A DNA stretch of 64,000 nucleotides from Pseudobutyrivibrio sp. (GTDB lineage Bacteria; Bacillota; Clostridia; Lachnospirales; Lachnospiraceae), in NCBI GenBank assembly GCA_024697025.1, contig JAILGH010000038.1, positions 1 through 64,000 on the forward strand, written 5' to 3'. Every line of letters begins with the position of its first letter. The stretch's first letter is position 1. A program made the translations under genes and the position numbers. The notes below the pieces were generated by a model. That model did no database searches. It was not told the origin of the DNA and saw only the letters and a program-made list of their open reading frames with translations. This document shows positions 1 to 64,000 of this stretch, in pieces.

Positions 1-199
1 TGGACCCTAGTTGCCTGATTTGTGGAATGAATCTAGTGGAATAGAAAATGAGTTTTGAAAGATATGGGCAGACCGAGCCATGGACGGCGAGGTCAAGGAA
101 AGTTGAACACGGATGTGAATCTTGACTGGTGCCCATATCTATAAAACTCATTTTCTTAATTCCACTTGATGAATGTAACATGAAGGCAACTAGGGTCCA
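1..199. ncRNA. Long rod-like hairpin, candidate structured RNA
   Basis: Bases 1-16 (TGGACCCTAGTTGCCT) pair perfectly with 184-199. After an internal bubble of about 19 and 18 bases, 36-42 pairs with 159-165, 43-56 with 143-156 and 60-70 with 130-140, giving about 32 more pairs; a small helix (91-97 with 121-127) sits near the tip. A 199-base rod with closing stem, central bubble and long terminal stem resembles the general architecture of 6S RNA, but I do not recognise the sequence and see no terminator. The outer stem starts at the first base of the window, so it may extend upstream. It could instead be an imperfect palindromic mobile element. The strand cannot be decided from the fold. Confidence 0.45.
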
Positions 200-204
200 T
201 ATAA

Positions 205-430
205 CTTATAGGGGAATTAATGTAATCTTCAAGTGTCTGAGCCATACATACAGTAGCTTCAAAGTGCAAAATCAATGAAAGGACACCCACTTAAAGCTAC
301 ATCAGCAGCAACAAGAGATTCTATTATTCTGTTCAAATTCACCTATACCCTACGTAGCAGGAGGTGCCCCCCAGAGAATTACCCTAAGGACTGTGAATAG
401 TAACTTCCGGGCGAAGAGGGGCTTATATAG
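205..430 (+). ncRNA. Pseudoknotted RNA domain upstream of recJ
   Basis: Helix 210-218/377-385 (one G-A mismatch) encloses the domain. Inside, 253-259 pairs with 294-300 and 262-266 with 288-292, making a 12-bp hairpin, and GTGTC at 233-237 pairs with GACAC at 282-286 within that hairpin's loop, which is an H-type pseudoknot. A second hairpin (340-344 with 362-366) and a possible helix 366-370/418-422 follow. There is no convincing reading frame here. It may form one RNA with the rod at 1-199, or be a long leader of recJ. It shows none of the tmRNA, RNase P, SRP or T-box signature sequences I looked for. ROOL-like or another large Firmicutes RNA is possible but not shown. Confidence 0.4.
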
Positions 431-464
431 GGACAGTGAAAAATTGTAGGATAAAGAAAATAGT

Positions 465-495
465 TTTACACTTATAACCTATTTTTTGTGATAAT
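465..495 (+). promoter_or_regulatory. Possible promoter for recJ
   Basis: TTTACA at 465-470 and TGATAA (489-494) or GATAAT (490-495), 18-19 bases apart, about 70 bases before the recJ start. The match is fair and the spacing a little long. Confidence 0.35.
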
Positions 496-563
496 ATTTA
501 TTGTGTTTAGGACATATTAGCTAGATAAAAGACTTTACTTAAATATAGAAAGAGAGAATATTA

Positions 564-2324
564 ATGAGCAAATGGATTATGCAAAGAAAAGGCGCTGATT
601 TCGTGGGGCTTGGCAAGCAGCTGGGGGTAGACCCTGTGGTTGTCAGGCTTATGGTTAATCGCGGCCTTAGTACATATGAGGAAATGAAGGAGTATTTGCA
701 TCCTACACTTGATTCCTTTCCTGACCCACATTTTTTTGCTGATATGGATAAGGCTTGCCAGCTGTTGAAGGAGGCTGTCGAAAGCGGAACGCCAATTCGT
801 GTGGTAGGAGACTATGATGTAGATGGGATTATGTCTACCTACATTTTGGTAAATGCCATTAGAAAGGTAGGAGGCAAGGTGGATTATGCAGTGCCCCATA
901 GAATGGTGGACGGTTATGGAATCAATCCTGACATGGTGCAGCAGGCTTTTGATGAGGGAATAAGATTTATTATTACCTGTGACAATGGCATTGCTGCGGC
1001 AGAGGCTGTGAATTTGGCTAAGAGCCTTGGCATGATATTTGTGATTACAGATCATCACGAGGTGCCTTTTGCTGAGGAGGATGGTAACAAGGTTCAACAA
1101 CTGCCAAATGCTGATGCGGTGGTGGATCCAAAGCGTCAGGACTGCCAGTATCCTTTTAAGGGGATTTGTGGTGCACAAGTTGCTTGGAAGGTTGCTGAAG
1201 TTTTGTATCAAGTTATGGGGATTTCATCTGATGAAGCGATGGAGTTTTTGGAGTTTGCAGCCATTGCTACGGTGTGTGATGTTATGGAGCTTAAGGATGA
1301 GAATCGTGCCACTGTTTTCCATGGAACCAAGGCAATTGAATGTACTAACAACGTTGGATTAAATGCTTTGCTTGCTAGGACTGAGCTAAAGGGCAAGCCT
1401 ATTAGTTGTTATCATTTGGGATTTATTATAGGACCATGTCTAAATGCCAGTGGACGTCTTGATACAGCTGAAAGAGCCATTCAGCTTTTGATGGAGGAGG
1501 ACAACGCCAAGGCTTTGGCTGCGGCTAACGAGCTAGTGGAGCTTAACAATCAGCGCAAGACCATGACCCAAAATGGCATTGACAAGGCTATAGAATTAAT
1601 AGAGAGTAGCGACTTGATTCAGGATAGGGTTTTGGTGGTATACATTCCAGAATTGCATGAAAGCTTGGCTGGTATTGTTGCTGGCAGACTTCGGGAAAAG
1701 TACACCAAGCCTGTGCTTGTGATAACTAAGGCTGAGGATGGAGCAAAGGGTAGTGGACGTTCAATCCCAGCTTACAATATGTTTGAGGAGCTTTCGGCGG
1801 TAAAGGATATTTTTACCAAATTTGGTGGACATCCAATGGCAGCAGGCGTATCTCTGCCAGTAGATAGAGTTGATGAGCTGCGTCAGAGATTAAATGCCAA
1901 TTGCAAATTGACAGAGGATGATATGCAGGAGGTTATCAAGATTGATTGTGATATGCCTTTATCGTACATATCTGAGGAGTTGATAGATCAGCTGGATTTG
2001 TTGGCACCGTTTGGCACAGGCAATTCCAAACCACTTTTTGCCCTAAAGGATATCAAGATTAATCGACTTTCTTACATGGGAAAGGAAGGCCAGTATCTCA
2101 GGCTAAACTTGGAAACAGAGACTGGTGGTAGTATGACAGGTCTCATGTTTAGAGGGGTTGAAGAGTTGGAAAATAGAATGATTGAAAAATATGATGAAAG
2201 CACTTGGCAAACCCTTTTTTCTACAGGAGTGCAGGATGCCAGAATAGACATTATTTACGAGCCTTCAGTTAACGAATTCAGAGGCAATCGCAGTCTTCAG
2301 GTTATAATAGAAAATTTCAAGTAG
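564..2324 (+). CDS. recJ: Single-stranded-DNA-specific 5'-3' exonuclease RecJ
   Basis: DHH-family phosphoesterase of 586 residues acting in DNA recombination and repair in the cytoplasm. The DHH domain shows the metal-binding motif DYDVDG near residue 83 and ITDHHE near 162. GPCLNASGRLDTAERA lies before the connecting helix, and the DHHA1 domain carries GGHPMAAG near residue 421. The C-terminal part fits the OB-like domain of short RecJ forms. ATG 564 follows an A/G-rich ribosome site (AGAAAGAGAG). It is the first protein gene after the structured region 1-430 and is not followed by apt/relA as in Bacillus. Identification is firm. Confidence 0.93.
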   Translation: MSKWIMQRKGADFVGLGKQLGVDPVVVRLMVNRGLSTYEEMKEYLHPTLDSFPDPHFFADMDKACQLLKEAVESGTPIRVVGDYDVDGIMSTYILVNAIRKVGGKVDYAVPHRMVDGYGINPDMVQQAFDEGIRFIITCDNGIAAAEAVNLAKSLGMIFVITDHHEVPFAEEDGNKVQQLPNADAVVDPKRQDCQYPFKGICGAQVAWKVAEVLYQVMGISSDEAMEFLEFAAIATVCDVMELKDENRATVFHGTKAIECTNNVGLNALLARTELKGKPISCYHLGFIIGPCLNASGRLDTAERAIQLLMEEDNAKALAAANELVELNNQRKTMTQNGIDKAIELIESSDLIQDRVLVVYIPELHESLAGIVAGRLREKYTKPVLVITKAEDGAKGSGRSIPAYNMFEELSAVKDIFTKFGGHPMAAGVSLPVDRVDELRQRLNANCKLTEDDMQEVIKIDCDMPLSYISEELIDQLDLLAPFGTGNSKPLFALKDIKINRLSYMGKEGQYLRLNLETETGGSMTGLMFRGVEELENRMIEKYDESTWQTLFSTGVQDARIDIIYEPSVNEFRGNRSLQVIIENFK

Positions 2325-2392
2325 AACCCTTCTGGATTTATTGAATGTGGTTCCTAAATCAATTACAATTAGATGAAAAAGGAGGGGGCAAA

Positions 2393-3337
2393 ATGGGTAA
2401 TCAACAAGTATATACATTCAATTCAAAGGATGGTCATTCGGTGATTCATTGCAGAAAGTGGCTTCCAGAGCAGGAGCCAGTGGCTGTTATTCAGTTAGTT
2501 CATGGAATGGTAGAATACATTGAAAGGTACGATGATTTTGCCCAGTTTCTTGCTTCAAAGGGATATGTGGTTGTAGGACACGACCATATCGGTCATGGTC
2601 ATTCCGTGGCCAGTGAGGATGAGCTTGGTGTTATGACAGGAGAGCATCCATCAGATTTTATGGTGGATGATATCTACACACACTATTTCATAACAAGAGA
2701 GGCCTATCCAAAACTTCCATATTTTATTTTAGGACATTCAATGGGTTCTTACTTACTCAGGAAGTTTTTATCAGTCAAAGCAGATTATATTGAAGATATT
2801 TCTGGTGCCGTAATCATGGGTACAGGTCAAGAGAGCGCAGCTACATGTAGCTTTGGCCTTGGTATGGTGGCCGTTATTTCTGCATTCAAGGGTAAGGATT
2901 ATCGTAGCACTCTTATTAGAAAGTTGACCTACAGCAAGCCTTACAAGGGATATGATTGCTACGGTAAGGATTTGGCCAATTCTTGGTTATCTAAAAACAT
3001 AGCAAACATTCAAAAGTATTATAACGACCCACTGTGTACATACCTTTTTACAGTCAACGCGTACAAGGGCCTTATTGAAGCTACCAAGTATGCTTGTTCT
3101 AAGGAAAGTGTAGTAAAGATGCGCAAGGACATGCCACTTCTTGTAGTCTCTGGAGATGCAGACCCTGTAGGCAACCTTGGAAAAGGAACCACAGCTGCAG
3201 CAGAGATGTTGAAGGCTGGTGGGGTTGAGGATGTCACTTTAAAGCTTTACCCCGGTGACAGACATGAGATTTTAAACGAATTAGACAAAGACAAAGTATT
3301 TGAAGATATATATGCGTGGCTAGAGAGCCACAAGTAA
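2393..3337 (+). CDS. Alpha/beta hydrolase, monoacylglycerol-lipase-like
   Basis: Serine hydrolase of about 314 residues of the Hydrolase_4/S33 type. Visible landmarks are the strand motif VIQLVHGMVEYIERYD with the oxyanion region, the nucleophile elbow GHSMGS, an Asp in SGDADPVG and a C-terminal GDRHEI carrying the likely catalytic His. The substrate is probably a lysophospholipid or acylglycerol; the exact specificity is inferred. An in-frame ATG exists at 2345, but ATG 2393 has a perfect GGAGGGGG site a few bases upstream and is preferred. There is no signal peptide, so the protein is probably cytoplasmic. It is followed 24 bases later by a membrane protein gene. Confidence 0.8.
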   Translation: MGNQQVYTFNSKDGHSVIHCRKWLPEQEPVAVIQLVHGMVEYIERYDDFAQFLASKGYVVVGHDHIGHGHSVASEDELGVMTGEHPSDFMVDDIYTHYFITREAYPKLPYFILGHSMGSYLLRKFLSVKADYIEDISGAVIMGTGQESAATCSFGLGMVAVISAFKGKDYRSTLIRKLTYSKPYKGYDCYGKDLANSWLSKNIANIQKYYNDPLCTYLFTVNAYKGLIEATKYACSKESVVKMRKDMPLLVVSGDADPVGNLGKGTTAAAEMLKAGGVEDVTLKLYPGDRHEILNELDKDKVFEDIYAWLESHK

Positions 3338-3361
3338 TGCAACTCTAGGATAGGAGCTAGG

Positions 3362-4405
3362 ATGGATTATTTAGATCACTTGATCACCAGATCAATACGT
3401 ACATATTACAAAAATAGGCTTTATGCTCCTATCATATTTCTTACAATCCTGCTTGTGATTACAGCTTTTACGCCGGTAGGCTATTTGATTTTTCCTAAGA
3501 ATTATCAGGAGGACGAGATTCATCTTCACGATATGTATACTTCTAGCGAGACATATGGCAGATACAATCTCAACAATCTCTATTTTACTGGATACACTAG
3601 CAAATGGTTGGATCAGAATCGTGGGTATTTTTATTACACCATGATTGATTCCCAGTGCGTAATTGTCCTTCTTTCGCCAAACACTTGCGAGCAAGGCGTG
3701 CCAAGCATTGACCACATTACCATTAAGGGGCAGATTATTGACGAGTCCTTTGCCACTAGAGAATTGTTAACTAAGCTGGCTAAGGATTTAAATTGGAACG
3801 AGGATGGTATCATGTCAACGGTTTCAAGCTACACTATTTCTGAGCCGGATGCCACTGGAATACCTGCCAAGACGTTCGAATTATTTTACTGGGCATTTGC
3901 TATTTACAGTTTAGTCATTATAATAGTCTACTGTATTTATATTTCATTTCCAGTTATGTCTCTTCCTGTTCAAAAGACAAGGGCATATGGTAAGCCATCA
4001 GAAATCCTTGCAGAGGCAGAGGAAGAGCTGGCTACATTGCCACAGCTTGCTACTGAGGATATGTTTATTACAGAGCACTATTTTATAGAGACTAGTAGCT
4101 ATGGTGTTGCCATTGTGCCAATTGATGCCATTATTTGGATTTACAAGTATTCAACTATGCACAAGTTTTTATGGCATCATTTTTCCATTACATATACCTT
4201 GCATATTACTGCAGGTAAGCGTCACTACATAAAGTGCCCTAAGAACATCAAGAGCGATATTGACGGTATTATGGACTATTTAGCAGAGGCTAATCACGAT
4301 ATTTTAGTGGGATTCTCCGAAGCAAATCGACTTAAGGTTGAGGAGATTCAAAACGATTTTGACATTATTAGAAAGATAACAAGCTTTTTATCTAAGAGGG
4401 TTTAA
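3362..4405 (+). CDS. Uncharacterised two-span membrane protein
   Basis: A 347-residue protein I cannot assign. One hydrophobic segment lies at about residues 20-45 and a second at about 180-200 (AIYSLVIIIVYCIYISF), leaving an external loop of about 130 residues and a cytoplasmic C-terminal domain of about 150. The C-terminal domain resembles the PH-like domains of several Firmicutes membrane proteins in its short hydrophobic strands, but this is only an impression. ATG 3362 follows TAGGAGC. The stop is one base before the next start region, so it is very probably co-transcribed and coupled with the methyltransferase gene. Confidence 0.6.
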   Translation: MDYLDHLITRSIRTYYKNRLYAPIIFLTILLVITAFTPVGYLIFPKNYQEDEIHLHDMYTSSETYGRYNLNNLYFTGYTSKWLDQNRGYFYYTMIDSQCVIVLLSPNTCEQGVPSIDHITIKGQIIDESFATRELLTKLAKDLNWNEDGIMSTVSSYTISEPDATGIPAKTFELFYWAFAIYSLVIIIVYCIYISFPVMSLPVQKTRAYGKPSEILAEAEEELATLPQLATEDMFITEHYFIETSSYGVAIVPIDAIIWIYKYSTMHKFLWHHFSITYTLHITAGKRHYIKCPKNIKSDIDGIMDYLAEANHDILVGFSEANRLKVEEIQNDFDIIRKITSFLSKRV

Positions 4406-4406
4406 G

Positions 4407-5150
4407 ATGGAAGCATACACCAGCTTTGCCGCGGTATACGATATGTATATGGATAATATTCCATACGATACCTGGGCAAAGAACATAAAGGATTTATTTG
4501 AAAAATATAATATGCCCATGGAGATTGTATGCGATTTGGGCTGTGGTACAGGTCAGATGACAAGGCGCCTAAAGGCCTTTGGATACGATATGATTGGCAT
4601 AGATGTCTCTTGTGATATGCTTATGGAGGCTCAGGCAAATGAGGATTCTGAAGGAATCCTTTATCTATGTCAGGACATGCGTGAGTTTGAGCTTTATGGT
4701 ACAGTAGGAGCAATAGTTAGCGTCTGTGATAGTATCAATTATCTAGCAGATACCGATGAGCTATTGCAGGTCTGCAAGCTTGCAAATACCTACTTGGATC
4801 CAAAGGGGCTTTTTATTTTTGACATTAAGACAGAGTATTTCTATGAGAAGCTAGGTGATAGCACCATAGCTGAAAACAGAAGTGAAGGCAGCTTCATTTG
4901 GGAAAATGAATATGATAGTAGTACAAGGGACAATAGTTATTTCTTGACTATCTATGCTGAGAATGAGGAGGGCACCTTTGATAGATACGAGGAGGAGCAC
5001 ATTCAGCATGCCTTTACAATGGAAGAGGTTAAAAAAGCAATCGAGGACAGTGGCCTTAAGCTTTTAGATATACTGGACGTGGCGACTATGTCTTCTCCAC
5101 AGTCAGACAGTGAAAGATTATATTTTATAGCAAGAGAAGTTAGAAAGTGA
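4407..5150 (+). CDS. Class I SAM-dependent methyltransferase
   Basis: A 247-residue methyltransferase with the glycine-rich AdoMet motif VCDLGCGTGQMTRRL near residue 43, an acidic residue ending strand 2 (MIGIDVS), motif II-like CQDMREF and a strand-4 region with VSVCDSINYL. This is the Methyltransf_11/25 group; the substrate is unknown. It starts two bases after the preceding membrane-protein gene and lies 13 bases before hslO, so the three look like one transcription unit. Confidence 0.8.
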   Translation: MEAYTSFAAVYDMYMDNIPYDTWAKNIKDLFEKYNMPMEIVCDLGCGTGQMTRRLKAFGYDMIGIDVSCDMLMEAQANEDSEGILYLCQDMREFELYGTVGAIVSVCDSINYLADTDELLQVCKLANTYLDPKGLFIFDIKTEYFYEKLGDSTIAENRSEGSFIWENEYDSSTRDNSYFLTIYAENEEGTFDRYEEEHIQHAFTMEEVKKAIEDSGLKLLDILDVATMSSPQSDSERLYFIAREVRK

Positions 5151-5163
5151 GGAACAACAATTA

Positions 5164-6033
5164 ATGAGTGATTATATAGTTAGGGCAACAGCAGCAAACG
5201 ATTCAATTAGAGCCTTTGCAATTACAAGCAAGGATTTAGTTGAAGAGGCAAGGGGAAGACACAACACTTCTCCAGTAGTTACAGCTGCGCTTGGTCGTAT
5301 GCTTTCAGCAGGCTCTATGATGGGTGTTATGCTAAAGGGCGATGACGATTTAGTTACTTTGCAGATACAGGGTAGTGGTCCAATGAAGGGAATTACTGTT
5401 ACATCCAACAGCAAGGGTGAGGTTAAGGGATTTCCTAATGTGGCAGTTGTTGATTTGCCACCAAAGAATGGCAAGCTTGATGTAGGCGGCGCCATTGATT
5501 TAGGTATCATGCGTGTCATTAAGGACATGGGCCTTAAGGAGCCTTACGTTGGTACAGTCGAGCTTCAGACAGGTGAAATCGCAGAGGATTTAACTTATTA
5601 CTATGCAGTTTCAGAGCAGATTCCATCTACAGTTGGTCTTGGTGTTTTGATGAACAAGGACAACACAGTAAACTGTTCGGGTGGCTTTATAGTACAGCTT
5701 ATGCCATTTACACCAGAGGATGTTATCTCACAAATCGAGGAGAATCTTAAAACTCTTCCTTCAGTTACAGATATGCTTTCAAGTGGCAAGACACCGGAGC
5801 AGATGTTAGAGACAGTTCTTGCAGGCTTGGATTTACAGTTTATGGAGACATATCCAGTGAAATATCAGTGTGATTGTTCAAGAGATAGAGTTGTTAAGAG
5901 TCTTGCATCTCTTGGCAAGGAGGATATGGACGACATTATCGCAGATGGAAAGCCTGTTGAGGTTAAGTGTCAGTTCTGTAATGAGGCTTATGAATTTACA
6001 ATAGATGAGCTTAAAAAGCTTCGAAAACACTAA
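5164..6033 (+). CDS. hslO: Redox-regulated chaperone Hsp33
   Basis: A 289-residue Hsp33. The N-terminal holdase domain is followed by the C-terminal redox zinc switch, seen as CDC in YQCDCSRDRV and CQFC in VKCQFCNEAYEF, the four cysteines that bind zinc when reduced. Oxidation of these cysteines activates the chaperone in the cytoplasm under oxidative and unfolding stress. The start has GAGGAA 10 bases upstream. Length and both Cys pairs match the family. Confidence 0.95.
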   Translation: MSDYIVRATAANDSIRAFAITSKDLVEEARGRHNTSPVVTAALGRMLSAGSMMGVMLKGDDDLVTLQIQGSGPMKGITVTSNSKGEVKGFPNVAVVDLPPKNGKLDVGGAIDLGIMRVIKDMGLKEPYVGTVELQTGEIAEDLTYYYAVSEQIPSTVGLGVLMNKDNTVNCSGGFIVQLMPFTPEDVISQIEENLKTLPSVTDMLSSGKTPEQMLETVLAGLDLQFMETYPVKYQCDCSRDRVVKSLASLGKEDMDDIIADGKPVEVKCQFCNEAYEFTIDELKKLRKH

Positions 6034-6081
6034 TAAATATCCGTTATGTCAAATATTAGCGGTATTTAGGCAAATCTTTAG

Positions 6082-6111
6082 TTGATTTTGTTTGCCGTTT
6101 TCCTGTAAACT
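6082..6111 (+). promoter_or_regulatory. Possible promoter of the L,D-transpeptidase gene
   Basis: TTGATT at 6082-6087 and TAAACT at 6106-6111 with an 18-base spacer, about 45 bases before the start at 6158. Fair match only. Confidence 0.3.
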
Positions 6112-6157
6112 ATCAAACGGAGAAATTTGATTTTAATAATATAAAGGGATTATTCAG

Positions 6158-7888
6158 ATGAGTGTTGTTAAGAAAGCGAAAGCTCGAAAAGTTGTCAAGA
6201 ACAAGCTTGACATGAAAAAAATTGCAATAGTTGCGGGCGCAATTTTATTAGTTTATTTAGTTGGAAGTATTTATTTTAGAAATCATTTCTACATTCGAAG
6301 CACTGTAAACGGAGTGGGTGCTTCATTTAAGACTGCAGAGGCAGTATATGACAAGATTAATGATAGTGCCAATGTTTACACAATATCATTTATAAATGCA
6401 GATGGTGATGTGGTAAATGAGGTTAGTTCAGATACATTAGGAGTTGAAGTAAATTACGATGTAGACCAGGTTCAGGAGTTGCTTGATAAGCAGACTGGAT
6501 TCAACTGGGTTGGACGTATTTTCTCTCCAATTGAGTACTACACCAAGACTGGCAATTCTTACGACGAGGCAAAGGTTAAGGAAGTAGCCGGTAGTCTTGA
6601 TTTTAGCATGCACAAAGCTACTGTAGATTCACAGGATGCATACATCAATTTCAATGGTAGCGAGTTTGAAATTGTTGACGAGGTTTATGGTGACACTATT
6701 GATCAGCAGGGCGTTGAGGATGCCATTATCTACGCTGTAGAGAACCTCAAGACTGAGATTAATATTTCTGATGGTACATGCTACCATAAGCCACATATTA
6801 CTTCAGACAATCCTAAAATGCAGGCTGCATTGGAGACTCTCAACAAATACATGGGCACACAGATTCACTATGATTTGGGAGAGGGCATCACTGAGGAGAT
6901 TCCTGCAGAGACTAAGGCAACATGGTTTACTTGGGATGATGACTTCAATGTTAGCTTCAACAATGAGGCCATTGGTGAGTTCGTAGATTCTATGTGTGAT
7001 AAGTACAACACATACGGAAAGAAGAGAGAGTTTACAGCTACATCAGGAGAGCAAGTTACTATTCCTGGTGGTTCATACGGATGGAAGATTTCCCACGATG
7101 GAGAAGTTAATCAAATTATCGCAGACCTTACAGCTGGCGAGGATGTTACAAGAGACTTTGTTTATCACTCATTTGTAGAGGGTAAGTATTGTACAGCTGC
7201 TAGTCATGGCGAGCATGATTACGCAGGCTCTTATGTAGAGGTTAACCTTACAGAGCAGCATGTATATGTATATAAGGATGGTGCGATGGTATTTGATACA
7301 CCATGTGTTACTGGAAAGATTTCTAATAATCATGGTACTCATCCAGGTATATTCCCAATTGCTTTCAAGCAAAGCCCAGCCAAGTTAAGAGGCGAGGATT
7401 ACGTTTCTAAAGTTCGCTATTGGATGCCATTTAATGATGGTCAGGGATTGCATGATGCAGATTGGAGACATGAGTTTGGCGGTACACTTTACAAGACTGG
7501 CGGTAGCCACGGTTGTGTAAATCTGCCTGTTAAGTCAGCTGAAACTATTTATGGAATAGTAGAAGCAGGCTGGCCAGTTATCGTATTCTATACTGGCAGC
7601 AGAGCCGCAGAGGATGCAGCCCTTGCTAGTCAGACTCCAGAGGCTAAGGTAATTCAGCGAATAAATGAAATCGGTGAAGTTACTATTGAAAAAGAGGCAG
7701 CTATTGCTGGAGCACGTCAGGCGTTCAACGCACTTACAGAGGAGCAGAAGGCTTCAGTTACAAATTATCAGGTATTGTGTGATGCTGAGGTTGCTGTTGT
7801 AACGCTTAAGCAGCAGGCAGGAATTCCTGCACCAGAAGTTCCAGTAGATGGTGCTACTCCAGCTCCAGAAGCTATTCAACAAGAGTAA
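6158..7888 (+). CDS. L,D-transpeptidase (YkuD) with N-terminal anchor
   Basis: A 576-residue cell-wall cross-linking enzyme. A basic N-terminus and one membrane span (about residues 20-40) leave the rest outside. Two putative peptidoglycan-binding repeats (PG_binding_4 type) fill about 60-340, and the YkuD domain ends in the catalytic motif SHGCVNLP with Cys at residue 453 and His at 451. The last 90 residues hold an alpha-helical module of the kind repeated in clostridial surface proteins (AIAGARQAFNALTEEQKASV) and a Pro/Ala/Glu tail. It catalyses 3-3 peptidoglycan links or attaches proteins to the wall. The family assignment is firm; the role of the tail is inferred. Confidence 0.9.
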   Translation: MSVVKKAKARKVVKNKLDMKKIAIVAGAILLVYLVGSIYFRNHFYIRSTVNGVGASFKTAEAVYDKINDSANVYTISFINADGDVVNEVSSDTLGVEVNYDVDQVQELLDKQTGFNWVGRIFSPIEYYTKTGNSYDEAKVKEVAGSLDFSMHKATVDSQDAYINFNGSEFEIVDEVYGDTIDQQGVEDAIIYAVENLKTEINISDGTCYHKPHITSDNPKMQAALETLNKYMGTQIHYDLGEGITEEIPAETKATWFTWDDDFNVSFNNEAIGEFVDSMCDKYNTYGKKREFTATSGEQVTIPGGSYGWKISHDGEVNQIIADLTAGEDVTRDFVYHSFVEGKYCTAASHGEHDYAGSYVEVNLTEQHVYVYKDGAMVFDTPCVTGKISNNHGTHPGIFPIAFKQSPAKLRGEDYVSKVRYWMPFNDGQGLHDADWRHEFGGTLYKTGGSHGCVNLPVKSAETIYGIVEAGWPVIVFYTGSRAAEDAALASQTPEAKVIQRINEIGEVTIEKEAAIAGARQAFNALTEEQKASVTNYQVLCDAEVAVVTLKQQAGIPAPEVPVDGATPAPEAIQQE

Positions 7889-7910
7889 GTTATTTTTGTG
7901 AGGATATAAT

Positions 7911-8966
7911 ATGACAACTTGGAAGAGCAACATTAGAACAGTAGTACCATATACTCCAGGTGAGCAGCCTAAGACTAAGGTTGTCAAATTAAATACAAAT
8001 GAAAATCCATACCCACCAAGTCCTTTGGTGGGTCAGGTTATTTCTAATATCAATATAGAGGATTTCAAAAAATATCCAGATCCAACCTGTGATATTCTTA
8101 TAGAGGCTCTTGCAAAATATCATTCAGTTGACAAGGAAAATGTCTTTGTCGGCGTCGGTTCAGATGATGTTTTGGCTATGAGTTTTCTTACATTCTTCAA
8201 TTCAAACATGCCAATTATTTTCCCAGATATTACATATTCGTTCTATGATGTTTGGGCAGATTTATTTAGAATTCCATATGAGGTTAAGCAACTTGATGAG
8301 GATTTTAAACTCGTGGCAGAGGATTACGCAAAGCCATGTGGCGGCATTGTAATTCCTAATCCAAATGCTCCTACAGGTGTTGCAGAGCCAGTAGAGTTTT
8401 TTGAAAAAATTGTAGCTGCACACCCAGAGTGTGTAGTTATTATAGATGAAGCTTACGTTGATTTTGGTTCTGAGTCTTGCATGAGCCTTACTTCTAAGTA
8501 TGACAACGTCCTTGTGGTCCGTACATTTTCTAAGTCTCGCGCTATGGCCGGCAATCGTATTGGCTATGCTGTGGGTAACAAGGAGTTAATCAAATACCTT
8601 ACAGATTGCAAGTTTGCTTTTAATTCATACACTATGGATACTATCACCCTAAGGGCTAGCGTGGCTTCTATAGAGGATGATGAATATTTTAAAGCTAGAA
8701 TAAATGATGTTATTAACACAAGAGAGTGGACCAAGGCTAGACTTAAGGAACTCGGTTTTACATTCCCGGATTCCAAGAGTAATTTTATTTTTGCAAAACA
8801 CCCAAGTGTTGATGCTAATGTGATTTTTGAAGAACTGAAAAAGAGGGGTATTATCGTGCGCCACTTTTCTAATCCGGCTCGAATAGCAGATTATTTGCGA
8901 ATAAGCATCGGAGCGGATGAACAGATGCAGACAGTTATAGAGGCGCTTAAAGAAATTCTGCACTAG
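7911..8966 (+). CDS. hisC: Histidinol-phosphate aminotransferase
   Basis: Class I/II PLP-dependent aminotransferase of 351 residues. NENPYPPSP near the N-terminus, PNPNAPTG, IIDEAYVDF and the PLP-lysine motif TFSKSRAMAGNRIGYA are all present. HisC converts histidinol phosphate and 2-oxoglutarate reversibly to imidazole-acetol phosphate and glutamate, and some HisC also serve in Phe/Tyr synthesis. No other his genes are nearby, so it stands outside a histidine operon. GAGGATATAAT precedes ATG 7911, 22 bases after the transpeptidase gene. Confidence 0.88.
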   Translation: MTTWKSNIRTVVPYTPGEQPKTKVVKLNTNENPYPPSPLVGQVISNINIEDFKKYPDPTCDILIEALAKYHSVDKENVFVGVGSDDVLAMSFLTFFNSNMPIIFPDITYSFYDVWADLFRIPYEVKQLDEDFKLVAEDYAKPCGGIVIPNPNAPTGVAEPVEFFEKIVAAHPECVVIIDEAYVDFGSESCMSLTSKYDNVLVVRTFSKSRAMAGNRIGYAVGNKELIKYLTDCKFAFNSYTMDTITLRASVASIEDDEYFKARINDVINTREWTKARLKELGFTFPDSKSNFIFAKHPSVDANVIFEELKKRGIIVRHFSNPARIADYLRISIGADEQMQTVIEALKEILH

Positions 8967-8994
8967 GTAATAGGTTATATTAGGAGATAATAAA

Positions 8995-9489
8995 GTGAGT
9001 CGTTTATTAAAATATGTAATTGTTTTTTTTATATCTATGGTTCCAATCATTGAGCTTAGAGGTGCTGTTCCTGTAGCATTATATACATTTGATTTACCGA
9101 TAGTACAAAGTTATATTGTTTGTATTATTGGTAATATGTTGCCAGTGCCACTCATCTTTTTCTTTGCTCGCAAGGTTTTAGAGTGGGGAAAGGACAAGCC
9201 AGTTATTGGCGGATTTTTTACTTTTTGCCTAGAGAAAGGGCATAAGGGAGGCGAAAAACTTAAAGCCAAAACAGGTGATAAGTTATATTTGGCACTATTT
9301 TTATTTGTAGGTATTCCAATTCCAGGAACAGGTGCTTGGACAGGTACTTTGGCTGCTTCTATTCTTGATATGGATTTTAAAAAGAGTGTTTCAGTTATTA
9401 TGCCAGGTGTTGTTCTTGCAGGAATAATTACGGGAACTCTTCCTGCAGTTATTAAAGATATATTATCTTCATTGTTATCTATGATTTAG
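8995..9489 (+). CDS. Small multi-span membrane protein, COG2426-type
   Basis: A 164-residue hydrophobic protein with about four membrane segments. The pattern MVPIIELRGAVPVAL near the start and GIPIPGTGAWTG in the middle is what I associate with the 'small multi-drug export' (COG2426) family, whose true function is not established. The start is GTG at 8995 with AGGAGATAA upstream. It is followed after 8 bases by two further small genes that probably share its transcript. Confidence 0.75.
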   Translation: MSRLLKYVIVFFISMVPIIELRGAVPVALYTFDLPIVQSYIVCIIGNMLPVPLIFFFARKVLEWGKDKPVIGGFFTFCLEKGHKGGEKLKAKTGDKLYLALFLFVGIPIPGTGAWTGTLAASILDMDFKKSVSVIMPGVVLAGIITGTLPAVIKDILSSLLSMI

Positions 9490-9497
9490 GGGTGCTT

Positions 9498-9677
9498 ATG
9501 GATACAGCAAATATGTTGATTAACGTTGTTGCTATTTTATCTGGTTTGGTGCTTTATATTATTGTTACCAATACCAAGTGGGGCAAGAAACACGAAGATA
9601 TTCAATACGCTATTATGTTAGGTACAATTCTCTTTGCGGTTTTAGTAGGAGGTTTAATCCGATGGCTGGTAAGGTAA
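9498..9677 (+). CDS. Small hypothetical membrane protein
   Basis: About 59 residues with two hydrophobic segments separated by a short polar loop (TKWGKKHED). ATG 9498 has TAGGGG just upstream; an in-frame GTG at 9492 lies inside that site and is less likely. The product is unknown. Its end overlaps the next gene by 16 bases, and the next gene's AGGAGG is inside it, which supports real translation of both. Confidence 0.55.
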   Translation: MDTANMLINVVAILSGLVLYIIVTNTKWGKKHEDIQYAIMLGTILFAVLVGGLIRWLVR

Positions 9678-9856
9678 AAGGCCAGACAGCATGTGAGTAC
9701 TGTAATAATTTTGTCTGGGATGAAGAAGACGAGCAGTATTACTGCGAGATGGATATGGACGAGGATGATTATGTAAGGCTTGTAACAGGTCATTACAGCG
9801 AGTGTCCGTACTTCGTAAATGGAGATGAATATAAGGTGGTTAGACACCAAATGTAG
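9662..9856 (+). CDS. Small Cys-containing protein (DUF6472-like)
   Basis: A 64-residue acidic protein with cysteines in CEYCNNFVWDEEDEQYYC and CPYF, ending in a conserved-looking DEYKVVRHQM. I recognise the arrangement as that of a small Lachnospiraceae family (DUF6472, from memory). The four cysteines could bind a metal. The frame stays open upstream to 9578, but ATG 9662 has a perfect AGGAGG at 9647-9652 and is chosen. It overlaps the preceding small gene by 16 bases. Confidence 0.65.
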   Translation: MAGKVKGQTACEYCNNFVWDEEDEQYYCEMDMDEDDYVRLVTGHYSECPYFVNGDEYKVVRHQM

Positions 9857-9958
9857 TTGTAAAATTATAGACCTGTCCAATATATAGTTTTTTAATGGGC
9901 AGTTCTATGTTATTATATTAGAGTATGTAAACAGCAAAATATTTAGGAGGTAACGAGG

Positions 9959-11629
9959 GTGAAGAAGTTTTTTAAATCAAATCTTGTTAGACGCATGGCA
10001 GCATTAGCACTTTCATTTGTAATGTTTTTAACATTAGCAACAACAGCGCAGGCATCTACACAGGGTATTGATGTATCAAAGTATCAGGGGGCAATTAACT
10101 GGGGAGCAGTAGCTCAGTCCGGTATTTCTTATACATTTATTAAAGCAGGTAGTTCAAAGACAGGTGTAGATCCATATTTCACAGCAAACATTCAGGGCGC
10201 TCAGGCAGCTGGTGTTCGTACAGGTGTATATATTTATTCTTATGCCACAACAGTAGAGCAGGCAGCTCAGGAGGCAGCACTCGTGCTTCAGTGGGTAGAG
10301 CCATACAATGTCAATTTCCCTATAGCAATTGATATTGAAGACAAGACACAAAAGGGGGTAGATGCCAACACATGTACAGCTATGGCTAACACATTCTGCA
10401 GCATTATTGCTCAGGCAGGTTATACACCAATCGTTTATACATATACTAATTTCTATAAGTCACATTTTACATCAGCCCTTGCTTATGACAAGTGGATTGC
10501 TCAGTATGCAGACCACAACGACATTGGTGGATGGGCTATTTGGCAGTATACATCAGATGGAGCTGTTCCAGGTATCAACGGACGTGTTGATATGAACATG
10601 GCAGCTAAGGATTACACAGCATACATTCCACAGGTTGGTCTTTTAGATTTAGGCCAGGGTAATGTATTCTTCTTCAACAACTTCCGTAGACAGTTCGGTT
10701 GGGTTGATATAGCAGGTGTTAAGTATCATACAGACCCAGCAACAGGTATTGTTACAACAGGCTGGTTTGCTGATGAGACTGGTTCTTACTACTTCACACC
10801 AGGCACAGCTAATGCAGCTGTTGGTCTCACAACGATTGATAATGGAGTTTACTACTTTAACGATGCAGCACAGCTTCAGACAGGCTGGTTAGAGTTAGGC
10901 GGATATACATTCTTATTTAACCCAGCAGAGAATGGTAAGCTTTACACAGGCTGGTGGACAGACCCAGCAGTGGGCACACGTTACTTAGATACTAAGGACG
11001 GTCACATGCTTACTGGTCTTAATGTAATCGATAAGGATGCTTATTTCTTCAATGACCAGGGTTACCTTCAGACTGGTTGGATAGAGATAAATGGTCAGTC
11101 ATTCTTGTTTAATCCAAACGACAATGGCAAGCTCTATAAGGGTTGGTGGACAGACCCTACAGGTCAGTATTATCTTGACAATGCAGATGGTCATAGAACA
11201 GTTGGCCTTGCAACTATAGACAACAGTGTATACTACTTCAACGAACAGGGGCAGATGCAGACAGGTGTTGTTGATGTAAATGGTGCGACATACTACTTCG
11301 GTGCAGATGGCAAGATGCAGACAGGTATGCAGACTATCGGAGATGCAACATTCTACTTTGGAGAGAATGGTGTGATGATGAAGGGCCTTGTACAGGCAAA
11401 GGATGGCGTTTACTATGCAGCTGACAACGGAGCCCTTGTAGTAAATCAGGCAGTTACAGTTGGCGCAAATCAGTTCCTCTTTGGACCAGATGGTAAGCTT
11501 GTAATCAACCAGACAATTCAGGTTGGCGACACAATCTACCAGACTGATGCAACAGGTTCAGTAGTTGCTACAGCTCCAGCCCCAGCACCTGAGGCAGCGG
11601 CACCAGCAGCTAACACCAATAAGCGCTAA
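9959..11629 (+). CDS. Secreted GH25 lysozyme with cell-wall-binding repeats
   Basis: A 556-residue muramidase. A signal peptide ends near residue 32 (AQA). The GH25 domain begins GIDVSKYQG (Asp38) and has the acidic cluster AIDIED near 125, fitting the catalytic pair. From about residue 240 there are many aromatic/glycine repeats of the choline-binding/glucan-binding type (GWLELGGYTFLFNP, TGWWTDP, YYFNEQGQMQTG), followed by a Pro/Ala tail. It hydrolyses the beta-1,4 bond between MurNAc and GlcNAc and probably acts in wall turnover. The start is GTG 9959 after AGGAGG; a strong terminator follows. Confidence 0.9.
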   Translation: MKKFFKSNLVRRMAALALSFVMFLTLATTAQASTQGIDVSKYQGAINWGAVAQSGISYTFIKAGSSKTGVDPYFTANIQGAQAAGVRTGVYIYSYATTVEQAAQEAALVLQWVEPYNVNFPIAIDIEDKTQKGVDANTCTAMANTFCSIIAQAGYTPIVYTYTNFYKSHFTSALAYDKWIAQYADHNDIGGWAIWQYTSDGAVPGINGRVDMNMAAKDYTAYIPQVGLLDLGQGNVFFFNNFRRQFGWVDIAGVKYHTDPATGIVTTGWFADETGSYYFTPGTANAAVGLTTIDNGVYYFNDAAQLQTGWLELGGYTFLFNPAENGKLYTGWWTDPAVGTRYLDTKDGHMLTGLNVIDKDAYFFNDQGYLQTGWIEINGQSFLFNPNDNGKLYKGWWTDPTGQYYLDNADGHRTVGLATIDNSVYYFNEQGQMQTGVVDVNGATYYFGADGKMQTGMQTIGDATFYFGENGVMMKGLVQAKDGVYYAADNGALVVNQAVTVGANQFLFGPDGKLVINQTIQVGDTIYQTDATGSVVATAPAPAPEAAAPAANTNKR

Positions 11630-11654
11630 GATATATTTTTATATAGTTTGATTA

Positions 11655-11687
11655 CCCTGCAGAGCATTTGGTTCTGCAGGGTTTTTT
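11655..11687 (+). terminator. Rho-independent terminator after the lysozyme gene
   Basis: CCCTGCAGA pairs with TCTGCAGGG around a short loop, followed by six T residues, 26 bases after the stop codon. Confidence 0.9.
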
Positions 11688-11712
11688 GATGGGAAATTTA
11701 TTTGAAATATAT

Positions 11713-11820
11713 TGGCATACAAAATTTAGGAAATGATTATCGAAAATTCCTATTTAGTATGCCAGGAGTATGCTTGCTACAAGTTCTTGTGAAAATGTGA
11801 ATAAAGAATGAACTGCATAC
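11713..11820. repeat. GCATAC half-site cluster with long hairpin
   Basis: TGGCATAC (11713-11720) pairs with GTATGCCA (11757-11764), with further pairing of AGGAA and TTCCT inside. Two more copies of the hexamer follow, GTATGC at 11768-11773 and GCATAC at 11815-11820. Four half-sites in alternating orientation within 108 bases, just upstream of a good promoter, look like operator sites for a dimeric regulator, or an RNA hairpin. The regulator is unknown. Confidence 0.4.
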
Positions 11821-11875
11821 TATACATGGCGGGAAAAAAGCATATAAAAATTTACAAAGTAGTAGAACAATACTA

Positions 11876-11904
11876 TTGACGTTTTTCAATTTAGGTATTA
11901 TTAT
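11876..11904 (+). promoter_or_regulatory. Near-consensus sigma-A promoter
   Basis: TTGACG at 11876-11881, a 17-base spacer and TATTAT at 11899-11904, 46 bases before the start at 11950. Confidence 0.75.
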
Positions 11905-11949
11905 ATGATTCAGGGAACAATTTTTCAGTTTTATCAGGAGATGTAAGGG

Positions 11950-12894
11950 ATGAATAAAATTATGAAAAGTACCTTCGAAGAGATTGGAGCCAAAACTGGC
12001 CTCAAGCTCGACGAAGCAACGGGCACATTAATTGGTGTGCACAATGGGTATCACTTTTGGGTGTACTTTATGCAAGGCGGTGGATACTATGCGGAAGTAT
12101 CTGTTGCAAAGGATGGCCAACCTATTGGCGAAGAGACTATGAAGAACGCCAGAAAGAGTATAGCAGCTATTAAATCAGTTACTAATAATGGATATGTAGT
12201 TACTATTCACATTAAGGGGCAGCTCAAGTGGACTGTTATTGATAATGTTACAGAGGTTGTTCGTTCTTTCTCAGACTATCTTGAACTCAATGAGTACGAG
12301 GATGTTTGTCAGGTGTGTGGCAAACCATCAGAGAGTATTAGCTCCTACAATACTCAGAGTGGAGTTAACTTCATCTGTGACGATTGCTCTGTTGATTTTA
12401 CGCCGCCTACAATTGATGAAGATATGGCTGAAGACAAAGTTGTAGAGCGTACATCACTTGGTGCGGTAGGTGCAATCCTTGGTTCGCTAATTGGCGTAGC
12501 AGCAATTATCTTCTTATACAAGTTAGGATATGTTGCAGTGGCTGCAGGGCTTATCATGGGTGCCTGTACCATTGGTGGATATGTTAAGTTTGGAAAGAGA
12601 CTTAGTACCAAGGGTATCATCATCGGTGGGATTATTATGGCTGTAATGATTTATCTTGCTGTAAAGATTTATGCCATTATGAACATTGTAACTATTGCAA
12701 ATGAGTACTACGATGTAGGATTCTGGGAAATTTATAGATATTTCTGGGAGCTTATAGTAGAGTCTGGTTCTTTCAAGGATGTGATTAAACTTCTTGGAGA
12801 GCAGTACTTGTTTAGTGGTATCGGTGCAATCATCATGATTGTAAGATACGTAAAGCTCAATATGTTTCAGGATATAAATTACAAAATTCAATAA
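11950..12894 (+). CDS. Unknown zinc-finger membrane protein
   Basis: 314 residues with no family I recognise. About 115 N-terminal residues are soluble and beta-rich. A CxxC pair (CQVCGKP) near residue 120 and a second (CDDC) about 24 residues later suggest a zinc knuckle. Hydrophobic segments lie at about 165-185, 190-205, 215-240 and 285-300. ATG 11950 follows CAGGAG. It has its own promoter and ends against a convergent terminator shared with pyrI, so it is monocistronic. The soluble, zinc and membrane arrangement suggests a sensor or assembly factor; that is only inference. Confidence 0.55.
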   Translation: MNKIMKSTFEEIGAKTGLKLDEATGTLIGVHNGYHFWVYFMQGGGYYAEVSVAKDGQPIGEETMKNARKSIAAIKSVTNNGYVVTIHIKGQLKWTVIDNVTEVVRSFSDYLELNEYEDVCQVCGKPSESISSYNTQSGVNFICDDCSVDFTPPTIDEDMAEDKVVERTSLGAVGAILGSLIGVAAIIFLYKLGYVAVAAGLIMGACTIGGYVKFGKRLSTKGIIIGGIIMAVMIYLAVKIYAIMNIVTIANEYYDVGFWEIYRYFWELIVESGSFKDVIKLLGEQYLFSGIGAIIMIVRYVKLNMFQDINYKIQ

Positions 12895-12922
12895 AAAACA
12901 GCTTCCTCTTGGAGGAAGCTGT
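12893..12922 (-). terminator. Terminator of pyrBI
   Basis: 11-bp perfect stem (12898-12908 with 12912-12922). On the minus strand the stem is followed by six T (AAAAAA at 12893-12898 on plus). It sits directly at the stop codon of the convergent gene and may serve both. Confidence 0.75.
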
Positions 12923-12965
12923 CTGCGTTAGCAGACTGATGAGGGGATACCTCGTTAGTTTGCTT

Positions 12966-13403
12966 TTATTTATTTCCTGTGTATTTTTCTTCGCAATATT
13001 TGCAACGGTACACTTCGTTTTCCTCGTCTGTAAGGACAAAGATTTGGTCGAGGCCCTGCTCAATAGTGCTTATGCATCGTGGGTTTTTGCAAGAGATAAC
13101 ATTCTTGATTTCTTTTGGGAGAGAAAGCTGTCTCTTTTCCACGATAGCGTCGTCTTTGATAATGTTGCAAGTGATATTGTGGTCTATAAATCCAAGAATA
13201 TCTAAGTCTACTCGCTCGATTGGACACTCAATCTTAATAATGTCCTTGCGGCCCATCTTGTTGGACTTTGCATTCATAATCATGGCGATAGTACAATCGC
13301 AGCCAAGGGTGTCTAAATGTAGGTTGCGATAGATTGTCATGGATTCACCTGCTTTAATGTGGTCGAGGACAAAGCCCTCGTGAATTCCACTAATATTTAA
13401 CAT
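12966..13403 (-). CDS. pyrI: Aspartate carbamoyltransferase regulatory chain
   Basis: A 145-residue PyrI. The N-terminal allosteric domain carries a nucleotide-site region (VLDHIKAGESMTIYRNL), and the C-terminal zinc domain shows CKNPRC and CKYC. It binds the catalytic PyrB trimers and mediates feedback by nucleotides in E. coli; in this species the allosteric effect is inferred. It is the second gene of pyrBI, 85 bases after pyrB. Confidence 0.93.
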   Translation of the reverse strand: MLNISGIHEGFVLDHIKAGESMTIYRNLHLDTLGCDCTIAMIMNAKSNKMGRKDIIKIECPIERVDLDILGFIDHNITCNIIKDDAIVEKRQLSLPKEIKNVISCKNPRCISTIEQGLDQIFVLTDEENEVYRCKYCEEKYTGNK

Positions 13404-13488
13404 GTTTGTTCCTCCAATATTGAAAGATTAATAAGGAATGAATTTTACAGGATGAATAAATTAAACTCCTGGAAAAATCTAGCTTCGG

Positions 13489-14403
13489 CTATACCAACTC
13501 TAGTAGAGTAAGAATAAGAGCCATTCGAATAAACACACCATTTCTAGCCTGCTCGAAGTACATAGCTCTTGGGTCATCATCCACATCAACTGCAATTTCA
13601 TTTACACGAGGAAGTGGGTGAAGTACCATCATATCCTTCTTAGCTAAGTGCATCTTTTCTTTGGTAAGAATAAAGAAGTCTTTTAAGCGAATGTAGTCCT
13701 CTTCGTTGAAGAAGCGCTCTCTTTGAACTCTTGTCATGTAAAGTATATCGAGTTCGCCCATTACATTGTCAAGGGAATCAACTTCCTTATACTCAAACCC
13801 GTTCTTGTCTAAAACATCCTCGCGAATGTACTCAGGCACCCTGAGCTCTTCAGGGGAAATCAGTACAAACTTAATTCCCGGATAGCGAACAAGTGCATTG
13901 ATGAGAGAGTGGACAGTACGACCAAATTTCAAATCACCGCAAAGACCGATTGTAAGATCTTTAATCTCTCCACGTAAAGAGCGGATAGTAAATAGATCAG
14001 TCAGTGTTTGAGTTGGATGTTGGTGACCACCATCACCTGCATTAATAACGGGAATAAGTGAACGCTGAGAAGCGACTAAAGGTGCACCCTCTTTAGGATG
14101 ACGCATAGCACAAATATCTGCGTAAGAAGAAATAACACGAATAGTATCAGAAACACTTTCGCCTTTGGCTGCTGAAGATGAATCAGCTGATGAAAAACCA
14201 AGGACAGAACCACCAAGATTAAGCATGGCGGCTTCAAAAGATAATCTTGTACGAGTGCTTGGCTCGTAAAAACATGTGGCAAGCTTTTTGCCGTGGCACT
14301 TTTCGGAGTATACATCCGGATGAAGCTTAATATCATCGGCCAGGTCCATAAGCTGCTCTAGTTCCGCTCTGGACAAATCCAAAGGGCTCATTAGATGACG
14401 CAT
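13489..14403 (-). CDS. pyrB: Aspartate carbamoyltransferase catalytic chain
   Basis: A 304-residue PyrB catalysing the first committed step of pyrimidine synthesis from carbamoyl phosphate and aspartate. The carbamoyl-phosphate motif [13 protein letters not shown], the SSAAKGES loop, [10 protein letters not shown] and HPLPR are all present. An upstream in-frame TTG at 14418 reads through the GGGAGG ribosome site itself, so ATG at 14403 ([10 protein letters not shown]) is the real start. It forms an operon with pyrI and is transcribed away from priA. Confidence 0.95.
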
Positions 14404-14488
14404 AGGATATCCTCCCAAATTTTTTTAAATCAATTTATTCTACCACATAAATTACAAAATAAAACCCTTTTATGCTAAAATATTTTCT

Positions 14489-16720
14489 ATGAAATACGCT
14501 GATATAATAATTGATATATCTCATGAGAGATTAGACAAGACATTTGAATATATTGTTCCAACGGAGTTAGAACAGCAAGTTTTTGAAGGCGTTCAGGTGG
14601 TTATTCCCTTTGGCAAAGGGGACAGGGCAATCACCGGATATGTTGTTGCTGTTCATGACAAGCCAAGCTTTGATGTTACTAAGCTGAAGCCTATTGCGAG
14701 GGTTGTTAAAGACAGCATCGCCATAGAATCTCAGCTTATTTCTTTGGCTGCATTTCTAAAACGCAACTACGGCTCAACTATGAATCAGGCGCTAAAGACA
14801 GTTATTCCTATCAAGAAGAAGGAAAACGAAAAGCTTAAAAAAGAAATCAGCCTAAATATATCCTTGGACCAAGCAAAGATAGAGCTGACAGAGCTTCTTA
14901 CCAAAAAGAATCACGCCATGGGCAAGGAGCGACTTTTTAAAGAGTTGCTAGAGATAGATGTTTTGGACTGGGAGCTTGCCACCAAAAAGCTTCAGATTCC
15001 ATCGGCAAACATAAGGGACTTGGAGAAAAAGGGAATTATTAAAGTGGAGTCCGTTAGGACTTTTAGAAATCCCCACCTGAACAAGGATGCCAAGGCAAAG
15101 CAAATTATTTTAAATGAGCAGCAGGAGGCGGCAGCAGAGCAAATCAAGGCAGATATCGATACAGGTCGCCGTAAGACATATTTAATCCATGGTGTCACAG
15201 GCTCAGGTAAGACCGAGGTCTACATGGATGTAATGGAGCATGTAATAAATATGGGCCAGCAGGTAATTGTGTTGATTCCAGAGATTGCACTTACCTATCA
15301 GACTGTTATGCGCTTCTATACTCGCTTCGGAGACAGAGTCAGTATCCTAAATAGTCGTATGTCTCCGGGGGAGAGATTTGACCAATTTGAGAGAGCTAAG
15401 GCAGGGGAAATCAGTATAATGGTTGGTCCTCGTTCAGCCTTATTTACACCATTTGCCAAGCTTGGACTTATTATTATTGACGAGGAGCATGAGTCCTCAT
15501 ACAAATCTGAGGTAATTCCTCGTTATCATGCAAGGGAGACTGCTGTATATAGAGCAAGTCTTGCAGGGGCTACAGTCATTCTAGGCTCAGCTACACCAAG
15601 CCTAGAGGCCTATAGTAGAGCTAAGTCAGGGGAATATCAGCTTATTAATTTAAATAGTCGTGCCATGGGTCAGGATATGGCAAAGTGCGAGATAGTTGAC
15701 TTACGAGAAGAACTACAATCAGGCAATCGTTCAATGATTAGCCGAAGACTGATGGAGCTTATGGCAGACAGGCTAGAAAAGCACCAGCAGATAATGCTGT
15801 TTTTAAACAGGCGAGGCCTTATGGGATTTGTTTCTTGTAGGGCGTGCGGCCATGTGTTAAAATGTCCACATTGCGACGTGTCACTGCATCTGCACAAGGA
15901 TGGCACTATGAAATGTCATTACTGCGGATACACAACCAAAGCAGCCAAGGTTTGCCCTAGCTGTGGAAGCAAATATATTGGTTCCTTCAAGGCTGGCACA
16001 CAGCGCCTTGAGGAAATTGTAAAGCAGACATTCCCACAGGCAAGAGTCCTTAGAATGGACGCCGATACCACAAAGGGCAAGGATGGCCATGAGGAAATTC
16101 TTTCTGCCTTTGCAGCTCATGAGGCCGACGTGCTTATCGGCACCCAGATGATAGTCAAGGGTCACGATTTTGCCAACGTAACTTTAGTTGGAATTATTGC
16201 TGCCGATATATCACTTAATGAGTCAGATTATCACAGTGGGGAGCGCACCTTCCAGTTGTTGACTCAGGCGGTAGGTAGAGCAGGCCGAGGAACTGAGCCT
16301 GGTGTAGCAGTTATTCAGACATATCAGCCAGAGAATTATGCGGTAGTTACTGCGGCTGCACAGGATTACGATTCCTTTTATCAGCAGGAGTTTGCCTATA
16401 GGCGTTTGTTATCATATCCGCCATGCTCTCACATTTTGGGAATACAAGTCACCTGTGACAAGCAGCAAGATGCTGTAGCTCAGGCAGATATTCTTGCAAA
16501 TCTTATCAAGAAAAACGATTCAGAAATTGTTATAATGGGTCCGGAGGATGCATATTTTGCAAAATTAAAGGATGTGTATCGCCGGGTTATTTACTTAAAG
16601 GACGATGATTATGACCGTCTGGTTCGAGTTAAAGACATCGTAGACAAGTTTTTACTTGAGCAAAAACAATATAGAAACACTACAACATGGTTTGATTTTG
16701 ATCCTATCGGAACACTTTAG
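14489..16720 (+). CDS. priA: Primosomal replication helicase PriA
   Basis: A 743-residue superfamily-2 helicase that restarts stalled forks. The N-terminal DNA-binding domain is followed by Walker A GVTGSGKTE, DEEH, and motifs GSATPSLEA and QAVGRAGR. Between the helicase lobes lie the zinc-binding cysteines CRACGHVLKCPHC, CHYCGY and CPSCGSKY. Length and all motifs match. The ATG has little ribosome site, with a TATGCTAAAAT-like promoter element about 20 bases upstream. It precedes def by 38 bases, the usual Firmicutes order. Confidence 0.95.
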   Translation: MKYADIIIDISHERLDKTFEYIVPTELEQQVFEGVQVVIPFGKGDRAITGYVVAVHDKPSFDVTKLKPIARVVKDSIAIESQLISLAAFLKRNYGSTMNQALKTVIPIKKKENEKLKKEISLNISLDQAKIELTELLTKKNHAMGKERLFKELLEIDVLDWELATKKLQIPSANIRDLEKKGIIKVESVRTFRNPHLNKDAKAKQIILNEQQEAAAEQIKADIDTGRRKTYLIHGVTGSGKTEVYMDVMEHVINMGQQVIVLIPEIALTYQTVMRFYTRFGDRVSILNSRMSPGERFDQFERAKAGEISIMVGPRSALFTPFAKLGLIIIDEEHESSYKSEVIPRYHARETAVYRASLAGATVILGSATPSLEAYSRAKSGEYQLINLNSRAMGQDMAKCEIVDLREELQSGNRSMISRRLMELMADRLEKHQQIMLFLNRRGLMGFVSCRACGHVLKCPHCDVSLHLHKDGTMKCHYCGYTTKAAKVCPSCGSKYIGSFKAGTQRLEEIVKQTFPQARVLRMDADTTKGKDGHEEILSAFAAHEADVLIGTQMIVKGHDFANVTLVGIIAADISLNESDYHSGERTFQLLTQAVGRAGRGTEPGVAVIQTYQPENYAVVTAAAQDYDSFYQQEFAYRRLLSYPPCSHILGIQVTCDKQQDAVAQADILANLIKKNDSEIVIMGPEDAYFAKLKDVYRRVIYLKDDDYDRLVRVKDIVDKFLLEQKQYRNTTTWFDFDPIGTL

Positions 16721-16758
16721 GATTGTCAGATTAATTTGTTAACTAGAAAGGGTATACA

Positions 16759-17247
16759 ATGGCATTATTAGAAATTAGAGAATATGGCAAGGATGATGTA
16801 CTTTTGAAAAAGTGCAAGCCAGTTAAAGAATTAACTCCACGTCTCAAGACTCTTATAGAGGACATGTATGACACTATGTATGATGCAGATGGTGTTGGTC
16901 TTGCTGCACCACAGGTTGGAGTTCTTAGACGAATCTGCGTTATAGATATTGGCGAGGGTCCAGTTACACTTATCAATCCAGAAGTTTTAGAGACTTCAGG
17001 TGAGCAGACTGGCAACGAAGGTTGCCTTTCAGTGCCTGGCAAGACTGGCGTTGTAACACGCCCAAACTATGCCAAGGTAAAGGCTTTAAATGAAAACATG
17101 GAAGAATTTATCGTGGAAGGTGAGGCGCTTATGGCTAGAGCACTTCTTCACGAAATAGACCACTTAGATGGCCACATCTACACAGAAAAGGTAGAGGGCC
17201 AACTCTATGATGTGGAAGACCTTGTTGATGAAGAGGAAGAAAACTAA
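16759..17247 (+). CDS. def: Peptide deformylase
   Basis: A 162-residue metalloenzyme removing the N-formyl group from nascent proteins. The three conserved motifs are visible: GVGLAAPQVG, EGCLSVPG (metal Cys) and HEIDHLDG (two metal His and catalytic Glu). AAAGGG precedes the ATG. In many relatives fmt follows directly; here a terminator follows and fmt lies 9 kb away. Confidence 0.96.
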   Translation: MALLEIREYGKDDVLLKKCKPVKELTPRLKTLIEDMYDTMYDADGVGLAAPQVGVLRRICVIDIGEGPVTLINPEVLETSGEQTGNEGCLSVPGKTGVVTRPNYAKVKALNENMEEFIVEGEALMARALLHEIDHLDGHIYTEKVEGQLYDVEDLVDEEEEN

Positions 17248-17259
17248 AATAAATTTAGC

Positions 17260-17298
17260 AGCCCTTTCTGCACTAAAAGCAGGAAGGGTTATTTTTTT
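17260..17298. terminator. Terminator between def and a convergent response regulator gene
   Basis: 12-bp stem (17260-17271 with 17279-17290), loop ACTAAAA, then a run of seven T on the plus strand. On the minus strand the A/T-rich far side gives weaker termination. It overlaps the last codons of the response regulator gene. Confidence 0.85.
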
Positions 17299-17930
17299 AC
17301 ATTCTTCAAATAAAAAATTGCAAGTTGAGTACGATCTCTCAGATTTAGCTTTTCTAGTATGGTGGACAGATAGTTCCTAACTGTTCCCTCCGAAAGAAAA
17401 AGCTTCTGGGAGATTTCTTTATTGGAAAAACCTTCAGCAACAAGCTGAATGACCTCGTATTCTTTTTCGGTGATATCAAATGCGCTGTAGTCAAAGTCTG
17501 ACTGTTTATCGGAGTTCATAAGGGTAGGAAGCTTGTTAATAACTGCTCCACCAAATACGCTTTGACCGTCAATTGCCGCATGCAAAGCAGCAGGAAGTGA
17601 TTTGTAATCCTGCTTTAACAGATAACCCTTTACCCCAAGCTTTAACGCCTTTACGATATATTCGTCGTCAGAAAAGGTGGTAAGAAATAGGATGGTAGCA
17701 TCCTTGTGTTTTTCTAAGATGGCTTCCGCTGCCTCAAGGCCATTCATATCAGCCATACGAATGTCCATCAAAAGCAAATTCGGAAGAAGCTCATCATAAA
17801 GGCTAACTGCTTCCTTGCCGCTAGAACCTTTTCCTATTATTTCAAAATCAGAATCTGCCGAGATAATCATCTCAAGAGACATAGTGATTAGCTCGTCATC
17901 ATCTACCAGTAAAATCTTTTTTTTATCCAT
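17289..17930 (-). CDS. NarL/LuxR-family response regulator
   Basis: 213 residues. The receiver domain has the acidic pocket DDD at 10-12, phospho-acceptor Asp56 in LLLMDIRMADMNG, and a Thr/Lys switch (FLTTFSD, LLKQDYK). The C-terminal LuxR-type helix-turn-helix carries GFSNKEISQKLFLSEGTVRN. It is the partner of the kinase encoded 3 bases upstream and the last gene of a five-gene unit with an ABC exporter, so it probably controls that operon. Confidence 0.9.
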   Translation of the reverse strand: MDKKKILLVDDDELITMSLEMIISADSDFEIIGKGSSGKEAVSLYDELLPNLLLMDIRMADMNGLEAAEAILEKHKDATILFLTTFSDDEYIVKALKLGVKGYLLKQDYKSLPAALHAAIDGQSVFGGAVINKLPTLMNSDKQSDFDYSAFDITEKEYEVIQLVAEGFSNKEISQKLFLSEGTVRNYLSTILEKLNLRDRTQLAIFYLKNVKK

Positions 17931-17933
17931 TCC

Positions 17934-18953
17934 CTACTCCTGCTCCTTTAGATTTTTGTCAAATGGTAATCGGGCAAACACGGTGAAACCATCATTTGTA
18001 TAAAAATATGCATCGCCCCCAATTGAGGTTGCCCTCGTTTTAATATTTCTAAGACCTATGCCCTCGAAGCCGTCAGCTGCAATCATAGTTTTGGCCTCCT
18101 CGGACAGGGTACCGTTATCATGGACGGATAGTGTGCAAAATCTGTAGTTTTTATGGAGAATAACAGAAACCATATTCCCATTAGAGTGCTTGATAATGTT
18201 GGTAACAGCTTCCTTGAGAATTCCGATAAGTGTAAGCTTAATATTCTTTGGAATATTTTCTTCTAAATCTAGTTCCGTATTTACGGTAAAGTTTTTAAGT
18301 TCCCCGATGATTTCTTCAAAATTCTTGTTAAGGTCTATGGAATCATCATGAAGATTGTGTACTGAAGAGCGCATCTTTTCCATGGATTCATCTAGAGTGT
18401 CCGAAAGAATCTTAAGTTTTGGTGCTATAGCTTCATCCTTGTTGACTGTTGTGATGGCACCAAGGAGAAGAATAGCCCTAGACAATAGATGACCTACATT
18501 ATCGTGGATTTCTCTGGCTATACGGTTACGCTCTGCCAAGGTCGCTAGGTGAACTTGTTGATCCTGCTCCTTAAGAAGCTGTCTGTTTTTACCTTTTAAT
18601 ATGTATTCCAACTCTTTACTATCATCTCTGGTTTTTATTAAGCCATCCTTGTAGGAGGCCATCTTGCTATACAGATAAGAGGCACAGCCAGCAAAGGCAG
18701 CCAGAACCAAAAGAATTATTTCAAACACGATGACGTTAGTCGGCTTTGTTATAAGGATAAAAATAAATGATGCTACAAATGGAAGAATAGTAAAAAGATG
18801 GTAAAGGATTCTATTTTTAACAAGTATGCTGATTTCTAACAAGAATAAAATACAAATAGACATTACAACTGAAGAAGTTGTAATGTCATTTGCATTCACA
18901 AGTGTTATTAATCCGATTGCTGCTATTAAGCGAATTACAATGTCAGACAGCAT
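17934..18953 (-). CDS. Sensor histidine kinase (HisKA_3 type)
   Basis: 339 residues. Several N-terminal membrane segments occupy about 1-95. A coiled linker leads to the HisKA_3 dimerisation helix with the phospho-accepting His150 in REIHDNVGHLL. The HATPase domain has the N-box EAVTNIIKHSNG and a G-box GFEGIGLRN. There is almost no extracellular loop, as in intramembrane-sensing kinases that watch an associated transporter. Its start overlaps the preceding permease gene by 11 bases. The stimulus is unknown; peptide antibiotic or envelope stress is the usual theme. Confidence 0.88.
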   Translation of the reverse strand: MLSDIVIRLIAAIGLITLVNANDITTSSVVMSICILFLLEISILVKNRILYHLFTILPFVASFIFILITKPTNVIVFEIILLVLAAFAGCASYLYSKMASYKDGLIKTRDDSKELEYILKGKNRQLLKEQDQQVHLATLAERNRIAREIHDNVGHLLSRAILLLGAITTVNKDEAIAPKLKILSDTLDESMEKMRSSVHNLHDDSIDLNKNFEEIIGELKNFTVNTELDLEENIPKNIKLTLIGILKEAVTNIIKHSNGNMVSVILHKNYRFCTLSVHDNGTLSEEAKTMIAADGFEGIGLRNIKTRATSIGGDAYFYTNDGFTVFARLPFDKNLKEQE

Positions 18954-20106
18954 ACTGCTCCTTTTTTCTAGAGATTATCATTCCTAGCGCAAAGAATATT
19001 AATGCAAATAGTATTTCGATTGATATTTTGGTCGCGAAGGTGGTTCCCCATATCTGACCTAGTGGGGTATCGTTTATGTAATGTACAGCTGAAACATACC
19101 AGTAAAGTGGTAGGAATTGAGCTGCTTTTAACACTGATGCAGACATCAAGTCGGTGCTTACGAAGACTCCGCATAAAAAGCACATTGAAAGAGTCAGCAT
19201 GTTGGATAGCATAGCTATAATATTTTCACTTGAGGTAATTGAAGTGATAAAGTATGCCATGCCAATTCCTATAAGCATTAATGCAAAAGTGTTAATGATA
19301 TAGTAAATACTCTTGTCTGATGAATAGTTAAATCCCAAGATATGGACAGCTACTATGCAAAGCAAAGTTAAAATTATTCCTAATAATAAAACTGAAGTAA
19401 TAATTGCAGTGTTCCTTTTTTGGAATGACATTCCACTAACGGAAATACGGTTTTTAACATCTGGATTCTTCATAAATAGAAGAGCACTGCTGATACAGGT
19501 ACAAAGAATCATCATTAGGCTGTATGCATTAAATGTGTACATTCCAGAAAAGAAGGAGAAGTGGTCCTCTTCAGTGGATGATTGTACCAAAGCTTTGGTT
19601 TCTTCAAGCTTTATCATTTGCTTGTTGGTTAAATCTATGGCTTCTTGTTCAGAATAACCACACTCTAAATATATCACAACATCCTTTAGGTAGTCATCAA
19701 TCTTCTGTGTTAAAAGATATTCAGAAGTAGATGCTCCGGCTGAAATGTATTCAAGTGCATTTTCTGCATCCCCATTAGAAAGCTTTTCAGAGAAATCTTC
19801 AGGGATGATGACGGCATAATTATAAATGCCAAACCTGGTATTTTCATTAATGTCTTCCAAAGAATCAGTCCGTGGATTGACAACCTTTTGAGTTTCTTTA
19901 AGATAATCAACTAGGCCATTGCTAAGGGCGGATTCATCGTTGTTGATAATGGCAACAGACACCTTTGATTCCTTAAACATAGTTTCATTGGTTGTTGCAA
20001 TTGTCTTTGCAGAAAGATTCCCGAAAAAAGTAAATATTGCAAAGTAAAGGATAAGGTTTCCAAATGTACTTTTTATTGATTTAAAAACAGCTTTAAAGAC
20101 TGACAT
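18943..20106 (-). CDS. ABC-2 type transporter permease
   Basis: 387 residues. One N-terminal span is followed by an extracellular domain of about 150 residues (KESKVSVAIINNDES near its start), then five C-terminal spans from about residue 190. This is the ABC2_membrane_3/YhgE-like layout. It overlaps the upstream permease gene by 14 bases. It is probably the second half of a heterodimeric exporter with the 20093-21238 product and the ATPase at 21238-22179. Confidence 0.82.
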   Translation of the reverse strand: MSVFKAVFKSIKSTFGNLILYFAIFTFFGNLSAKTIATTNETMFKESKVSVAIINNDESALSNGLVDYLKETQKVVNPRTDSLEDINENTRFGIYNYAVIIPEDFSEKLSNGDAENALEYISAGASTSEYLLTQKIDDYLKDVVIYLECGYSEQEAIDLTNKQMIKLEETKALVQSSTEEDHFSFFSGMYTFNAYSLMMILCTCISSALLFMKNPDVKNRISVSGMSFQKRNTAIITSVLLLGIILTLLCIVAVHILGFNYSSDKSIYYIINTFALMLIGIGMAYFITSITSSENIIAMLSNMLTLSMCFLCGVFVSTDLMSASVLKAAQFLPLYWYVSAVHYINDTPLGQIWGTTFATKISIEILFALIFFALGMIISRKKEQYAV

Positions 20107-21238
20107 ATTTCCTCCTCCTTAGACAGATGCTACTGATAAATAGACATCCTACAATCATTGATAGCATTATAATTATGTTTTGAATATAGGTATCTGTCCT
20201 GCCGTAAGTGGCTCTTATAAATAACGAATCAGTTATCAATGCCGCTGGGTTAATCTTGTTGATGATTGGGCATTTGTATTGAATTAACTGCTTAATCTGA
20301 TCCCACATAAGACCGCTGAAAAACGAGCAAGTCATTGAAAATAAAAGTGGTACTACTACGTGGTACTTTGGGTTTGGAAGCAGAGAACCTATTAAAGTGC
20401 CTGCGGCTATACCAATTCCACTTCCAATAGTTGTAATTAAAATTGTTTCCCCAAGTGGAATGCCAATATTAATATTTAAAACGTACTGTATGTAGATAAC
20501 AACGATTGCGTTTGAAACAGATTGAATAAGCATTCCGGCTAAAGTACCTGCTGCTACCGCAACTAGCTTGTTGGCTGGCGCACACTCAAAACGCTTTCCG
20601 CCTTCTGAGATGTTTGCACAAATTCCATTTAGCATTGATGTGCTAATCCAAGAACTAAAAAGTGATGACATAGCAATCAGAGCAAAGAAGTACTGCAGAT
20701 AGCGTGAAGTATTGTTGCCAAAGTTGTGTTCCTTCATCAAATTTAAATCTTTGGACTGCAGCTTTATGGCTTGCTCAATTTTCTCTGGATGATTGGTTGT
20801 GATTTCTTCTAATTGAAATTTCGCATTCTCATAGGCTCTAACAATCTGGTTTAAGGTGGTGGAAGCTAAGCCGTTTTCCTTAATAACAGTGTTGATTTTG
20901 TCACCATTTTCTAGGTAGAAGCCGGAGATTTTTTTATCATCCATGGCTTTTGATGCGCTCTTTTCATCCTTAAAAGATTGAACATTCAATACTTGGATAT
21001 GCTCATCGGTTTCCTTTGAAAGTTCCTCAAGTAATTCTGAGAAAGGAGAATCCTGAGAGTTCGTATTTACGTATCCTACATCGATTGTTTTAAAGGTGTC
21101 AGGATCTTCTTTGATGAGATTTCCAAAGCCTACATAAAAGGCTGTTGCGAGTACAAGCGGAAACAAAAAGTTCCATCCTACGATTGAGCGCATTCTCGTT
21201 AATTCTTTTATTTTATAAAGAAAAATACGTACAAACAT
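20093..21238 (-). CDS. ABC-2 type transporter permease
   Basis: 381 residues with the same plan: one N-terminal span, a large external segment of about 140 residues, then a block of about five spans (ALIAMSSLFSSW onward), ending in basic residues. Its ATG shares a base with the stop of the ATPase gene, which suggests coupled translation. It pairs with the next permease. The substrate is unknown. Confidence 0.82.
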   Translation of the reverse strand: MFVRIFLYKIKELTRMRSIVGWNFLFPLVLATAFYVGFGNLIKEDPDTFKTIDVGYVNTNSQDSPFSELLEELSKETDEHIQVLNVQSFKDEKSASKAMDDKKISGFYLENGDKINTVIKENGLASTTLNQIVRAYENAKFQLEEITTNHPEKIEQAIKLQSKDLNLMKEHNFGNNTSRYLQYFFALIAMSSLFSSWISTSMLNGICANISEGGKRFECAPANKLVAVAAGTLAGMLIQSVSNAIVVIYIQYVLNINIGIPLGETILITTIGSGIGIAAGTLIGSLLPNPKYHVVVPLLFSMTCSFFSGLMWDQIKQLIQYKCPIINKINPAALITDSLFIRATYGRTDTYIQNIIIMLSMIVGCLFISSICLRRRKYVSL

Positions 21239-22179
21239 TAGTCTCTAAGCTCCTTTCCAGTGATTTCAAGGAATACATCATTTAAGGTTGGCAGTTCGGT
21301 GGTTACATGGCCAAATGGAATGTTTTTATCTGATAAGTAGCTAAGCACATGAACAAGATTATGTTCGCCACCATCACACTTGATAACCACGTCATTGCCA
21401 TCTTCTAAAACCTTATATACATGGTTGATTTCCTTAAGGTCAGCGATGATTTCTGGCGACTTATTAGGTAAACCAATGCGGATTGTCTCTCTGTTAATAA
21501 GTGAAGACTTAAGTTCTGAAGAGGTACCGCTTGCCACGTTCTTGCCGTGATCCATAATTACAACTCTAGTACAAAGTTCCTCGACTTCCTCCATATAGTG
21601 AGAGGTGTAAACGATTGTGGCACCATCACGGTTCATCTTTTTGATCCCCTCTAAAATTGCGTTTCTACTTTGAGGGTCTACTGCAACTGTAGGTTCATCA
21701 AAAAGGATAAGCTTTGGCTTGTGAGCTATGCCGCAGGCGATGTTAAGTCTTCTAAGTAAACCGCCGGAAAGCTTCTTTGGCTTGTATTTCTTGTAATCTG
21801 TAAGACCGGTAAATTCTAACGCTTCTTCTACATATTTCTTTCTTAGATTTTTATCTTTAATGTAAAGGCCGCAGAAGAAATCTACGTTTTCATACACATT
21901 CAATGTATCGATAACAGCCACATTTTGCATTACTACGCCAATTTGACTTTTAATATCGTAGGCATCTGGCGCCATTGGCTTGCCGAAGATTTGAATATCG
22001 CCTCTGTCATATTTGAGAAGAGATAGTAGGCAGTTGATTGTGGTTGTCTTGCCAGAACCATTTGGTCCAAGGAGGCCAAGTATCTCACCGTTTTTTACCT
22101 CGAGATTAAAATGATCAACTGCTACATTGTCTCCATATCTTTTTACAAGATTGCTAATTGAAATAATGTTATCGCTCAT
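21238..22179 (-). CDS. ABC transporter ATP-binding protein
   Basis: 313 residues. Walker A is GPNGSGKTT at 38-46, with Q-loop VMQN, signature KLSGGLLRRLN, Walker B LILFDEP and a switch His in YTSHYMEE. The C-terminal extension is of the DrrA/CcmA drug-exporter type. It is the first gene of the exporter/two-component operon. AAAGGAG precedes the ATG. It probably drives export or extraction of an antimicrobial or lipid. Confidence 0.92.
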   Translation of the reverse strand: MSDNIISISNLVKRYGDNVAVDHFNLEVKNGEILGLLGPNGSGKTTTINCLLSLLKYDRGDIQIFGKPMAPDAYDIKSQIGVVMQNVAVIDTLNVYENVDFFCGLYIKDKNLRKKYVEEALEFTGLTDYKKYKPKKLSGGLLRRLNIACGIAHKPKLILFDEPTVAVDPQSRNAILEGIKKMNRDGATIVYTSHYMEEVEELCTRVVIMDHGKNVASGTSSELKSSLINRETIRIGLPNKSPEIIADLKEINHVYKVLEDGNDVVIKCDGGEHNLVHVLSYLSDKNIPFGHVTTELPTLNDVFLEITGKELRD

Positions 22180-22474
22180 GTTTTTCTCCTTTATATCTTT
22201 TTAAAATGATTTTGATTTTTCGGTAGAAATTTGTTTTGGATTTCTGTGATTTAAAATTTCTTAATCTCTGTTCTGATATCATAATATTATTTCTAGAATC
22301 CATTAAACAGTGAATGCTGTCATAATCGGACATGACAAATGTCACTCTATAAATGTGATTTTTTTCCAAAGATTCTGTGAAATTGTGTATTAATCCATAA
22401 AAATATTATAAAATAGAAGAACTACATTATGGGGGGAGTTTGTGCTTTTTTACGAAAATCGTGGAGGAGGCCAA
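22180..22474. promoter_or_regulatory. Divergent control region with dyad TGACA-AA-TGTCA
   Basis: This 295-base region separates the exporter operon (minus) from the surface-protein gene (plus). At 22333-22344 is the perfect dyad TGACAAATGTCA, a size suited to a LuxR-family dimer, so it is a candidate site for the response regulator of the same operon. A/T-rich -10-like sequences occur towards both genes, such as TATTATAAAAT near 22401-22416 for the plus strand. Nothing in the region has convincing coding character. Confidence 0.4.
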
Positions 22475-24898
22475 ATGAGAAAGAGAAGGATGATGCAGGC
22501 GGCATCTATTGGTATTACGCTTTTTGTTATTTTTGCAGCGGCCAATATGAATGTACGTGCCGATGGGGAAAATGGTTATTGGGAAATTACATCAGCAACA
22601 CTTTTGGCAGCTGATGCGCAGTATGCTGAGCAAAATGTGACTGTGGGGGATGATTTTGATGATTCTATTCATATCCCTACAAGTATTGGAATTACAGCTA
22701 ATTATATAATTGATGACAACGGCGCTGCTGACCCACAAAATGGCGATGAAGGTCATGAACCCGGTGGCCAGGGGCAAAACGACGAGGGTCAAGATTTAGG
22801 TGGTCAAGGTCAGAACGGTGATGATAATCAAGGCCAGGGCGACGAAGGTCAGAACAATGAAGGAAACCAGGGTGAGCCTGAGGCAGGTGAAGACCAAGGA
22901 GAAAATCCTGGTGGAGACGAAGGTCAAGGCCAGAATGGTGATGATAATCAAAGTGGCGAACCGGGTAATGGAGATGCTTTCATAAACTTATTTAACGTCA
23001 CGATGGTAGCACAGGCTGAGGAGGTGCAGGAGGCTCCTGAGTTTGCGCAGGTTACTTGGAAGACCGAAGCCGATGCTACTCCAGAGCAAGTGCTAACTGG
23101 AGGTGGGCAGGAAATATCTGCGCCGGCTGGGCAGTATACTTTCTATCCAGTATTTACAAATGAAGACTATCGGTGGGCAGAGAATGCGACGAAGCCTACA
23201 ATAATCATAAATGTCAGCAGTCCAGCACCACCACATGAACATAGCTATAGTTTCCCTAATCCTAGTGGATTTACCGGGGATAGTGTGACTGTATCAAGTA
23301 CTTGTGATGATTCCTGTGAATATCATGGTAAGTCTGCAACTATAACATTGACAGCAGCCGGCGGAGAATATACAGGAAGCCCATTTAGTGCGGACGTGTC
23401 AGGAGTAAATTCTTTTAACAGTACCTTGGGACTTAATGCTACAGCAGGAGATATTACATATACTGACGAGGATGACACTGTCACAACTAATCCGCCTACT
23501 GAACCTGGTGTATATACAGCAAAAGTTGATATTACAATTGGCAGTAGAGTTTATAGCCTGTCCAAGGAATTTACTATTTTGGAAAATGATTCTACGGGAC
23601 AAACTGGTGACGATGAAGGTAATTTGCAGACCAGTCAGCCGGCTCCAGAGCAGCCAGTGCTAGTTTCAAAAACCGCAAGCAGCATCAGAATCCGTGTGGA
23701 AGGCGACAAAGAATATATAATCTGTGAGCGTGGCTATGTGCCAGAGGACTCAGATTGGGACGACTCGGTTAAGCCAGCAGCGGATGATGAATACGAATTT
23801 ACAGGACTATTAGCCAATACTTCATATGATATATATGTACGACTTCGTGGCGACGATTTAGGCGAACCTTCTGAGGCTACTCTTTATACTTTAAAGACAG
23901 AGAAAGCTACAACCGCTATAGCAGAAGATGAAGAGGATGACGAGGAAGAAGAGGAGGAAGAGGAGAAGGAAGTAAAGAAAAAGAAGAATAAAAACAAGAA
24001 TAAAAATAAGAACAAAAATAAAAACAAGAATAAAGACGATGCTGAGGAGGAGTCTCAGGATGAAGAAGATGAGGCAGCTACTGTGACTTCAGGAACAACA
24101 GAAGATGAGACGGCTGCTTCAGTTAATAAGGATAAATCCAAGAAAAATAAAGGAAAAAAGACTGAAACTCAAGCAGAGCAAAAGGAAGATAAAGCGGAGC
24201 AGGAAGAGATAGCTGAGCCAGAGGAAGATGATGCTATCTCAAGCAGTACTACAATTATAATTGGTAAGGGGGAAGTGCGCCTTACAATGGAGCTTGATAA
24301 TTCGTCTAAGATTTCTGCCAAGCTTGTTGACGCTGAGGCAGTGATAATGGCTATTCTTACTGATGAGCAGCTTGCAAAGGTAGAACAGGGTGCAGCAGTT
24401 GACATCATAGTCGAGGCAAAAATGATAGATGAAAGTGCAGTGCCTGAAGCTGATAAGGCGGTAATAGAAGAGGGATTAGAGACCTATAGAAAGGATATTC
24501 CAAATCTTTCTATGGCAAACTACATTGATCTAAGCATTTCCTTTAAGTTTGACGATGGTGACTGGGAACAGATTGAGGCTACCAACACCCCAATTCTCAT
24601 CACTATTACCATCCCGGACAAATACAAGGGTGTTTCCGGAAAGTACTACATTATGCGTGCACACGGCGGCAAGTGTACTTTGCTTAAGGATTCTGATAAC
24701 GATGAGGACACCGTCACAATTGCTACAGGCAGGTTCTCAACCTATGCCCTCATGTACGATAATGAAATACCTGATAAAATAAAAAATGATAAGACTGCAA
24801 GAATATTGGCAGTGTTATTAATTATAGTTGCAGCAGCGTTAATAGGAGAGAGTATTTATTTAATTATCTCCCGAAGCCGGAGAGGACATCATGGGTAA
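22475..24898 (+). CDS. Large secreted or surface low-complexity protein
   Basis: About 807 residues. A signal peptide ends near VRA at 30. About residues 88-167 form a Gly/Asp/Gln/Asn/Glu-rich tract of GQGQN and GDDNQ units. A segment near 275-370 resembles bacterial Ig-like/MBG repeats, and a fibronectin-III-like stretch lies near 395-480. Then come poly-Glu, eight Lys-Asn dipeptides (about 504-519) and a second acidic/lysine tract. A globular region (about 595-765) precedes a C-terminal membrane span and the basic tail SRSRRGHHG. No LPxTG is seen, so anchoring is probably by the span. ATG 22475 follows GGAGGAGG; GTG 22442 is less likely. The function is unknown. Confidence 0.7.
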   Translation: MRKRRMMQAASIGITLFVIFAAANMNVRADGENGYWEITSATLLAADAQYAEQNVTVGDDFDDSIHIPTSIGITANYIIDDNGAADPQNGDEGHEPGGQGQNDEGQDLGGQGQNGDDNQGQGDEGQNNEGNQGEPEAGEDQGENPGGDEGQGQNGDDNQSGEPGNGDAFINLFNVTMVAQAEEVQEAPEFAQVTWKTEADATPEQVLTGGGQEISAPAGQYTFYPVFTNEDYRWAENATKPTIIINVSSPAPPHEHSYSFPNPSGFTGDSVTVSSTCDDSCEYHGKSATITLTAAGGEYTGSPFSADVSGVNSFNSTLGLNATAGDITYTDEDDTVTTNPPTEPGVYTAKVDITIGSRVYSLSKEFTILENDSTGQTGDDEGNLQTSQPAPEQPVLVSKTASSIRIRVEGDKEYIICERGYVPEDSDWDDSVKPAADDEYEFTGLLANTSYDIYVRLRGDDLGEPSEATLYTLKTEKATTAIAEDEEDDEEEEEEEEKEVKKKKNKNKNKNKNKNKNKNKDDAEEESQDEEDEAATVTSGTTEDETAASVNKDKSKKNKGKKTETQAEQKEDKAEQEEIAEPEEDDAISSSTTIIIGKGEVRLTMELDNSSKISAKLVDAEAVIMAILTDEQLAKVEQGAAVDIIVEAKMIDESAVPEADKAVIEEGLETYRKDIPNLSMANYIDLSISFKFDDGDWEQIEATNTPILITITIPDKYKGVSGKYYIMRAHGGKCTLLKDSDNDEDTVTIATGRFSTYALMYDNEIPDKIKNDKTARILAVLLIIVAAALIGESIYLIISRSRRGHHG
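23984..24034 (+). repeat. In-frame Lys-Asn hexanucleotide tract
   Basis: Eight consecutive AAR-AAY codon pairs encode (Lys-Asn)8 inside the surface-protein gene. The near-identical units could vary by replication slippage in steps of six bases, which would keep the frame. Confidence 0.85.
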
Positions 24899-24958
24899 AA
24901 AACATGCTTAAAAACGGCAATATTTGGGATGTGCAACATTGAATTGAAGACTTTTTTG

Positions 24959-24986
24959 GAAGACTCTTTCGGGAGTCTTCTCTTTT
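24959..24986 (+). terminator. Terminator after the surface-protein gene
   Basis: GAAGACTC (24959-24966) pairs with GAGTCTTC (24973-24980) around TTTCGG, followed by TCTTTT, 60 bases past the stop. Confidence 0.82.
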
Positions 24987-25145
24987 ATATGTAAAATATA
25001 AAATTTATTATCACAAACATGAACAACAGTTAAAAAATATAAATATTAGCTAAATGTTATTCAATACATTTTTTTGTTTTCTGCGGTTATAATGTCATAT
25101 GTAAAGCACGTGCTAATTGTTTTATTTTGATATGGAGGATATGTT

Positions 25146-26195
25146 ATGCAGATAAATGAAGTTATTAGAAGATATAGAAAAGAAAAGAAGCTGACACAGG
25201 AAGAAATGGCAAACAAGCTTGGTGTTACAGCTCCTGCAGTGAACAAGTGGGAGAGTGGCGCATCAACGCCTGATATATCACTTTTGGCGCCCATAGCCAG
25301 ATTGCTAGGCATTTCATTGGATGAACTTCTTTCATTCAATGAGACCCTTTCAGAACTTGAAGTTTCAAATATAATAAAAGAGTTACATGGAATGATTGGA
25401 AGGGAAAAGCTATATGTGATTTACCAAAAGATGGTAGATATAGTCAGGGAATATCCCAACGCAGAAAACCTCAAGCTTTCCCTTGCATCTATGTTATTAG
25501 CTCAGACTCTAATACTTGGAGCAAGTGAGAGAGCAAAATATGACGACTGGATTCAAGAGTGCTTAGAAGAGCTTTTAAAGAGCGATACTGAATCTACAAA
25601 GATGAGCGCGGTAGATGCTCTCTATGGTTTTTTCATAAGCAGAGAGAGGTACGAGGATGCTGAGCGCTGCCTAGAATACTATTCAGATGAGAATCCAGAC
25701 AAGAAAAGAAAGCTTGCCTCTATCTATCGAGGAACCAAAAAATTTGATGAGGCGTACAGAGCTCTTGAAGAGTCATTGTATTTAAGTCATCAGAATATGT
25801 CTACACTTATGTATGAATTATACATGGTCGCAATAGAAACAGAGAATTTTGAAAAGGCCAAGACTCTTATTGAGAAGGAAGCAGCTTTGGCAGAGTTGTT
25901 TGAAATGGGATTGTACAGTCAATTGGCAGGAAAAGTACAATTTGCTGTTGACATGAAGGATGGAAAGCAGACACTTGAGCTTCTCGATAAAATGTTATCC
26001 AACTCAGATACAATGATGGATTTTGCAAAATCAAGCTTGTTTGAGCATATGACATTTGCGGAATCTAATCCGGCAGTTTTAAATATGGTAATAAGCAATC
26101 AAATCAAGCAATATTGTGAGGACGACAAGTATCAGTTCATGCGAGAAACTTCAGAATGGGAAGATTTCAAAAAGAAATGGTGCATATCAAATTGA
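25146..26195 (+). CDS. XRE-family HTH regulator with TPR-like C-terminus
   Basis: 349 residues. Residues 1-60 form a Cro/C1-type helix-turn-helix (TQEEMANKLGVTAPAVNKWE). The remaining 280 residues are alpha-helical with tetratricopeptide-like pairs (ESLYLSHQNMSTLMYELYMV; YEDAERCLEYYSDENPDKK). The plan matches many Lachnospiraceae regulators, some related to peptide-sensing RRNPP proteins, but no cognate peptide gene is visible nearby. The gene is alone between a terminator and fmt. GGAGG precedes ATG 25146. Confidence 0.82.
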   Translation: MQINEVIRRYRKEKKLTQEEMANKLGVTAPAVNKWESGASTPDISLLAPIARLLGISLDELLSFNETLSELEVSNIIKELHGMIGREKLYVIYQKMVDIVREYPNAENLKLSLASMLLAQTLILGASERAKYDDWIQECLEELLKSDTESTKMSAVDALYGFFISRERYEDAERCLEYYSDENPDKKRKLASIYRGTKKFDEAYRALEESLYLSHQNMSTLMYELYMVAIETENFEKAKTLIEKEAALAELFEMGLYSQLAGKVQFAVDMKDGKQTLELLDKMLSNSDTMMDFAKSSLFEHMTFAESNPAVLNMVISNQIKQYCEDDKYQFMRETSEWEDFKKKWCISN

Positions 26196-26232
26196 AATTA
26201 GGGCTATTTTTTACAAAAACATAGGAAAATGG

Positions 26233-26274
26233 TAAAATATTGGTGTGAGTGGCAAAGTAACATTTGACACTCAC
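26233..26274 (+). promoter_or_regulatory. Possible fmt promoter with 5' leader hairpin
   Basis: A TAAAAT box at 26233-26238 is followed by the hairpin GTGAGTG/CACTCAC (26245-26251 with 26268-26274), extended by CAAA/TTTG, then ATCATTTTG. It may be a leader hairpin, a weak terminator or an operator before the long fmt operon. Confidence 0.4.
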
Positions 26275-26328
26275 ATCATTTTGTTTGCATCACTTTAGTT
26301 GGTGCGATAATTGAAAGGACTTACATAG

Positions 26329-27264
26329 ATGAAAGTAGTTTTCATGGGCACACCGGATTTTGCGGTGGAGACTTTAAAGGCAATATATGAAGCAGGGCAT
26401 GAGGTTATCCTAGTTGTCAGTCAACCTGACAAGCCAAAGGGTCGCAGTGGCAAGCTTCAAATGACTCCAGTCAAGGAGTGGGCGGTGGAGCACAATCTTC
26501 CAGTTTATCAGCCAGTGAAAATCAGAGCAGAGGAATCAGTTGAATACCTTAAGGGATATGAGGCAGATGTATTTGTGGTTGCTGCCTTTGGTCAGATTTT
26601 ACCAAAAGTTATTCTTGATATGCCTCGACTTGGCTGTGTCAACGTTCACGGTTCATTACTTCCAAAGTATCGTGGCGCTGCACCTATACAGTGGGCCGTC
26701 ATCAACGGCGAGAAGGTGTCAGGTAACACAACAATGCTTATGGGACCAGGACTTGACGATGGAGATATGCTCCTTAAATCTGAGGTTGTTCTTGCAGAGG
26801 ATGAAACTGGCGGTAGTCTGTTTGATAAATTGGCAGTTGACGGTGGAAAGCTTGCTGTCAAAACTATCGAGGCGTTGGAGAGAGGAGAAATTACTCCTGA
26901 GCCACAGGATGAATCTCAGGCCACACACGTTGGCATGATTAAAAAGGAAATGGGACTTATCGATTGGACCAAGCCTGCAGTAGAAATAGAACGACTCATT
27001 CGTGGATTAAATCCATGGCCATCGGCTTTTACTTTTGTGGATGGTAAATCACTTAAGATTTGGAAGGCTGCAGTGGTAGATAAGTCTGGGGATGCAGCCA
27101 AGGTAATTGAGGTTAATAAAAATGGCTTTACTGTAGCCTGCGGTAATCAAGCATTAGAAATACAAGAACTCCAACTGGAGGGCAAGAAACGCATGGCGGC
27201 GGGAGATTTCCTTAGAGGATATCAACTTGAAGTCGGCAAGAGGTTTGTAAATGGCAGGGATTAA
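26329..27264 (+). CDS. fmt: Methionyl-tRNA formyltransferase
   Basis: 311 residues. It formylates initiator Met-tRNA with 10-formyl-tetrahydrofolate. The N-terminal motif MKVVFMGTPDFAVETL, the catalytic-loop region VNVHGSLLPKYRGAAPIQWAV (cut here to its recognisable parts, residues near 103-123) and the C-terminal tRNA-binding OB domain are present. GAAAGGA precedes the start. First gene of the eight-gene housekeeping operon; it overlaps rsmB by 14 bases. Confidence 0.96.
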   Translation: MKVVFMGTPDFAVETLKAIYEAGHEVILVVSQPDKPKGRSGKLQMTPVKEWAVEHNLPVYQPVKIRAEESVEYLKGYEADVFVVAAFGQILPKVILDMPRLGCVNVHGSLLPKYRGAAPIQWAVINGEKVSGNTTMLMGPGLDDGDMLLKSEVVLAEDETGGSLFDKLAVDGGKLAVKTIEALERGEITPEPQDESQATHVGMIKKEMGLIDWTKPAVEIERLIRGLNPWPSAFTFVDGKSLKIWKAAVVDKSGDAAKVIEVNKNGFTVACGNQALEIQELQLEGKKRMAAGDFLRGYQLEVGKRFVNGRD

Positions 27265-28522
27265 CAATAGAGAGATTGCTTTAGATACATTGGTAGAGAT
27301 ACTTGAGCATGGGCAGTTTTCCCACATCTATCTAAAGGCGGTTTTAGATAAATACGCTTATTTGGAAAAGACTGAGCGCAGTTTTATCACTCGCCTTGTA
27401 AGTGGTACTGTGGAAAGAAAAATCAAGTTAGATTACATCATAGACAATTACTCAAAGACAAAGGCTAAAAAGATGAAGCCCCTTATTCGTACTATGATTC
27501 GAATGGGTGTCTTTGAGATTTACTATATGGATGCAGTTCCTGATTCTGCTACCTGCAACGAATATGTTAAGCTAGCCAAGAAACGTGGCTTTGGCGGTTT
27601 GTCGGGGTTTGTCAATGGTGTTCTTAGAAACATTGCTAGGGACAAGGGTAGCGTCCAGATAACAGACCTTGGTATCAAATATTCAATGCCACAGTGGATT
27701 GTAGATAAATGGACCAAGGATTATGGCAAGGATATTTGCGAAAAGATTCTTTTGGGATTCTTTCAATCTCAGGATTTGTGCATCAGAGTCAACAGCTCCA
27801 AGACATCACAAAAGGAGCTTACTTTAGCATTACAGGCTCAGGGAATTACAGTTCGTAAATGCGATACCTTGGAGTCTGCGTTATATATTTCAGATTATGA
27901 CGCACTTTCAGCCATACCAGAATTTGCTCAGGGCAAGTTTTACGTGCAGGATTATTCTTCCCAATTGGTGGCAAATTTGGCTAAGGTGGATACAAATGAT
28001 AAAATAATAGATGTGTGTGCAGCGCCTGGTGGAAAGGCTTTACATTTTGCCCAGCTTGCCAAGGCTGGCAAGGTGATCGCAAGGGACCTTACCGAAGCTA
28101 AGGTGGCTTTAATCCAGGAGAACATACAGCGTGCCGGCGTAGATAATGTAGAGGCCCAGCAATGGGATGCAACTGTACTTGACGAGGCGGCTGTTGGCAA
28201 GTACGATATTGTAGTTGCTGATTTACCATGCTCAGGTCTTGGTATCATTAGGAAAAAGCCTGACATCAAGTACAATCAGAGTTTAAAATCCCTTGAAGAG
28301 CTAGTTAAATTGCAGCAGCAGATTCTTGAGACAGTACATTTATATCTCAAGGCCGGCGGTACACTTTGTTATAGCACTTGTACTATCAACAAAGATGAAA
28401 ACGACAATCAGGTAAAGGCATTTTTGGCAAAGCATCCAGAGTATTCTGTTACGGAGCAGATGCAGCTTTTCCCTGATAGTGAACATGATGGATTTTTTAT
28501 ATGTGCAATGAAAAAGAATTAG
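27251..28522 (+). CDS. rsmB: 16S rRNA m5C967 methyltransferase
   Basis: 423 residues. The N-terminal NusB-like RNA-binding domain (about 1-140) precedes the Nol1/Nop2/Sun methyltransferase core. AdoMet site VCAAPGGKALH, DLPCSGLG with one active Cys, and LCYSTCTI with the second catalytic Cys are visible. It acts on the small ribosomal subunit. It starts inside fmt and ends inside rlmN, so translation is probably coupled along the operon. Confidence 0.94.
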   Translation: MAGINNREIALDTLVEILEHGQFSHIYLKAVLDKYAYLEKTERSFITRLVSGTVERKIKLDYIIDNYSKTKAKKMKPLIRTMIRMGVFEIYYMDAVPDSATCNEYVKLAKKRGFGGLSGFVNGVLRNIARDKGSVQITDLGIKYSMPQWIVDKWTKDYGKDICEKILLGFFQSQDLCIRVNSSKTSQKELTLALQAQGITVRKCDTLESALYISDYDALSAIPEFAQGKFYVQDYSSQLVANLAKVDTNDKIIDVCAAPGGKALHFAQLAKAGKVIARDLTEAKVALIQENIQRAGVDNVEAQQWDATVLDEAAVGKYDIVVADLPCSGLGIIRKKPDIKYNQSLKSLEELVKLQQQILETVHLYLKAGGTLCYSTCTINKDENDNQVKAFLAKHPEYSVTEQMQLFPDSEHDGFFICAMKKN

Positions 28523-29556
28523 TAGACATTAGGTCGTTAAATTTAACAGAGCTTACAGATTTTGTTACTAACGATTTAAAGGAACCTAAATTTCGTGCTA
28601 AGCAGCTTTATGAGTGGATGCATCAGCATTTGGCTCAAAGCTATGATGAGATGAAAAACATTCCCAACTCCTTAAAGGACAAGCTGCAGCAGACTTGCAA
28701 CTATCGTCCTCTTAAGCAGGTGGAGCTTCAGATTTCCAAAATCGACGGCACTCGCAAGTATTTGTTTGAGTTGTTTGATGGAGAGATGGTAGAAAGCGTA
28801 TGGATGAGTTATAAGCATGGCAATTCTGTATGCATCAGCTCCCAGGTAGGCTGTAAGATGGGATGTAGATTCTGTGCATCTACCTTGGACGGTTGGGTTA
28901 GAAATCTCACTCCGGCTGAAATGCTGGGGCAGATATACGCTATTCAGCGGGATACTGGCGAGAGAGTTTCCAACTTAGTTGTTATGGGCACAGGCGAGCC
29001 CATGGATAACTATGACAATATAGTAAAATTTGTTAGACTATTATCAGATGAAAATGGTCTTAACATTTCCCAGAGAAACATTACTGTTTCCACCTGTGGA
29101 ATTGTTCCAAAGATAAAAGAGTTGGCAAAGGAGGATTTGACAATCACTCTGGCAATTTCCCTTCACGCTCCTAATCAAAAGAAGAGAGCGGAGCTTATGC
29201 CGATTGCCAACAAGTATGACATTCACGAATTGATAGATGCCTGCGAATACTATTACAACATGACAGGACGTCGAATTACCTTTGAATATTCTTTGGTTGG
29301 AGGAGTCAATGATAGAGACGAGGACGCCAAAGAATTAGGTGAGCTGATAGGTCATTTAAACTGTCATGTAAACCTTATTCCAGTCAACCCAATCAAGGAG
29401 AGAGATTTCGTTAGTCCATCTATGGATAGGGCTTACGCATTCCAAAAAAAGATTGAAAAATACGTGAATAATGCTACTATTAGAAGGGAAATGGGCCGCG
29501 ATATAGACGGGGCCTGTGGACAGTTGAGAAAGCGCAAGATGAAAGGATTATCTTAA
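28501..29556 (+). CDS. rlmN: Dual-specificity 23S rRNA/tRNA m2A methyltransferase RlmN
   Basis: 351 residues, radical SAM. The iron-sulphur cysteines are in CKMGCRFCAST. GTGEPMDNYDN and a C-terminal region ending GACGQLRKR are typical, the last with the Cys used in the methyl-transfer step. It methylates C2 of A2503 in 23S rRNA and A37 of some tRNAs. ATG 28501 lies inside rsmB (22-base overlap) with no clear ribosome site, so coupling is likely. Confidence 0.95.
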   Translation: MCNEKELVDIRSLNLTELTDFVTNDLKEPKFRAKQLYEWMHQHLAQSYDEMKNIPNSLKDKLQQTCNYRPLKQVELQISKIDGTRKYLFELFDGEMVESVWMSYKHGNSVCISSQVGCKMGCRFCASTLDGWVRNLTPAEMLGQIYAIQRDTGERVSNLVVMGTGEPMDNYDNIVKFVRLLSDENGLNISQRNITVSTCGIVPKIKELAKEDLTITLAISLHAPNQKKRAELMPIANKYDIHELIDACEYYYNMTGRRITFEYSLVGGVNDRDEDAKELGELIGHLNCHVNLIPVNPIKERDFVSPSMDRAYAFQKKIEKYVNNATIRREMGRDIDGACGQLRKRKMKGLS

Positions 29557-30275
29557 TGATAAGTTACGGCAAGACTGATGTCGGAATCGAAAGAAAAGTG
29601 AATCAAGACACCATTTATGCTTCCGACAGTAGAGTGGGTAACTTACCAAACCTTTACATAGTCGCTGATGGCATGGGCGGAGAATTGGCAGGAGACTATG
29701 CCTCTGCTAAGTGTGTAGCGACTATCGTGGATGGAGTAGAGCACTCTACCGAGACAGAGCCTGTGAGAATTCTTGAGCAGGTTATTCAATCAGCGAACCA
29801 CCTGATTTACACTCAGGGCAAGATGGATCCATCCAAGGCAGGCATGGGTACTACTCTTGTTATGGCAACAATAATAGATGGACATCTATATGTTGCAAAT
29901 GTTGGTGATAGCAGACTTTATGTTGCTATTACAACCAAGCTGAAACAAATCACGAAAGATCATTCTGTTGTAGCAGAGCTGGTGAGAACCGGGGAGTTAG
30001 ATGAGGATGATGCCAGAACAGATAAACGCAAGAACATGATAACTAGAGCTATTGGCGCAGAAGAAACCATTAGCCCAGATTATTTTGATGTTGCACTTAA
30101 GGGCGGAGAGCGGATTTTACTTTGCTCAGACGGCCTTACAAATATGGTAAATGACAAAGAGATATTTAGTGTCCTGAAGTCAGCGGATACACTTGAGGAC
30201 AGGGCCGCAAAGCTGATTCAGTTGGCAAACAAAGGCGGTGGCAAAGACAATATCTCAGTAATAGTCATAGAATAG
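29556..30275 (+). CDS. prpC: PP2C-type Ser/Thr protein phosphatase
   Basis: 239 residues of the PPM family (Stp/PrpC). Metal-binding acidic motifs are visible as VADGMGGELAGDYAS, GTTLVMATI, VGDSRLYV and GGGKDNISVIVI. It reverses the action of the kinase encoded next. The start shares a base with the rlmN stop (TAATG), indicating coupled translation; 18 bases separate it from prkC. Confidence 0.94.
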   Translation: MISYGKTDVGIERKVNQDTIYASDSRVGNLPNLYIVADGMGGELAGDYASAKCVATIVDGVEHSTETEPVRILEQVIQSANHLIYTQGKMDPSKAGMGTTLVMATIIDGHLYVANVGDSRLYVAITTKLKQITKDHSVVAELVRTGELDEDDARTDKRKNMITRAIGAEETISPDYFDVALKGGERILLCSDGLTNMVNDKEIFSVLKSADTLEDRAAKLIQLANKGGGKDNISVIVIE

Positions 30276-30293
30276 TAAAAGTGAGGAGAATAC

Positions 30294-32216
30294 ATGATAA
30301 CACAAGGCGTATTTATAGCGGATAGATATGAGGTAATTGATAAAGTTGGTTCAGGCGGAATGTCTGACGTATATCGTGCAAAGGATCACATCCTTGGCAG
30401 AGAAGTAGCAATTAAGATTTTAAAACAGGAATTTTCTGAGGATGCAACTTTCGTTGCTAAGTTCAGAACAGAGGCTCAGTCTGCAGCAGGCTTGGAGCAT
30501 CCAAACATCGTTAATATTTACGATGTAGGTTCTGAAAACGGTATGTATTTCATTGTAATGGAATACGTTGAAGGCATCACTCTCAAAACATATATTGAAA
30601 AGAAGGGCCAGCTCAACTTCAAGGAGGCTATCAGTATAGCTATTCAGGTTGGACGTGGTATTGAGGCAGCTCACCAGAAGGGAATTATTCACCGCGATAT
30701 CAAGCCACAAAATATTATTATCTCAACTGAAGGCAAGGTTAAGGTGACTGATTTTGGTATTGCTCGCGCAGCAAGTGCCAACACAATCCATGCAGATGTT
30801 ATGGGTTCAGTACACTATTCATCACCTGAGCAGGCTAGAAATGGTTTTGTAGATGGCAAGAGTGATATTTACTCACTTGGTATTGTTATGTACGAAATGG
30901 TTACAGGACGTGTTCCATTTGATGGAGACAACACTGTTGCCATAGCTATTCAGCATTTACAGGAGGATATGGTTGTTCCTAGTGCATATGCACCGGATTT
31001 GCCAATCTCCCTTGAGAAAATCATCCTTAAGGCTACAATGAAGAGCCCTGACAGACGTTATGGCACTATCTCTGATTTACTTATGGACTTAAAGAGAGCT
31101 CTTGTTAGCCCTGATGAGGATTTTGTTTCATTCGTTGAAAACGACCTTGGCAAGACTCAGGTCATCAACAGATACACTCCAGAGCAGGAGGCAAGCCTTA
31201 CACAAAAAGCAGCTGATGCCCTTAGATTTGATGATGACGATGACTATAATGAAGAGGATGAGTACTACGACGACGAGGACGACGAGTACTATGATGATGA
31301 CGATGATTATTATGATGACGATGATGAGGATGAAGGTGACGATTCCAAGATGGACAGAATCCTTACTATCTCAGGTATCGTAGCAGCCATTGCTATCGTT
31401 GCTATTGTTGTGGCAATTGCTGGCAACTTCATTGGCATCTTTGATTTTGGTTCTAAGAAGGTTAAGATGGTTAACCTTGTAGGTACACAGTACGAGGAGG
31501 CTTTACAGAAGCTTGAGGATCTTGGTCTCAACGAAAAGAACGTACTTGTTAGCTACGAGGAAAACGGCGAGGCTGCCAACACAGTTACAGCTCAGTCAGT
31601 CAAAGAGGGCGAGGAGTTCTCATTAAAGGATACACTTAGAATTACAGTTGCCGGTGCAGGTCCAAATAGTGGTTCTTCTGGCGGCTCTGATTCAGGCAAT
31701 GGCTCAGGCGGAGGCAACTCAGGCGGTGATGCTAATAACAATCAGCCAACTGAGGACCCAGAGAGTGCTGACGGCCAGATTTCAGTACCTAGCGTAGTTA
31801 ATCTTTCGCAGGCAGAGGCTACAAGACTTTTAGATGACAAGGGTATCGTTGTTACAGAAACAACTAAAGAATTTTCTGACGAGGTTCCAGAGGGAAGTGT
31901 CATAAGCCAGTCAATTGAGGCAGGTGAAATGGTAGAGCCAAATGCCAAGATTACACTAGTAGTCAGCAAGGGCAAGAAGGAAAACACATACAATTATCAC
32001 GTGGACAACCCATTTGATAAGGACTGTATATACACTATTGCTGAGCTTAATAGATCAGATAAAATACCAGCCGGTGGCGGTATAAATATTTCAAACGTAT
32101 CTCGCCCTGAACTTACAATCACACTTACTCCAGTTATTACAAGTTCTGCTGGAGATATAGTACCTCTCGAAGATCAGAAGGTTACAAAGACTATTCAGGG
32201 TACAGTAGCAGAGTAG
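30294..32216 (+). CDS. prkC: PASTA-domain Ser/Thr kinase PrkC/PknB
   Basis: 640 residues. The Hanks-type kinase domain (about 1-265) has the Gly loop VGSGGMSDVY, the VAIK lysine, HRDIKPQN and DFGIA. An acidic tract of about 40 residues, nearly all Asp, Glu and Tyr (about 312-351), precedes one membrane span (about 357-383). Outside lie a PASTA repeat, a Gly/Ser/Asn linker, a second PASTA repeat and a C-terminal beta-rich domain. PASTA domains sense wall fragments or lipid II. The two-PASTA count is at the low end, and the acidic juxtamembrane block is unusual. It pairs with the phosphatase upstream. Confidence 0.93.
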   Translation: MITQGVFIADRYEVIDKVGSGGMSDVYRAKDHILGREVAIKILKQEFSEDATFVAKFRTEAQSAAGLEHPNIVNIYDVGSENGMYFIVMEYVEGITLKTYIEKKGQLNFKEAISIAIQVGRGIEAAHQKGIIHRDIKPQNIIISTEGKVKVTDFGIARAASANTIHADVMGSVHYSSPEQARNGFVDGKSDIYSLGIVMYEMVTGRVPFDGDNTVAIAIQHLQEDMVVPSAYAPDLPISLEKIILKATMKSPDRRYGTISDLLMDLKRALVSPDEDFVSFVENDLGKTQVINRYTPEQEASLTQKAADALRFDDDDDYNEEDEYYDDEDDEYYDDDDDYYDDDDEDEGDDSKMDRILTISGIVAAIAIVAIVVAIAGNFIGIFDFGSKKVKMVNLVGTQYEEALQKLEDLGLNEKNVLVSYEENGEAANTVTAQSVKEGEEFSLKDTLRITVAGAGPNSGSSGGSDSGNGSGGGNSGGDANNNQPTEDPESADGQISVPSVVNLSQAEATRLLDDKGIVVTETTKEFSDEVPEGSVISQSIEAGEMVEPNAKITLVVSKGKKENTYNYHVDNPFDKDCIYTIAELNRSDKIPAGGGINISNVSRPELTITLTPVITSSAGDIVPLEDQKVTKTIQGTVAE

Positions 32217-32219
32217 TAG

Positions 32220-33107
32220 ATGATAGGAAAAATTATTAAAGGAATCGCCGGATTCTATTATGTTAATGTAGAGGATTCCGGCATCTATGAATGCAAGGCC
32301 AAGGGGGCCTTTAGAAAAGATAAGATTAAGCCTCTTGTAGGAGATGATGTGGAGATAGACGTCATCTCCCAGGAGGAAATGACGGGCAATGTTATTAGCA
32401 TTCTGCCTCGCAAGACTGAGCTTATTAGGCCTGCGGTGGCAAATGTTGATCAGGCATTGCTCATATTTGCTACCAAAAATCCAGAGCCTAATCTCAATCT
32501 TTTGGATAGATTCCTTTGTATGATGGAAGAACAACAGGTTCCGATTATTATTTGTTTTAATAAAGTTGATTTGGCTGATGAGAGTTTCAAGCAACAGATG
32601 CTAGATACTTATCAGTCTGCTGGATACAAAGTTATTTTTACTTCTGCCAAGAACGAAGAAGGAATAGAAGAAATTTTAAGTGTGCTCAAGGGCAAGACTT
32701 CCACAGTTGCAGGACCATCAGGTGTAGGCAAAAGCTCGATTGTCAATTTGCTAACACAGGGCAATACCATGGAAACTGGTGAGGTGTCTGAAAAGATAGG
32801 CCGAGGCAAGCATACTACCCGACATTCTCAACTTCTTTATTTGGGCGATGACACTTATATCATGGATACTCCAGGTTTTTCATCTTTGTTTGTTCCAAGA
32901 TGTGAGCCGGTGGATTTATACAAGCTATTTCCAGAGTTTATTGAGCCGGAGACTCGCTGCAGATTTGGTGGCTGTGTACATCACAAGGAGCCAGATTGCG
33001 GTGTTAAAGAGGCCGTCGAAAATGGTCAGATAGCAAAGTCTAGGTATGAGAATTACTTGCAGATATATTCTGAAATGGTAGAGCAGCAAAACAACAAGTA
33101 CAGATAA
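32220..33107 (+). CDS. rsgA: Ribosome small-subunit GTPase RsgA
   Basis: 295 residues. The N-terminal OB fold is followed by a circularly permuted GTPase: FNKVD (G4) comes first, then GPSGVGKSSIVN (G1) and DTPGF (G3). The C-terminal zinc motif has CRFGGCVHHKEPDC. It helps late 30S maturation. The start is three bases after the prkC stop with little ribosome site, so coupling is probable. Confidence 0.95.
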   Translation: MIGKIIKGIAGFYYVNVEDSGIYECKAKGAFRKDKIKPLVGDDVEIDVISQEEMTGNVISILPRKTELIRPAVANVDQALLIFATKNPEPNLNLLDRFLCMMEEQQVPIIICFNKVDLADESFKQQMLDTYQSAGYKVIFTSAKNEEGIEEILSVLKGKTSTVAGPSGVGKSSIVNLLTQGNTMETGEVSEKIGRGKHTTRHSQLLYLGDDTYIMDTPGFSSLFVPRCEPVDLYKLFPEFIEPETRCRFGGCVHHKEPDCGVKEAVENGQIAKSRYENYLQIYSEMVEQQNNKYR

Positions 33108-33120
33108 TAGAGGAGAACCT

Positions 33121-33774
33121 ATGGAAAAATGTTTGGCACCATCAATTTTATCAGCGGATTTCGGGCGTCTTAAAGAGCAATTAGAGATAATTGATGAAGC
33201 GGGTGCGCAATATATTCATTTTGACGTTATGGATGGCATGTTTGTGCCTAGCATCAGCTTTGGAATGCCAGTGCTCAAGTCCATCAGAAAGTACACAGAC
33301 CGTATTATGGACGTGCATTTGATGGTTGTAGAGCCAGAGAGATATATCAAGGAGTTTGCAGAGGCAGGGGCTGATATTATTACGGTTCATGCAGAGGCCT
33401 GCAAGCATCTAGACGCTACCATTGATATGATTAAGGATTGCGGTGTTATGGCTGGTGTAGCTATCAACCCTGCAACACCACTTACTGAGATTACTCATGT
33501 GCTTGAAAAAGTGGATATGGTGCTTATAATGACAGTTAACCCAGGCTTTGGTGGACAAAAGCTCATACCATATACCTTGGATAAGGTTAGAGAGTTGTCG
33601 GTTATGGCTCGTCAAAAGAAGCTCAAGATTGATATCGAGGTTGACGGCGGTATTAACGACGACACAATAGAAGATGTTTTAGAGGCAGGAGCCAACATCA
33701 TAGTGGCAGGCTCTGCAGCTTTTTGTGGTGATTTAAAGGCTAACGTAGAAAAGTTACTGGAGAAGATGGAATGA
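33121..33774 (+). CDS. rpe: Ribulose-phosphate 3-epimerase
   Basis: 217 residues, TIM barrel of the pentose phosphate pathway interconverting ribulose-5-P and xylulose-5-P. LAPSILSADFGRL, HFDVMDGMFVPS, DVHLMV, TVNPGFGGQK and VDGGI are all present. GAGGAG precedes the ATG. The product also serves xylose metabolism, matching the glycan loci nearby. It overlaps thiN by four bases (ATGA). Confidence 0.96.
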   Translation: MEKCLAPSILSADFGRLKEQLEIIDEAGAQYIHFDVMDGMFVPSISFGMPVLKSIRKYTDRIMDVHLMVVEPERYIKEFAEAGADIITVHAEACKHLDATIDMIKDCGVMAGVAINPATPLTEITHVLEKVDMVLIMTVNPGFGGQKLIPYTLDKVRELSVMARQKKLKIDIEVDGGINDDTIEDVLEAGANIIVAGSAAFCGDLKANVEKLLEKME

Positions 33775-34433
33775 TTGTCACTATTATCGCAGGAGGTCTG
33801 ATAGAGGAGGATTTTATCAAGGCCTTTGTAGATAATCTTAATATAGATGATTTATATGTGATTGCCTGTGATAGAGGTTATGAAGCTTGCAAGAAAATGG
33901 GTATCAAAGTTAACCTTGTTATTGGCGATTTTGATTCTTCCAAGGAAGCAGCCCTTGAGGAGATTAAAAGCGCAGGCATCAAGGTTAAGGTGCTTAATCC
34001 AATTAAGGATGATACCGATACGGAGGCAGCTGTTAGAATAGCCCTAGATAGGACACGCCCAGGAGATGAGATTTATCTTTTGGGAGCTACAGGCATTAGG
34101 CTTGATCATATGTTAGGTAATCTCAATCTTATAGGTCTTGGTCTTAAGAATAATCGTGAGGTCATTATTATGGATTCTCACAATCAGATTCAAATGATAG
34201 GCTCAGGTGATACATACGAGATTACGGCTGAGGGTCAATTCGGTGAATATATCTCAGTTTTTCCTTATATGGGTAAGGTCAAGGGTCTTACTATGAAGGG
34301 CTTTAAATATCCCCTTGAAAACGCCGATATAGAGGGATTTAACACTTTGACTGTAAGTAATGAGTTGAAAGACGAAAAAGGCCTTATTTCTGTGAAATCG
34401 GGCTATCTGATAGTAATGGAAACAAGAGACTAA
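33771..34433 (+). CDS. thiN: Thiamine pyrophosphokinase
   Basis: 220 residues. It makes thiamine diphosphate from thiamine and ATP. The motifs IACDRGYEACKKMG, VIGDFDS, DDTDTEAAVRIAL and GATGIRLDHMLGN are those of the family. It starts within the rpe stop (ATGA) and is the last gene of the operon; a huge palindromic terminator-like repeat follows. Confidence 0.94.
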   Translation: MIVTIIAGGLIEEDFIKAFVDNLNIDDLYVIACDRGYEACKKMGIKVNLVIGDFDSSKEAALEEIKSAGIKVKVLNPIKDDTDTEAAVRIALDRTRPGDEIYLLGATGIRLDHMLGNLNLIGLGLKNNREVIIMDSHNQIQMIGSGDTYEITAEGQFGEYISVFPYMGKVKGLTMKGFKYPLENADIEGFNTLTVSNELKDEKGLISVKSGYLIVMETRD

Positions 34434-34460
34434 GTAGAAGTGGTGTAAGAGGTCGAGCTT

Positions 34461-34572
34461 GGTCTAAGGGGCCGGGTTTGGTCCAGGGGGACGGGGTTAG
34501 TGGTCCATAATAGTTCATTATGGACCACTAACCCCGTCCCCCTGGACCAAACCCGGCCCCTAGGCCTTTTTT
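34461..34572. repeat. Long palindromic repeat, copy 1, acting as terminator
   Basis: An almost perfect hairpin of about 50 bp: 34461-34511 pairs with 34517-34566 around loop AGTTC, followed by TTTTTT. The central part (GGACGGGGTTAGTGGTCC...) is the same as in the copy at 40122-40213, whose loop is the reverse complement, so the two copies are inverted relative to each other. It lies between the convergent thiN and GH43 genes. Such palindromes are typical of REP-like elements of Firmicutes that are moved by a Y1 transposase; none is encoded here. Confidence 0.85.
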
Positions 34573-34594
34573 AGAACATATATTTAAGGATTAA

Positions 34595-35560
34595 TTAAGG
34601 TACTATGGTTTCAAAAGTTCCATCTGGTCTGTATTTAAGCTCACAGTACTTAACGTTACGTCTATGGTTGATTCCACCAGAGATTTCGCAGTCATGGTAG
34701 AACAAATATGTCTTGCCATGATACTCAACGATAGAGTGGTGGGTTGTCCAACCAAGTACTGGCTCTAGGATACGACCTTGATAAGTGAATGGTCCATAAG
34801 GATTATCGCTTACCGCATATACGATGTAGTGAGTAGTACCAGTAGAGTAAGAGAAGTAGTACTTTCCATTGTGCTTGTGCATCCATGGATCCTCGAAGTA
34901 TCTACGGTCCTCGTCTCCGGCAAGAAGCTCCTTGCCGTCTTTATCCAAAATAACAATATCTCTTGGCTCTTCAGCAAATTCAGACATATCGTCCTTCATC
35001 ATTGCTATCTTTGGCCAAACTGCATGCTCGTTCTTAGGTGGCTCTGTGCCATTAGGGTCAAATGTACCTGTGCGGTACTTTTCTAATTGTCCGCCCCATA
35101 ATCCGCCGAACAAGATGTATACTTTGTCATCCTCATCTTTGAAAGAACATGGGTCGATACTAAAACTTCCTTTAACGTAGTCTTTTCTAGGTGCAAATGG
35201 TCCTTCAGGCTTTTTGCTTTCTGCAATACCAAGTCTAAAGATTCCATCTTTGTCACGAGCAGGGAAGAAGAGATAGTAGGTATCATTTTTGTACACTACA
35301 TCTGGAGCCCACATTTGCTCGCTAACCCAAGGAACATCATCTTGATGCAAAACCTGTCCGTGATCAATAACTTCGTCACTTTTGTCATCTATTGAGAATA
35401 CATGATAATCCTGCATTTGATATTCATCGCCGTTATCATTGTCCTCGCCGTCATGTGGTATATCATGACTAGGATAGATGTAAATTCTGTCATTGAAGAC
35501 ATGTGCAGATGGATCTGCAGTAAAAATGTGTGAAATTAATGGGGTTTTTTGTTCTTTCAT
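34595..35560 (-). CDS. GH43 family beta-xylosidase/arabinosidase
   Basis: 321 residues without signal peptide, so intracellular. The five-bladed GH43 fold is recognised from TADPSAHVFNDRIYIYPSHD (general base Asp16), the transition-state Asp in SIDPCSF and the acid Glu in RYFEDPWM. It probably removes xylose or arabinose from imported short oligosaccharides. It is the last gene of the operon with the two permeases and the binding protein. Exact linkage specificity cannot be read from the sequence. Confidence 0.85.
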   Translation of the reverse strand: MKEQKTPLISHIFTADPSAHVFNDRIYIYPSHDIPHDGEDNDNGDEYQMQDYHVFSIDDKSDEVIDHGQVLHQDDVPWVSEQMWAPDVVYKNDTYYLFFPARDKDGIFRLGIAESKKPEGPFAPRKDYVKGSFSIDPCSFKDEDDKVYILFGGLWGGQLEKYRTGTFDPNGTEPPKNEHAVWPKIAMMKDDMSEFAEEPRDIVILDKDGKELLAGDEDRRYFEDPWMHKHNGKYYFSYSTGTTHYIVYAVSDNPYGPFTYQGRILEPVLGWTTHHSIVEYHGKTYLFYHDCEISGGINHRRNVKYCELKYRPDGTFETIVP

Positions 35561-35594
35561 TTTCTTCTCCTAATTATTTATTTGGGATTGTAAA

Positions 35595-36425
35595 TTATCC
35601 CTTTACAGCGCCAGCTGTTAAGCCGTCTACAATCTGGTTAGAGAATGCACAGTAAACAACTACTGTAGGAATGATTGCGATAATAATAGCCGCAAACATC
35701 TGGGTATAGTTTGTATTGTAAGGACCAACGAACTTAGACAGTGAAACAGGAAGTGTCTTCTTAAAATCGTCGGATATAAATACCATCGCAAGTAAGAGTT
35801 CGTTCCAGTTACCTACGAATGTCATAAGTCCTGTTACGAAAAGACCAGTCTTGCCAAGTGGAAGACATACCTTTGCGAATATCTGGTAAATTGTTGCTCC
35901 ATCGATACATGCGCTTTCGATCAATTCGTTTGGCATACCCTCAAAGAAACCAACCATGATATAAATGGTAATTGGTAGTGAGAAGGTAACATATGGAATT
36001 ATAATTCCAGTTAATGTATTGCTAAGGCCCATGCGAGTGAAACGTGTAAACAATGGAATCAATAAGCAGTGCACAGGTATCATCATTCCAAGAAGGAAAT
36101 ATGTAAGAGAAAGCTTAGATAATTTCCAACGAAGTCGAGCGATACCAAAAGCTGCCATTGAACCGATTACCATACTAAAGATAAGTGCAACAGCACAAAC
36201 GATAAACGAATTAAGTGTTGCTACGCCAAGCTTTCCGGCAGTCCATGCAAATGTAAAGTTATCAAAGGATGGAGACTGTGGAAGGCTAAATGGTGCTGTC
36301 ATTACTTCGTGGTTACTGTCTTTGAAGGAAACCATGAGAACCCAAAGTAATGGAGCAAGATATATTATTGCCATCGCAATTAGGAATATATATATAATTA
36401 TTCTTATTGGTTTTATTTTTTTCAT
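35595..36425 (-). CDS. Sugar ABC transporter permease, MalG type
   Basis: 276 residues with six membrane spans. The EAA loop that contacts the ATPase is seen as NELIESACIDGATIYQIFAKV (residues near 180-200). It forms the channel with the 36550-37455 product. GAGGAGC precedes the ATG. No ATPase gene accompanies the set. Confidence 0.88.
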   Translation of the reverse strand: MKKIKPIRIIIYIFLIAMAIIYLAPLLWVLMVSFKDSNHEVMTAPFSLPQSPSFDNFTFAWTAGKLGVATLNSFIVCAVALIFSMVIGSMAAFGIARLRWKLSKLSLTYFLLGMMIPVHCLLIPLFTRFTRMGLSNTLTGIIIPYVTFSLPITIYIMVGFFEGMPNELIESACIDGATIYQIFAKVCLPLGKTGLFVTGLMTFVGNWNELLLAMVFISDDFKKTLPVSLSKFVGPYNTNYTQMFAAIIIAIIPTVVVYCAFSNQIVDGLTAGAVKG

Positions 36426-36462
36426 AATTTTTGTAGCTCCTCTATATATCTATATGCGGGAA

Positions 36463-36540
36463 AGCACACTCATTTATGTTTTGCCTTCGGCAAAGAGAGT
36501 GTGCTGTGGGAAAGTTTTCTAATGCCTCGCAATAGAAAAC
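36463..36540 (-). other. Two intercistronic hairpins between permease genes
   Basis: Hairpin 1: AGCACACTC (36463-36471) with GAGTGTGCT (36497-36505), plus an inner TTTGCC/GGCAAA stem. Hairpin 2: GTTTTCTA (36514-36521) with TAGAAAAC (36533-36540). Neither has a T run on the minus strand, so they are more likely mRNA stability or processing elements than terminators. Confidence 0.6.
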
Positions 36541-36549
36541 ATTTCCTTT

Positions 36550-37455
36550 TTACATCTCATACTGTTCGGTCTTTACCACCTTGTTAATAAATGCAGTTAC
36601 GATGAGGCAAAGTATTAATAATACAATACCGATAGCGCTGGCATAGCCGTACTTACTGTATTTAAAACCTTGCTGGTAAAGATGAGTTGCAAGGACTTCA
36701 GTTTTGTGGTTTGGACCACCCTCTGTCATGTTGAATACCAAATCAAAAAACTTTAATGAACCGATGGCGTTCAATGACATTGCTGTTGCAACCATAGGTC
36801 GAATCAGTGGGAGTGTGATGTGGAAAAAACTTCTAGCTTTGCTACATCCGTCAATATAGCTTGCTTCATAAAGGGACTTGCTGATACCAGAAATCTGAGC
36901 CATGTAAAGCATCATTGACTGACCAACATACTGCCATAAAGCGACAAAAGCAATTACCCACATAGGAAGTACAATAAAACCACTAGTATCAAATAGCCAT
37001 AGAGGACCATTTTTAACAAAGCCTTCTACACCTAACGTTTCGATAAGCTTGTTGATACCAAACTTTGGGCTAAAGATGAACATCCATAAGAGACCCAAAG
37101 CAGCAGAAGAAAGAACACATGGTAAGTAAATAATATTTTTGAATAAGTTCTTTCCCTTTTCTATATTTGTAAGAAGGCCTGCAAGGAACAAGCCCATAAT
37201 AAGCTGAGTTACACAAGAAAATACTAAAAAGAATAATGAATTCTTTAGCGCAATCCAAAAAGTGTCATCTTTCATTAAATCACGATAGTTTTTTAGTCCA
37301 ACGAATTTTGGACCTAGAATAGATGTTGCCTTGTAGTCACATAAAGAATAGTAGAGTGACTGGCAAATGGGTATAAATAGAACAAAAGTAAATAATATTA
37401 ATCCTGGTGCCATAAAAATAAATATGGCCTTTTTATTTCTTAATAATTTATCCAT
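36550..37455 (-). CDS. Sugar ABC transporter permease, MalF type
   Basis: 301 residues with six spans (first IFIFMAPGLILFTFVLF). The EAA loop reads SLYEASYIDGCSKARSFF. It starts the channel half of the importer, 104 bases after the binding-protein gene, with a terminator-like hairpin in between. AAGGAATAAGG precedes the ATG. Confidence 0.88.
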   Translation of the reverse strand: MDKLLRNKKAIFIFMAPGLILFTFVLFIPICQSLYYSLCDYKATSILGPKFVGLKNYRDLMKDDTFWIALKNSLFFLVFSCVTQLIMGLFLAGLLTNIEKGKNLFKNIIYLPCVLSSAALGLLWMFIFSPKFGINKLIETLGVEGFVKNGPLWLFDTSGFIVLPMWVIAFVALWQYVGQSMMLYMAQISGISKSLYEASYIDGCSKARSFFHITLPLIRPMVATAMSLNAIGSLKFFDLVFNMTEGGPNHKTEVLATHLYQQGFKYSKYGYASAIGIVLLILCLIVTAFINKVVKTEQYEM

Positions 37456-37487
37456 AACCTTATTCCTTAAATATGTTGATTTCTGTT

Positions 37488-37522
37488 AAAAAAAGAAAAT
37501 GGGGCGCAGGGGAATGCGCCCC
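37488..37522 (-). terminator. Partial terminator after the binding-protein gene
   Basis: GGGGCGCA (37501-37508) pairs with TGCGCCCC (37515-37522). On the minus strand it is followed by ATTTTCTTTTTTT. It would lower transcription from the binding-protein gene into the permeases, a common way to make binding protein in excess. Confidence 0.8.
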
Positions 37523-37559
37523 GTAAAACAATAAAGGTGTTGAAGAAAAAGAATGTTAA

Positions 37560-38876
37560 TTAACGACAATTTTCGTTGTAATATTCTTCCATATCCTTAG
37601 CAGCATCCGCTGGTGTTAAATCGCCAAGGAATACTGAAACCATTGTGTCATCAAAGTGTGAACCTGCCTCTGTTGTTGGCAATGACTCGTTGTAGAATCC
37701 AAATGTTCCCTTTGCGTTGCCAAATACATCCATAACGTATGAAAGCTGTGCAGGAGCCTTTGAAGCATCGTATTCAACATTTGTTACAGGAATCTTTCCA
37801 CCAACTTCTGCTGTGTACTTCTGAGCTGTATCATCTGTAAACATCTTTACAAGAGCAATTGCAGCCTCTGGGCACTTTGTATCCTTGCTGATGCAAAGCG
37901 AATCAGACTTAGCAATAATACGGTCAACTCCTGGGAATGCAAATACACCACAGATGTTCTGGAACTCAGGGTCAGATTTTTTTGTTTCACCATTGATTTG
38001 GCCGATAGCCCATGAACCCTGGATAAGCATAGCAGCTTCTCTATTGTAGAAGTTTGCTGTAGCTACGTCATTTGTATCACCAGCAGCTGTAGGCTGGAAG
38101 TACTTAGAAAGTGCTAAGAGCTTGTCGCATGCAGCCTCAAGCTTGCCATCTTCCCAAGAAGCAGAACCATCTGCAAGTGCAGCAAGGTCAACGCCCTCTG
38201 CCTCACAAAGGTAACCAGCTACCATTGATAAGCACCATGCTGTACCAGCTGAGATAGTAATAGGTGTATATCCCTTAGCCTGAAGTTTCTCACAAGCATC
38301 GATCATCTCGTCGAAGTTTGTAGGAACCTTTGCCCCTGCATCTTCAAACATCTCTGTGTTGTAGAAGCAGCAAGCTGCAGCTGTGTTAAGTGGAATAGCG
38401 TAAACACTACCATCGTATGTCTGCTGTGAGAATACAGCATCACCTGCGAAGGTGTCTTTCCAACCATCTTGAGCCAGAGCTTCATCTAAGTTCATGCAAA
38501 GACCATCAGCTGGAGAAGCTCCATCAGGAGTTACATAATCTGAAAGCTGTGGACCTGGGCTACAAATAAATACGTCAGGAGTCTCACCTGATTGAACAAG
38601 AGCATTAAGCTTTGCATAATACTCTTCAAGGTTAGTTGTAACAGCTGTTACGTGATACTTGCCCTTGTACTGCTCGTTGAATCTGTCAAGTGTGTCCTTG
38701 TAGCCAAGAGAAATTAAATCCTCTGTAGCGTCTAAGTCATCCCAGAACATCCATGTGATTTCCTGAACTCCATCAGCAGAAGCTGAAGATGAACCATTGC
38801 TTCCTGAACCACATCCTGTAAATAAAGATGCTGCCATGAAAGCAGATAATAGTGTTGCTAAAATCTTTCTTTTCAT
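37560..38876 (-). CDS. Sugar ABC transporter binding lipoprotein
   Basis: 438 residues of the extracellular solute-binding protein family 1. The signal peptide ends with the lipobox LFTGC (lipidated Cys22), then a Gly/Ser linker. The mature part begins EITWMFWDDLDATED and has the two-lobe pattern of the maltose-binding-protein class. It captures the oligosaccharide outside the cell; the ligand is probably a xylo- or arabino-oligosaccharide given the GH43 in the operon. First gene of the operon, opposite the AraC regulator. Confidence 0.9.
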   Translation of the reverse strand: MKRKILATLLSAFMAASLFTGCGSGSNGSSSASADGVQEITWMFWDDLDATEDLISLGYKDTLDRFNEQYKGKYHVTAVTTNLEEYYAKLNALVQSGETPDVFICSPGPQLSDYVTPDGASPADGLCMNLDEALAQDGWKDTFAGDAVFSQQTYDGSVYAIPLNTAAACCFYNTEMFEDAGAKVPTNFDEMIDACEKLQAKGYTPITISAGTAWCLSMVAGYLCEAEGVDLAALADGSASWEDGKLEAACDKLLALSKYFQPTAAGDTNDVATANFYNREAAMLIQGSWAIGQINGETKKSDPEFQNICGVFAFPGVDRIIAKSDSLCISKDTKCPEAAIALVKMFTDDTAQKYTAEVGGKIPVTNVEYDASKAPAQLSYVMDVFGNAKGTFGFYNESLPTTEAGSHFDDTMVSVFLGDLTPADAAKDMEEYYNENCR

Positions 38877-39232
38877 TTACCGTTCTCCTCCAATAATAAG
38901 CTTTTTGGACACCAATGATATTTGTAATAAACATCCCCGTTCATTGGCGTCTGATTATAACTCTCTTGAGATAAATTTAGCATAGTGGTATTAAAAGTAT
39001 CTTTATAATTGTTGTTTATCAGTTATCAAAAATTGCTGTGATGAATATGTGAACAATTGTGCTATTAGCTATAGTTTACTATTTATGCCACACCAAAATG
39101 TGCAATATGCACAAAAAGATAAGGCCAATATTAATTATAAATAAATTAGGGGTTGATTTTTTGGGCAATAAGAGCAAAAATTAGAAAGGTAAATAATTGT
39201 TAATTATTGCTTTGTATTGACTGGGGGATAAT
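38877..39232. promoter_or_regulatory. Divergent control region of the first glycan locus
   Basis: 356 bases between the binding-protein gene (minus) and the araC-type gene (plus). 39099-39113 is the perfect dyad TGTGCA-ATA-TGCACA, a candidate operator. 38908-38918 (GACACCAATGA) pairs with 38941-38951 with one mismatch and would form a hairpin in the binding-protein mRNA leader. The rest is A/T-rich with no frame. Confidence 0.5.
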
Positions 39233-40117
39233 ATGATTGAAAATTTAGATGGTATCTTTGAAACCGTAAATTTCAAACAGAGCACTACAGTAAAGCTATA
39301 TGACAATGATGAATACGAGGATTATCCTTTGCATTGGCATCCGGCACTTGAGATTGTCATGCCAACTGCTAATGGATACAGGATGCATTTTTCCAATACG
39401 GAGGTAGAGCTTAGAGAAGGGGATATATGTATTGTATGTCCAGGCTGCCTTCATGGAATGTTTGCACCGGAGAATGGTCGCAGAATAATCTTTCAATCCA
39501 ACACTAACTTCCTTAGATTTATGAGAGAGGTTGAGGTGCTCATTTCATTTATGTCACCTTACTGCATCATCACTCCTGAGGATTATCCTACAATCCATGA
39601 GACTTTAAGGGGCTACATGATTGATATAAAGGATGTGTACAATAGTGGGGCTGCCTTTGCGGAGGTTACAATTTATAGCAAACTGTTAGAGATGCTTGTT
39701 TTGATTGGAAAGAATTATTCCAATAGAAAGAATGTTGCTGAGGATTACTATCCAGCGGCAAGAGATGAATACGCAACAAAGTTTGTTGAGATATGTGATT
39801 ACATTAACGCACATTGCTCTGAGGATCTAAAGCTTGATGATGTGGCCAACATGAGTGGCTTCAGTAAGTTTTATTTTGAGCGACTTTTCAAGCAGTTTAC
39901 TGGTACAAGCTTTTACAAGTACGTTAATCAAAAGCGCATCTTTAAAGCACAGGAGCTTTTGATAGAGCCAGGCAACTCTGTTACTGATGTTGCCCTTAAC
40001 TGTGGGTTCACTTCCATATCTTCGTTTATACGAATGTTTAAATTGCAAAAGGGATGTACTCCTACAGAGTTCAAGAGCATGTATTGGTCAACCGATACTG
40101 CCAATATGAATGCATAA
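39233..40117 (+). CDS. AraC-family transcriptional regulator
   Basis: 294 residues. An N-terminal cupin sugar-sensing domain (HWHPALEIVMP near residue 30, EGDICIVCPG) precedes the C-terminal double helix-turn-helix (LDDVANMSGFSKFYFERLFKQ, VTDVALNCGFTSISSFIRMF). It is transcribed away from the sugar-import operon and probably activates it when oligosaccharide is present. GGGGGATAAT precedes ATG 39233. The palindromic repeat follows the stop. Confidence 0.9.
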   Translation: MIENLDGIFETVNFKQSTTVKLYDNDEYEDYPLHWHPALEIVMPTANGYRMHFSNTEVELREGDICIVCPGCLHGMFAPENGRRIIFQSNTNFLRFMREVEVLISFMSPYCIITPEDYPTIHETLRGYMIDIKDVYNSGAAFAEVTIYSKLLEMLVLIGKNYSNRKNVAEDYYPAARDEYATKFVEICDYINAHCSEDLKLDDVANMSGFSKFYFERLFKQFTGTSFYKYVNQKRIFKAQELLIEPGNSVTDVALNCGFTSISSFIRMFKLQKGCTPTEFKSMYWSTDTANMNA

Positions 40118-40121
40118 AAAT

Positions 40122-40213
40122 GGTCAAGGGGTGGTCCAAGGGGACGGGGTTAGTGGTCCATAATGAACTATTATGGACCACTAACCCCGTCCCCTTGGAC
40201 CACCCCTTGACTA
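40122..40213. repeat. Long palindromic repeat, copy 2
   Basis: A hairpin of about 42 bp: 40122-40164 pairs with 40170-40212 around loop GAACT. The inner stem matches copy 1 at 34461-34566 with one changed pair (CCAAGG for CCAGGG), and the loop is the reverse complement. The outer parts of the stem differ between copies. It lies between two convergent genes and probably terminates both. Confidence 0.85.
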
Positions 40214-40229
40214 CCCCTAGTCCGTTGTT

Positions 40230-40832
40230 TTATTCTGGGAAATTCTCTGCCAACTCACATATAGTCTTTACACACATGCCTTCGCCAAGTGTGCCGCTGT
40301 CTAGGATAACATCATACTCTCTAAAATCACCCCAGTTTTTATCGGTGTAATATTTGTAGTATGTCTTACGCTGCTTATCCTTTTTAGCAAGACGCTTTTC
40401 AATGCTGACATCCTCTATGTTTTCGTATCTATCAAGGACACGCTTTTTTCTGTGTTCCATGTCTGCATGAATCATAACATTCATACATCTGATTCCTTCC
40501 TTGCGAAGGATATAATCTGCACAGCGGCCAACGATTACGCATGGCCCCTTATTTGCAAATTCAAGAATTACCTTTTTCTGTGCTATAAATATTTCGTCCT
40601 GAGGACTTTGAAAATACATTGTTCCAGCTGCTGAAATGTCAAACCACATTGCAGTAGAAGAGGTGTATTCGCCCTGTGTTTCAATAAGTTCCTTTGCATA
40701 TCCGCTTTCTATGGCTACACGATTTACGATTTCACCATCATAAAAAGGAATATTAAGCTGTTTTGCAACTGCCTCTCCGATGCTATGACCACCGCTGCCG
40801 AACTCTCTGCTAATAGTAATTACTGGATACAT
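40230..40832 (-). CDS. Cytidylate-kinase-like protein
   Basis: About 200 residues of the Cytidylate_kin2/AAA_26 group. It has ITISREFGSGGHSIGE at the N-terminus with the P-loop-like segment, CVIVGRCADYILR and a LID-like basic region (KKRVLDRYENIE). Members are widespread in Firmicutes and their true substrate is unsettled. ATG 40832 has GGAGGG upstream; the in-frame TTG at 40847 lies in that site and is rejected. Confidence 0.82.
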   Translation of the reverse strand: MYPVITISREFGSGGHSIGEAVAKQLNIPFYDGEIVNRVAIESGYAKELIETQGEYTSSTAMWFDISAAGTMYFQSPQDEIFIAQKKVILEFANKGPCVIVGRCADYILRKEGIRCMNVMIHADMEHRKKRVLDRYENIEDVSIEKRLAKKDKQRKTYYKYYTDKNWGDFREYDVILDSGTLGEGMCVKTICELAENFPE

Positions 40833-40905
40833 AGTATTTCCCTCCAATTAATTTTTGACTTGTTGAGAAAATCCTGTTTTCCCTCAAACTTCTCCTAAAC
40901 TTATT

Positions 40906-41559
40906 TTAAAAGTTTACCGACAAAAAGTCAAAAAGAGTTAGATTTGTCTGATTATTGAGAAAGGCGGCTTCTTCAGCCATTTCTCCCGAATCTCCACAGA
41001 TGTCGACTCCGATTATCTGATGATTTTTTAAAAGCACATTTAGAATATCAATCATCTCATCTAAGGTCATTTCACCCTGGTCCCAGTCACTTATACAATA
41101 GTCCTTGCTTAGAATATCCTTATCAATAGAAATGTATAAAGGTAAATCAGTGGGAATGTCGGAAACAGGAATCTCATCACCTGTTCCGTAGGTGTAAACA
41201 TTTTTTAGATTTGGTAAAGTATCCTTGGCTTCAAGAACCCAGCCGCCACAGGAGGTTATGGCACCAAAACTAGGTGGCTGATTGTCGGGATGATTGTCAA
41301 GCAGCACCAGATTGAAATCCTCTTTAATTTTTGAAAGCCAAAGTAGGCTTAAGTAGTGGTAATTTCCTGAGTCGATAAAGTGAATGCCAGAAGGAGAGTA
41401 ATCCTTTATTCTAGAAAGAATAGTCGCCTTTGCAGAGTCGTCCAGATAGCAACGGGTGCCATCTAAATCTCTGCAATCGACTATGTTAAGATCTTTTATT
41501 TTATTAAAAAAATCCTGATGCCCGTAGACATCAGTCATTTTTATCATCACTGTATTCAT
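40906..41559 (-). CDS. Arginase/ureohydrolase-fold protein
   Basis: 217 residues, shorter than arginases (about 300). The metal-site signatures are recognisable: DNHPDN (Asp88, His90, Asp92) and SIDKD (Asp146, Asp148), with DSGNYHY in place of the usual first His motif. It may therefore keep the two-metal centre, but its substrate need not be arginine. It begins two bases after trkH in an apparent trkA-trkH-arginase operon, which is an odd pairing. Confidence 0.75.
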   Translation of the reverse strand: MNTVMIKMTDVYGHQDFFNKIKDLNIVDCRDLDGTRCYLDDSAKATILSRIKDYSPSGIHFIDSGNYHYLSLLWLSKIKEDFNLVLLDNHPDNQPPSFGAITSCGGWVLEAKDTLPNLKNVYTYGTGDEIPVSDIPTDLPLYISIDKDILSKDYCISDWDQGEMTLDEMIDILNVLLKNHQIIGVDICGDSGEMAEEAAFLNNQTNLTLFDFLSVNF

Positions 41560-41561
41560 AA

Positions 41562-43061
41562 TTATTTAATCATTATTTTTCCAGAGTTTTTAAGCTCTTT
41601 ACACTGACGTTTATTAAACAAATCATTCCAAATGCTAGGATGGAAGAGCATGAGTATTGGGAACAACTCAAGTCGACCTGCTAACATATCGAATATCAAT
41701 ACAATCTTAGAAAAATCAGAGTAAAAACCAAAATTAGCTGTTGGTCCTACCAGACTAAGTCCAGGTCCAATGTTACTCAAGGTGGCAATTACTGATGTAA
41801 AGATTGTAGAGAAATCCAGGTCTTCAAATGAAAGACAGAAGATACTTACAAAGAATACAAGCATAAATGTGCCAAAGAATACATTGTTTGAACGAACTGT
41901 CTCGTGGTTTACCGGCTTGCCATCCATGATTGTCTTTTTGACGCTACGAGGATGGATGTAGCTGGTAAGCTCCTTGTGTACAGCCTTTCCCATAAGTACG
42001 AAACGGGAAACCTTGATACCACCACCAGTTGAACCGGCGCAGGCACCAATAAACATCAACAGTACCAATACGCATCGGCTGGTCTGAGGCCATGCGTTAA
42101 AATCTGCTGTAGAAAAACCGGTAGATGATTGGATGGAGGTAACCTGAAAGGCTGCCTTTGTAATAGCGTCAAACAATCCCTTGCTGCTGTTAAGTGTGTT
42201 GATAGTAATGATACCAATTGAAGTAGCTGTCAAAAGTGAATACATTCTAACCTCTTCCATGCGGAAGGCATCCCTTGCATGGTGGAAGAGTATGTAATAG
42301 TAAAAATTGAAATTGATACCAAATATAAACATAAATGCAGCAACAATCCATTGGCATGCCACATTAAAGCCGCCCAAACTGCTGTTGTATATACCAAAGC
42401 CACCGGTACCGGCTGTTGCGATACCTGTGTTGATTGCCTCAAATGGAGTCATTCCTGCACATAAAAGCATAATGATTTCCAAAGCGCAAAGCCCTAAATA
42501 AATAAGGTAGAGCATCTGTGCTGTGTTCTTAAGCTTTGGTACAAGCTTTCCAACAGATGGTCCTGGTGACTCGGCCTTCATAAGATTGAACTGAGAGCCA
42601 TCGCCACCTGCCAGTGGAATAACTGTAAGCAAGAATACCAAAACTCCCATACCACCAACAAGGTGAGTAAAGCTTCGCCAGAAAAGTGAAGCATGAGAGA
42701 GCAACTCTACATCGTTAAGTATTGAAGCACCGGTTGTTGTGAAGCCTGAAGCAGACTCAAACAAAGCATCGATATAATGTGGAATCTCGTTAGTTAGCCA
42801 TAAAGGTATGGCACCAATTGCAGAGAGAACCACCCAGGATGCACCTGTACAGAAGAATCCTTCCTTAAGATAGAAGGAGAATTTTTTAGGTTTAAAATAA
42901 CTGTTTATTAATCCAAGGACTAAGCATGGAGCAGCCACTAAAGCGTACTGTACCCATACATCTTCGTGATATATAAATGCAACCAGCATAGGAAGCATAA
43001 GAAACAGGCCCATAAAACCAATGACATAGCCCAGGATAAAACGTATGACTGATTTATTCAT
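41562..43061 (-). CDS. trkH: Potassium uptake channel subunit TrkH
   Basis: 499 residues, membrane. The four selectivity-filter regions of the SKT family are visible as SASGFTTTGAS, GTGGFGIYN, STGFSTADFN and NIGPGLS, each between hydrophobic hairpins. It moves K+ (with H+ or Na+) under control of the TrkA ring. It lies 5 bases after trkA with GAGGT before the ATG. Confidence 0.93.
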   Translation of the reverse strand: MNKSVIRFILGYVIGFMGLFLMLPMLVAFIYHEDVWVQYALVAAPCLVLGLINSYFKPKKFSFYLKEGFFCTGASWVVLSAIGAIPLWLTNEIPHYIDALFESASGFTTTGASILNDVELLSHASLFWRSFTHLVGGMGVLVFLLTVIPLAGGDGSQFNLMKAESPGPSVGKLVPKLKNTAQMLYLIYLGLCALEIIMLLCAGMTPFEAINTGIATAGTGGFGIYNSSLGGFNVACQWIVAAFMFIFGINFNFYYYILFHHARDAFRMEEVRMYSLLTATSIGIITINTLNSSKGLFDAITKAAFQVTSIQSSTGFSTADFNAWPQTSRCVLVLLMFIGACAGSTGGGIKVSRFVLMGKAVHKELTSYIHPRSVKKTIMDGKPVNHETVRSNNVFFGTFMLVFFVSIFCLSFEDLDFSTIFTSVIATLSNIGPGLSLVGPTANFGFYSDFSKIVLIFDMLAGRLELFPILMLFHPSIWNDLFNKRQCKELKNSGKIMIK

Positions 43062-43066
43062 GCTGA

Positions 43067-44455
43067 TTACCTCAATGTATCTACAATATTACTAAAGCCT
43101 GAGTGAGTAGTAACAACCATAACTGTATCCCCAACTTCGATTGTATCAGAACCGCTTGGAATAATGATTGTACCATTGCGGTTGATAAACGCGATAAGTA
43201 CATTGTCCTTAAACTGAAGCACAGAGAAAGGAACTCCTGTAGCCTTTGATTGCTCGCTGATGTTAAACTCGATAGCCTCAACCTTCTGATCGAAAAGATG
43301 GTAGAGAGTAAGGATATCGTTTCCATCACCTGACGCACTCTTGGCTCGGACATAAGCGATGATTGACTCTGCAGTAATGTGTCTTGGATATACCACCGAG
43401 CCCAAGTTTAACTGTGAAAGTACATTATCAAAGCTGATTCTGTTTACCTTTGTGACAACCTTGGCATTGCTAACCTGGTTGGCATAAAGTGTGAGAAGGA
43501 TATTCTCCTCATCAATACCGGTAAGTGGTACGAAGCTTTCAACAAACTCGATGCCTTCCTCACGAAGAAGTGACTCGTCGCCACCATCACCATTAATGAT
43601 AGTTGCCTTAGGAAGAGCAATAGAGAGGTCGTCGCAGCGACTCTTGTTTCTTTCTATAATACGTACGTTGATCTTGGCCTGTAACAATATCTTGGCAAGA
43701 TAGAAGGATGCCTTGCCACCGCCAACAATCAGGCAATCCTTAACCTGTCTGGTCTTAAATCCAATTTCATTAAGGAATGTACGGGCAAATCGTCTTGCAC
43801 CTACGGCACATACAATATCACCAGCTGTAAGAGTAAAGTCACCGCTAGGGATGATAACCTCTGTTCCGCGATTAACAGCTGTGATGAGCACCTTGCTTGA
43901 AGTAGAAGAACTCAAGTCCTTGATGGTAAGTCCGTCAAGAATGTTGCCCTCCTCGATTTTAAACTCAACCATTTCAGCCTGACCATGTGCGAATGATGAA
44001 ACCTCTAGAGTAGAAGGCAATGAGAGGATAGATGAAATCTCTCGAGCAGCCTCTAATTCTGGGTTGATAATCATTACAAGACCAAGCTTCTCCTGAAGAT
44101 ATGAAATTTCTTTTGAATAATCCGGGTTTCGAACTCTGGCAATAGAAGCACAATCACCCACTTGCTTTGCAATTGTACAGCAAAGAAGATTGAGCTCGTC
44201 AGAGTTAGTAACGGCAATAATGAGATCTGCGTCATTGATGCCTGCCTCTACCTGAGTGCTGTAGCTGGCACCGTTGCCCTTGATTCCCATTATGTCATAT
44301 AGATTTGTGAGATTATCCAGTCTGTCCTGGTTCTCATCGATAATTACAATGTCGTGACCTTCTTTTGAAAGTCTGTCTACGAGGGTGCGGCCAACCTTGC
44401 CACAGCCTACGATAATAATCTTTAGTCCTCGCTTAGAGGATTTGCTAAAAGCCAT
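43067..44455 (-). CDS. trkA: Trk potassium transport regulator TrkA
   Basis: 462 residues with two tandem RCK units. Two Rossmann nucleotide sites are seen, IIIVGCGKVGRTLVDRL near residue 13 and CLIVGGGKASFYLAKIL near 240, each followed by a TrkA-C domain. It binds NAD(H)/ATP and gates TrkH from the cytoplasm. GGAGGCGG precedes the ATG. First gene of the operon. Confidence 0.93.
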   Translation of the reverse strand: MAFSKSSKRGLKIIIVGCGKVGRTLVDRLSKEGHDIVIIDENQDRLDNLTNLYDIMGIKGNGASYSTQVEAGINDADLIIAVTNSDELNLLCCTIAKQVGDCASIARVRNPDYSKEISYLQEKLGLVMIINPELEAAREISSILSLPSTLEVSSFAHGQAEMVEFKIEEGNILDGLTIKDLSSSTSSKVLITAVNRGTEVIIPSGDFTLTAGDIVCAVGARRFARTFLNEIGFKTRQVKDCLIVGGGKASFYLAKILLQAKINVRIIERNKSRCDDLSIALPKATIINGDGGDESLLREEGIEFVESFVPLTGIDEENILLTLYANQVSNAKVVTKVNRISFDNVLSQLNLGSVVYPRHITAESIIAYVRAKSASGDGNDILTLYHLFDQKVEAIEFNISEQSKATGVPFSVLQFKDNVLIAFINRNGTIIIPSGSDTIEVGDTVMVVTTHSGFSNIVDTLR

Positions 44456-44613
44456 TTTTCCGCCTCCAAATTTATTATTTTCCCTTTAAAATGTTACTTG
44501 TTGGACGAGTATTGATTATTTAAAAATAAAATCTCATAAAACTCAAATAATAAGTTGATTTCCATAGTTACTGAGATAAATATTTCTTTTATAGAAATAC
44601 TTCTATAAAAATA

Positions 44614-44643
44614 AAAATCCTTAATAAAACTATTAAGGATTTA
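44614..44643. terminator. A/T-rich bidirectional hairpin
   Basis: AAATCCTTAATA pairs with TATTAAGGATTT around AAAC, with A and T flanks. A second hairpin TATAGAA/TTCTATA lies just before it (about 44590-44606). It follows the stop of the orphan gene at 44700 (minus) and precedes trkA, so it probably ends the orphan transcript. Confidence 0.65.
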
Positions 44644-44699
44644 GCATAAATAATAATCATCCATATGATACTGTAGTCCAAAAATTGCAAAAGTTCAAG

Positions 44700-45200
44700 T
44701 TAAATTCTTACATCTACCTTTCTGGTGATTTTTTTCGCAGCATCATAAAGGTCGTTTAGATATTTAGAGTCTTTGGAAAAGAACTTGTCAAAACGCTTAG
44801 AATTAAGGTTTTTCGCGGCAGAGTCAGAGACTTCCAAAGTGCCGTCTTTATTAGCTTTTATGCCGATTTCTTTAAGCTCTTTTGCATATTCGTTATTTAA
44901 ACGTTTTATGGTTGCTGCAGCCTTTTTTACAGTTGAATTGCTTGTGTCATATGTAGAAGTAGAACTGAGGGTATTATTTACCGTGTCAGTAAAAGCTTTT
45001 AATTTTTCTTGTATCTGCGCCTCGTTAGAATCTTCGAATTTATAGTCCTGAAGTTTTTTAATTGCATTTCTTAGGGCGCTGGCATCAGCCATAGAAAGAG
45101 TACCAGCAGAGGAACTGCTCCTGGTTGAACCGGTCACAAGCTTTGAATAGCTGTGATAATATCTTCTTATACTAAGTGAATTAGTGACTACAAGAGACAT
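44700..45200 (-). CDS. Unknown 166-residue alpha-helical protein
   Basis: I do not recognise a family. There is no signal peptide or membrane span. The protein is Ser/Thr/Lys/Ala-rich and mostly helical, with a Ser-rich linker near 28-33 and a central region of Asp/Asn/Thr residues. The N-terminus (VVTNSLSIRRYYHSYSKL) and the overall style recall flagellin-type or hook-associated secreted proteins, but this is only a resemblance. AAAGGAAA precedes the ATG. It stands alone between trkA and the divergent guaA. Confidence 0.6.
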   Translation of the reverse strand: MSLVVTNSLSIRRYYHSYSKLVTGSTRSSSSAGTLSMADASALRNAIKKLQDYKFEDSNEAQIQEKLKAFTDTVNNTLSSTSTYDTSNSTVKKAAATIKRLNNEYAKELKEIGIKANKDGTLEVSDSAAKNLNSKRFDKFFSKDSKYLNDLYDAAKKITRKVDVRI

Positions 45201-45340
45201 ATGGTTTCCTTTCTACAAACATCTTCTTTAATATATATCGAAGAAAATTATTATTTGTTAATATTTCTAATTGAAGAAAAGAAGAAATTATACTATATTA
45301 TAGAAGATTTTATGAATAAAGATTCTTAAAGGAGTGTCTA

Positions 45341-46888
45341 ATGAACCAAGAAAAAGTCATTGTTATCGACTTTGGCGGCCAGTACAATCAGCTTGTTGCC
45401 CGCCGTGTCAGAGAATGTAACGTCTATTGTGAGATTTATTCTTATCGCACCCCAATCGATCAGATTAAAGAAATGAATCCTAAGGGAATTATCCTTACAG
45501 GTGGACCTAATTCTTGTTATGAGGATGGTGCCCCTACCTATACTAAGGAATTATTTGAACTTGGTATTCCAGTTCTTGGCCTTTGCTACGGTGCACAGCT
45601 TATGATGCATCTTCTTGGAGGCAAGGTTGAAAAGGCTCCAGTTCGTGAGTACGGCAAGACCGAGACATTTATCGATGGCGCTGTAGATACACTTTTTAAA
45701 GGCGTAGATAAGTCTACTATTGTATGGATGAGTCACTTTGACTATATAAGCAAGGTCGCTCCTAATTTTGAAATAATTGCGCACACTGCAGATTGCCCAG
45801 TTGCGGCAGCAGCTTGTGAGGCTAAAAAGCTTTACGCAATCCAGTTCCACCCAGAGGTGCTTCACACAGTTCAGGGTAAGGACATTCTTCAAAACTTTGT
45901 TAGAAACATTTGTAATACAGCTGGTAGCTGGCGCATGGATTCATTTGTGCAGCAGACTATAGGTGAAATTCGCGATAGAGTCGGTGATGGCAAGGTTTTA
46001 CTTGCTCTTTCTGGAGGTGTTGATTCATCTGTTCTTGCAGCCCTTCTTGCAAAGGCAATTGGCAAGCAGCTTACCTGCGTATTTGTAGATCATGGTCTTC
46101 TTCGTAAAAACGAAGGGGCTGAGGTTGAAGGGGTATTTGGCCCATCAGGTTCATTTGATATAAACTTTGTTCGTGTAAATGCAGCTGACCGTTACTATGC
46201 AAAGCTTGCTGGCGTTGAGGAGCCAGAGGCAAAGCGCAAGATTATCGGTGAGGAGTTTATCCGAGTATTCGAGGAAGAGGCTAAAAAGATTGGCACAGTT
46301 GACTTCTTGGCACAGGGTACTATCTATCCAGACGTTGTTGAGTCTGGACTTGGTGGAGAGTCAGTAGTAATAAAGTCTCACCACAACGTAGGTGGTCTTC
46401 CTGATTACGTTGATTTCAAGGAAATCATCGAGCCACTTCGCAACCTATTTAAGGACGAGGTTCGTAAGGTCGGTCTTGAGCTTGGCCTTCCAGAATACCT
46501 TGTATTCCGTCAGCCATTCCCAGGCCCAGGCCTTGGAATCCGTATCATTGGCGAGGTTACAGCAGAAAAGGTTCGCATAGTTCAGGACGCAGATTACATC
46601 TATCGTACAGAGCTTGCTGAGGCTGGGCTTTCAAAGCTTCCAGATCAGTATTTTGCAGCTCTTTCAAACATGCGCTCAGTTGGTGTTATGGGTGACGAGC
46701 GTACTTACGACTACGCAGTAGTCCTTCGTGCAGTTGAGACCATCGACTTCATGACAGCTGAGGCAACAGAGATTCCATTTGAAGTCCTCCAACGCGTAAT
46801 GAGCCGAATCATCAACGAGGTTAAGGGCGTCAACCGCGTAATGTACGACTTGACTTCTAAGCCACCTGGAACAGTGGAACTGGAATAG
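45341..46888 (+). CDS. guaA: GMP synthase (glutamine-hydrolysing)
   Basis: 515 residues. The class I glutamine amidotransferase domain (about 1-190) has the nucleophile in GLCYGAQ and the His/Glu in QFHPEV. The ATP-pyrophosphatase domain carries the P-loop SGGVDSSV, and the C-terminal dimerisation domain ends PPGTVELE. It converts XMP to GMP. AAGGAG precedes the ATG; I see no guanine riboswitch in the 140-base leader. Confidence 0.97.
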
Positions 46889-47083
46889 GATAAGGTATGA
46901 CTTTTCTTCTAAATCAACTGAAATCACGGCTATGAAAAATGTTGTTTTAGGGTTAGGTGGGTTTCTTCTACCCGGTGAACTGTTATACTCTTTACGAGGA
47001 TAAACAATCTATCCTCTACGAATCAAAAAATATAATGGCAGACCTTGAAAAGATAACTAACGTCTTTTCAAGGTCTGTTTTTT
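46889..47083 (+). terminator. guaA 3' region with hairpins and strong terminator
   Basis: The terminator proper is 47039-47053 paired with 47063-47077 (15 bp, TCTTTTCAAGGTCTG side) followed by TTTTTT. Before it lie the hairpin GAGGATA/TATCCTC (46996-47002 with 47010-47016) and a GGGT/ACCC stem near 46965. The whole 190-base stretch is structured enough to be a 3' UTR-derived small RNA. A short frame at 46957-47145 crosses the terminator and is not credible. Confidence 0.75.
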
Positions 47084-47367
47084 ATAGTATTTTTGATGTA
47101 TTTGGTGTTGGTAGGTTTAATGACTGGATTATAAGCATATTATAGAGGTTCATAGGTAAGATATTATGAGTGTATTTCATGTATTTTAAAAGGCAGGATA
47201 GTGTGTTTAGGAGACTATTGGGATGAGGATAATAATGGGGCGGTTGACATTTTTTCTATGGGTTGTTATAGTGTTTAAACGATTTAATATATTTATTTTT
47301 TATCTTTTTGTGGCAGAGTTTTTCATTTCGCCACGTTTTCCATTTTATATATACGAATAATTGATGG
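47084..47367. other. A/T-rich stretch without gene
   Basis: About 280 bases of A/T-rich sequence with no credible reading frame, no strong hairpin and no recognised motif. It lies between the guaA terminator and the TTACGGGTAA array. Confidence 0.6.
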
Positions 47368-47678
47368 TTTACGGGTAATATCGTTTTATTGATTAAAAAA
47401 AACGTAAAAGAAAATGTGCTTGAATTTTGTTTACGGGCCATATTAACGATTATGTTATTTCACCCGTAAGAGTCAAAGGTGGATTACGGGTAACAAGGAG
47501 AAAACTATAGGTTTACCCGTAAATGAAACATTTTGATGGATGAATAGAGGGCTTATATTGTATTTTAATGCGAAAATTACGGGTGTATCGCAATGTTTTA
47601 CTCATTTAACCTGTATAGAATTTTTTTAAAAAATTTTTATACGGGTAAACTGGGGAATAAGCTAACAGCAACCCGTAA
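47368..47678. repeat. Array of eight TTACGGGTAA-type motifs
   Basis: Plus-orientation copies begin at 47368, 47431 (ACGGGC variant), 47484, 47577 and 47640. Minus-orientation copies (ACCCGTAA) begin at 47462, 47512 and 47671. Core-to-core distances are 62, 29, 24, 29, 64, 62 and 30 bases, mostly near one or two times 30. TTAC-GG-GTAA is itself a dyad, as expected for a dimer-binding site. Several pairs can form hairpins, for instance 47462-47469 with 47484-47491. The array could be an operator cluster, an iteron-like or parS-like site, or a nuclease target region. Confidence 0.8.
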
Positions 47679-47915
47679 ATATCAGCATAGAATAGTAATG
47701 GTTAAGGGAAAACATAAAAAAAGAATGAAGAGAGGCTAAACGAAAACTATAAGTGATGCCTATAAAGATGAAACAATTGTAAGGAGAAATGAATAGCTGC
47801 AAATAATAGCTATTAAGCAGTAAATAGAGAATGTAGACGAATCAAAACTTTAAGCAACATATCAAACACGAAAAGTATACACATTATAATTACAAATATC
47901 ACGGAGGATAATTTT
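47679..47915 (+). promoter_or_regulatory. Leader of the nuclease-like gene
   Basis: A purine- and A-rich stretch of 237 bases with no frame. It contains ACGGAGGATAA at 47901-47911, the ribosome site of the TTG-started gene. No clear -35/-10 pair stands out. Confidence 0.4.
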
Positions 47916-48716
47916 TTGATTAATTACAGGAATAAATTAGAAGCACAAATAGTAGAATTGGATTCCCTTATTGTAAGGGGAGAAAAAGATATTGAGAAGT
48001 ATAAAAATCTATCTAATTATGGGGTGAATATATCAAGGAGCCATGGAAATATCCAATATTATCTAATAGATAGAGAAACAGGAAAGAAGAAATATGCCGG
48101 AAAGAAGCAAATTAGGATTGTGCAAAAAATAGTTCAAAGAGACTATGATTTGGCTGTTAATAAAATTATTAAATCTTTGAGAGATTGTTTGGCAGACTTC
48201 GTTCGTAATTTTGATATTGAAGAGATTAATAATGTGTATGAAGGAAGCAGCGAAGGCAGAAAAAAGTTTATTTCGCCTATAATTGAACCAGATGAATTAT
48301 TCGTCCAAAGATGGCTGGAAGAGAATGCAGATAATCAGAATCCATTTCCAGAAAAAGGTAATTACTATACCTCACAGGGGACGTTTGTTAGATCCAAGTC
48401 GGAGAGAATAATTGCTGAACTGCTTGATAAGTATAACGTTCCTTATCGATATGAGCCACAATTGATTTTAAACAATAGACATATTGTGTATCCAGATTTT
48501 ATGGTGCTAAATGTTAGGAAAAGAGAAACGATTTACTGGGAGCATCTGGGATTAGTAAGCGATATTGATTATTCTAAAAGAAATTTCGAAAAGATTAATG
48601 ACTATGAACGTGCGGGTATATTGCTTGGAAAGAATTTAATAATTTCAATGGAGTCTGAAGAGCGTGCTTTGGATGTGAAAATGATTGAGAAGAAGATAAA
48701 GCAGTTTTGTTTATGA
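47916..48716 (+). CDS. Possible PD-(D/E)XK nuclease-like protein
   Basis: 266 residues, no family name recalled. Residues 1-105 are helical with a coiled-coil start. From 155 the pattern FVRSKSERIIAELL (Glu163), VYPDFMVL (Asp194) and IYWEHLG (Glu209, His210) matches the E-PD-ExK order of restriction-like nucleases, though the usual Lys is replaced by His. The start is TTG 47916 with GGAGG eight bases upstream; no in-frame ATG fits as well. It lies just after the TTACGGGTAA array. Its function in defence, repair or mobile DNA is open. Confidence 0.6.
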   Translation: MINYRNKLEAQIVELDSLIVRGEKDIEKYKNLSNYGVNISRSHGNIQYYLIDRETGKKKYAGKKQIRIVQKIVQRDYDLAVNKIIKSLRDCLADFVRNFDIEEINNVYEGSSEGRKKFISPIIEPDELFVQRWLEENADNQNPFPEKGNYYTSQGTFVRSKSERIIAELLDKYNVPYRYEPQLILNNRHIVYPDFMVLNVRKRETIYWEHLGLVSDIDYSKRNFEKINDYERAGILLGKNLIISMESEERALDVKMIEKKIKQFCL

Positions 48717-48846
48717 ATTTATGGTCTAATAAAGTATAATGTTGTATAAAACTAGATTTACTATTTAAAAATAATTATTCTTTGTGTGTATAGAATTAAT
48801 AATCGTATTGTTAATCATGGAGAAAACAAGAAAAATTGGTGGGTGT

Positions 48847-49707
48847 ATGATATATAAAGTTGCTATTCTACAGAAACGAGCTATAAATGATGAGATTGAT
48901 AAAAATGTGCAGGCCATAATCGAGGCAATGGAGGAGGCTTCAAGCAACGGAACTGATATATTGCTTCTGCCAGAGTGTTTTATGACAAGCTATAATCTTC
49001 CTATGACTTATGAGAAGAGTATTGATGATACGGATATACGCATTAATAAAATTTGTAAGTTGGCCAAAGAACACCAAATTGGGGTGGTGCTCACCTCGTT
49101 TACAAAAGGAGAAAATGCTCCGCAAAACAGTGCTTTTGTAATTAACAAAAATGGAGAGATACTCATGAAGTATTCCAAGGTTCACACCTGTGATTTTGCT
49201 GATGAGAAGACGGTTGAGCCTGGCAAGGGATTCAAGGTTTGCGATTGCGATGGGGTTAAGCTTGGGGTGATGATTTGCTATGACAGGGAATATCCAGAGA
49301 GTGCCAGAATTCTTATGTTAAAAGGTGCTGAGATAATCCTTGTTCCTAATGACTGTGGCTCGATGGCGCCAAGGATAAATGCACTGTCTACAAGGGCTTA
49401 TGAAAATATGGTTGGCGTAGCTATGGCAAATCCAAATGGAATTAATGCAGGTTGTTCATGTGCCTATAGTCCAATATGTTGGGATAGGGAAGGCAACTGT
49501 GTTGATAATACAATTCTTTTGGCAGATGAATTATCAGAAGGGCTTTTTTATGCTGAGTTTGATATGGACTCCATAAGAGAGTATAGAAAAAATGAGATGA
49601 TGGGAAATACTTTTCGCAAGGTGGATGCCTACGGTGCACTATTGAATAGAGATATTAAAGAGCCATTTATCAGGGACGGACAAGAATGTTACCATCAATT
49701 CCGATGA
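48847..49707 (+). CDS. Nitrilase-superfamily amidohydrolase
   Basis: About 287 residues. The catalytic triad of carbon-nitrogen hydrolases is visible: Glu43 in LLPECF, Lys111 in YSKVHTC and Cys144 in MICYDREYPE. Such enzymes cleave amides or N-carbamoyl compounds; the substrate is not readable. ATG 48847 (MIYKVAIL) follows GGTGGG and matches the family N-terminus. An in-frame ATG 48817 and GTG 48784 are weaker. It overlaps no gene but is followed at once by a short coupled frame. Confidence 0.85.
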   Translation: MIYKVAILQKRAINDEIDKNVQAIIEAMEEASSNGTDILLLPECFMTSYNLPMTYEKSIDDTDIRINKICKLAKEHQIGVVLTSFTKGENAPQNSAFVINKNGEILMKYSKVHTCDFADEKTVEPGKGFKVCDCDGVKLGVMICYDREYPESARILMLKGAEIILVPNDCGSMAPRINALSTRAYENMVGVAMANPNGINAGCSCAYSPICWDREGNCVDNTILLADELSEGLFYAEFDMDSIREYRKNEMMGNTFRKVDAYGALLNRDIKEPFIRDGQECYHQFR

Positions 49708-49711
49708 TGTA

Positions 49712-49867
49712 TTGATTTTTGATTCGGACGTTTCAAAAGAATACTTACGTTTATATCAATCGGAATGCTTAACAGCTGAGGAATTAGATGCCATTCGTTT
49801 GAATGGATTGAAAGATGTAAAAAAGTATAGAGGCTTTACACAAATAAAGAAAGAAGAGAATACATGA
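49712..49867 (+). CDS. Short coupled reading frame, possible gene remnant
   Basis: In the frame one base back from the amidohydrolase, an open stretch of coding-like composition runs from a TTG at 49712 (or from just after a TAA near 49664) to TGA 49865-49867. It would give about 51 residues, including DSDVSKEYLRLYQSECLTAE and a Lys-rich end. Its stop overlaps the ATG of the methyltransferase as ATGA, the usual coupling signal. No ribosome site is seen before the TTG. It may be a remnant of a longer gene joined to the amidohydrolase by deletion, or a true small protein. Confidence 0.4.
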   Translation: MIFDSDVSKEYLRLYQSECLTAEELDAIRLNGLKDVKKYRGFTQIKKEENT

Positions 49868-50619
49868 CAAATGATTGGGGATTAAAGAAGGAATATTTAC
49901 ATAGCACGCGGCAGAATTTGTGGAATGATGATTACTTCGAGTTTCTTGTAAAGAGAGTTTGGAAAATAGATAAGCCAGTAAAGATAATCGATTTTGGGTG
50001 TGGCTATGGCTACTTGGCACAAATGTTAATGACACTTATTCCTGATGGAAGTAGCTATAAAGGTATTGATATATCTGAAACATTAATTGATGAAGCAAAT
50101 GAAATATTTAAAGATTGCAATAAAGAAATAAGTTTTGAAGTCGAGGATATGAATACCTATGAGCCTGAATCAGAATATGACTTGGTTATATGTCAGGCAG
50201 TATTGCGACATCTTTCTAAGCCGTTAGATATTTTAAAAAAGATGATTTCTGCAGCGAAGAAGGGTGGACTTGTGGTTTGTATAGAACCAAGCAGGCCGAT
50301 GGAAAATGCGGGAATATATATAGAATCTGACAAATATAATCCTTTTGAAAATGATGGTTTTCTCAGGAAAAAATGGATGGATGAAATAGAAGCTGGAGGA
50401 AGAGATTATCAAATAGGAATGAAAATTCCAGTATATATGGAGCAGTTGGGATTAAGTAATGTTGGTGTTAGGATTAATGATTTTGTAGATTTTGTTGGTA
50501 TAGAAGGTACGTCGGAGATTGACAGCTTTCTTAATAATCATAGTGTAGACATGAAGTATAAAAATTCAAAAGCCTTTGTGGCTGCCAGATGCCATGTGAT
50601 TTCTTTTGGTACAAAATAA
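49864..50619 (+). CDS. Class I SAM-dependent methyltransferase
   Basis: 251 residues. AdoMet-binding motif IIDFGCGYGYLAQML near residue 40, an acidic residue at the end of strand 2 (YKGIDIS), FEVEDMNTYEP and VICQAVLRHLSKP follow in the expected order. The long C-terminal half has DYQIGMKIPVYMEQLGL. The substrate is unknown. It is coupled to the preceding short frame (ATGA). Confidence 0.82.
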   Translation: MTNDWGLKKEYLHSTRQNLWNDDYFEFLVKRVWKIDKPVKIIDFGCGYGYLAQMLMTLIPDGSSYKGIDISETLIDEANEIFKDCNKEISFEVEDMNTYEPESEYDLVICQAVLRHLSKPLDILKKMISAAKKGGLVVCIEPSRPMENAGIYIESDKYNPFENDGFLRKKWMDEIEAGGRDYQIGMKIPVYMEQLGLSNVGVRINDFVDFVGIEGTSEIDSFLNNHSVDMKYKNSKAFVAARCHVISFGTK

Positions 50620-50635
50620 ATGCAGTCAAAGTAGA

Positions 50636-50728
50636 GACTACGGTTATTATTTGTTTGTAATTAGTGTTAAAGAGATTACTAATTATGATGGTCATGGAGA
50701 GCTTTTGTATTCAAAGGAAATAAAGTGA
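50636..50728 (+). pseudogene. C-terminal gene remnant
   Basis: About 31 codons, beginning DYGYYLFVISVKEITNYDG, end at TGA 50726-50728. They have normal codon use for this genome but no start codon or ribosome site and no continuation upstream. This looks like the tail of a deleted gene. Confidence 0.35.
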
Positions 50729-50757
50729 TTTTTGTTATAATAATTAAAAACTTTTCA

Positions 50758-50786
50758 GGAGAGTCGAGCAATCGGCTCTCCTTTTA
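50758..50786 (+). terminator. Rho-independent terminator
   Basis: GGAGAG with CTCTCC, extended through CGA/TCG around loop GCAA, then TTTT. It closes the amidohydrolase-methyltransferase unit. Confidence 0.85.
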
Positions 50787-50985
50787 TGTTGGATAATTAA
50801 GAACTGTAAAGTTTTGAGTGACGACAATGCAAGGAAGTGCTAAAATCATATTGTTTGTGAGATTATAATCACATAATATTATTTAACTTAGTAGTTGTAA
50901 AATAAAGGTTATATAGCCATAGTGAGTGTTAGAATGCATTTGCTATGGCTATTTAATAATTCCATAGAAATAATAGGAGAACAAT

Positions 50986-51858
50986 ATGAACTACACAATT
51001 GAAAATGAACAAATCAAACTTACGGTATCAGACCATGGGGCTGAGATAAAGTCACTTCTTAGAAAGGCTGATGGAAGGGAGTTGATGTGGCAGGCGGACA
51101 GTGCTTTCTGGGGCCGCACATCGCCAGTGCTTTTCCCACTTGTTGGAAATTACTATAAAAAGAAGTCTATCTATAATGATAAGACTTACGAGATGGGACA
51201 GCATGGTTTTGCCAGAGACATGGACTTTGAGTTAGTGAAGGAATCAGCAGATGAGTTGGAGTTTCAGTTAAAGGATAACGAGGAGACTAAGGCCAAGTAT
51301 CCTTTTGCGTTTCTTCTTACTCTCAGCTATAAGATTATAGAAAATGCAGTTAAAGTAGGGTGGAAGGTTGAAAATACCAATGAAACTGAAATGTATTTTT
51401 CAATTGGTGGTCATCCTGCTTTTAATTGTGATTTGGATACATACACATTGAGATTTGAAAAGGCTGGAAAGGCAAACTCGGAAATCACAGCCAATATTAT
51501 TTCTGATGATGGCAGCGGTTGCTTAGGTGATGTGAAAAGCACATATAAGCTTGAGGGAGGAATCCTAAAGATGTCAGATGAGCTTTTCAGTAGAGATGCC
51601 CTTATTATTGAAGACAGACAATCAGATAAGGTAACTCTTGTTAATCCTTCCGGTGAAGACGTAATATCAGTAAGCTTTGATGCGCCACTTTTTGGAGTTT
51701 GGTCTCCTGTTGGGAAGCATGCACCATTTGTATGTATTGAGCCATGGTGTGGACGCTGCGATAGAGTAGGATTTAATCAAAAGCTTGAGGAGCGCGAATA
51801 CGGTAATAAGCTTGCGATAGGGGAAGAATTCAATGTAAGTTACATGATTTCATGTTAG
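50986..51858 (+). CDS. Aldose 1-epimerase family protein (LacX-like)
   Basis: 290 residues. The mutarotase fold is indicated by MGQHGFARDMDFE with a catalytic-type His, FSIGGHPAFNC with the second His and a C-terminal FVCIEPWCG with the likely base Glu. It interconverts sugar anomers or acts on phosphorylated sugars. TAGGAGAA precedes ATG 50986. Monocistronic as far as can be seen; a 125-base A/T-rich region with possible promoter precedes it. Confidence 0.87.
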   Translation: MNYTIENEQIKLTVSDHGAEIKSLLRKADGRELMWQADSAFWGRTSPVLFPLVGNYYKKKSIYNDKTYEMGQHGFARDMDFELVKESADELEFQLKDNEETKAKYPFAFLLTLSYKIIENAVKVGWKVENTNETEMYFSIGGHPAFNCDLDTYTLRFEKAGKANSEITANIISDDGSGCLGDVKSTYKLEGGILKMSDELFSRDALIIEDRQSDKVTLVNPSGEDVISVSFDAPLFGVWSPVGKHAPFVCIEPWCGRCDRVGFNQKLEEREYGNKLAIGEEFNVSYMISC

Positions 51859-52024
51859 TAGATTATTATTTATCAAAAAACAAGAAATTTAATTATGTTT
51901 TTTATTGAGCTACTTGCTAGAGGACATGGGGGATGTTAAAAAATGAGTCTAATGGTAGATAAGAATCAGACTCTTGTAAAGTTCATCTTCCGCTGATATA
52001 TTCACGAGAAAAAGGGGTCTAATT

Positions 52025-52375
52025 ATGAATGCTAGAAGTTTTTACGAGTATGTGATACGCCAAGATGCTGAGCATTTGCAAAATTATTTTTGCGAAGATG
52101 CAGTAGTAAAGTGGGTGTGCACTGGTGAAGAGTTTACTGCGAATGAATACATAAAGGTCAACTGCAGCTATCCAAATTCGTGGGATGGAGAGATTGAAAA
52201 GATAGAGACCATTGGCGACAAGGTTATAATTGCTGCCAAAGTGTATGCTAAGGATGGTCCTGCGTCTTTTCATGTGGTAAGCTTTATTAAGCTTAGAGAT
52301 GGATTGATTAGCGAGATGGAAGAATACTGGGGCGAAGATGGAGATGTGCCACAGTGGAGAAAGGACTTGAAATAA
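52025..52375 (+). CDS. SnoaL-like / NTF2-fold protein
   Basis: 116 residues with the cone-shaped NTF2-like pattern: N-terminal helices (YEYVIRQDAEHLQNYF), then beta strands with WDGEIEKIETIGDKVIIAAK and a closing FIKLRDGLISEMEEYWGE. Such proteins are small isomerases, hydrolases or ligand binders; no function can be assigned. AAAAGGGG precedes the ATG. The stop touches the start of the transporter gene, so the two are co-transcribed. Confidence 0.75.
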   Translation: MNARSFYEYVIRQDAEHLQNYFCEDAVVKWVCTGEEFTANEYIKVNCSYPNSWDGEIEKIETIGDKVIIAAKVYAKDGPASFHVVSFIKLRDGLISEMEEYWGEDGDVPQWRKDLK

Positions 52376-53623
52376 ATGAACGTATATAAGGGACTTAAAA
52401 GGGAAGTATTATTTTTGGCTGCATTCAGACTGGTGTCTGGAGTGGGATTTTTTGTTATTCCATATCTCAGTCTTTTCTTGACTCAGGAGCTTAAGTTAAA
52501 GTCAGTTACAGCTGGTGTGATTATTTCACTGGCCAATGCTTTGTGTGTGCCTACTTTGTTTATAGGAGGCAAATTAATAGAGAAGTTTAAATCTATGGAC
52601 ACGATTGTTTCTACTCAGGTTATCTCTGCGTTGTTTTATCTTGGTGTAGTTTTGGCGCCAACCAACAGTCTTAAGGTTGTGTCTGCCATCATAGGATTTT
52701 GCCTTGCTTCTATGGCAGTTCCTGCAATGGACAAATATGTTTCCTTGAACACTACCATTGAAACAAGAAGAAGCGCATTCTCATTATTATATCTCTGCCA
52801 AAATATCGGCGTGGCTATCGGAAGTCTTATAATCGGTAGCATTTACGATTCAAATCCATATATTGTATTTATTGGTGATGCTCTGACGACCTTGGCGGCA
52901 CTATCCCTTTTTTACCTTGCAACCATTCATCAAGGGGAAGAATCTACAGTTGTTGAGGAAAAGGTTGAAAATGACTCAGCCCAGAGGCTCAAAACCCCAT
53001 GGTTTCTTAATCTATTCATGGGAACAATCCTTATAAATACACTTTGTTATAGGCAGCTTTCATTTATGCTTCCAATTTTCTTGAAGGAAGTAACTGGCGA
53101 TGGTGCGATGCTATTTGGTGTTGTAATGACAGTTAATGCAGTAATCTGTATAGCTTTTTCACCACTTTGTACAGCAGCGTTCAAGAAATACAGAACGATA
53201 ATTCCACTTATTGTTTCAGAAGCAATGTTTGCCATTGGATACTTTATCTATTCCCTTCCAATGAATAAGCCATTGATTTTCGGTGGAACGGTAATGTGGT
53301 CCTTTGCAGAAGTGCTTTTCTCAATTAATTACATGACATTCATTATTGAAAATGCGGATGTAAGCCAGGTGGGATTTTTGTCGGCAAAAGCCAATTCCTT
53401 TAACAGAGTTGGTGCTATTTTAAGTGCCTTTGTTGGCGGAACCCTTTTATCACTAGCCGGGGCTGCTTCTGGCTGGAGAATTGTCAGTGGACTTATGCTT
53501 GTATCTGTTATGATTTGTGTGTACTTGAACTTCTACACAAAGGGATGCAAGAAGGCTGTAAGTACAGATGCTGACATAAATATAGTAGAAGATGAGAACA
53601 AATCAGCTGAAGAAGCAATATAA
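52376..53623 (+). CDS. Major facilitator superfamily transporter
   Basis: 415 residues with 12 hydrophobic segments in two halves, joined by a charged central loop near 190-205 (GEESTVVEEKVEND). A motif-A-like GGKLIEKF follows span 2. The C-terminal tail is acidic. This is the MDR/sugar-efflux-like group of MFS; the substrate is unknown. The ATG directly follows the stop of the SnoaL-like gene. Confidence 0.85.
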   Translation: MNVYKGLKREVLFLAAFRLVSGVGFFVIPYLSLFLTQELKLKSVTAGVIISLANALCVPTLFIGGKLIEKFKSMDTIVSTQVISALFYLGVVLAPTNSLKVVSAIIGFCLASMAVPAMDKYVSLNTTIETRRSAFSLLYLCQNIGVAIGSLIIGSIYDSNPYIVFIGDALTTLAALSLFYLATIHQGEESTVVEEKVENDSAQRLKTPWFLNLFMGTILINTLCYRQLSFMLPIFLKEVTGDGAMLFGVVMTVNAVICIAFSPLCTAAFKKYRTIIPLIVSEAMFAIGYFIYSLPMNKPLIFGGTVMWSFAEVLFSINYMTFIIENADVSQVGFLSAKANSFNRVGAILSAFVGGTLLSLAGAASGWRIVSGLMLVSVMICVYLNFYTKGCKKAVSTDADINIVEDENKSAEEAI

Positions 53624-53872
53624 GTACTATATAAAGAAGCAGTAGAATTACTATATTAAAGAAGTATAGTAAAAAAAGCAGTAAAAGAACTATATATATA
53701 AGTATAGCTTAAAAAGATGTCATAAAGTATTTTATAGAGAAATATAACTTAAGGGAGTAAATAAAGAACTTTATAAATATACTTGTAAAAGAGATTTTAT
53801 AAAATAATATAACTAAAAAGGCAGTAAAATCCCTAAAATACTTGATTTGGACACAATTTAATAAAAGAAAGG
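53624..53872. repeat. A/T-rich degenerate repeats
   Basis: About 250 bases, nearly all A, T and G. The element (G)CAGTARAA...CTATATA recurs with changes at about 53639, 53678, 53754 and 53821, and TATA-rich pieces lie between. There is no reading frame or strong hairpin. It could be decayed repeat DNA or an A/T-rich upstream control region. Confidence 0.45.
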
Positions 53873-53881
53873 TGCTATAAT
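53873..53881 (+). promoter_or_regulatory. Extended -10 promoter of the GGDEF gene
   Basis: TGCTATAAT is a perfect extended -10 element, followed by the palindrome AGTGCACT at 53883-53890. No good -35 is seen. It lies 48 bases before the start codon. Confidence 0.5.
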
Positions 53882-53928
53882 TAGTGCACTGATTGGGATT
53901 CGTATAAACGTATTGGGAGGAGTATATT

Positions 53929-55071
53929 TTGATTCAGGTGGAGAGTTGGGTTATTCTCAATTTTTACACCTCCTTTCTACTGATTTTGCTTTTGATATTC
54001 CAGAGCAACACATCCAGATTGACAAAGGGACGGAAATATTCAGCGATTCTGGTGTGTACGCTTGTATTGTTGTTATCTGAAAGCATCGGCAGGATAGGAG
54101 AGACCCATCCGGACAAATACTTGATTTTAGCGCAGGTAGGTTATTACTTGATTTTCTTTCTTGATCCTGTTGATATTTTGTTTGCAGTTAATTATGTTGA
54201 CTGCTGGATGGATGAGGGAAACCTAAAAAAGAGGAGTTTTTACAGAGCGACATTTGCCGCCTTTGCAATTATTAACGGAATTACGGTAACCGTATCTTCG
54301 GTACTTAAGCTTAAGTGGTTTTTCTATTTTGAGGATGGGGTGTATTACCGTGGGGAGTATTTTTTGCTTAGGGCTGTAGCGCTTATGATTTTTATCATAC
54401 TGCTATTAGTTTATGCATTTCGCTTTAGAAACAATTTCATGAGTGAATACAAGAATTCAATTCTGTGTTTGCCAATATTTGCTTTGCTTGGCGCTTTGTC
54501 GCAGGTGTTTTTTGCAAATATGGCTACCACTTATGCGGGAATATCTATAGGATGTCTGATACTGTTTTTCTTTTTCCAGAGTAAGGACGTCAACGTGGAT
54601 TATCTCACAGGTGTGCTGAATCGCCGTGGCCTTGACATTAAGATGGAGGACAAGGTAAAGCAGAGTATCTACAACGGTAAGAATTTTTCTGCACTTATGA
54701 TTGATATTGATAATTTCAAGTCTATCAATGATCAGTTTGGGCATGCTGCTGGGGACAGGGCCATAAAATGTATGGCAGACATTCTTGTTAATATATTTGG
54801 CGATGACGCTTTTATCGGAAGATTTGGTGGCGACGAGTTCTGCGTTATAACTGACGAAATTGATGAGGACGAGACTCGCAGCAAGATTGTTAGGCTACAT
54901 GATGAAATATCTAGACTTCGCAAGAAAAATGGATGGCCAAAGGCAGTTGATATAAGCTGTGGATATCGTGTATACGATTGTAAAAGTGGCGTGTCAGCTG
55001 AGGACTTCCAAAAACAAATCGATAAGTTAATGTATGAGGAAAAGCAGATTCATCATTCTGCATTTTCATAA
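53929..55071 (+). CDS. Membrane-bound diguanylate cyclase (GGDEF)
   Basis: 380 residues. Seven or so hydrophobic segments (about 5-215) precede the GGDEF domain. The domain has DYLTGVLNRRGL, MIDIDNFKSINDQFGHAAGD and the active-site motif RFGGDEF, all intact, so it should make cyclic di-GMP from GTP. No EAL domain is present. The start is TTG 53929 with GGGAGGAG seven bases upstream. The signal sensed by the membrane part is unknown. Confidence 0.9.
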   Translation: MIQVESWVILNFYTSFLLILLLIFQSNTSRLTKGRKYSAILVCTLVLLLSESIGRIGETHPDKYLILAQVGYYLIFFLDPVDILFAVNYVDCWMDEGNLKKRSFYRATFAAFAIINGITVTVSSVLKLKWFFYFEDGVYYRGEYFLLRAVALMIFIILLLVYAFRFRNNFMSEYKNSILCLPIFALLGALSQVFFANMATTYAGISIGCLILFFFFQSKDVNVDYLTGVLNRRGLDIKMEDKVKQSIYNGKNFSALMIDIDNFKSINDQFGHAAGDRAIKCMADILVNIFGDDAFIGRFGGDEFCVITDEIDEDETRSKIVRLHDEISRLRKKNGWPKAVDISCGYRVYDCKSGVSAEDFQKQIDKLMYEEKQIHHSAFS

Positions 55072-55083
55072 AGGTACAGAATT

Positions 55084-55112
55084 TTGCGAGAAATAGCGTC
55101 ATTCTCTCGCAA
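55084..55112 (+). other. Hairpin upstream of the XRE gene
   Basis: TTGCGAGA (55084-55091) pairs with TCTCGCAA (55105-55112) without a T run. It may end the GGDEF transcript weakly or be the operator or leader of the XRE gene that starts 50 bases later. Confidence 0.5.
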
Positions 55113-55162
55113 GATGTCACAGTAATGTAAGTAGCATAAAAGGCTTATGGAGGGGAGCAGGT

Positions 55163-55507
55163 ATGATTATTAGCGAAAGAATTTTCAAGTTAATGGAAGA
55201 AAAGGGCATGACTCAGTTGGAATTTTCCGCTAGGACGGGCATTGCTCAAAGTACAATCAGTGACTGGAAGAGGAAAAAGACTAATCCAGCTGCGGACAAA
55301 ATTATGAGCATTTGTGATGCCCTTGATGTGTCACCATTTGATGTATTGCAGGATACGATTCCTTCTAAGGGCGCTGGAGATGTGGACTTTTTGATTGCCA
55401 GCGAAGGCACAGCAGCATACGCTGTTATTAAGAAACTGGATAAGCTCAACAAGAAAACTCAGGAAGAGCTTAAGACCTACGTTAAGAACCTCAAAAATAA
55501 GAAATAA
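55163..55507 (+). CDS. XRE-family HTH regulator
   Basis: 114 residues. The Cro/C1-type helix-turn-helix (about 9-63) reads MTQLEFSARTGIAQSTISDW, followed by a short helical tail of 50 residues ending in lysines. It probably binds as a dimer; the target is unknown. The preceding hairpin with a palindromic stem is a possible site. GGAGGGGAG precedes the ATG. Confidence 0.85.
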   Translation: MIISERIFKLMEEKGMTQLEFSARTGIAQSTISDWKRKKTNPAADKIMSICDALDVSPFDVLQDTIPSKGAGDVDFLIASEGTAAYAVIKKLDKLNKKTQEELKTYVKNLKNKK

Positions 55508-55588
55508 TAGCTCAAATTACAAAAATATTACAAAACAAATATTAAAAAGATATTAAAAATAGTGATAGCAATTTTTGTTAAATCCTTT

Positions 55589-55622
55589 GTGGCTGCTGGA
55601 TTATCCCGGCAGCTACATTTTT
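55589..55622 (+). terminator. Terminator after the XRE gene
   Basis: GTGGCTGC (55589-55596) pairs with GCAGCTAC (55609-55616) with one G-T pair, followed by ATTTTT. It lies 80 bases after the stop. Confidence 0.75.
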
Positions 55623-55724
55623 GCCAAAAACATAAATATTACGAAAAAATGTAGATTTTTAAATCAAGATTTGATATGATTTTGAAAAATTAATATAGTT
55701 GCATGAAAGGGAGAATAAAGCTAT

Positions 55725-58277
55725 ATGATTTGTAAAAGGTGCGGAGCGCAGATAAGCGACTTTGCAAAGGTCTGCATTTTCTGCGGCGAAGAGGTTGAAC
55801 CAACTGAAGAACTAATTGAAGATATCGAATTAAACTTTGATACCATAGTAAAGCCTAAAAAGAAAAAGCGTAAGGAGAGTAATTCCTTTGCTGTATTTCT
55901 TAGGGGTGTAATCAAGTTTATTAAGAAGCTGAATGTGTTTAAGCGCGGTAAAAAAATGAGGTACGTTAAGGACAAAGAGCGTTTGAACAAAAAACTGATA
56001 AATGAGCGGGATTATAAGCAGGCAGGCGAGGCTTATTATAGTGGAAACGCCGCCAAAAAAGCCATTAATGCTAAGGAAGAGAATAATAAAAAGGCAACTG
56101 CTACTAATACAAATATTGTTAAAGAAAAAATGAAGCGGGAGAATAGTCTTAGCAACTCAAACGAACCTGCTAATGACAGTTCATATGACAGCAATGAGCT
56201 GGCGAAAGGTAATATTACTACTGAGGAAAACGCTTCCAAAAGAGGCAAATTGATATCGCCAAAAGCTAAATCTGAGGATGAAAAAAGCCAGAATAGTACA
56301 ATTACAAAGGGTACTTTTGTCTTTGCATTTATCCTTATTGCTGCCGCTTTTTTAATTGGGCGAGGTATTGGAAGCTTTACATCTAACTTAGGCAGTGACA
56401 ATGTCAGCAAGCGAGGCGAAATGAATGAGCCTGTTGGCAATCAGGACACCCGTACAGTAATGATTTACATGGTAGGTAGCGATTTAGAGACTGGCAATGG
56501 CACGGAAAACAGTGGAGGTGCAGCCTCTGCTGATTTGGAGGAAATGCTAGAAGCTGATATACCTGACAAGGTTAATGTGGTTGTGGAATGTGGTGGCGCC
56601 AAGGATTGGAAAAATCCAGATGTTCCAGATGGCGAGGCCACCATTTTTTCAGTGGAAGACGGCAGCCTAGTTGAGGAAAAGAAACTTGGAAAACACAGTA
56701 TGACTGCTGAGGGAGACTTGGAAAAATTCGTTGAGTATTCTGCCAAGGAGTTTCCTGCGGCAAATTATACATTAGTCCTTTGGGATCACGGTGGTGGAAT
56801 ACCAGTCGGCTTTGGTATGGATGAACTTAGTGATGAAGATATGATGTCTTGCTATGAAATCAAGCATGAACTTGATGAGGCGGACATCTATTTTGATGCA
56901 GTAATTTTTGATGCCTGCAATATGTGTTCCCTAGAAATGGGAAAGGCTCTTGAGGGCCGAGCTAACTATATGGTTGGTGCGGAAAGCCTTGTTAATGGCG
57001 TAGGAATTTATTACACAGGCTTTTTGTCAGAGATTGACGGCGCGCCTTCTGATTTCTGCGAAACCATAGTTAAGGATTATATGAAAATTATTCGTGCAGC
57101 CAGACTTGTTGGCTGTATGTCAGTAATTCGTCTTGAAAAAATTGGTGCAGTTTATGATACCTATATTCAGTACGTAAAGGAGATTGCTGCCAAGGTCAAT
57201 CAAGGTGGTTATCTTGAGTTTGCAAAGGCAAGAGAAGAATGTAAGTCATTTAATTCTATAGATACAGTTGACTTGCTTTCTCTTACTCATGCTTATCCTA
57301 CAGATAGCTCATCTACTCTTATGAACATGGCTGTTAACGTAGTAGATTATACAGATGATGTTTCTGATGCATCAGATGAAAATTCTTCTACAGGTCACGG
57401 CATTATGGTTTACTGCCCATTTGATGTTTATGAAAAGTATCAAGATGGCCGACAGGCCTTTTTAGAGCTTGGCTACGATCAGGAGATTATAGATTTTTAT
57501 GATAGTTTTATGTCACAAAAATTGGCTTATTTAGGCCAGGAGGTTGTCTCTAAAAGTGGAGGCAGCTGGTTTAAAGGAGATTATTCTGCCGAGGTGGAAG
57601 CCGCCGGTGGAGTTGCCTCTGAACGCCCTATTGGAACCATCGACCTTGGAAATTATTCGGTTGTAGATGTTCCACAAAATATTGAGGATTCCATAATATA
57701 CGTATCCCAGGATATTTATGTTGAGGACGGAAATTCAGGCAGATATCGTTATCTTGGGCAGGAATATACCTGCCAGTTCGACGAGGAATTTAGATATTCA
57801 TTTTTAAATCCGGATTACTGGCTTTATATCAATGGTCAGCCTGTTTGCTATACCTGTAATGATGTATATTTGCTAGGTGAGGGCGATGATTGCTATAAGC
57901 GAGGATTCGTATATGCGAAGGTAAATGGAAAGGAAGCTTTGCTTTTTACCAACTATGATTTTAGCAATCCAGTGGCTATTCAGGGTTATAGCTTTGCCTT
58001 GGACCCTGAGTACAAAGAATACGAAAGCACAGTATTTTCTTTTAAGGATACAGATGTAATTGAGCTTGTGGATGTTTATTGGAACCCAGATAACACATTT
58101 AGCTATCAGGTTTCTAGCGGGCCAATTAAGGCCTCTGATTTGGAAATAGATTTCTATGCCATGGATTTAGAAAATGAGCATACTTTAGGTAGATATATTT
58201 TGCACGACGTATATGGAAATAATTATTCAACTGAATATTTAGACCTTGCCAGCCACAAGTATTCTAGAGATGAGTAG
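55725..58277 (+). CDS. Zinc-ribbon membrane protein with clostripain (C11) protease domain
   Basis: 850 residues. The N-terminus is a zinc ribbon (CKRC and CIFC, Cys3/6/17/20). A basic, low-complexity cytoplasmic segment (about 40-195) leads to one membrane span near 200-220. The outside part holds the peptidase C11 domain with His of LWDHGGG near 355 and the nucleophile Cys of FDACNM near 398. About 250 further beta-rich residues follow. C11 enzymes are Ca-dependent, Arg-specific cysteine proteases, mostly secreted; here the enzyme would be membrane-tethered. GGGAGAATAAAG precedes the ATG. Confidence 0.85.
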   Translation: MICKRCGAQISDFAKVCIFCGEEVEPTEELIEDIELNFDTIVKPKKKKRKESNSFAVFLRGVIKFIKKLNVFKRGKKMRYVKDKERLNKKLINERDYKQAGEAYYSGNAAKKAINAKEENNKKATATNTNIVKEKMKRENSLSNSNEPANDSSYDSNELAKGNITTEENASKRGKLISPKAKSEDEKSQNSTITKGTFVFAFILIAAAFLIGRGIGSFTSNLGSDNVSKRGEMNEPVGNQDTRTVMIYMVGSDLETGNGTENSGGAASADLEEMLEADIPDKVNVVVECGGAKDWKNPDVPDGEATIFSVEDGSLVEEKKLGKHSMTAEGDLEKFVEYSAKEFPAANYTLVLWDHGGGIPVGFGMDELSDEDMMSCYEIKHELDEADIYFDAVIFDACNMCSLEMGKALEGRANYMVGAESLVNGVGIYYTGFLSEIDGAPSDFCETIVKDYMKIIRAARLVGCMSVIRLEKIGAVYDTYIQYVKEIAAKVNQGGYLEFAKAREECKSFNSIDTVDLLSLTHAYPTDSSSTLMNMAVNVVDYTDDVSDASDENSSTGHGIMVYCPFDVYEKYQDGRQAFLELGYDQEIIDFYDSFMSQKLAYLGQEVVSKSGGSWFKGDYSAEVEAAGGVASERPIGTIDLGNYSVVDVPQNIEDSIIYVSQDIYVEDGNSGRYRYLGQEYTCQFDEEFRYSFLNPDYWLYINGQPVCYTCNDVYLLGEGDDCYKRGFVYAKVNGKEALLFTNYDFSNPVAIQGYSFALDPEYKEYESTVFSFKDTDVIELVDVYWNPDNTFSYQVSSGPIKASDLEIDFYAMDLENEHTLGRYILHDVYGNNYSTEYLDLASHKYSRDE

Positions 58278-58448
58278 TATTTACTAAAGCATCAAACATA
58301 GGTCAATCTGTAAATGCAACATAATTTTTCCTGTAATCATATTTAAAATAACCCGTGGATTTTATAATCCATATTTAATATAATGATAACCATTCAAAGA
58401 AAGATTAATCTTATATGGTTAATCATTATAGAAGGGTAGGTTTTTACA
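58278..58448. promoter_or_regulatory. Control region of the second glycan locus
   Basis: 171 A/T-rich bases with the dyads TGGATT-TTAT-AATCCA (58356-58371) and GATTAA/TTAATC about ten bases apart near 58404-58426. Either could be an operator or hairpin. TATAAT-like elements occur but no clear promoter pair. Confidence 0.35.
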
Positions 58449-59375
58449 ATGAAAAGTGAAGTAATTAAGTTGATTGAGGGCAGAGATGATGTCACTTTAA
58501 CAACTTATGTATTGGATGATTCATCTGAAATGGCACAGGGAACTCCACGTCCAGCGGTATTGATTTGTCCCGGTGGCGCATATCTTTGTTGTAGCGACAG
58601 AGAGGGCGAGCCAATTGCCATGGCATTCTTAAGAATGGGTTACGATGCCTTTGTTCTTAGATATTCTATAGCCTATGATGGAACCAAGGATTTTTGGGAT
58701 ACAGATTTTAAGACTCTAGAGATTAATCCTGCTAAGCAGCACCCTCAACCAATGCGAGAGATAGGTCTTGCTTTCAAGTGCATTAATGAGCACGCTAAGG
58801 AATGGCTTGTGGACCCTAAGAAGATTGCAATCTGCGGATTTTCTGCAGGTGGCCACAACTGCGTTATGTATGCAACACATTGGTCAAAGCCAGTTATCAC
58901 AGATTATGTTGGCGTGGACAAAGAGGTGCTTCGCCCAGCAGCTTGCATAGTTGGATATCCAATCACAGATTATATTGCAATGAAAGAGGACGCAAAAAAG
59001 GACCCAGTTGCTTACGAGTTCTTTGGAGTTTCCAACCGCTTAGTTTTGGGAGAGGATTGGGACAATGAAGAGACTCTACTTGACATGAGTCCAGCTCGAA
59101 TTGTCGATAGTGATGTGCCACCAACATTTATCTGGTCCACATCTAAGGATGAACTTGTTCCAGTTATTCAATCTACATTGTATGCTTCAGCTCTAGCAAA
59201 GGCGGGCATACCATTTGAGATTCATATATTTCAGGATGGAGGCCACGGAATGGCCCTTTGCGACCAGAGTACTTCTTGCAAGGCTGCTTTTGATGTTCAG
59301 ACCAATAGAGATGCCAAGATTTGGATAGACCTTGCAGCAGTATGGCTTGAAAAATATTTTGCGATGTATAGATAA
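58449..59375 (+). CDS. Alpha/beta hydrolase, acetyl-xylan-esterase-like
   Basis: 308 residues, no signal peptide. An oxyanion motif CPGGAYLCCS precedes the nucleophile elbow GFSAGGH with Ser132. Asp of STSKDELVP and His of DGGHGMAL complete the triad. This is the BD-FAE/Aes-like esterase group often found with xylan genes, probably removing acetyl or feruloyl groups from imported oligosaccharides. It is followed 15 bases later by the GntR gene. AGAAGGGTAGG precedes the ATG. Confidence 0.82.
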   Translation: MKSEVIKLIEGRDDVTLTTYVLDDSSEMAQGTPRPAVLICPGGAYLCCSDREGEPIAMAFLRMGYDAFVLRYSIAYDGTKDFWDTDFKTLEINPAKQHPQPMREIGLAFKCINEHAKEWLVDPKKIAICGFSAGGHNCVMYATHWSKPVITDYVGVDKEVLRPAACIVGYPITDYIAMKEDAKKDPVAYEFFGVSNRLVLGEDWDNEETLLDMSPARIVDSDVPPTFIWSTSKDELVPVIQSTLYASALAKAGIPFEIHIFQDGGHGMALCDQSTSCKAAFDVQTNRDAKIWIDLAAVWLEKYFAMYR

Positions 59376-59390
59376 CATTGGAGAGTTTTA

Positions 59391-60068
59391 ATGAAAAAAC
59401 TTAAAAGATATCATTCAGAAACTGCACGAGAATATGCTCTTAGAGCGATTACAGAAAATATTAAATCAATGGATTTGGAGCCGGGACAGGCTATTAGCGA
59501 AAATGAAATTTCTGGATTTCTTGGAGTCAGCCGAACACCAGTGAGGGAGGCAATTCAAGAATTATATAAGGCGGCTCTCATAGAGATTTACCCTCAGAGG
59601 GGCTCTTATGTATCCCTCATCAACTCCCAGTACGTGGAGGAGGCGGTGTTCCTTAGAAAAGTTTTGGACATTGCTGTAATTGAGGAGGCTTGCGATTTAG
59701 CCACTGAAGAGGATATAAAGCTTCTTGAAGAAAATGTTGCCCTCCAGGAGTTTTACCTAGATAAGGACAACACTAAAAAGATTTTTGAATTAGATAATGA
59801 GTTTCATAGAATGATTTATGTGGCAGCTAAAAAGGTTACCATACATGATATGCACGATACATTTATGATTCATTTTGACAGAGTTCGAACTCTTGCCATG
59901 CTTGCAGTTAAAAATAACAAGATTGTGGATGACCATCGACTGATGGTAAAGGCAATTAAGGAAAAGGATAAGGTAAAGGCAAAGGAGATCGTGGAAAAAC
60001 ATTTGAAACGCTATCGAGTGGATCAGCAAGAACTTATCAAAGCATATTCGCAATATTTCGAAAAATAG
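59391..60068 (+). CDS. GntR-family regulator (FCD/FadR subfamily)
   Basis: 225 residues. The winged-helix domain has SENEISGFLGVSRTPVREAI, and the C-terminal all-helical FCD domain carries the metal/ligand histidines typical of the subfamily (NEFHRMIYV, DDHRLMVKAI). It probably represses the downstream transporter until a sugar acid or oligosaccharide binds. A strong terminator separates it from the transporter, and a palindrome of the type bound by this subfamily follows at 60178. Confidence 0.88.
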   Translation: MKKLKRYHSETAREYALRAITENIKSMDLEPGQAISENEISGFLGVSRTPVREAIQELYKAALIEIYPQRGSYVSLINSQYVEEAVFLRKVLDIAVIEEACDLATEEDIKLLEENVALQEFYLDKDNTKKIFELDNEFHRMIYVAAKKVTIHDMHDTFMIHFDRVRTLAMLAVKNNKIVDDHRLMVKAIKEKDKVKAKEIVEKHLKRYRVDQQELIKAYSQYFEK

Positions 60069-60107
60069 TAACAAGAATTGGTGAGAAATTAAATAAGATA
60101 GTAGGAA

Positions 60108-60145
60108 ACAACCAAATTACAATGGGTAATTTGGTTGTTTTTTTT
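60108..60145 (+). terminator. Terminator after the GntR gene
   Basis: 13-bp perfect stem (60108-60120 with 60126-60138), short loop, then eight T. It isolates the esterase-gntR transcript from the transporter operon. Confidence 0.92.
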
Positions 60146-60177
60146 GAATAGACAAAAGGAGTCGCGAATACTACCAT

Positions 60178-60191
60178 ACTTGTATACTAGT
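60178..60191. promoter_or_regulatory. Candidate GntR/FCD operator
   Basis: ACTTGTATACTAGT is a 14-base dyad with mismatches at one symmetrical pair; its core TTGTATAC is like the operators of FCD-type GntR proteins. It lies 19 bases before the first permease start and overlaps a TATACT -10-like hexamer, so binding would block transcription. Confidence 0.55.
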
Positions 60192-60209
60192 TGAGCGAGG
60201 AGGTATGAC

Positions 60210-61169
60210 ATGAAAAATGTAACTAGTGGGGAGACATCACTTCCAGTTGCTAAGTCGTTTAATTGGAAAGCTTATTTTAAACGATACTGGCAATTGTATT
60301 TGCTTTTGTTACTTCCTATGACTTATTTGTTGGTTTTCAAATATATTCCAATGAAATATGTTCTTATAGCTTTTAAAAAGTACAGTCTTGTACAAAGTTT
60401 GGGGGAGATGCCATGGGCAGACAACCATGGATTTCAGTATTTTATTCAGGCATTTCATAATAAGGATTTCTTAAATGCATTAAAAAATACTGTGGGGCTA
60501 AACCTTCTAGATCTAATTATAGGTTTCCCGATTCCGATTATTTTCGCATTAATTTTAAATGAATTAAATGTTAAATGGTTTAAAAAGACCATACAGACTA
60601 TAGCTTACATGCCACATTTCCTTTCGTGGGTTATCATCTATGGTCTTGCTCTTCAGCTTTTTGCACCTGCAACAGGTTTTGTAAACATGCTTATTACAAA
60701 TCTTGGTGGAGAAGCAGTTCCATTTTTGAATGACCCTCATAAATGGGTAGGTACCTACATCTTTCTTGGTGTATGGCAAAGCTTTGGTTGGAACTCAATC
60801 ATTTATCTTGCTGCTATAGCTGGTATTTCGCCAGAACTTTATGAGGCGGCATCAGTTGATGGTGCAGGGCGTTTTAGAAAGATGTGGCACATTACACTTC
60901 CTGGTATTAAGAGCACAATTATTGTCCTTTTAATCATGGCATTAGGAAATATTTTAGGCTCTGCCTTTGATAGACCATTCGCTTTACAGAATCATCTTGT
61001 AATGCAAAACGCAGAAGTTCTATCTACCTTCGTATATAGAAATGGTATCAAGGGACTTCAATTCTCACTTACCACGGCAGTTGGTTTATTCCAATCGGTA
61101 GTAGGTGTGATTTTCTTGCTAGGTGCAAACTGGCTATCACGTAAGTTTGGCGAGCGAGGAATTTGGTAG
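60210..61169 (+). CDS. Sugar ABC transporter permease, LplB type
   Basis: 319 residues with six spans. The N-terminus (YWQLYLLLLLPMTYLLVFKY) and EAA loop ELYEAASVDGAGRFRKMWHI match the LplB/YtcP-partner family, whose members import aldouronic acids or other long oligosaccharides. GAGGAGGTATG overlaps the start region. It is first in the operon with the second permease and the binding lipoprotein. Confidence 0.9.
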   Translation: MKNVTSGETSLPVAKSFNWKAYFKRYWQLYLLLLLPMTYLLVFKYIPMKYVLIAFKKYSLVQSLGEMPWADNHGFQYFIQAFHNKDFLNALKNTVGLNLLDLIIGFPIPIIFALILNELNVKWFKKTIQTIAYMPHFLSWVIIYGLALQLFAPATGFVNMLITNLGGEAVPFLNDPHKWVGTYIFLGVWQSFGWNSIIYLAAIAGISPELYEAASVDGAGRFRKMWHITLPGIKSTIIVLLIMALGNILGSAFDRPFALQNHLVMQNAEVLSTFVYRNGIKGLQFSLTTAVGLFQSVVGVIFLLGANWLSRKFGERGIW

Positions 61170-61180
61170 GAGGTGTAAAA

Positions 61181-62050
61181 ATGGTTAGATCCAAAAGTTC
61201 CAAGGGTGGAGACGTGGTATTTATTGGTATTTGCGTAGTCATAGCTTTGATTTGCTTAATTCCAATGATTAACCTTTTATCTCGTTCTCTTTCCGGAGCA
61301 GATTTTTTAATAAAAAGAGAAGTATATCTGTGGCCAAAGGGTATTAACGTAGCCGCATACAAGACGGTTCTTGCTGACCCTAAATATATAAAGTCATTTA
61401 TATGGACAGTATTTTTGACGGTAGTATGCACGTTTATTTCTTTGGCAATGACGATTCTTTGTGCTTATCCATTGATTTTTGGAAAGCTCAAGGGCCGAAA
61501 GTTTTTCAATATCGTAATTACGATAACAATGTTTTTCAACGCAGGAACAATACCAAATTATTTGCTTATGAAGGAGTTGAACCTTCTTGATAATCCCCTG
61601 GTATTGATTTTGCCGGGATGTTTAAGCGTGTACAACATGATTATCATGCGAAGCTTTTTCTATGGAATTCCAGAGTCCATAAGAGAGTCAGCAGAGATTG
61701 ACGGTGCATCATTTTTCAGAATCCTATGGAGCATTTATATTCCACTTTCAAAGCCGGTTATTGCAACCCTAGCGCTGTTTTACGCAGTGGGCAGATGGAA
61801 TGGATATTCTGATGCACTTATGTACATGAAGGACAAAGCTTTTTATCCACTCCAGTTGTTGTTATACAACATTCTAAACAACATGAACTCTGTAGAAGTG
61901 GCCACACAGGAGGGATTTTCAACTCCTGGTCTAAATGAATCGCTAAAGGCTGCAATCGTCATGTTCTCGACGATTCCAATCCTCTGCATTTATCCATTTT
62001 TACAGAAGTACTTCATTCACGGTGTAACACTTGGAGCGGTAAAAGAATAA
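61181..62050 (+). CDS. Sugar ABC transporter permease, LplC/YtcP type
   Basis: 289 residues with six spans. The EAA loop is SIRESAEIDGASFFRILWSI, and the C-terminus ends HGVTLGAVKE, typical of the family. ATG 61181 has AGGAGGTG at 61168-61175 overlapping the previous stop; an in-frame GTG at 61163 is rejected. It pairs with the 60210-61169 permease. Confidence 0.9.
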   Translation: MVRSKSSKGGDVVFIGICVVIALICLIPMINLLSRSLSGADFLIKREVYLWPKGINVAAYKTVLADPKYIKSFIWTVFLTVVCTFISLAMTILCAYPLIFGKLKGRKFFNIVITITMFFNAGTIPNYLLMKELNLLDNPLVLILPGCLSVYNMIIMRSFFYGIPESIRESAEIDGASFFRILWSIYIPLSKPVIATLALFYAVGRWNGYSDALMYMKDKAFYPLQLLLYNILNNMNSVEVATQEGFSTPGLNESLKAAIVMFSTIPILCIYPFLQKYFIHGVTLGAVKE

Positions 62051-62081
62051 AAGAATTTTAAATTGGGAGGTCATTAAGAAA

Positions 62082-63746
62082 ATGAAAAAAAGAATAGTTG
62101 CATTTGCACTTGCCTGTGTAATGGGCCTTGGCATGGTGGCCTGTGGCGGTAAGAGCTCAGGAAAAAGCGGCGGTGGCTCTACAGGTTCCGATGAGCTTGT
62201 AGATGGAAAATTTAAAGAGACTAAGCATATAACTGTGGAGGTTTATGACAGAGGTATCGATGGACAGTCTGACCCAATAAACAACATGTACACAGATTAT
62301 ATTAAAAAGGGAATGCTTGAGGACCACAACGTAGAGGTTGAGTTCGTTTCAGTTCCTCGTTGGACAGAGACAGAGGAGATCAATAACCTTTTGGCTTCAG
62401 GTGGAGCTCCTGATATTTGCCTTACATACTCATTCCCAACAATTCAGACATACGCAAACATGGGCGGTGTACTTGATATGAAGCCTATGCTTGATGAGTA
62501 TGGCGATGAGCTTACAAATCTTAACAACTGGTTGGGCGACACAAATATTTACTGGAACTTGAAGGAAGAAAACGGCAACCTTTGGGCAATCGAGGGTAAG
62601 AGAGCAAACAACAGAAGAATCCTTACTTTCATGAGAAAGGATTGGCTTGATAAGCTTGGCCTTGAGGAGCCAAAGACAATTGATGAGTTCCATGACTGCC
62701 TTGTTGCGTTTAGAGATAATGCAGATGAGCTCCTTGGCAAGGATGCAAAGAAGATGGTTCCATTCTCAATCTCTTATGATGCAGGTTGGAGAGCAGCTCT
62801 TTTGATAGAGTCACAGATGGATCCAAAGATTACAGATAAAGAGCTTTATGTAAATGGATTCGATGACAGAAAGCTTACACAAAAGGGCACTAAAGAAGCT
62901 GTTAAGATTTTAAATGACTGGTATAACGATGGCTTGATTTGGAAAGATTTCGCTCTTTACACAGCAGGTGATTCTACAGAGGATGACATGATGAAGGCTG
63001 GTTATGTAGGCGCATTCCAGCACAACTGGGATTATCCTTTCAGAAATGGTGAGGACTCAATCCAGGCTAACTTAAAGCGCATGGTTGGTGATGATGCAAA
63101 GTATGTTGCAGTAGACTGCTTCGAAAACTCAGAGGGTAAAACTCTTAAGTATGTAGACTCAACAGCAGGCGATAGAAAGATTTTCTTCCCAGCTACAAAT
63201 GAGGAGCCACTTGCATCACTTCTCTATCTTGATTGGATTTCAGATCCAGAGCACATTAAGTACTTACAGATTGGTGATGAGGGCAAGACTCACAAAATCT
63301 TAGATGACGGTGCCATCGAGGTTATCGCAGCGCCTCAGGGAAGCAAGGAGATTATGAACTCAGGAAATAACATTGATTACACAATCACTTGCAACGGTCT
63401 TTCACTTGGAGACGAAGACCTTACACTTCTCTCACTAGCTCACAGCTATCCAGGAAGTGACCCTGCAGATGTAGAGCAGGCTATTGAATATGCAGCTACC
63501 AACACCAAGCCAGACAAGAACGAGAAGGTTCAGGAAATCGTTGCTGAAAATGGTATGGGCGAGGCATTAAGAGTTAAGAGCGAGGTTGCTTTTGATACAT
63601 CTATAGTTGCTAAGCCAGCTGATTTCGACAAGGTTTGGGATGCAGCGATTGAAGATTATCTTTCATCTGGCGGACAGGCTATAATCGATGAGAGAATTCA
63701 AAAATTCGAAGCAAAATATGGTTCTGCAACAACAATTGAAGAATAG
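62082..63746 (+). CDS. Large solute-binding lipoprotein
   Basis: 554 residues, the usual size for LplA-type binding proteins. The signal peptide ends at lipobox GMVAC (lipidated Cys21), followed by a Gly/Ser/Lys linker. The mature part starts HITVEVYDRGIDGQ and shows the two-lobe pattern (LLASGGAPDICLTYSFP). It captures the oligosaccharide for the two permeases. GGGAGGT precedes the start. Confidence 0.9.
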   Translation: MKKRIVAFALACVMGLGMVACGGKSSGKSGGGSTGSDELVDGKFKETKHITVEVYDRGIDGQSDPINNMYTDYIKKGMLEDHNVEVEFVSVPRWTETEEINNLLASGGAPDICLTYSFPTIQTYANMGGVLDMKPMLDEYGDELTNLNNWLGDTNIYWNLKEENGNLWAIEGKRANNRRILTFMRKDWLDKLGLEEPKTIDEFHDCLVAFRDNADELLGKDAKKMVPFSISYDAGWRAALLIESQMDPKITDKELYVNGFDDRKLTQKGTKEAVKILNDWYNDGLIWKDFALYTAGDSTEDDMMKAGYVGAFQHNWDYPFRNGEDSIQANLKRMVGDDAKYVAVDCFENSEGKTLKYVDSTAGDRKIFFPATNEEPLASLLYLDWISDPEHIKYLQIGDEGKTHKILDDGAIEVIAAPQGSKEIMNSGNNIDYTITCNGLSLGDEDLTLLSLAHSYPGSDPADVEQAIEYAATNTKPDKNEKVQEIVAENGMGEALRVKSEVAFDTSIVAKPADFDKVWDAAIEDYLSSGGQAIIDERIQKFEAKYGSATTIEE

Positions 63747-63797
63747 AATAACTCTATTTGTGGATTTTTCATTAAGTAGCCACAAGAAGTAATATTT

Positions 63798-63848
63798 TCT
63801 CCTACTAATATCTAAAATTTGTCAGTAGATGTTAGTGGGAGATTTTTA
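63798..63848 (+). terminator. Terminator-like hairpin after the binding-protein gene
   Basis: TCTCCTACTAA (63798-63808) pairs with TTAGTGGGAGA (63832-63842) with one G-T pair, followed by TTTTT. It probably reduces transcription into the downstream yesL-like gene. Confidence 0.75.
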
Positions 63849-63901
63849 TACTCTATTCTAAGAGTAACTTTCCTTAAGTAATATTAAAGGAGTAATTGAT
63901 T

Positions 63902-64000
63902 ATGGATATTTTAAGACCAGACAGCGAAGTAATGGAGTTTTTAGGGAAGGTAACAGATTTTATTATTATCAACCTTTTGACTCTTCTTTGCTCTATTCCA
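63902..64000 (+). CDS. YesL-like membrane protein (partial, cut by window end)
   Basis: The first 33 residues only. The short acidic start FLGKVTDFIIINLLTLLCSIP matches the N-terminus of the DUF624/YesL family, membrane proteins found beside LplB-type sugar transporters. AAAGGAG is at 63886-63892. The gene continues past base 64000. Confidence 0.75.
   Translation, partial: MDILRPDSEVMEFLGKVTDFIIINLLTLLCSIP

Follow-up and report, generated by a model that had tools for sequence, protein, structure and literature searches.

A helically phased array of short asymmetric sites beside a nuclease-like gene of Pseudobutyrivibrio, a very likely binding array with dispersed relatives

Homing endonucleases are nucleases that spread their own DNA by cutting and repair, and type III toxin-antitoxin systems combine a ToxN-like ribonuclease with RNA repeats. 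REPs are described as palindromes of 20–40 bp with a GTAG or CGTC tag (PMC3733652), and a role in establishing REPs and BIMEs in the genome has been proposed for RAYTs, the repeats and the enzyme coevolving (PMC2817692). The TIGR-Tas systems have a Nop-domain protein and an array that is processed into 36-nt guide RNAs (PMC12045711). The locus reported here resembles each of these systems in part and differs from each. It lies in a window of 64,000 nucleotides, the whole stretch of DNA analysed, from a Pseudobutyrivibrio sp. (contig JAILGH010000038.1), and consists of eight short sites upstream of a gene for a nuclease-like protein. An initial annotation of the window had remarked that no known feature type accounts for such an array, and within the searches made here none was found that fits either. 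Among the top-ranked results of literature searches on arrays or repeats with a nuclease, in a collection without subscription papers and preprints, there were no such arrays with this protein.

The array and the protein encoded beside it

The features of the locus are collected in Table 1. The positions of the sites confirmed the eight motifs in both orientations that had been annotated, with successive start-to-start spacings of 62, 29, 24, 29, 64, 62 and 30 bp. The motif had been described as a 10-base near-palindrome; three of the eight sites are exact TTACGGGTAA, but the invariant part of the sites is the asymmetric (T)TACGGG(T), so that this description is only partly right and the orientation of each site matters.

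Table 1. Features of the array locus, in positions of the window
Feature	Position	Strand	Basis
guaA, upstream neighbour (GMP synthase)	45341..46888	+	sequence reading
Promoter-like TTGACA-17-TATAGT, upstream of array	47244..47272	+	sequence pattern
Palindrome of the leader, GTGGC...GCCAC (TGGC-N15-GCCA), after the promoter-like site and ahead of the array	47310..47334	+	sequence pattern
Array of eight asymmetric TACGGG-core sites, both orientations	47368..47678	.	site positions; phased spacing family-wide
Site 1	47369-47378	+	
Site 2	47431-47440	+	
Site 3	47460-47469	-	
Site 4	47484-47493	+	
Site 5	47513-47522	-	
Site 6	47577-47586	+	
Site 7	47639-47648	+	
Site 8	47669-47678	-	
Convergent pair (+ then -), repeated unit, 29 bp from start to start, total length 39 bp	47431..47469	.	
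Convergent pair TTACGGGT-N23-ACCCGTAA	47484..47522	.	pair pattern search
Convergent pair (+ then -), 40 bp end to end	47639..47678	.	site positions
Gene for 266-aa protein, TTG start, GGAGG upstream	47916..48716	+	ORF, profile searches, alignment, predicted structure

The 1000 bp that precede the gene contain ACCCGTA 7 times, against 0.05 expected, and among 211 overlapping 900-bp segments of the window the array had the top two-orientation repeat score. Beyond the three segments overlapping the array, four others passed log10 P < -7, all at two long hairpins, and the threshold for calling arrays was reached within the window by the array and these two hairpins alone. Two long near-perfect palindromes, at 34466-34561 and 40121-40213, are intergenic, have GGGGACGGGGTTAGTGGTCCA in common and look like REP- or MITE-type hairpin repeats. 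Exact TTACGGGTAA occurs four times in the host genome (110 contigs, 91% complete), three of them in the array, and the paired pattern TTACGGGT-N10..40-ACCCGTAA was found in the array only. A coarse search for TTACSSGTAA with one mismatch gave 6 matches against 3.9 expected, and 19 of 100 shuffles reached as many; this count alone is not significant, and the significance is supplied by the clustering of the sites and their common core. The array matched no Rfam family at gathering score, with one sub-threshold chance match at E 0.49. Elsewhere in the window, positions 21-180 matched the TwoAYGGAY RNA (Rfam RF01731) above its gathering score.

The adjoining protein is predicted to contain an N-terminal helix, a three-stranded sheet and a further helix, followed by a C-terminal PD-(D/E)XK-type nuclease domain. 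The model of the N-terminal fragment (pLDDT 86.9) placed strands at residues 8-15, 18-25 and 31-33 ahead of a long helix; the full-length model had a mean pLDDT of 52.8, with low confidence in the nuclease part. Residues 136-264 matched the PADLOC model PDC-S68 with E 1.3e-28, aligning onto residues 1088-1218 of 1221, and residues 114-242 matched the PADLOC model named PD-DEXK with E 3.6e-6. In an alignment of 42 members R159, S160, K161, S162, E163, E180, D194, E209 and H210 were invariant and P193 nearly so, giving the acidic pattern E...PD...E of PD-(D/E)XK enzymes; fold searches were without a match. Those with the full-length model returned mostly coiled-coil look-alikes, and those with the N-terminal fragment gave no significant match, lambda integrase ranking 7th and 20th in Foldseek (E 0.55 and 1.3). 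In integrases, the arm-type DNA-binding domain is a three-stranded sheet that reads short sites. The predicted N-terminal strands and helix resemble it, but a profile comparison of the N-terminal part with three integrases was not significant (P 0.012, probability 3.6%).

The protein had no Pfam match above cut-off (one weak match to DUF790) and no NCBIfam match, and PDB sequence searches returned nothing meaningful, one giving no hit and another three at E 0.16 to 1.3. A Pfam scan of 42 members found no common family, and among 25 of the 36 weak families, those listed, none occurred in more than two members. The protein matched no replication-initiator, ParB, Nop or other RNA-guide family, and no type III toxin-antitoxin family in Pfam or NCBIfam; the CN hydrolase and the methyltransferase encoded downstream matched no replication or ParB family. 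This bacterial gene family is apparently undescribed and, for the members scanned, unnamed in Pfam and NCBIfam.

Motifs and spacings across the protein family

Genes of this family are common in the bacterial family Lachnospiraceae. Matches were found in 28 of the 29 genomes of the genus, with up to 11 per genome including some fragments, and by protein search in 96 of 299 genomes of the bacterial family, with at most 7 per genome. Across the phylum 12 of 398 genomes gave a match; five were full-length, the window's own included, and all came from the same bacterial family, the other seven beginning at residue 138 or later. Seven of 72,556 plasmid records (Lachnospiraceae share uncounted) had a match, none covering 80% of the protein, and phage records gave three matches, one of them nearly full-length. 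Nine relatives on viral contigs were similar in the nuclease domain only; pairs at the exact spacing of 23 were present there in 6 and 4 stretches, one pair each, and the viral contigs searched for pairs held no arrays. The 82 family proteins formed 52 clusters at 60% identity, and stops were present inside at least seven genus matches, among the matches listed.

Ninety members were compared, comprising the window, 29 loci from the family-wide search and 60 genus loci hand-picked from the top of the match list, roughly by score and with some near contig ends omitted. An upstream ORF was found for 86 of them, with gene names read from sequence rather than by family search. The family gene lay downstream of guaA in 10 of the 86 and downstream of comEC in 13, each group including loci of other genera. 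A single fixed genomic place for the gene was considered and rejected, as many places were found. Directly downstream of comEC, a DNA uptake gene, were L023, L028, L113, L115, L116, L118-L124 and L126, from several genera.

An array was called when a motif occurred in both orientations within 900 bp upstream with log10 P < -7, and by this measure arrays were present at 72 of the 90 loci. Of the 18 loci below threshold, inspected by eye, 7 seem to have arrays that are weaker or in one orientation only, 3 have tandem repeats of another kind and 8 show no upstream array, the entire clade of L081, L085 and L090 among them. Locus L009, one of these 8, has a CATCCGCA array with an 86-bp period downstream of the gene. 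Short tandem repeats with units of 14 to 21 bp take the place of phased pairs upstream of L020, L029 and L030. Seven loci exceeded the threshold in a downstream control (a count without a denominator), three of which were true second arrays (L012, L120, L126).

The motif varied by subfamily, from TTACGGGT in the window and L067 to TACGGTCA, ATGCATCC, TTACGGAA, AGATAGTA, CCACGTAG, GACACGC and many more. The initial annotation had asked whether TTACSSGTAA clusters always accompany homologues of the gene; arrays accompany most of those examined, but the exact window motif was found, among the members examined, only at L067 (57% identity). Exact TTACGGGTAA was accordingly rejected as a family-wide motif, other members carrying other motifs. 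Sharing was judged by a simple score on the 72 array loci: the two proteins of a pair had the same motif in 46 of 63 cases when their identity was at least 60%, in 17 of 387 at 45-60%, in 7 of 1085 at 35-45% and in 4 of 545 at 25-35%, and in 17 of 476 pairs without an identity value, which include members left out of the identity table. The motif tracked the clades of the protein tree; L002, from another genus, and L075 had the same motif and formed a two-member group with support 84. Two members within one genome shared a motif in 0 of 61 pairs, compared with 79 of 1370 between genomes of the genus; at the latter rate some 3.5 of the 61 pairs should share one, so the lack of sharing is no more than suggestive. 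These comparisons show that each subfamily examined has its own short asymmetric motif and that the motif coevolves with the protein.

The spacing of the sites was examined family-wide. Same-orientation next-site spacings (180) peaked at 52-53, 62-64, 73-74, 84-86, 93-96, 104-106, 115 and 126 bp, and a period scan of them gave a Rayleigh R of 0.76 at 10.45-10.5 bp, compared with a null maximum of 0.30. Reduced to a single locus for each cluster at 45% identity (26 loci with 60 spacings), the data gave an R of 0.74. Convergent pairs were searched in 29 genomes, allowing 26-56 bp. Pairs of TTACGGGT measured 38-40 bp in 22 of 22 forward-strand matches, to which the window pair at 47431..47469, being one base off the pattern, does not belong; among the matches listed, ATGCATCC pairs measured 37-39 bp in 70 of 75 and AGATAGTA pairs exactly 33 bp in 72 of 75. 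In the arrays read, the gaps between pairs shift by whole helical turns. These distances show the basic unit to be a convergent pair of fixed length, with pairs whole helical turns apart and the sites facing one side of B-DNA. Spacings at multiples of 10.5 bp place the sites on one helix face of double-stranded DNA, as the initial annotation had proposed for the window. This points to double-stranded DNA bound from one face as the explanation of the phasing, for which RNA has no need.

In the window the promoter-like site lies upstream, so that the array sits between promoter and gene. Sequence of 120 bp or more ahead of the first site was available for 69 array loci; exact TTGACA-17-TATATT was present there on the gene strand in 24, all within the genus, and in 0 of 69 on the opposite strand and 0 of 1380 shuffles. 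A palindrome TGGC-N5 or N15-GCCA followed the promoter-like site in 13 of 54 genus loci, and the leader pattern occurred at 18 places in 29 genomes, at least 16 of them ahead of a family gene.

Dispersed arrays and their copying

Pairs of TTACGGGT were found in 5 of the 29 genomes of the genus, G339, G307 and G311 among them, pairs of ATGCATCC in 21 and pairs of AGATAGTA in 11. Reversed patterns gave no match in any of the 29 genomes for TTACGGGT and for ATGCATCC, and for AGATAGTA four forward-strand matches in three genomes (2, 1 and 1). Genome G303 has five TTACGGGT arrays, one at the gene and four away from it, with no family gene in the 8-9 kb read around those four; outside G303, orphan status was judged against the family genes among the matches listed. 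In relatives, arrays with the window motif also lie at a distance from the family genes. In G306 AGATAGTA pairs flank the gene and lie at 7 places away from it, and eight ATGCATCC regions of 2-4 kb each (L289-L296) contained no family gene. All five genomes in which the comEC-locus nuclease goes with AGATAGTA have AGATAGTA pairs, those of G313 all at its own gene; of the six in which it goes with another motif, one has a single such pair. There are contrary cases, with ATGCATCC pairs in genomes without an identified nuclease of that group, for example G339 (81% complete) and G304 (95% complete), and G319 with a nuclease of the ATGCATCC group and no exact ATGCATCC pair. The host genome of the window has no orphan array of its own motif, so the case for dispersal rests on the relatives.

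The G303 orphan arrays at iscU and chvE (names read from sequence) aligned over their full length with z 7.5 under a motif-keeping null and are copies of one array. The window array was related to the G303 gene array with z 7.8, and 6 of the 15 TTACGGGT array pairs compared exceeded z 3. The chvE array is missing at the same site in G320, G307 and G308, the next gene in G320 and G307 being 99% identical to that of G303; at this insertion, the sole one examined, neither a target-site duplication nor clean ends were found. A G303 orphan-array intergenic site carries other long inverted-repeat inserts in L281 (G314) and L282 (G311), and for this reason looks like a hot spot.

Between the iscU and chvE copies the motif footprints are 98% identical and the sequence outside them 77%. 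Excess motif conservation was significant in 11 of 16 array pairs and absent in 5, and by this comparison orphan arrays conserve their motifs while their spacers drift. G303 also has two ATGCATCCC pairs alongside its TTACGGGT arrays, perhaps relics of an older code. In L218, L220, L223, L224 and L225 orphan arrays contain ATGCATCCC next to TTACGGGT, which looks like an older code giving way to another. Arrays flank the gene on both sides in L185, L186 and L187. In L184 (G153) positions 1750-6750 hold guaA, an orphan TACGGA array, accessory genes and a second array with the nuclease gene, and the two arrays bracket what looks like acquired cargo.

Explanations of the array and comparison with known systems

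The window array is very likely the binding array of the adjoining nuclease-like protein. This was one of the roles offered in the initial annotation, as a binding or cleavage array; binding is strongly favoured by the arrays at 72 of 90 loci, by a motif that follows the clade and by the helical spacing, whereas cutting is a step that we infer. The protein would bind its own motif, with a dimer on each inverted pair held through the N-terminal sheet domain and two nuclease domains lying over the spacer. A filled array between promoter and gene would repress the protein's own gene, and an operator function, also annotated, may form part of the system because the array sits between a promoter-like site and its gene, though not as an explanation standing alone. 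Array DNA may be nicked or cut by the conserved catalytic residues and, repaired from other copies, arrays would grow, become homogeneous, come to stand on both sides of the gene and reach new places. The best supported part of this is that a sequence-specific nuclease-like protein coats the phased array that belongs to it, each pair probably being occupied by a dimer; spreading and homogenisation by nicking or cutting and repair would most likely come in addition. Taken whole, a cognate double-stranded DNA-binding array of the 47916-48716 protein together with autorepression and spread by cutting, the explanation is given about an even chance.

The protein might instead serve the host as a regulator or chromosome organiser, bound to the arrays in a structural or regulatory role and with its nuclease domain rarely used or used for repair, the arrays being kept for their benefit to the host. 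The motifs of orphan arrays are kept in place while spacers drift, members recur at comEC and guaA, and the sites are mostly intergenic in the orphan arrays read and stand behind a promoter-like site at family genes, all of which would suit a host function. Motif turnover between relatives and up to 11 matches per genome are, however, unusual for housekeeping, as are the stops inside at least seven of the matches listed and the presence or absence of arrays between close relatives, and the catalytic residues are invariant; we regard this explanation as somewhat unlikely. A nuclease stored for defence or addiction, with the arrays as a DNA sponge that keeps it inactive until chromosome damage, takeover by a phage or the loss of the locus sets it free to cut DNA, would be in keeping with the relation of its catalytic domain to the PADLOC candidate PDC-S68, with several members per genome that had no motif in common in the 61 within-genome pairs and with the patchy occurrence in the bacterial family. 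It is nevertheless the less probable of these two, and clearly unlikely: the viral contigs and plasmid records searched gave no full-length member and phage records one that is nearly so, no known defence gene was recognised by eye in ten regions read, and storage does not by itself explain helical phasing and array copying.

By its position the array would lie in a transcribed leader, and the RNA fold of its inverted arms scores better than that of shuffled sequence (z -4.65), as would be expected if its transcript gave hairpins or guide RNAs in the manner of type III toxin-antitoxin or TIGR systems. Such a role is very unlikely, as the 10.5-bp phasing of sites and of the gaps between pairs would be superfluous for RNA, orphan arrays far from the gene keep their motifs, and neither the protein nor the array matched a Nop, RNA-guide or, at gathering score, Rfam family. 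Related arrays still have alignable spacers whose differences are substitutions, whereas acquired guides would have been replaced outright. Because spacers drift in this way between related arrays, the idea that the unique spacers in L033 and in the window serve as guides was rejected. Short repeated sites at regular spacing beside a gene also recall a plasmid iteron, parS or simple multi-operator unlinked to the nuclease, and an iteron- or parS-like site had been suggested in the initial annotation. This reading is not supported and is highly improbable, given a motif that coevolves with a nuclease-like family, three scanned proteins without a replication or ParB match, a chromosomal housekeeping setting as read from sequence and plasmid records without a full-length member.

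The binding array with its proposed spread by cutting would form part of an undescribed Lachnospiraceae system of many parallel enzymes per genome with private motifs, phased nucleoprotein combs at the gene and at dispersed arrays, selfish spread of these arrays by cutting and fast motif turnover, a description whose chance we put slightly below even. Such a large natural set of small proteins, each with its own DNA code, would allow the recognition rules of the domain to be read from evolution. If cutting is true, a second, unrelated enzyme class would be linked with dispersed intergenic repeats, and one could test whether a nuclease is enough by itself to spread repeats.

The protein has a nuclease domain related to that of PDC-S68, whose models have about 1200 residues with the domain at the end, unlike the 266-residue protein; to our knowledge no array accompanies PDC-S68. 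As with homing endonucleases, cutting followed by repair could let the nuclease spread its own DNA, but here multi-site arrays disperse rather than the gene alone, and no insertion into a coding target was seen. ParB-parS and plasmid iteron systems have a ParB or initiator beside their sites, whereas the neighbours scanned here matched neither and guaA lies upstream. Type III toxin-antitoxin systems differ in their ToxN-like ribonuclease, which the protein does not resemble by family match. With TIGR-Tas the locus shares a single effector gene beside a short-repeat array that varies by locus (PMC12045711). It differs in a protein without a Nop match, in longer spacers that drift rather than guide, in orphan arrays and in double-strand phasing.

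The closest likeness in way of life is to REP/RAYT, in which a chromosomal enzyme has its cognate repeats, short and alternating in orientation, both beside it and scattered in the genome and coevolves with them (PMC2817692). Coevolution and dispersal were both found here, the dispersal in relatives and none in the window's own genome. One difference is the enzyme, RAYT being an HUH tyrosine transposase and the present protein having a predicted PD-(D/E)XK-type nuclease domain. The repeats also differ, as they are short asymmetric double-stranded motifs in phased convergent pairs of fixed length, rather than the tagged palindromes described for REPs (PMC3733652). A further difference is that family matches reach 11 per genome, with motifs that differ between those compared. 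The system shares the way of life of REP/RAYT and departs from it in enzyme and repeat structure, and from TIGR-Tas in the Nop domain; that its repeats are a REP/BIME-like family whose enzyme is a restriction-type nuclease and not a transposase is a reading evenly balanced between right and wrong.
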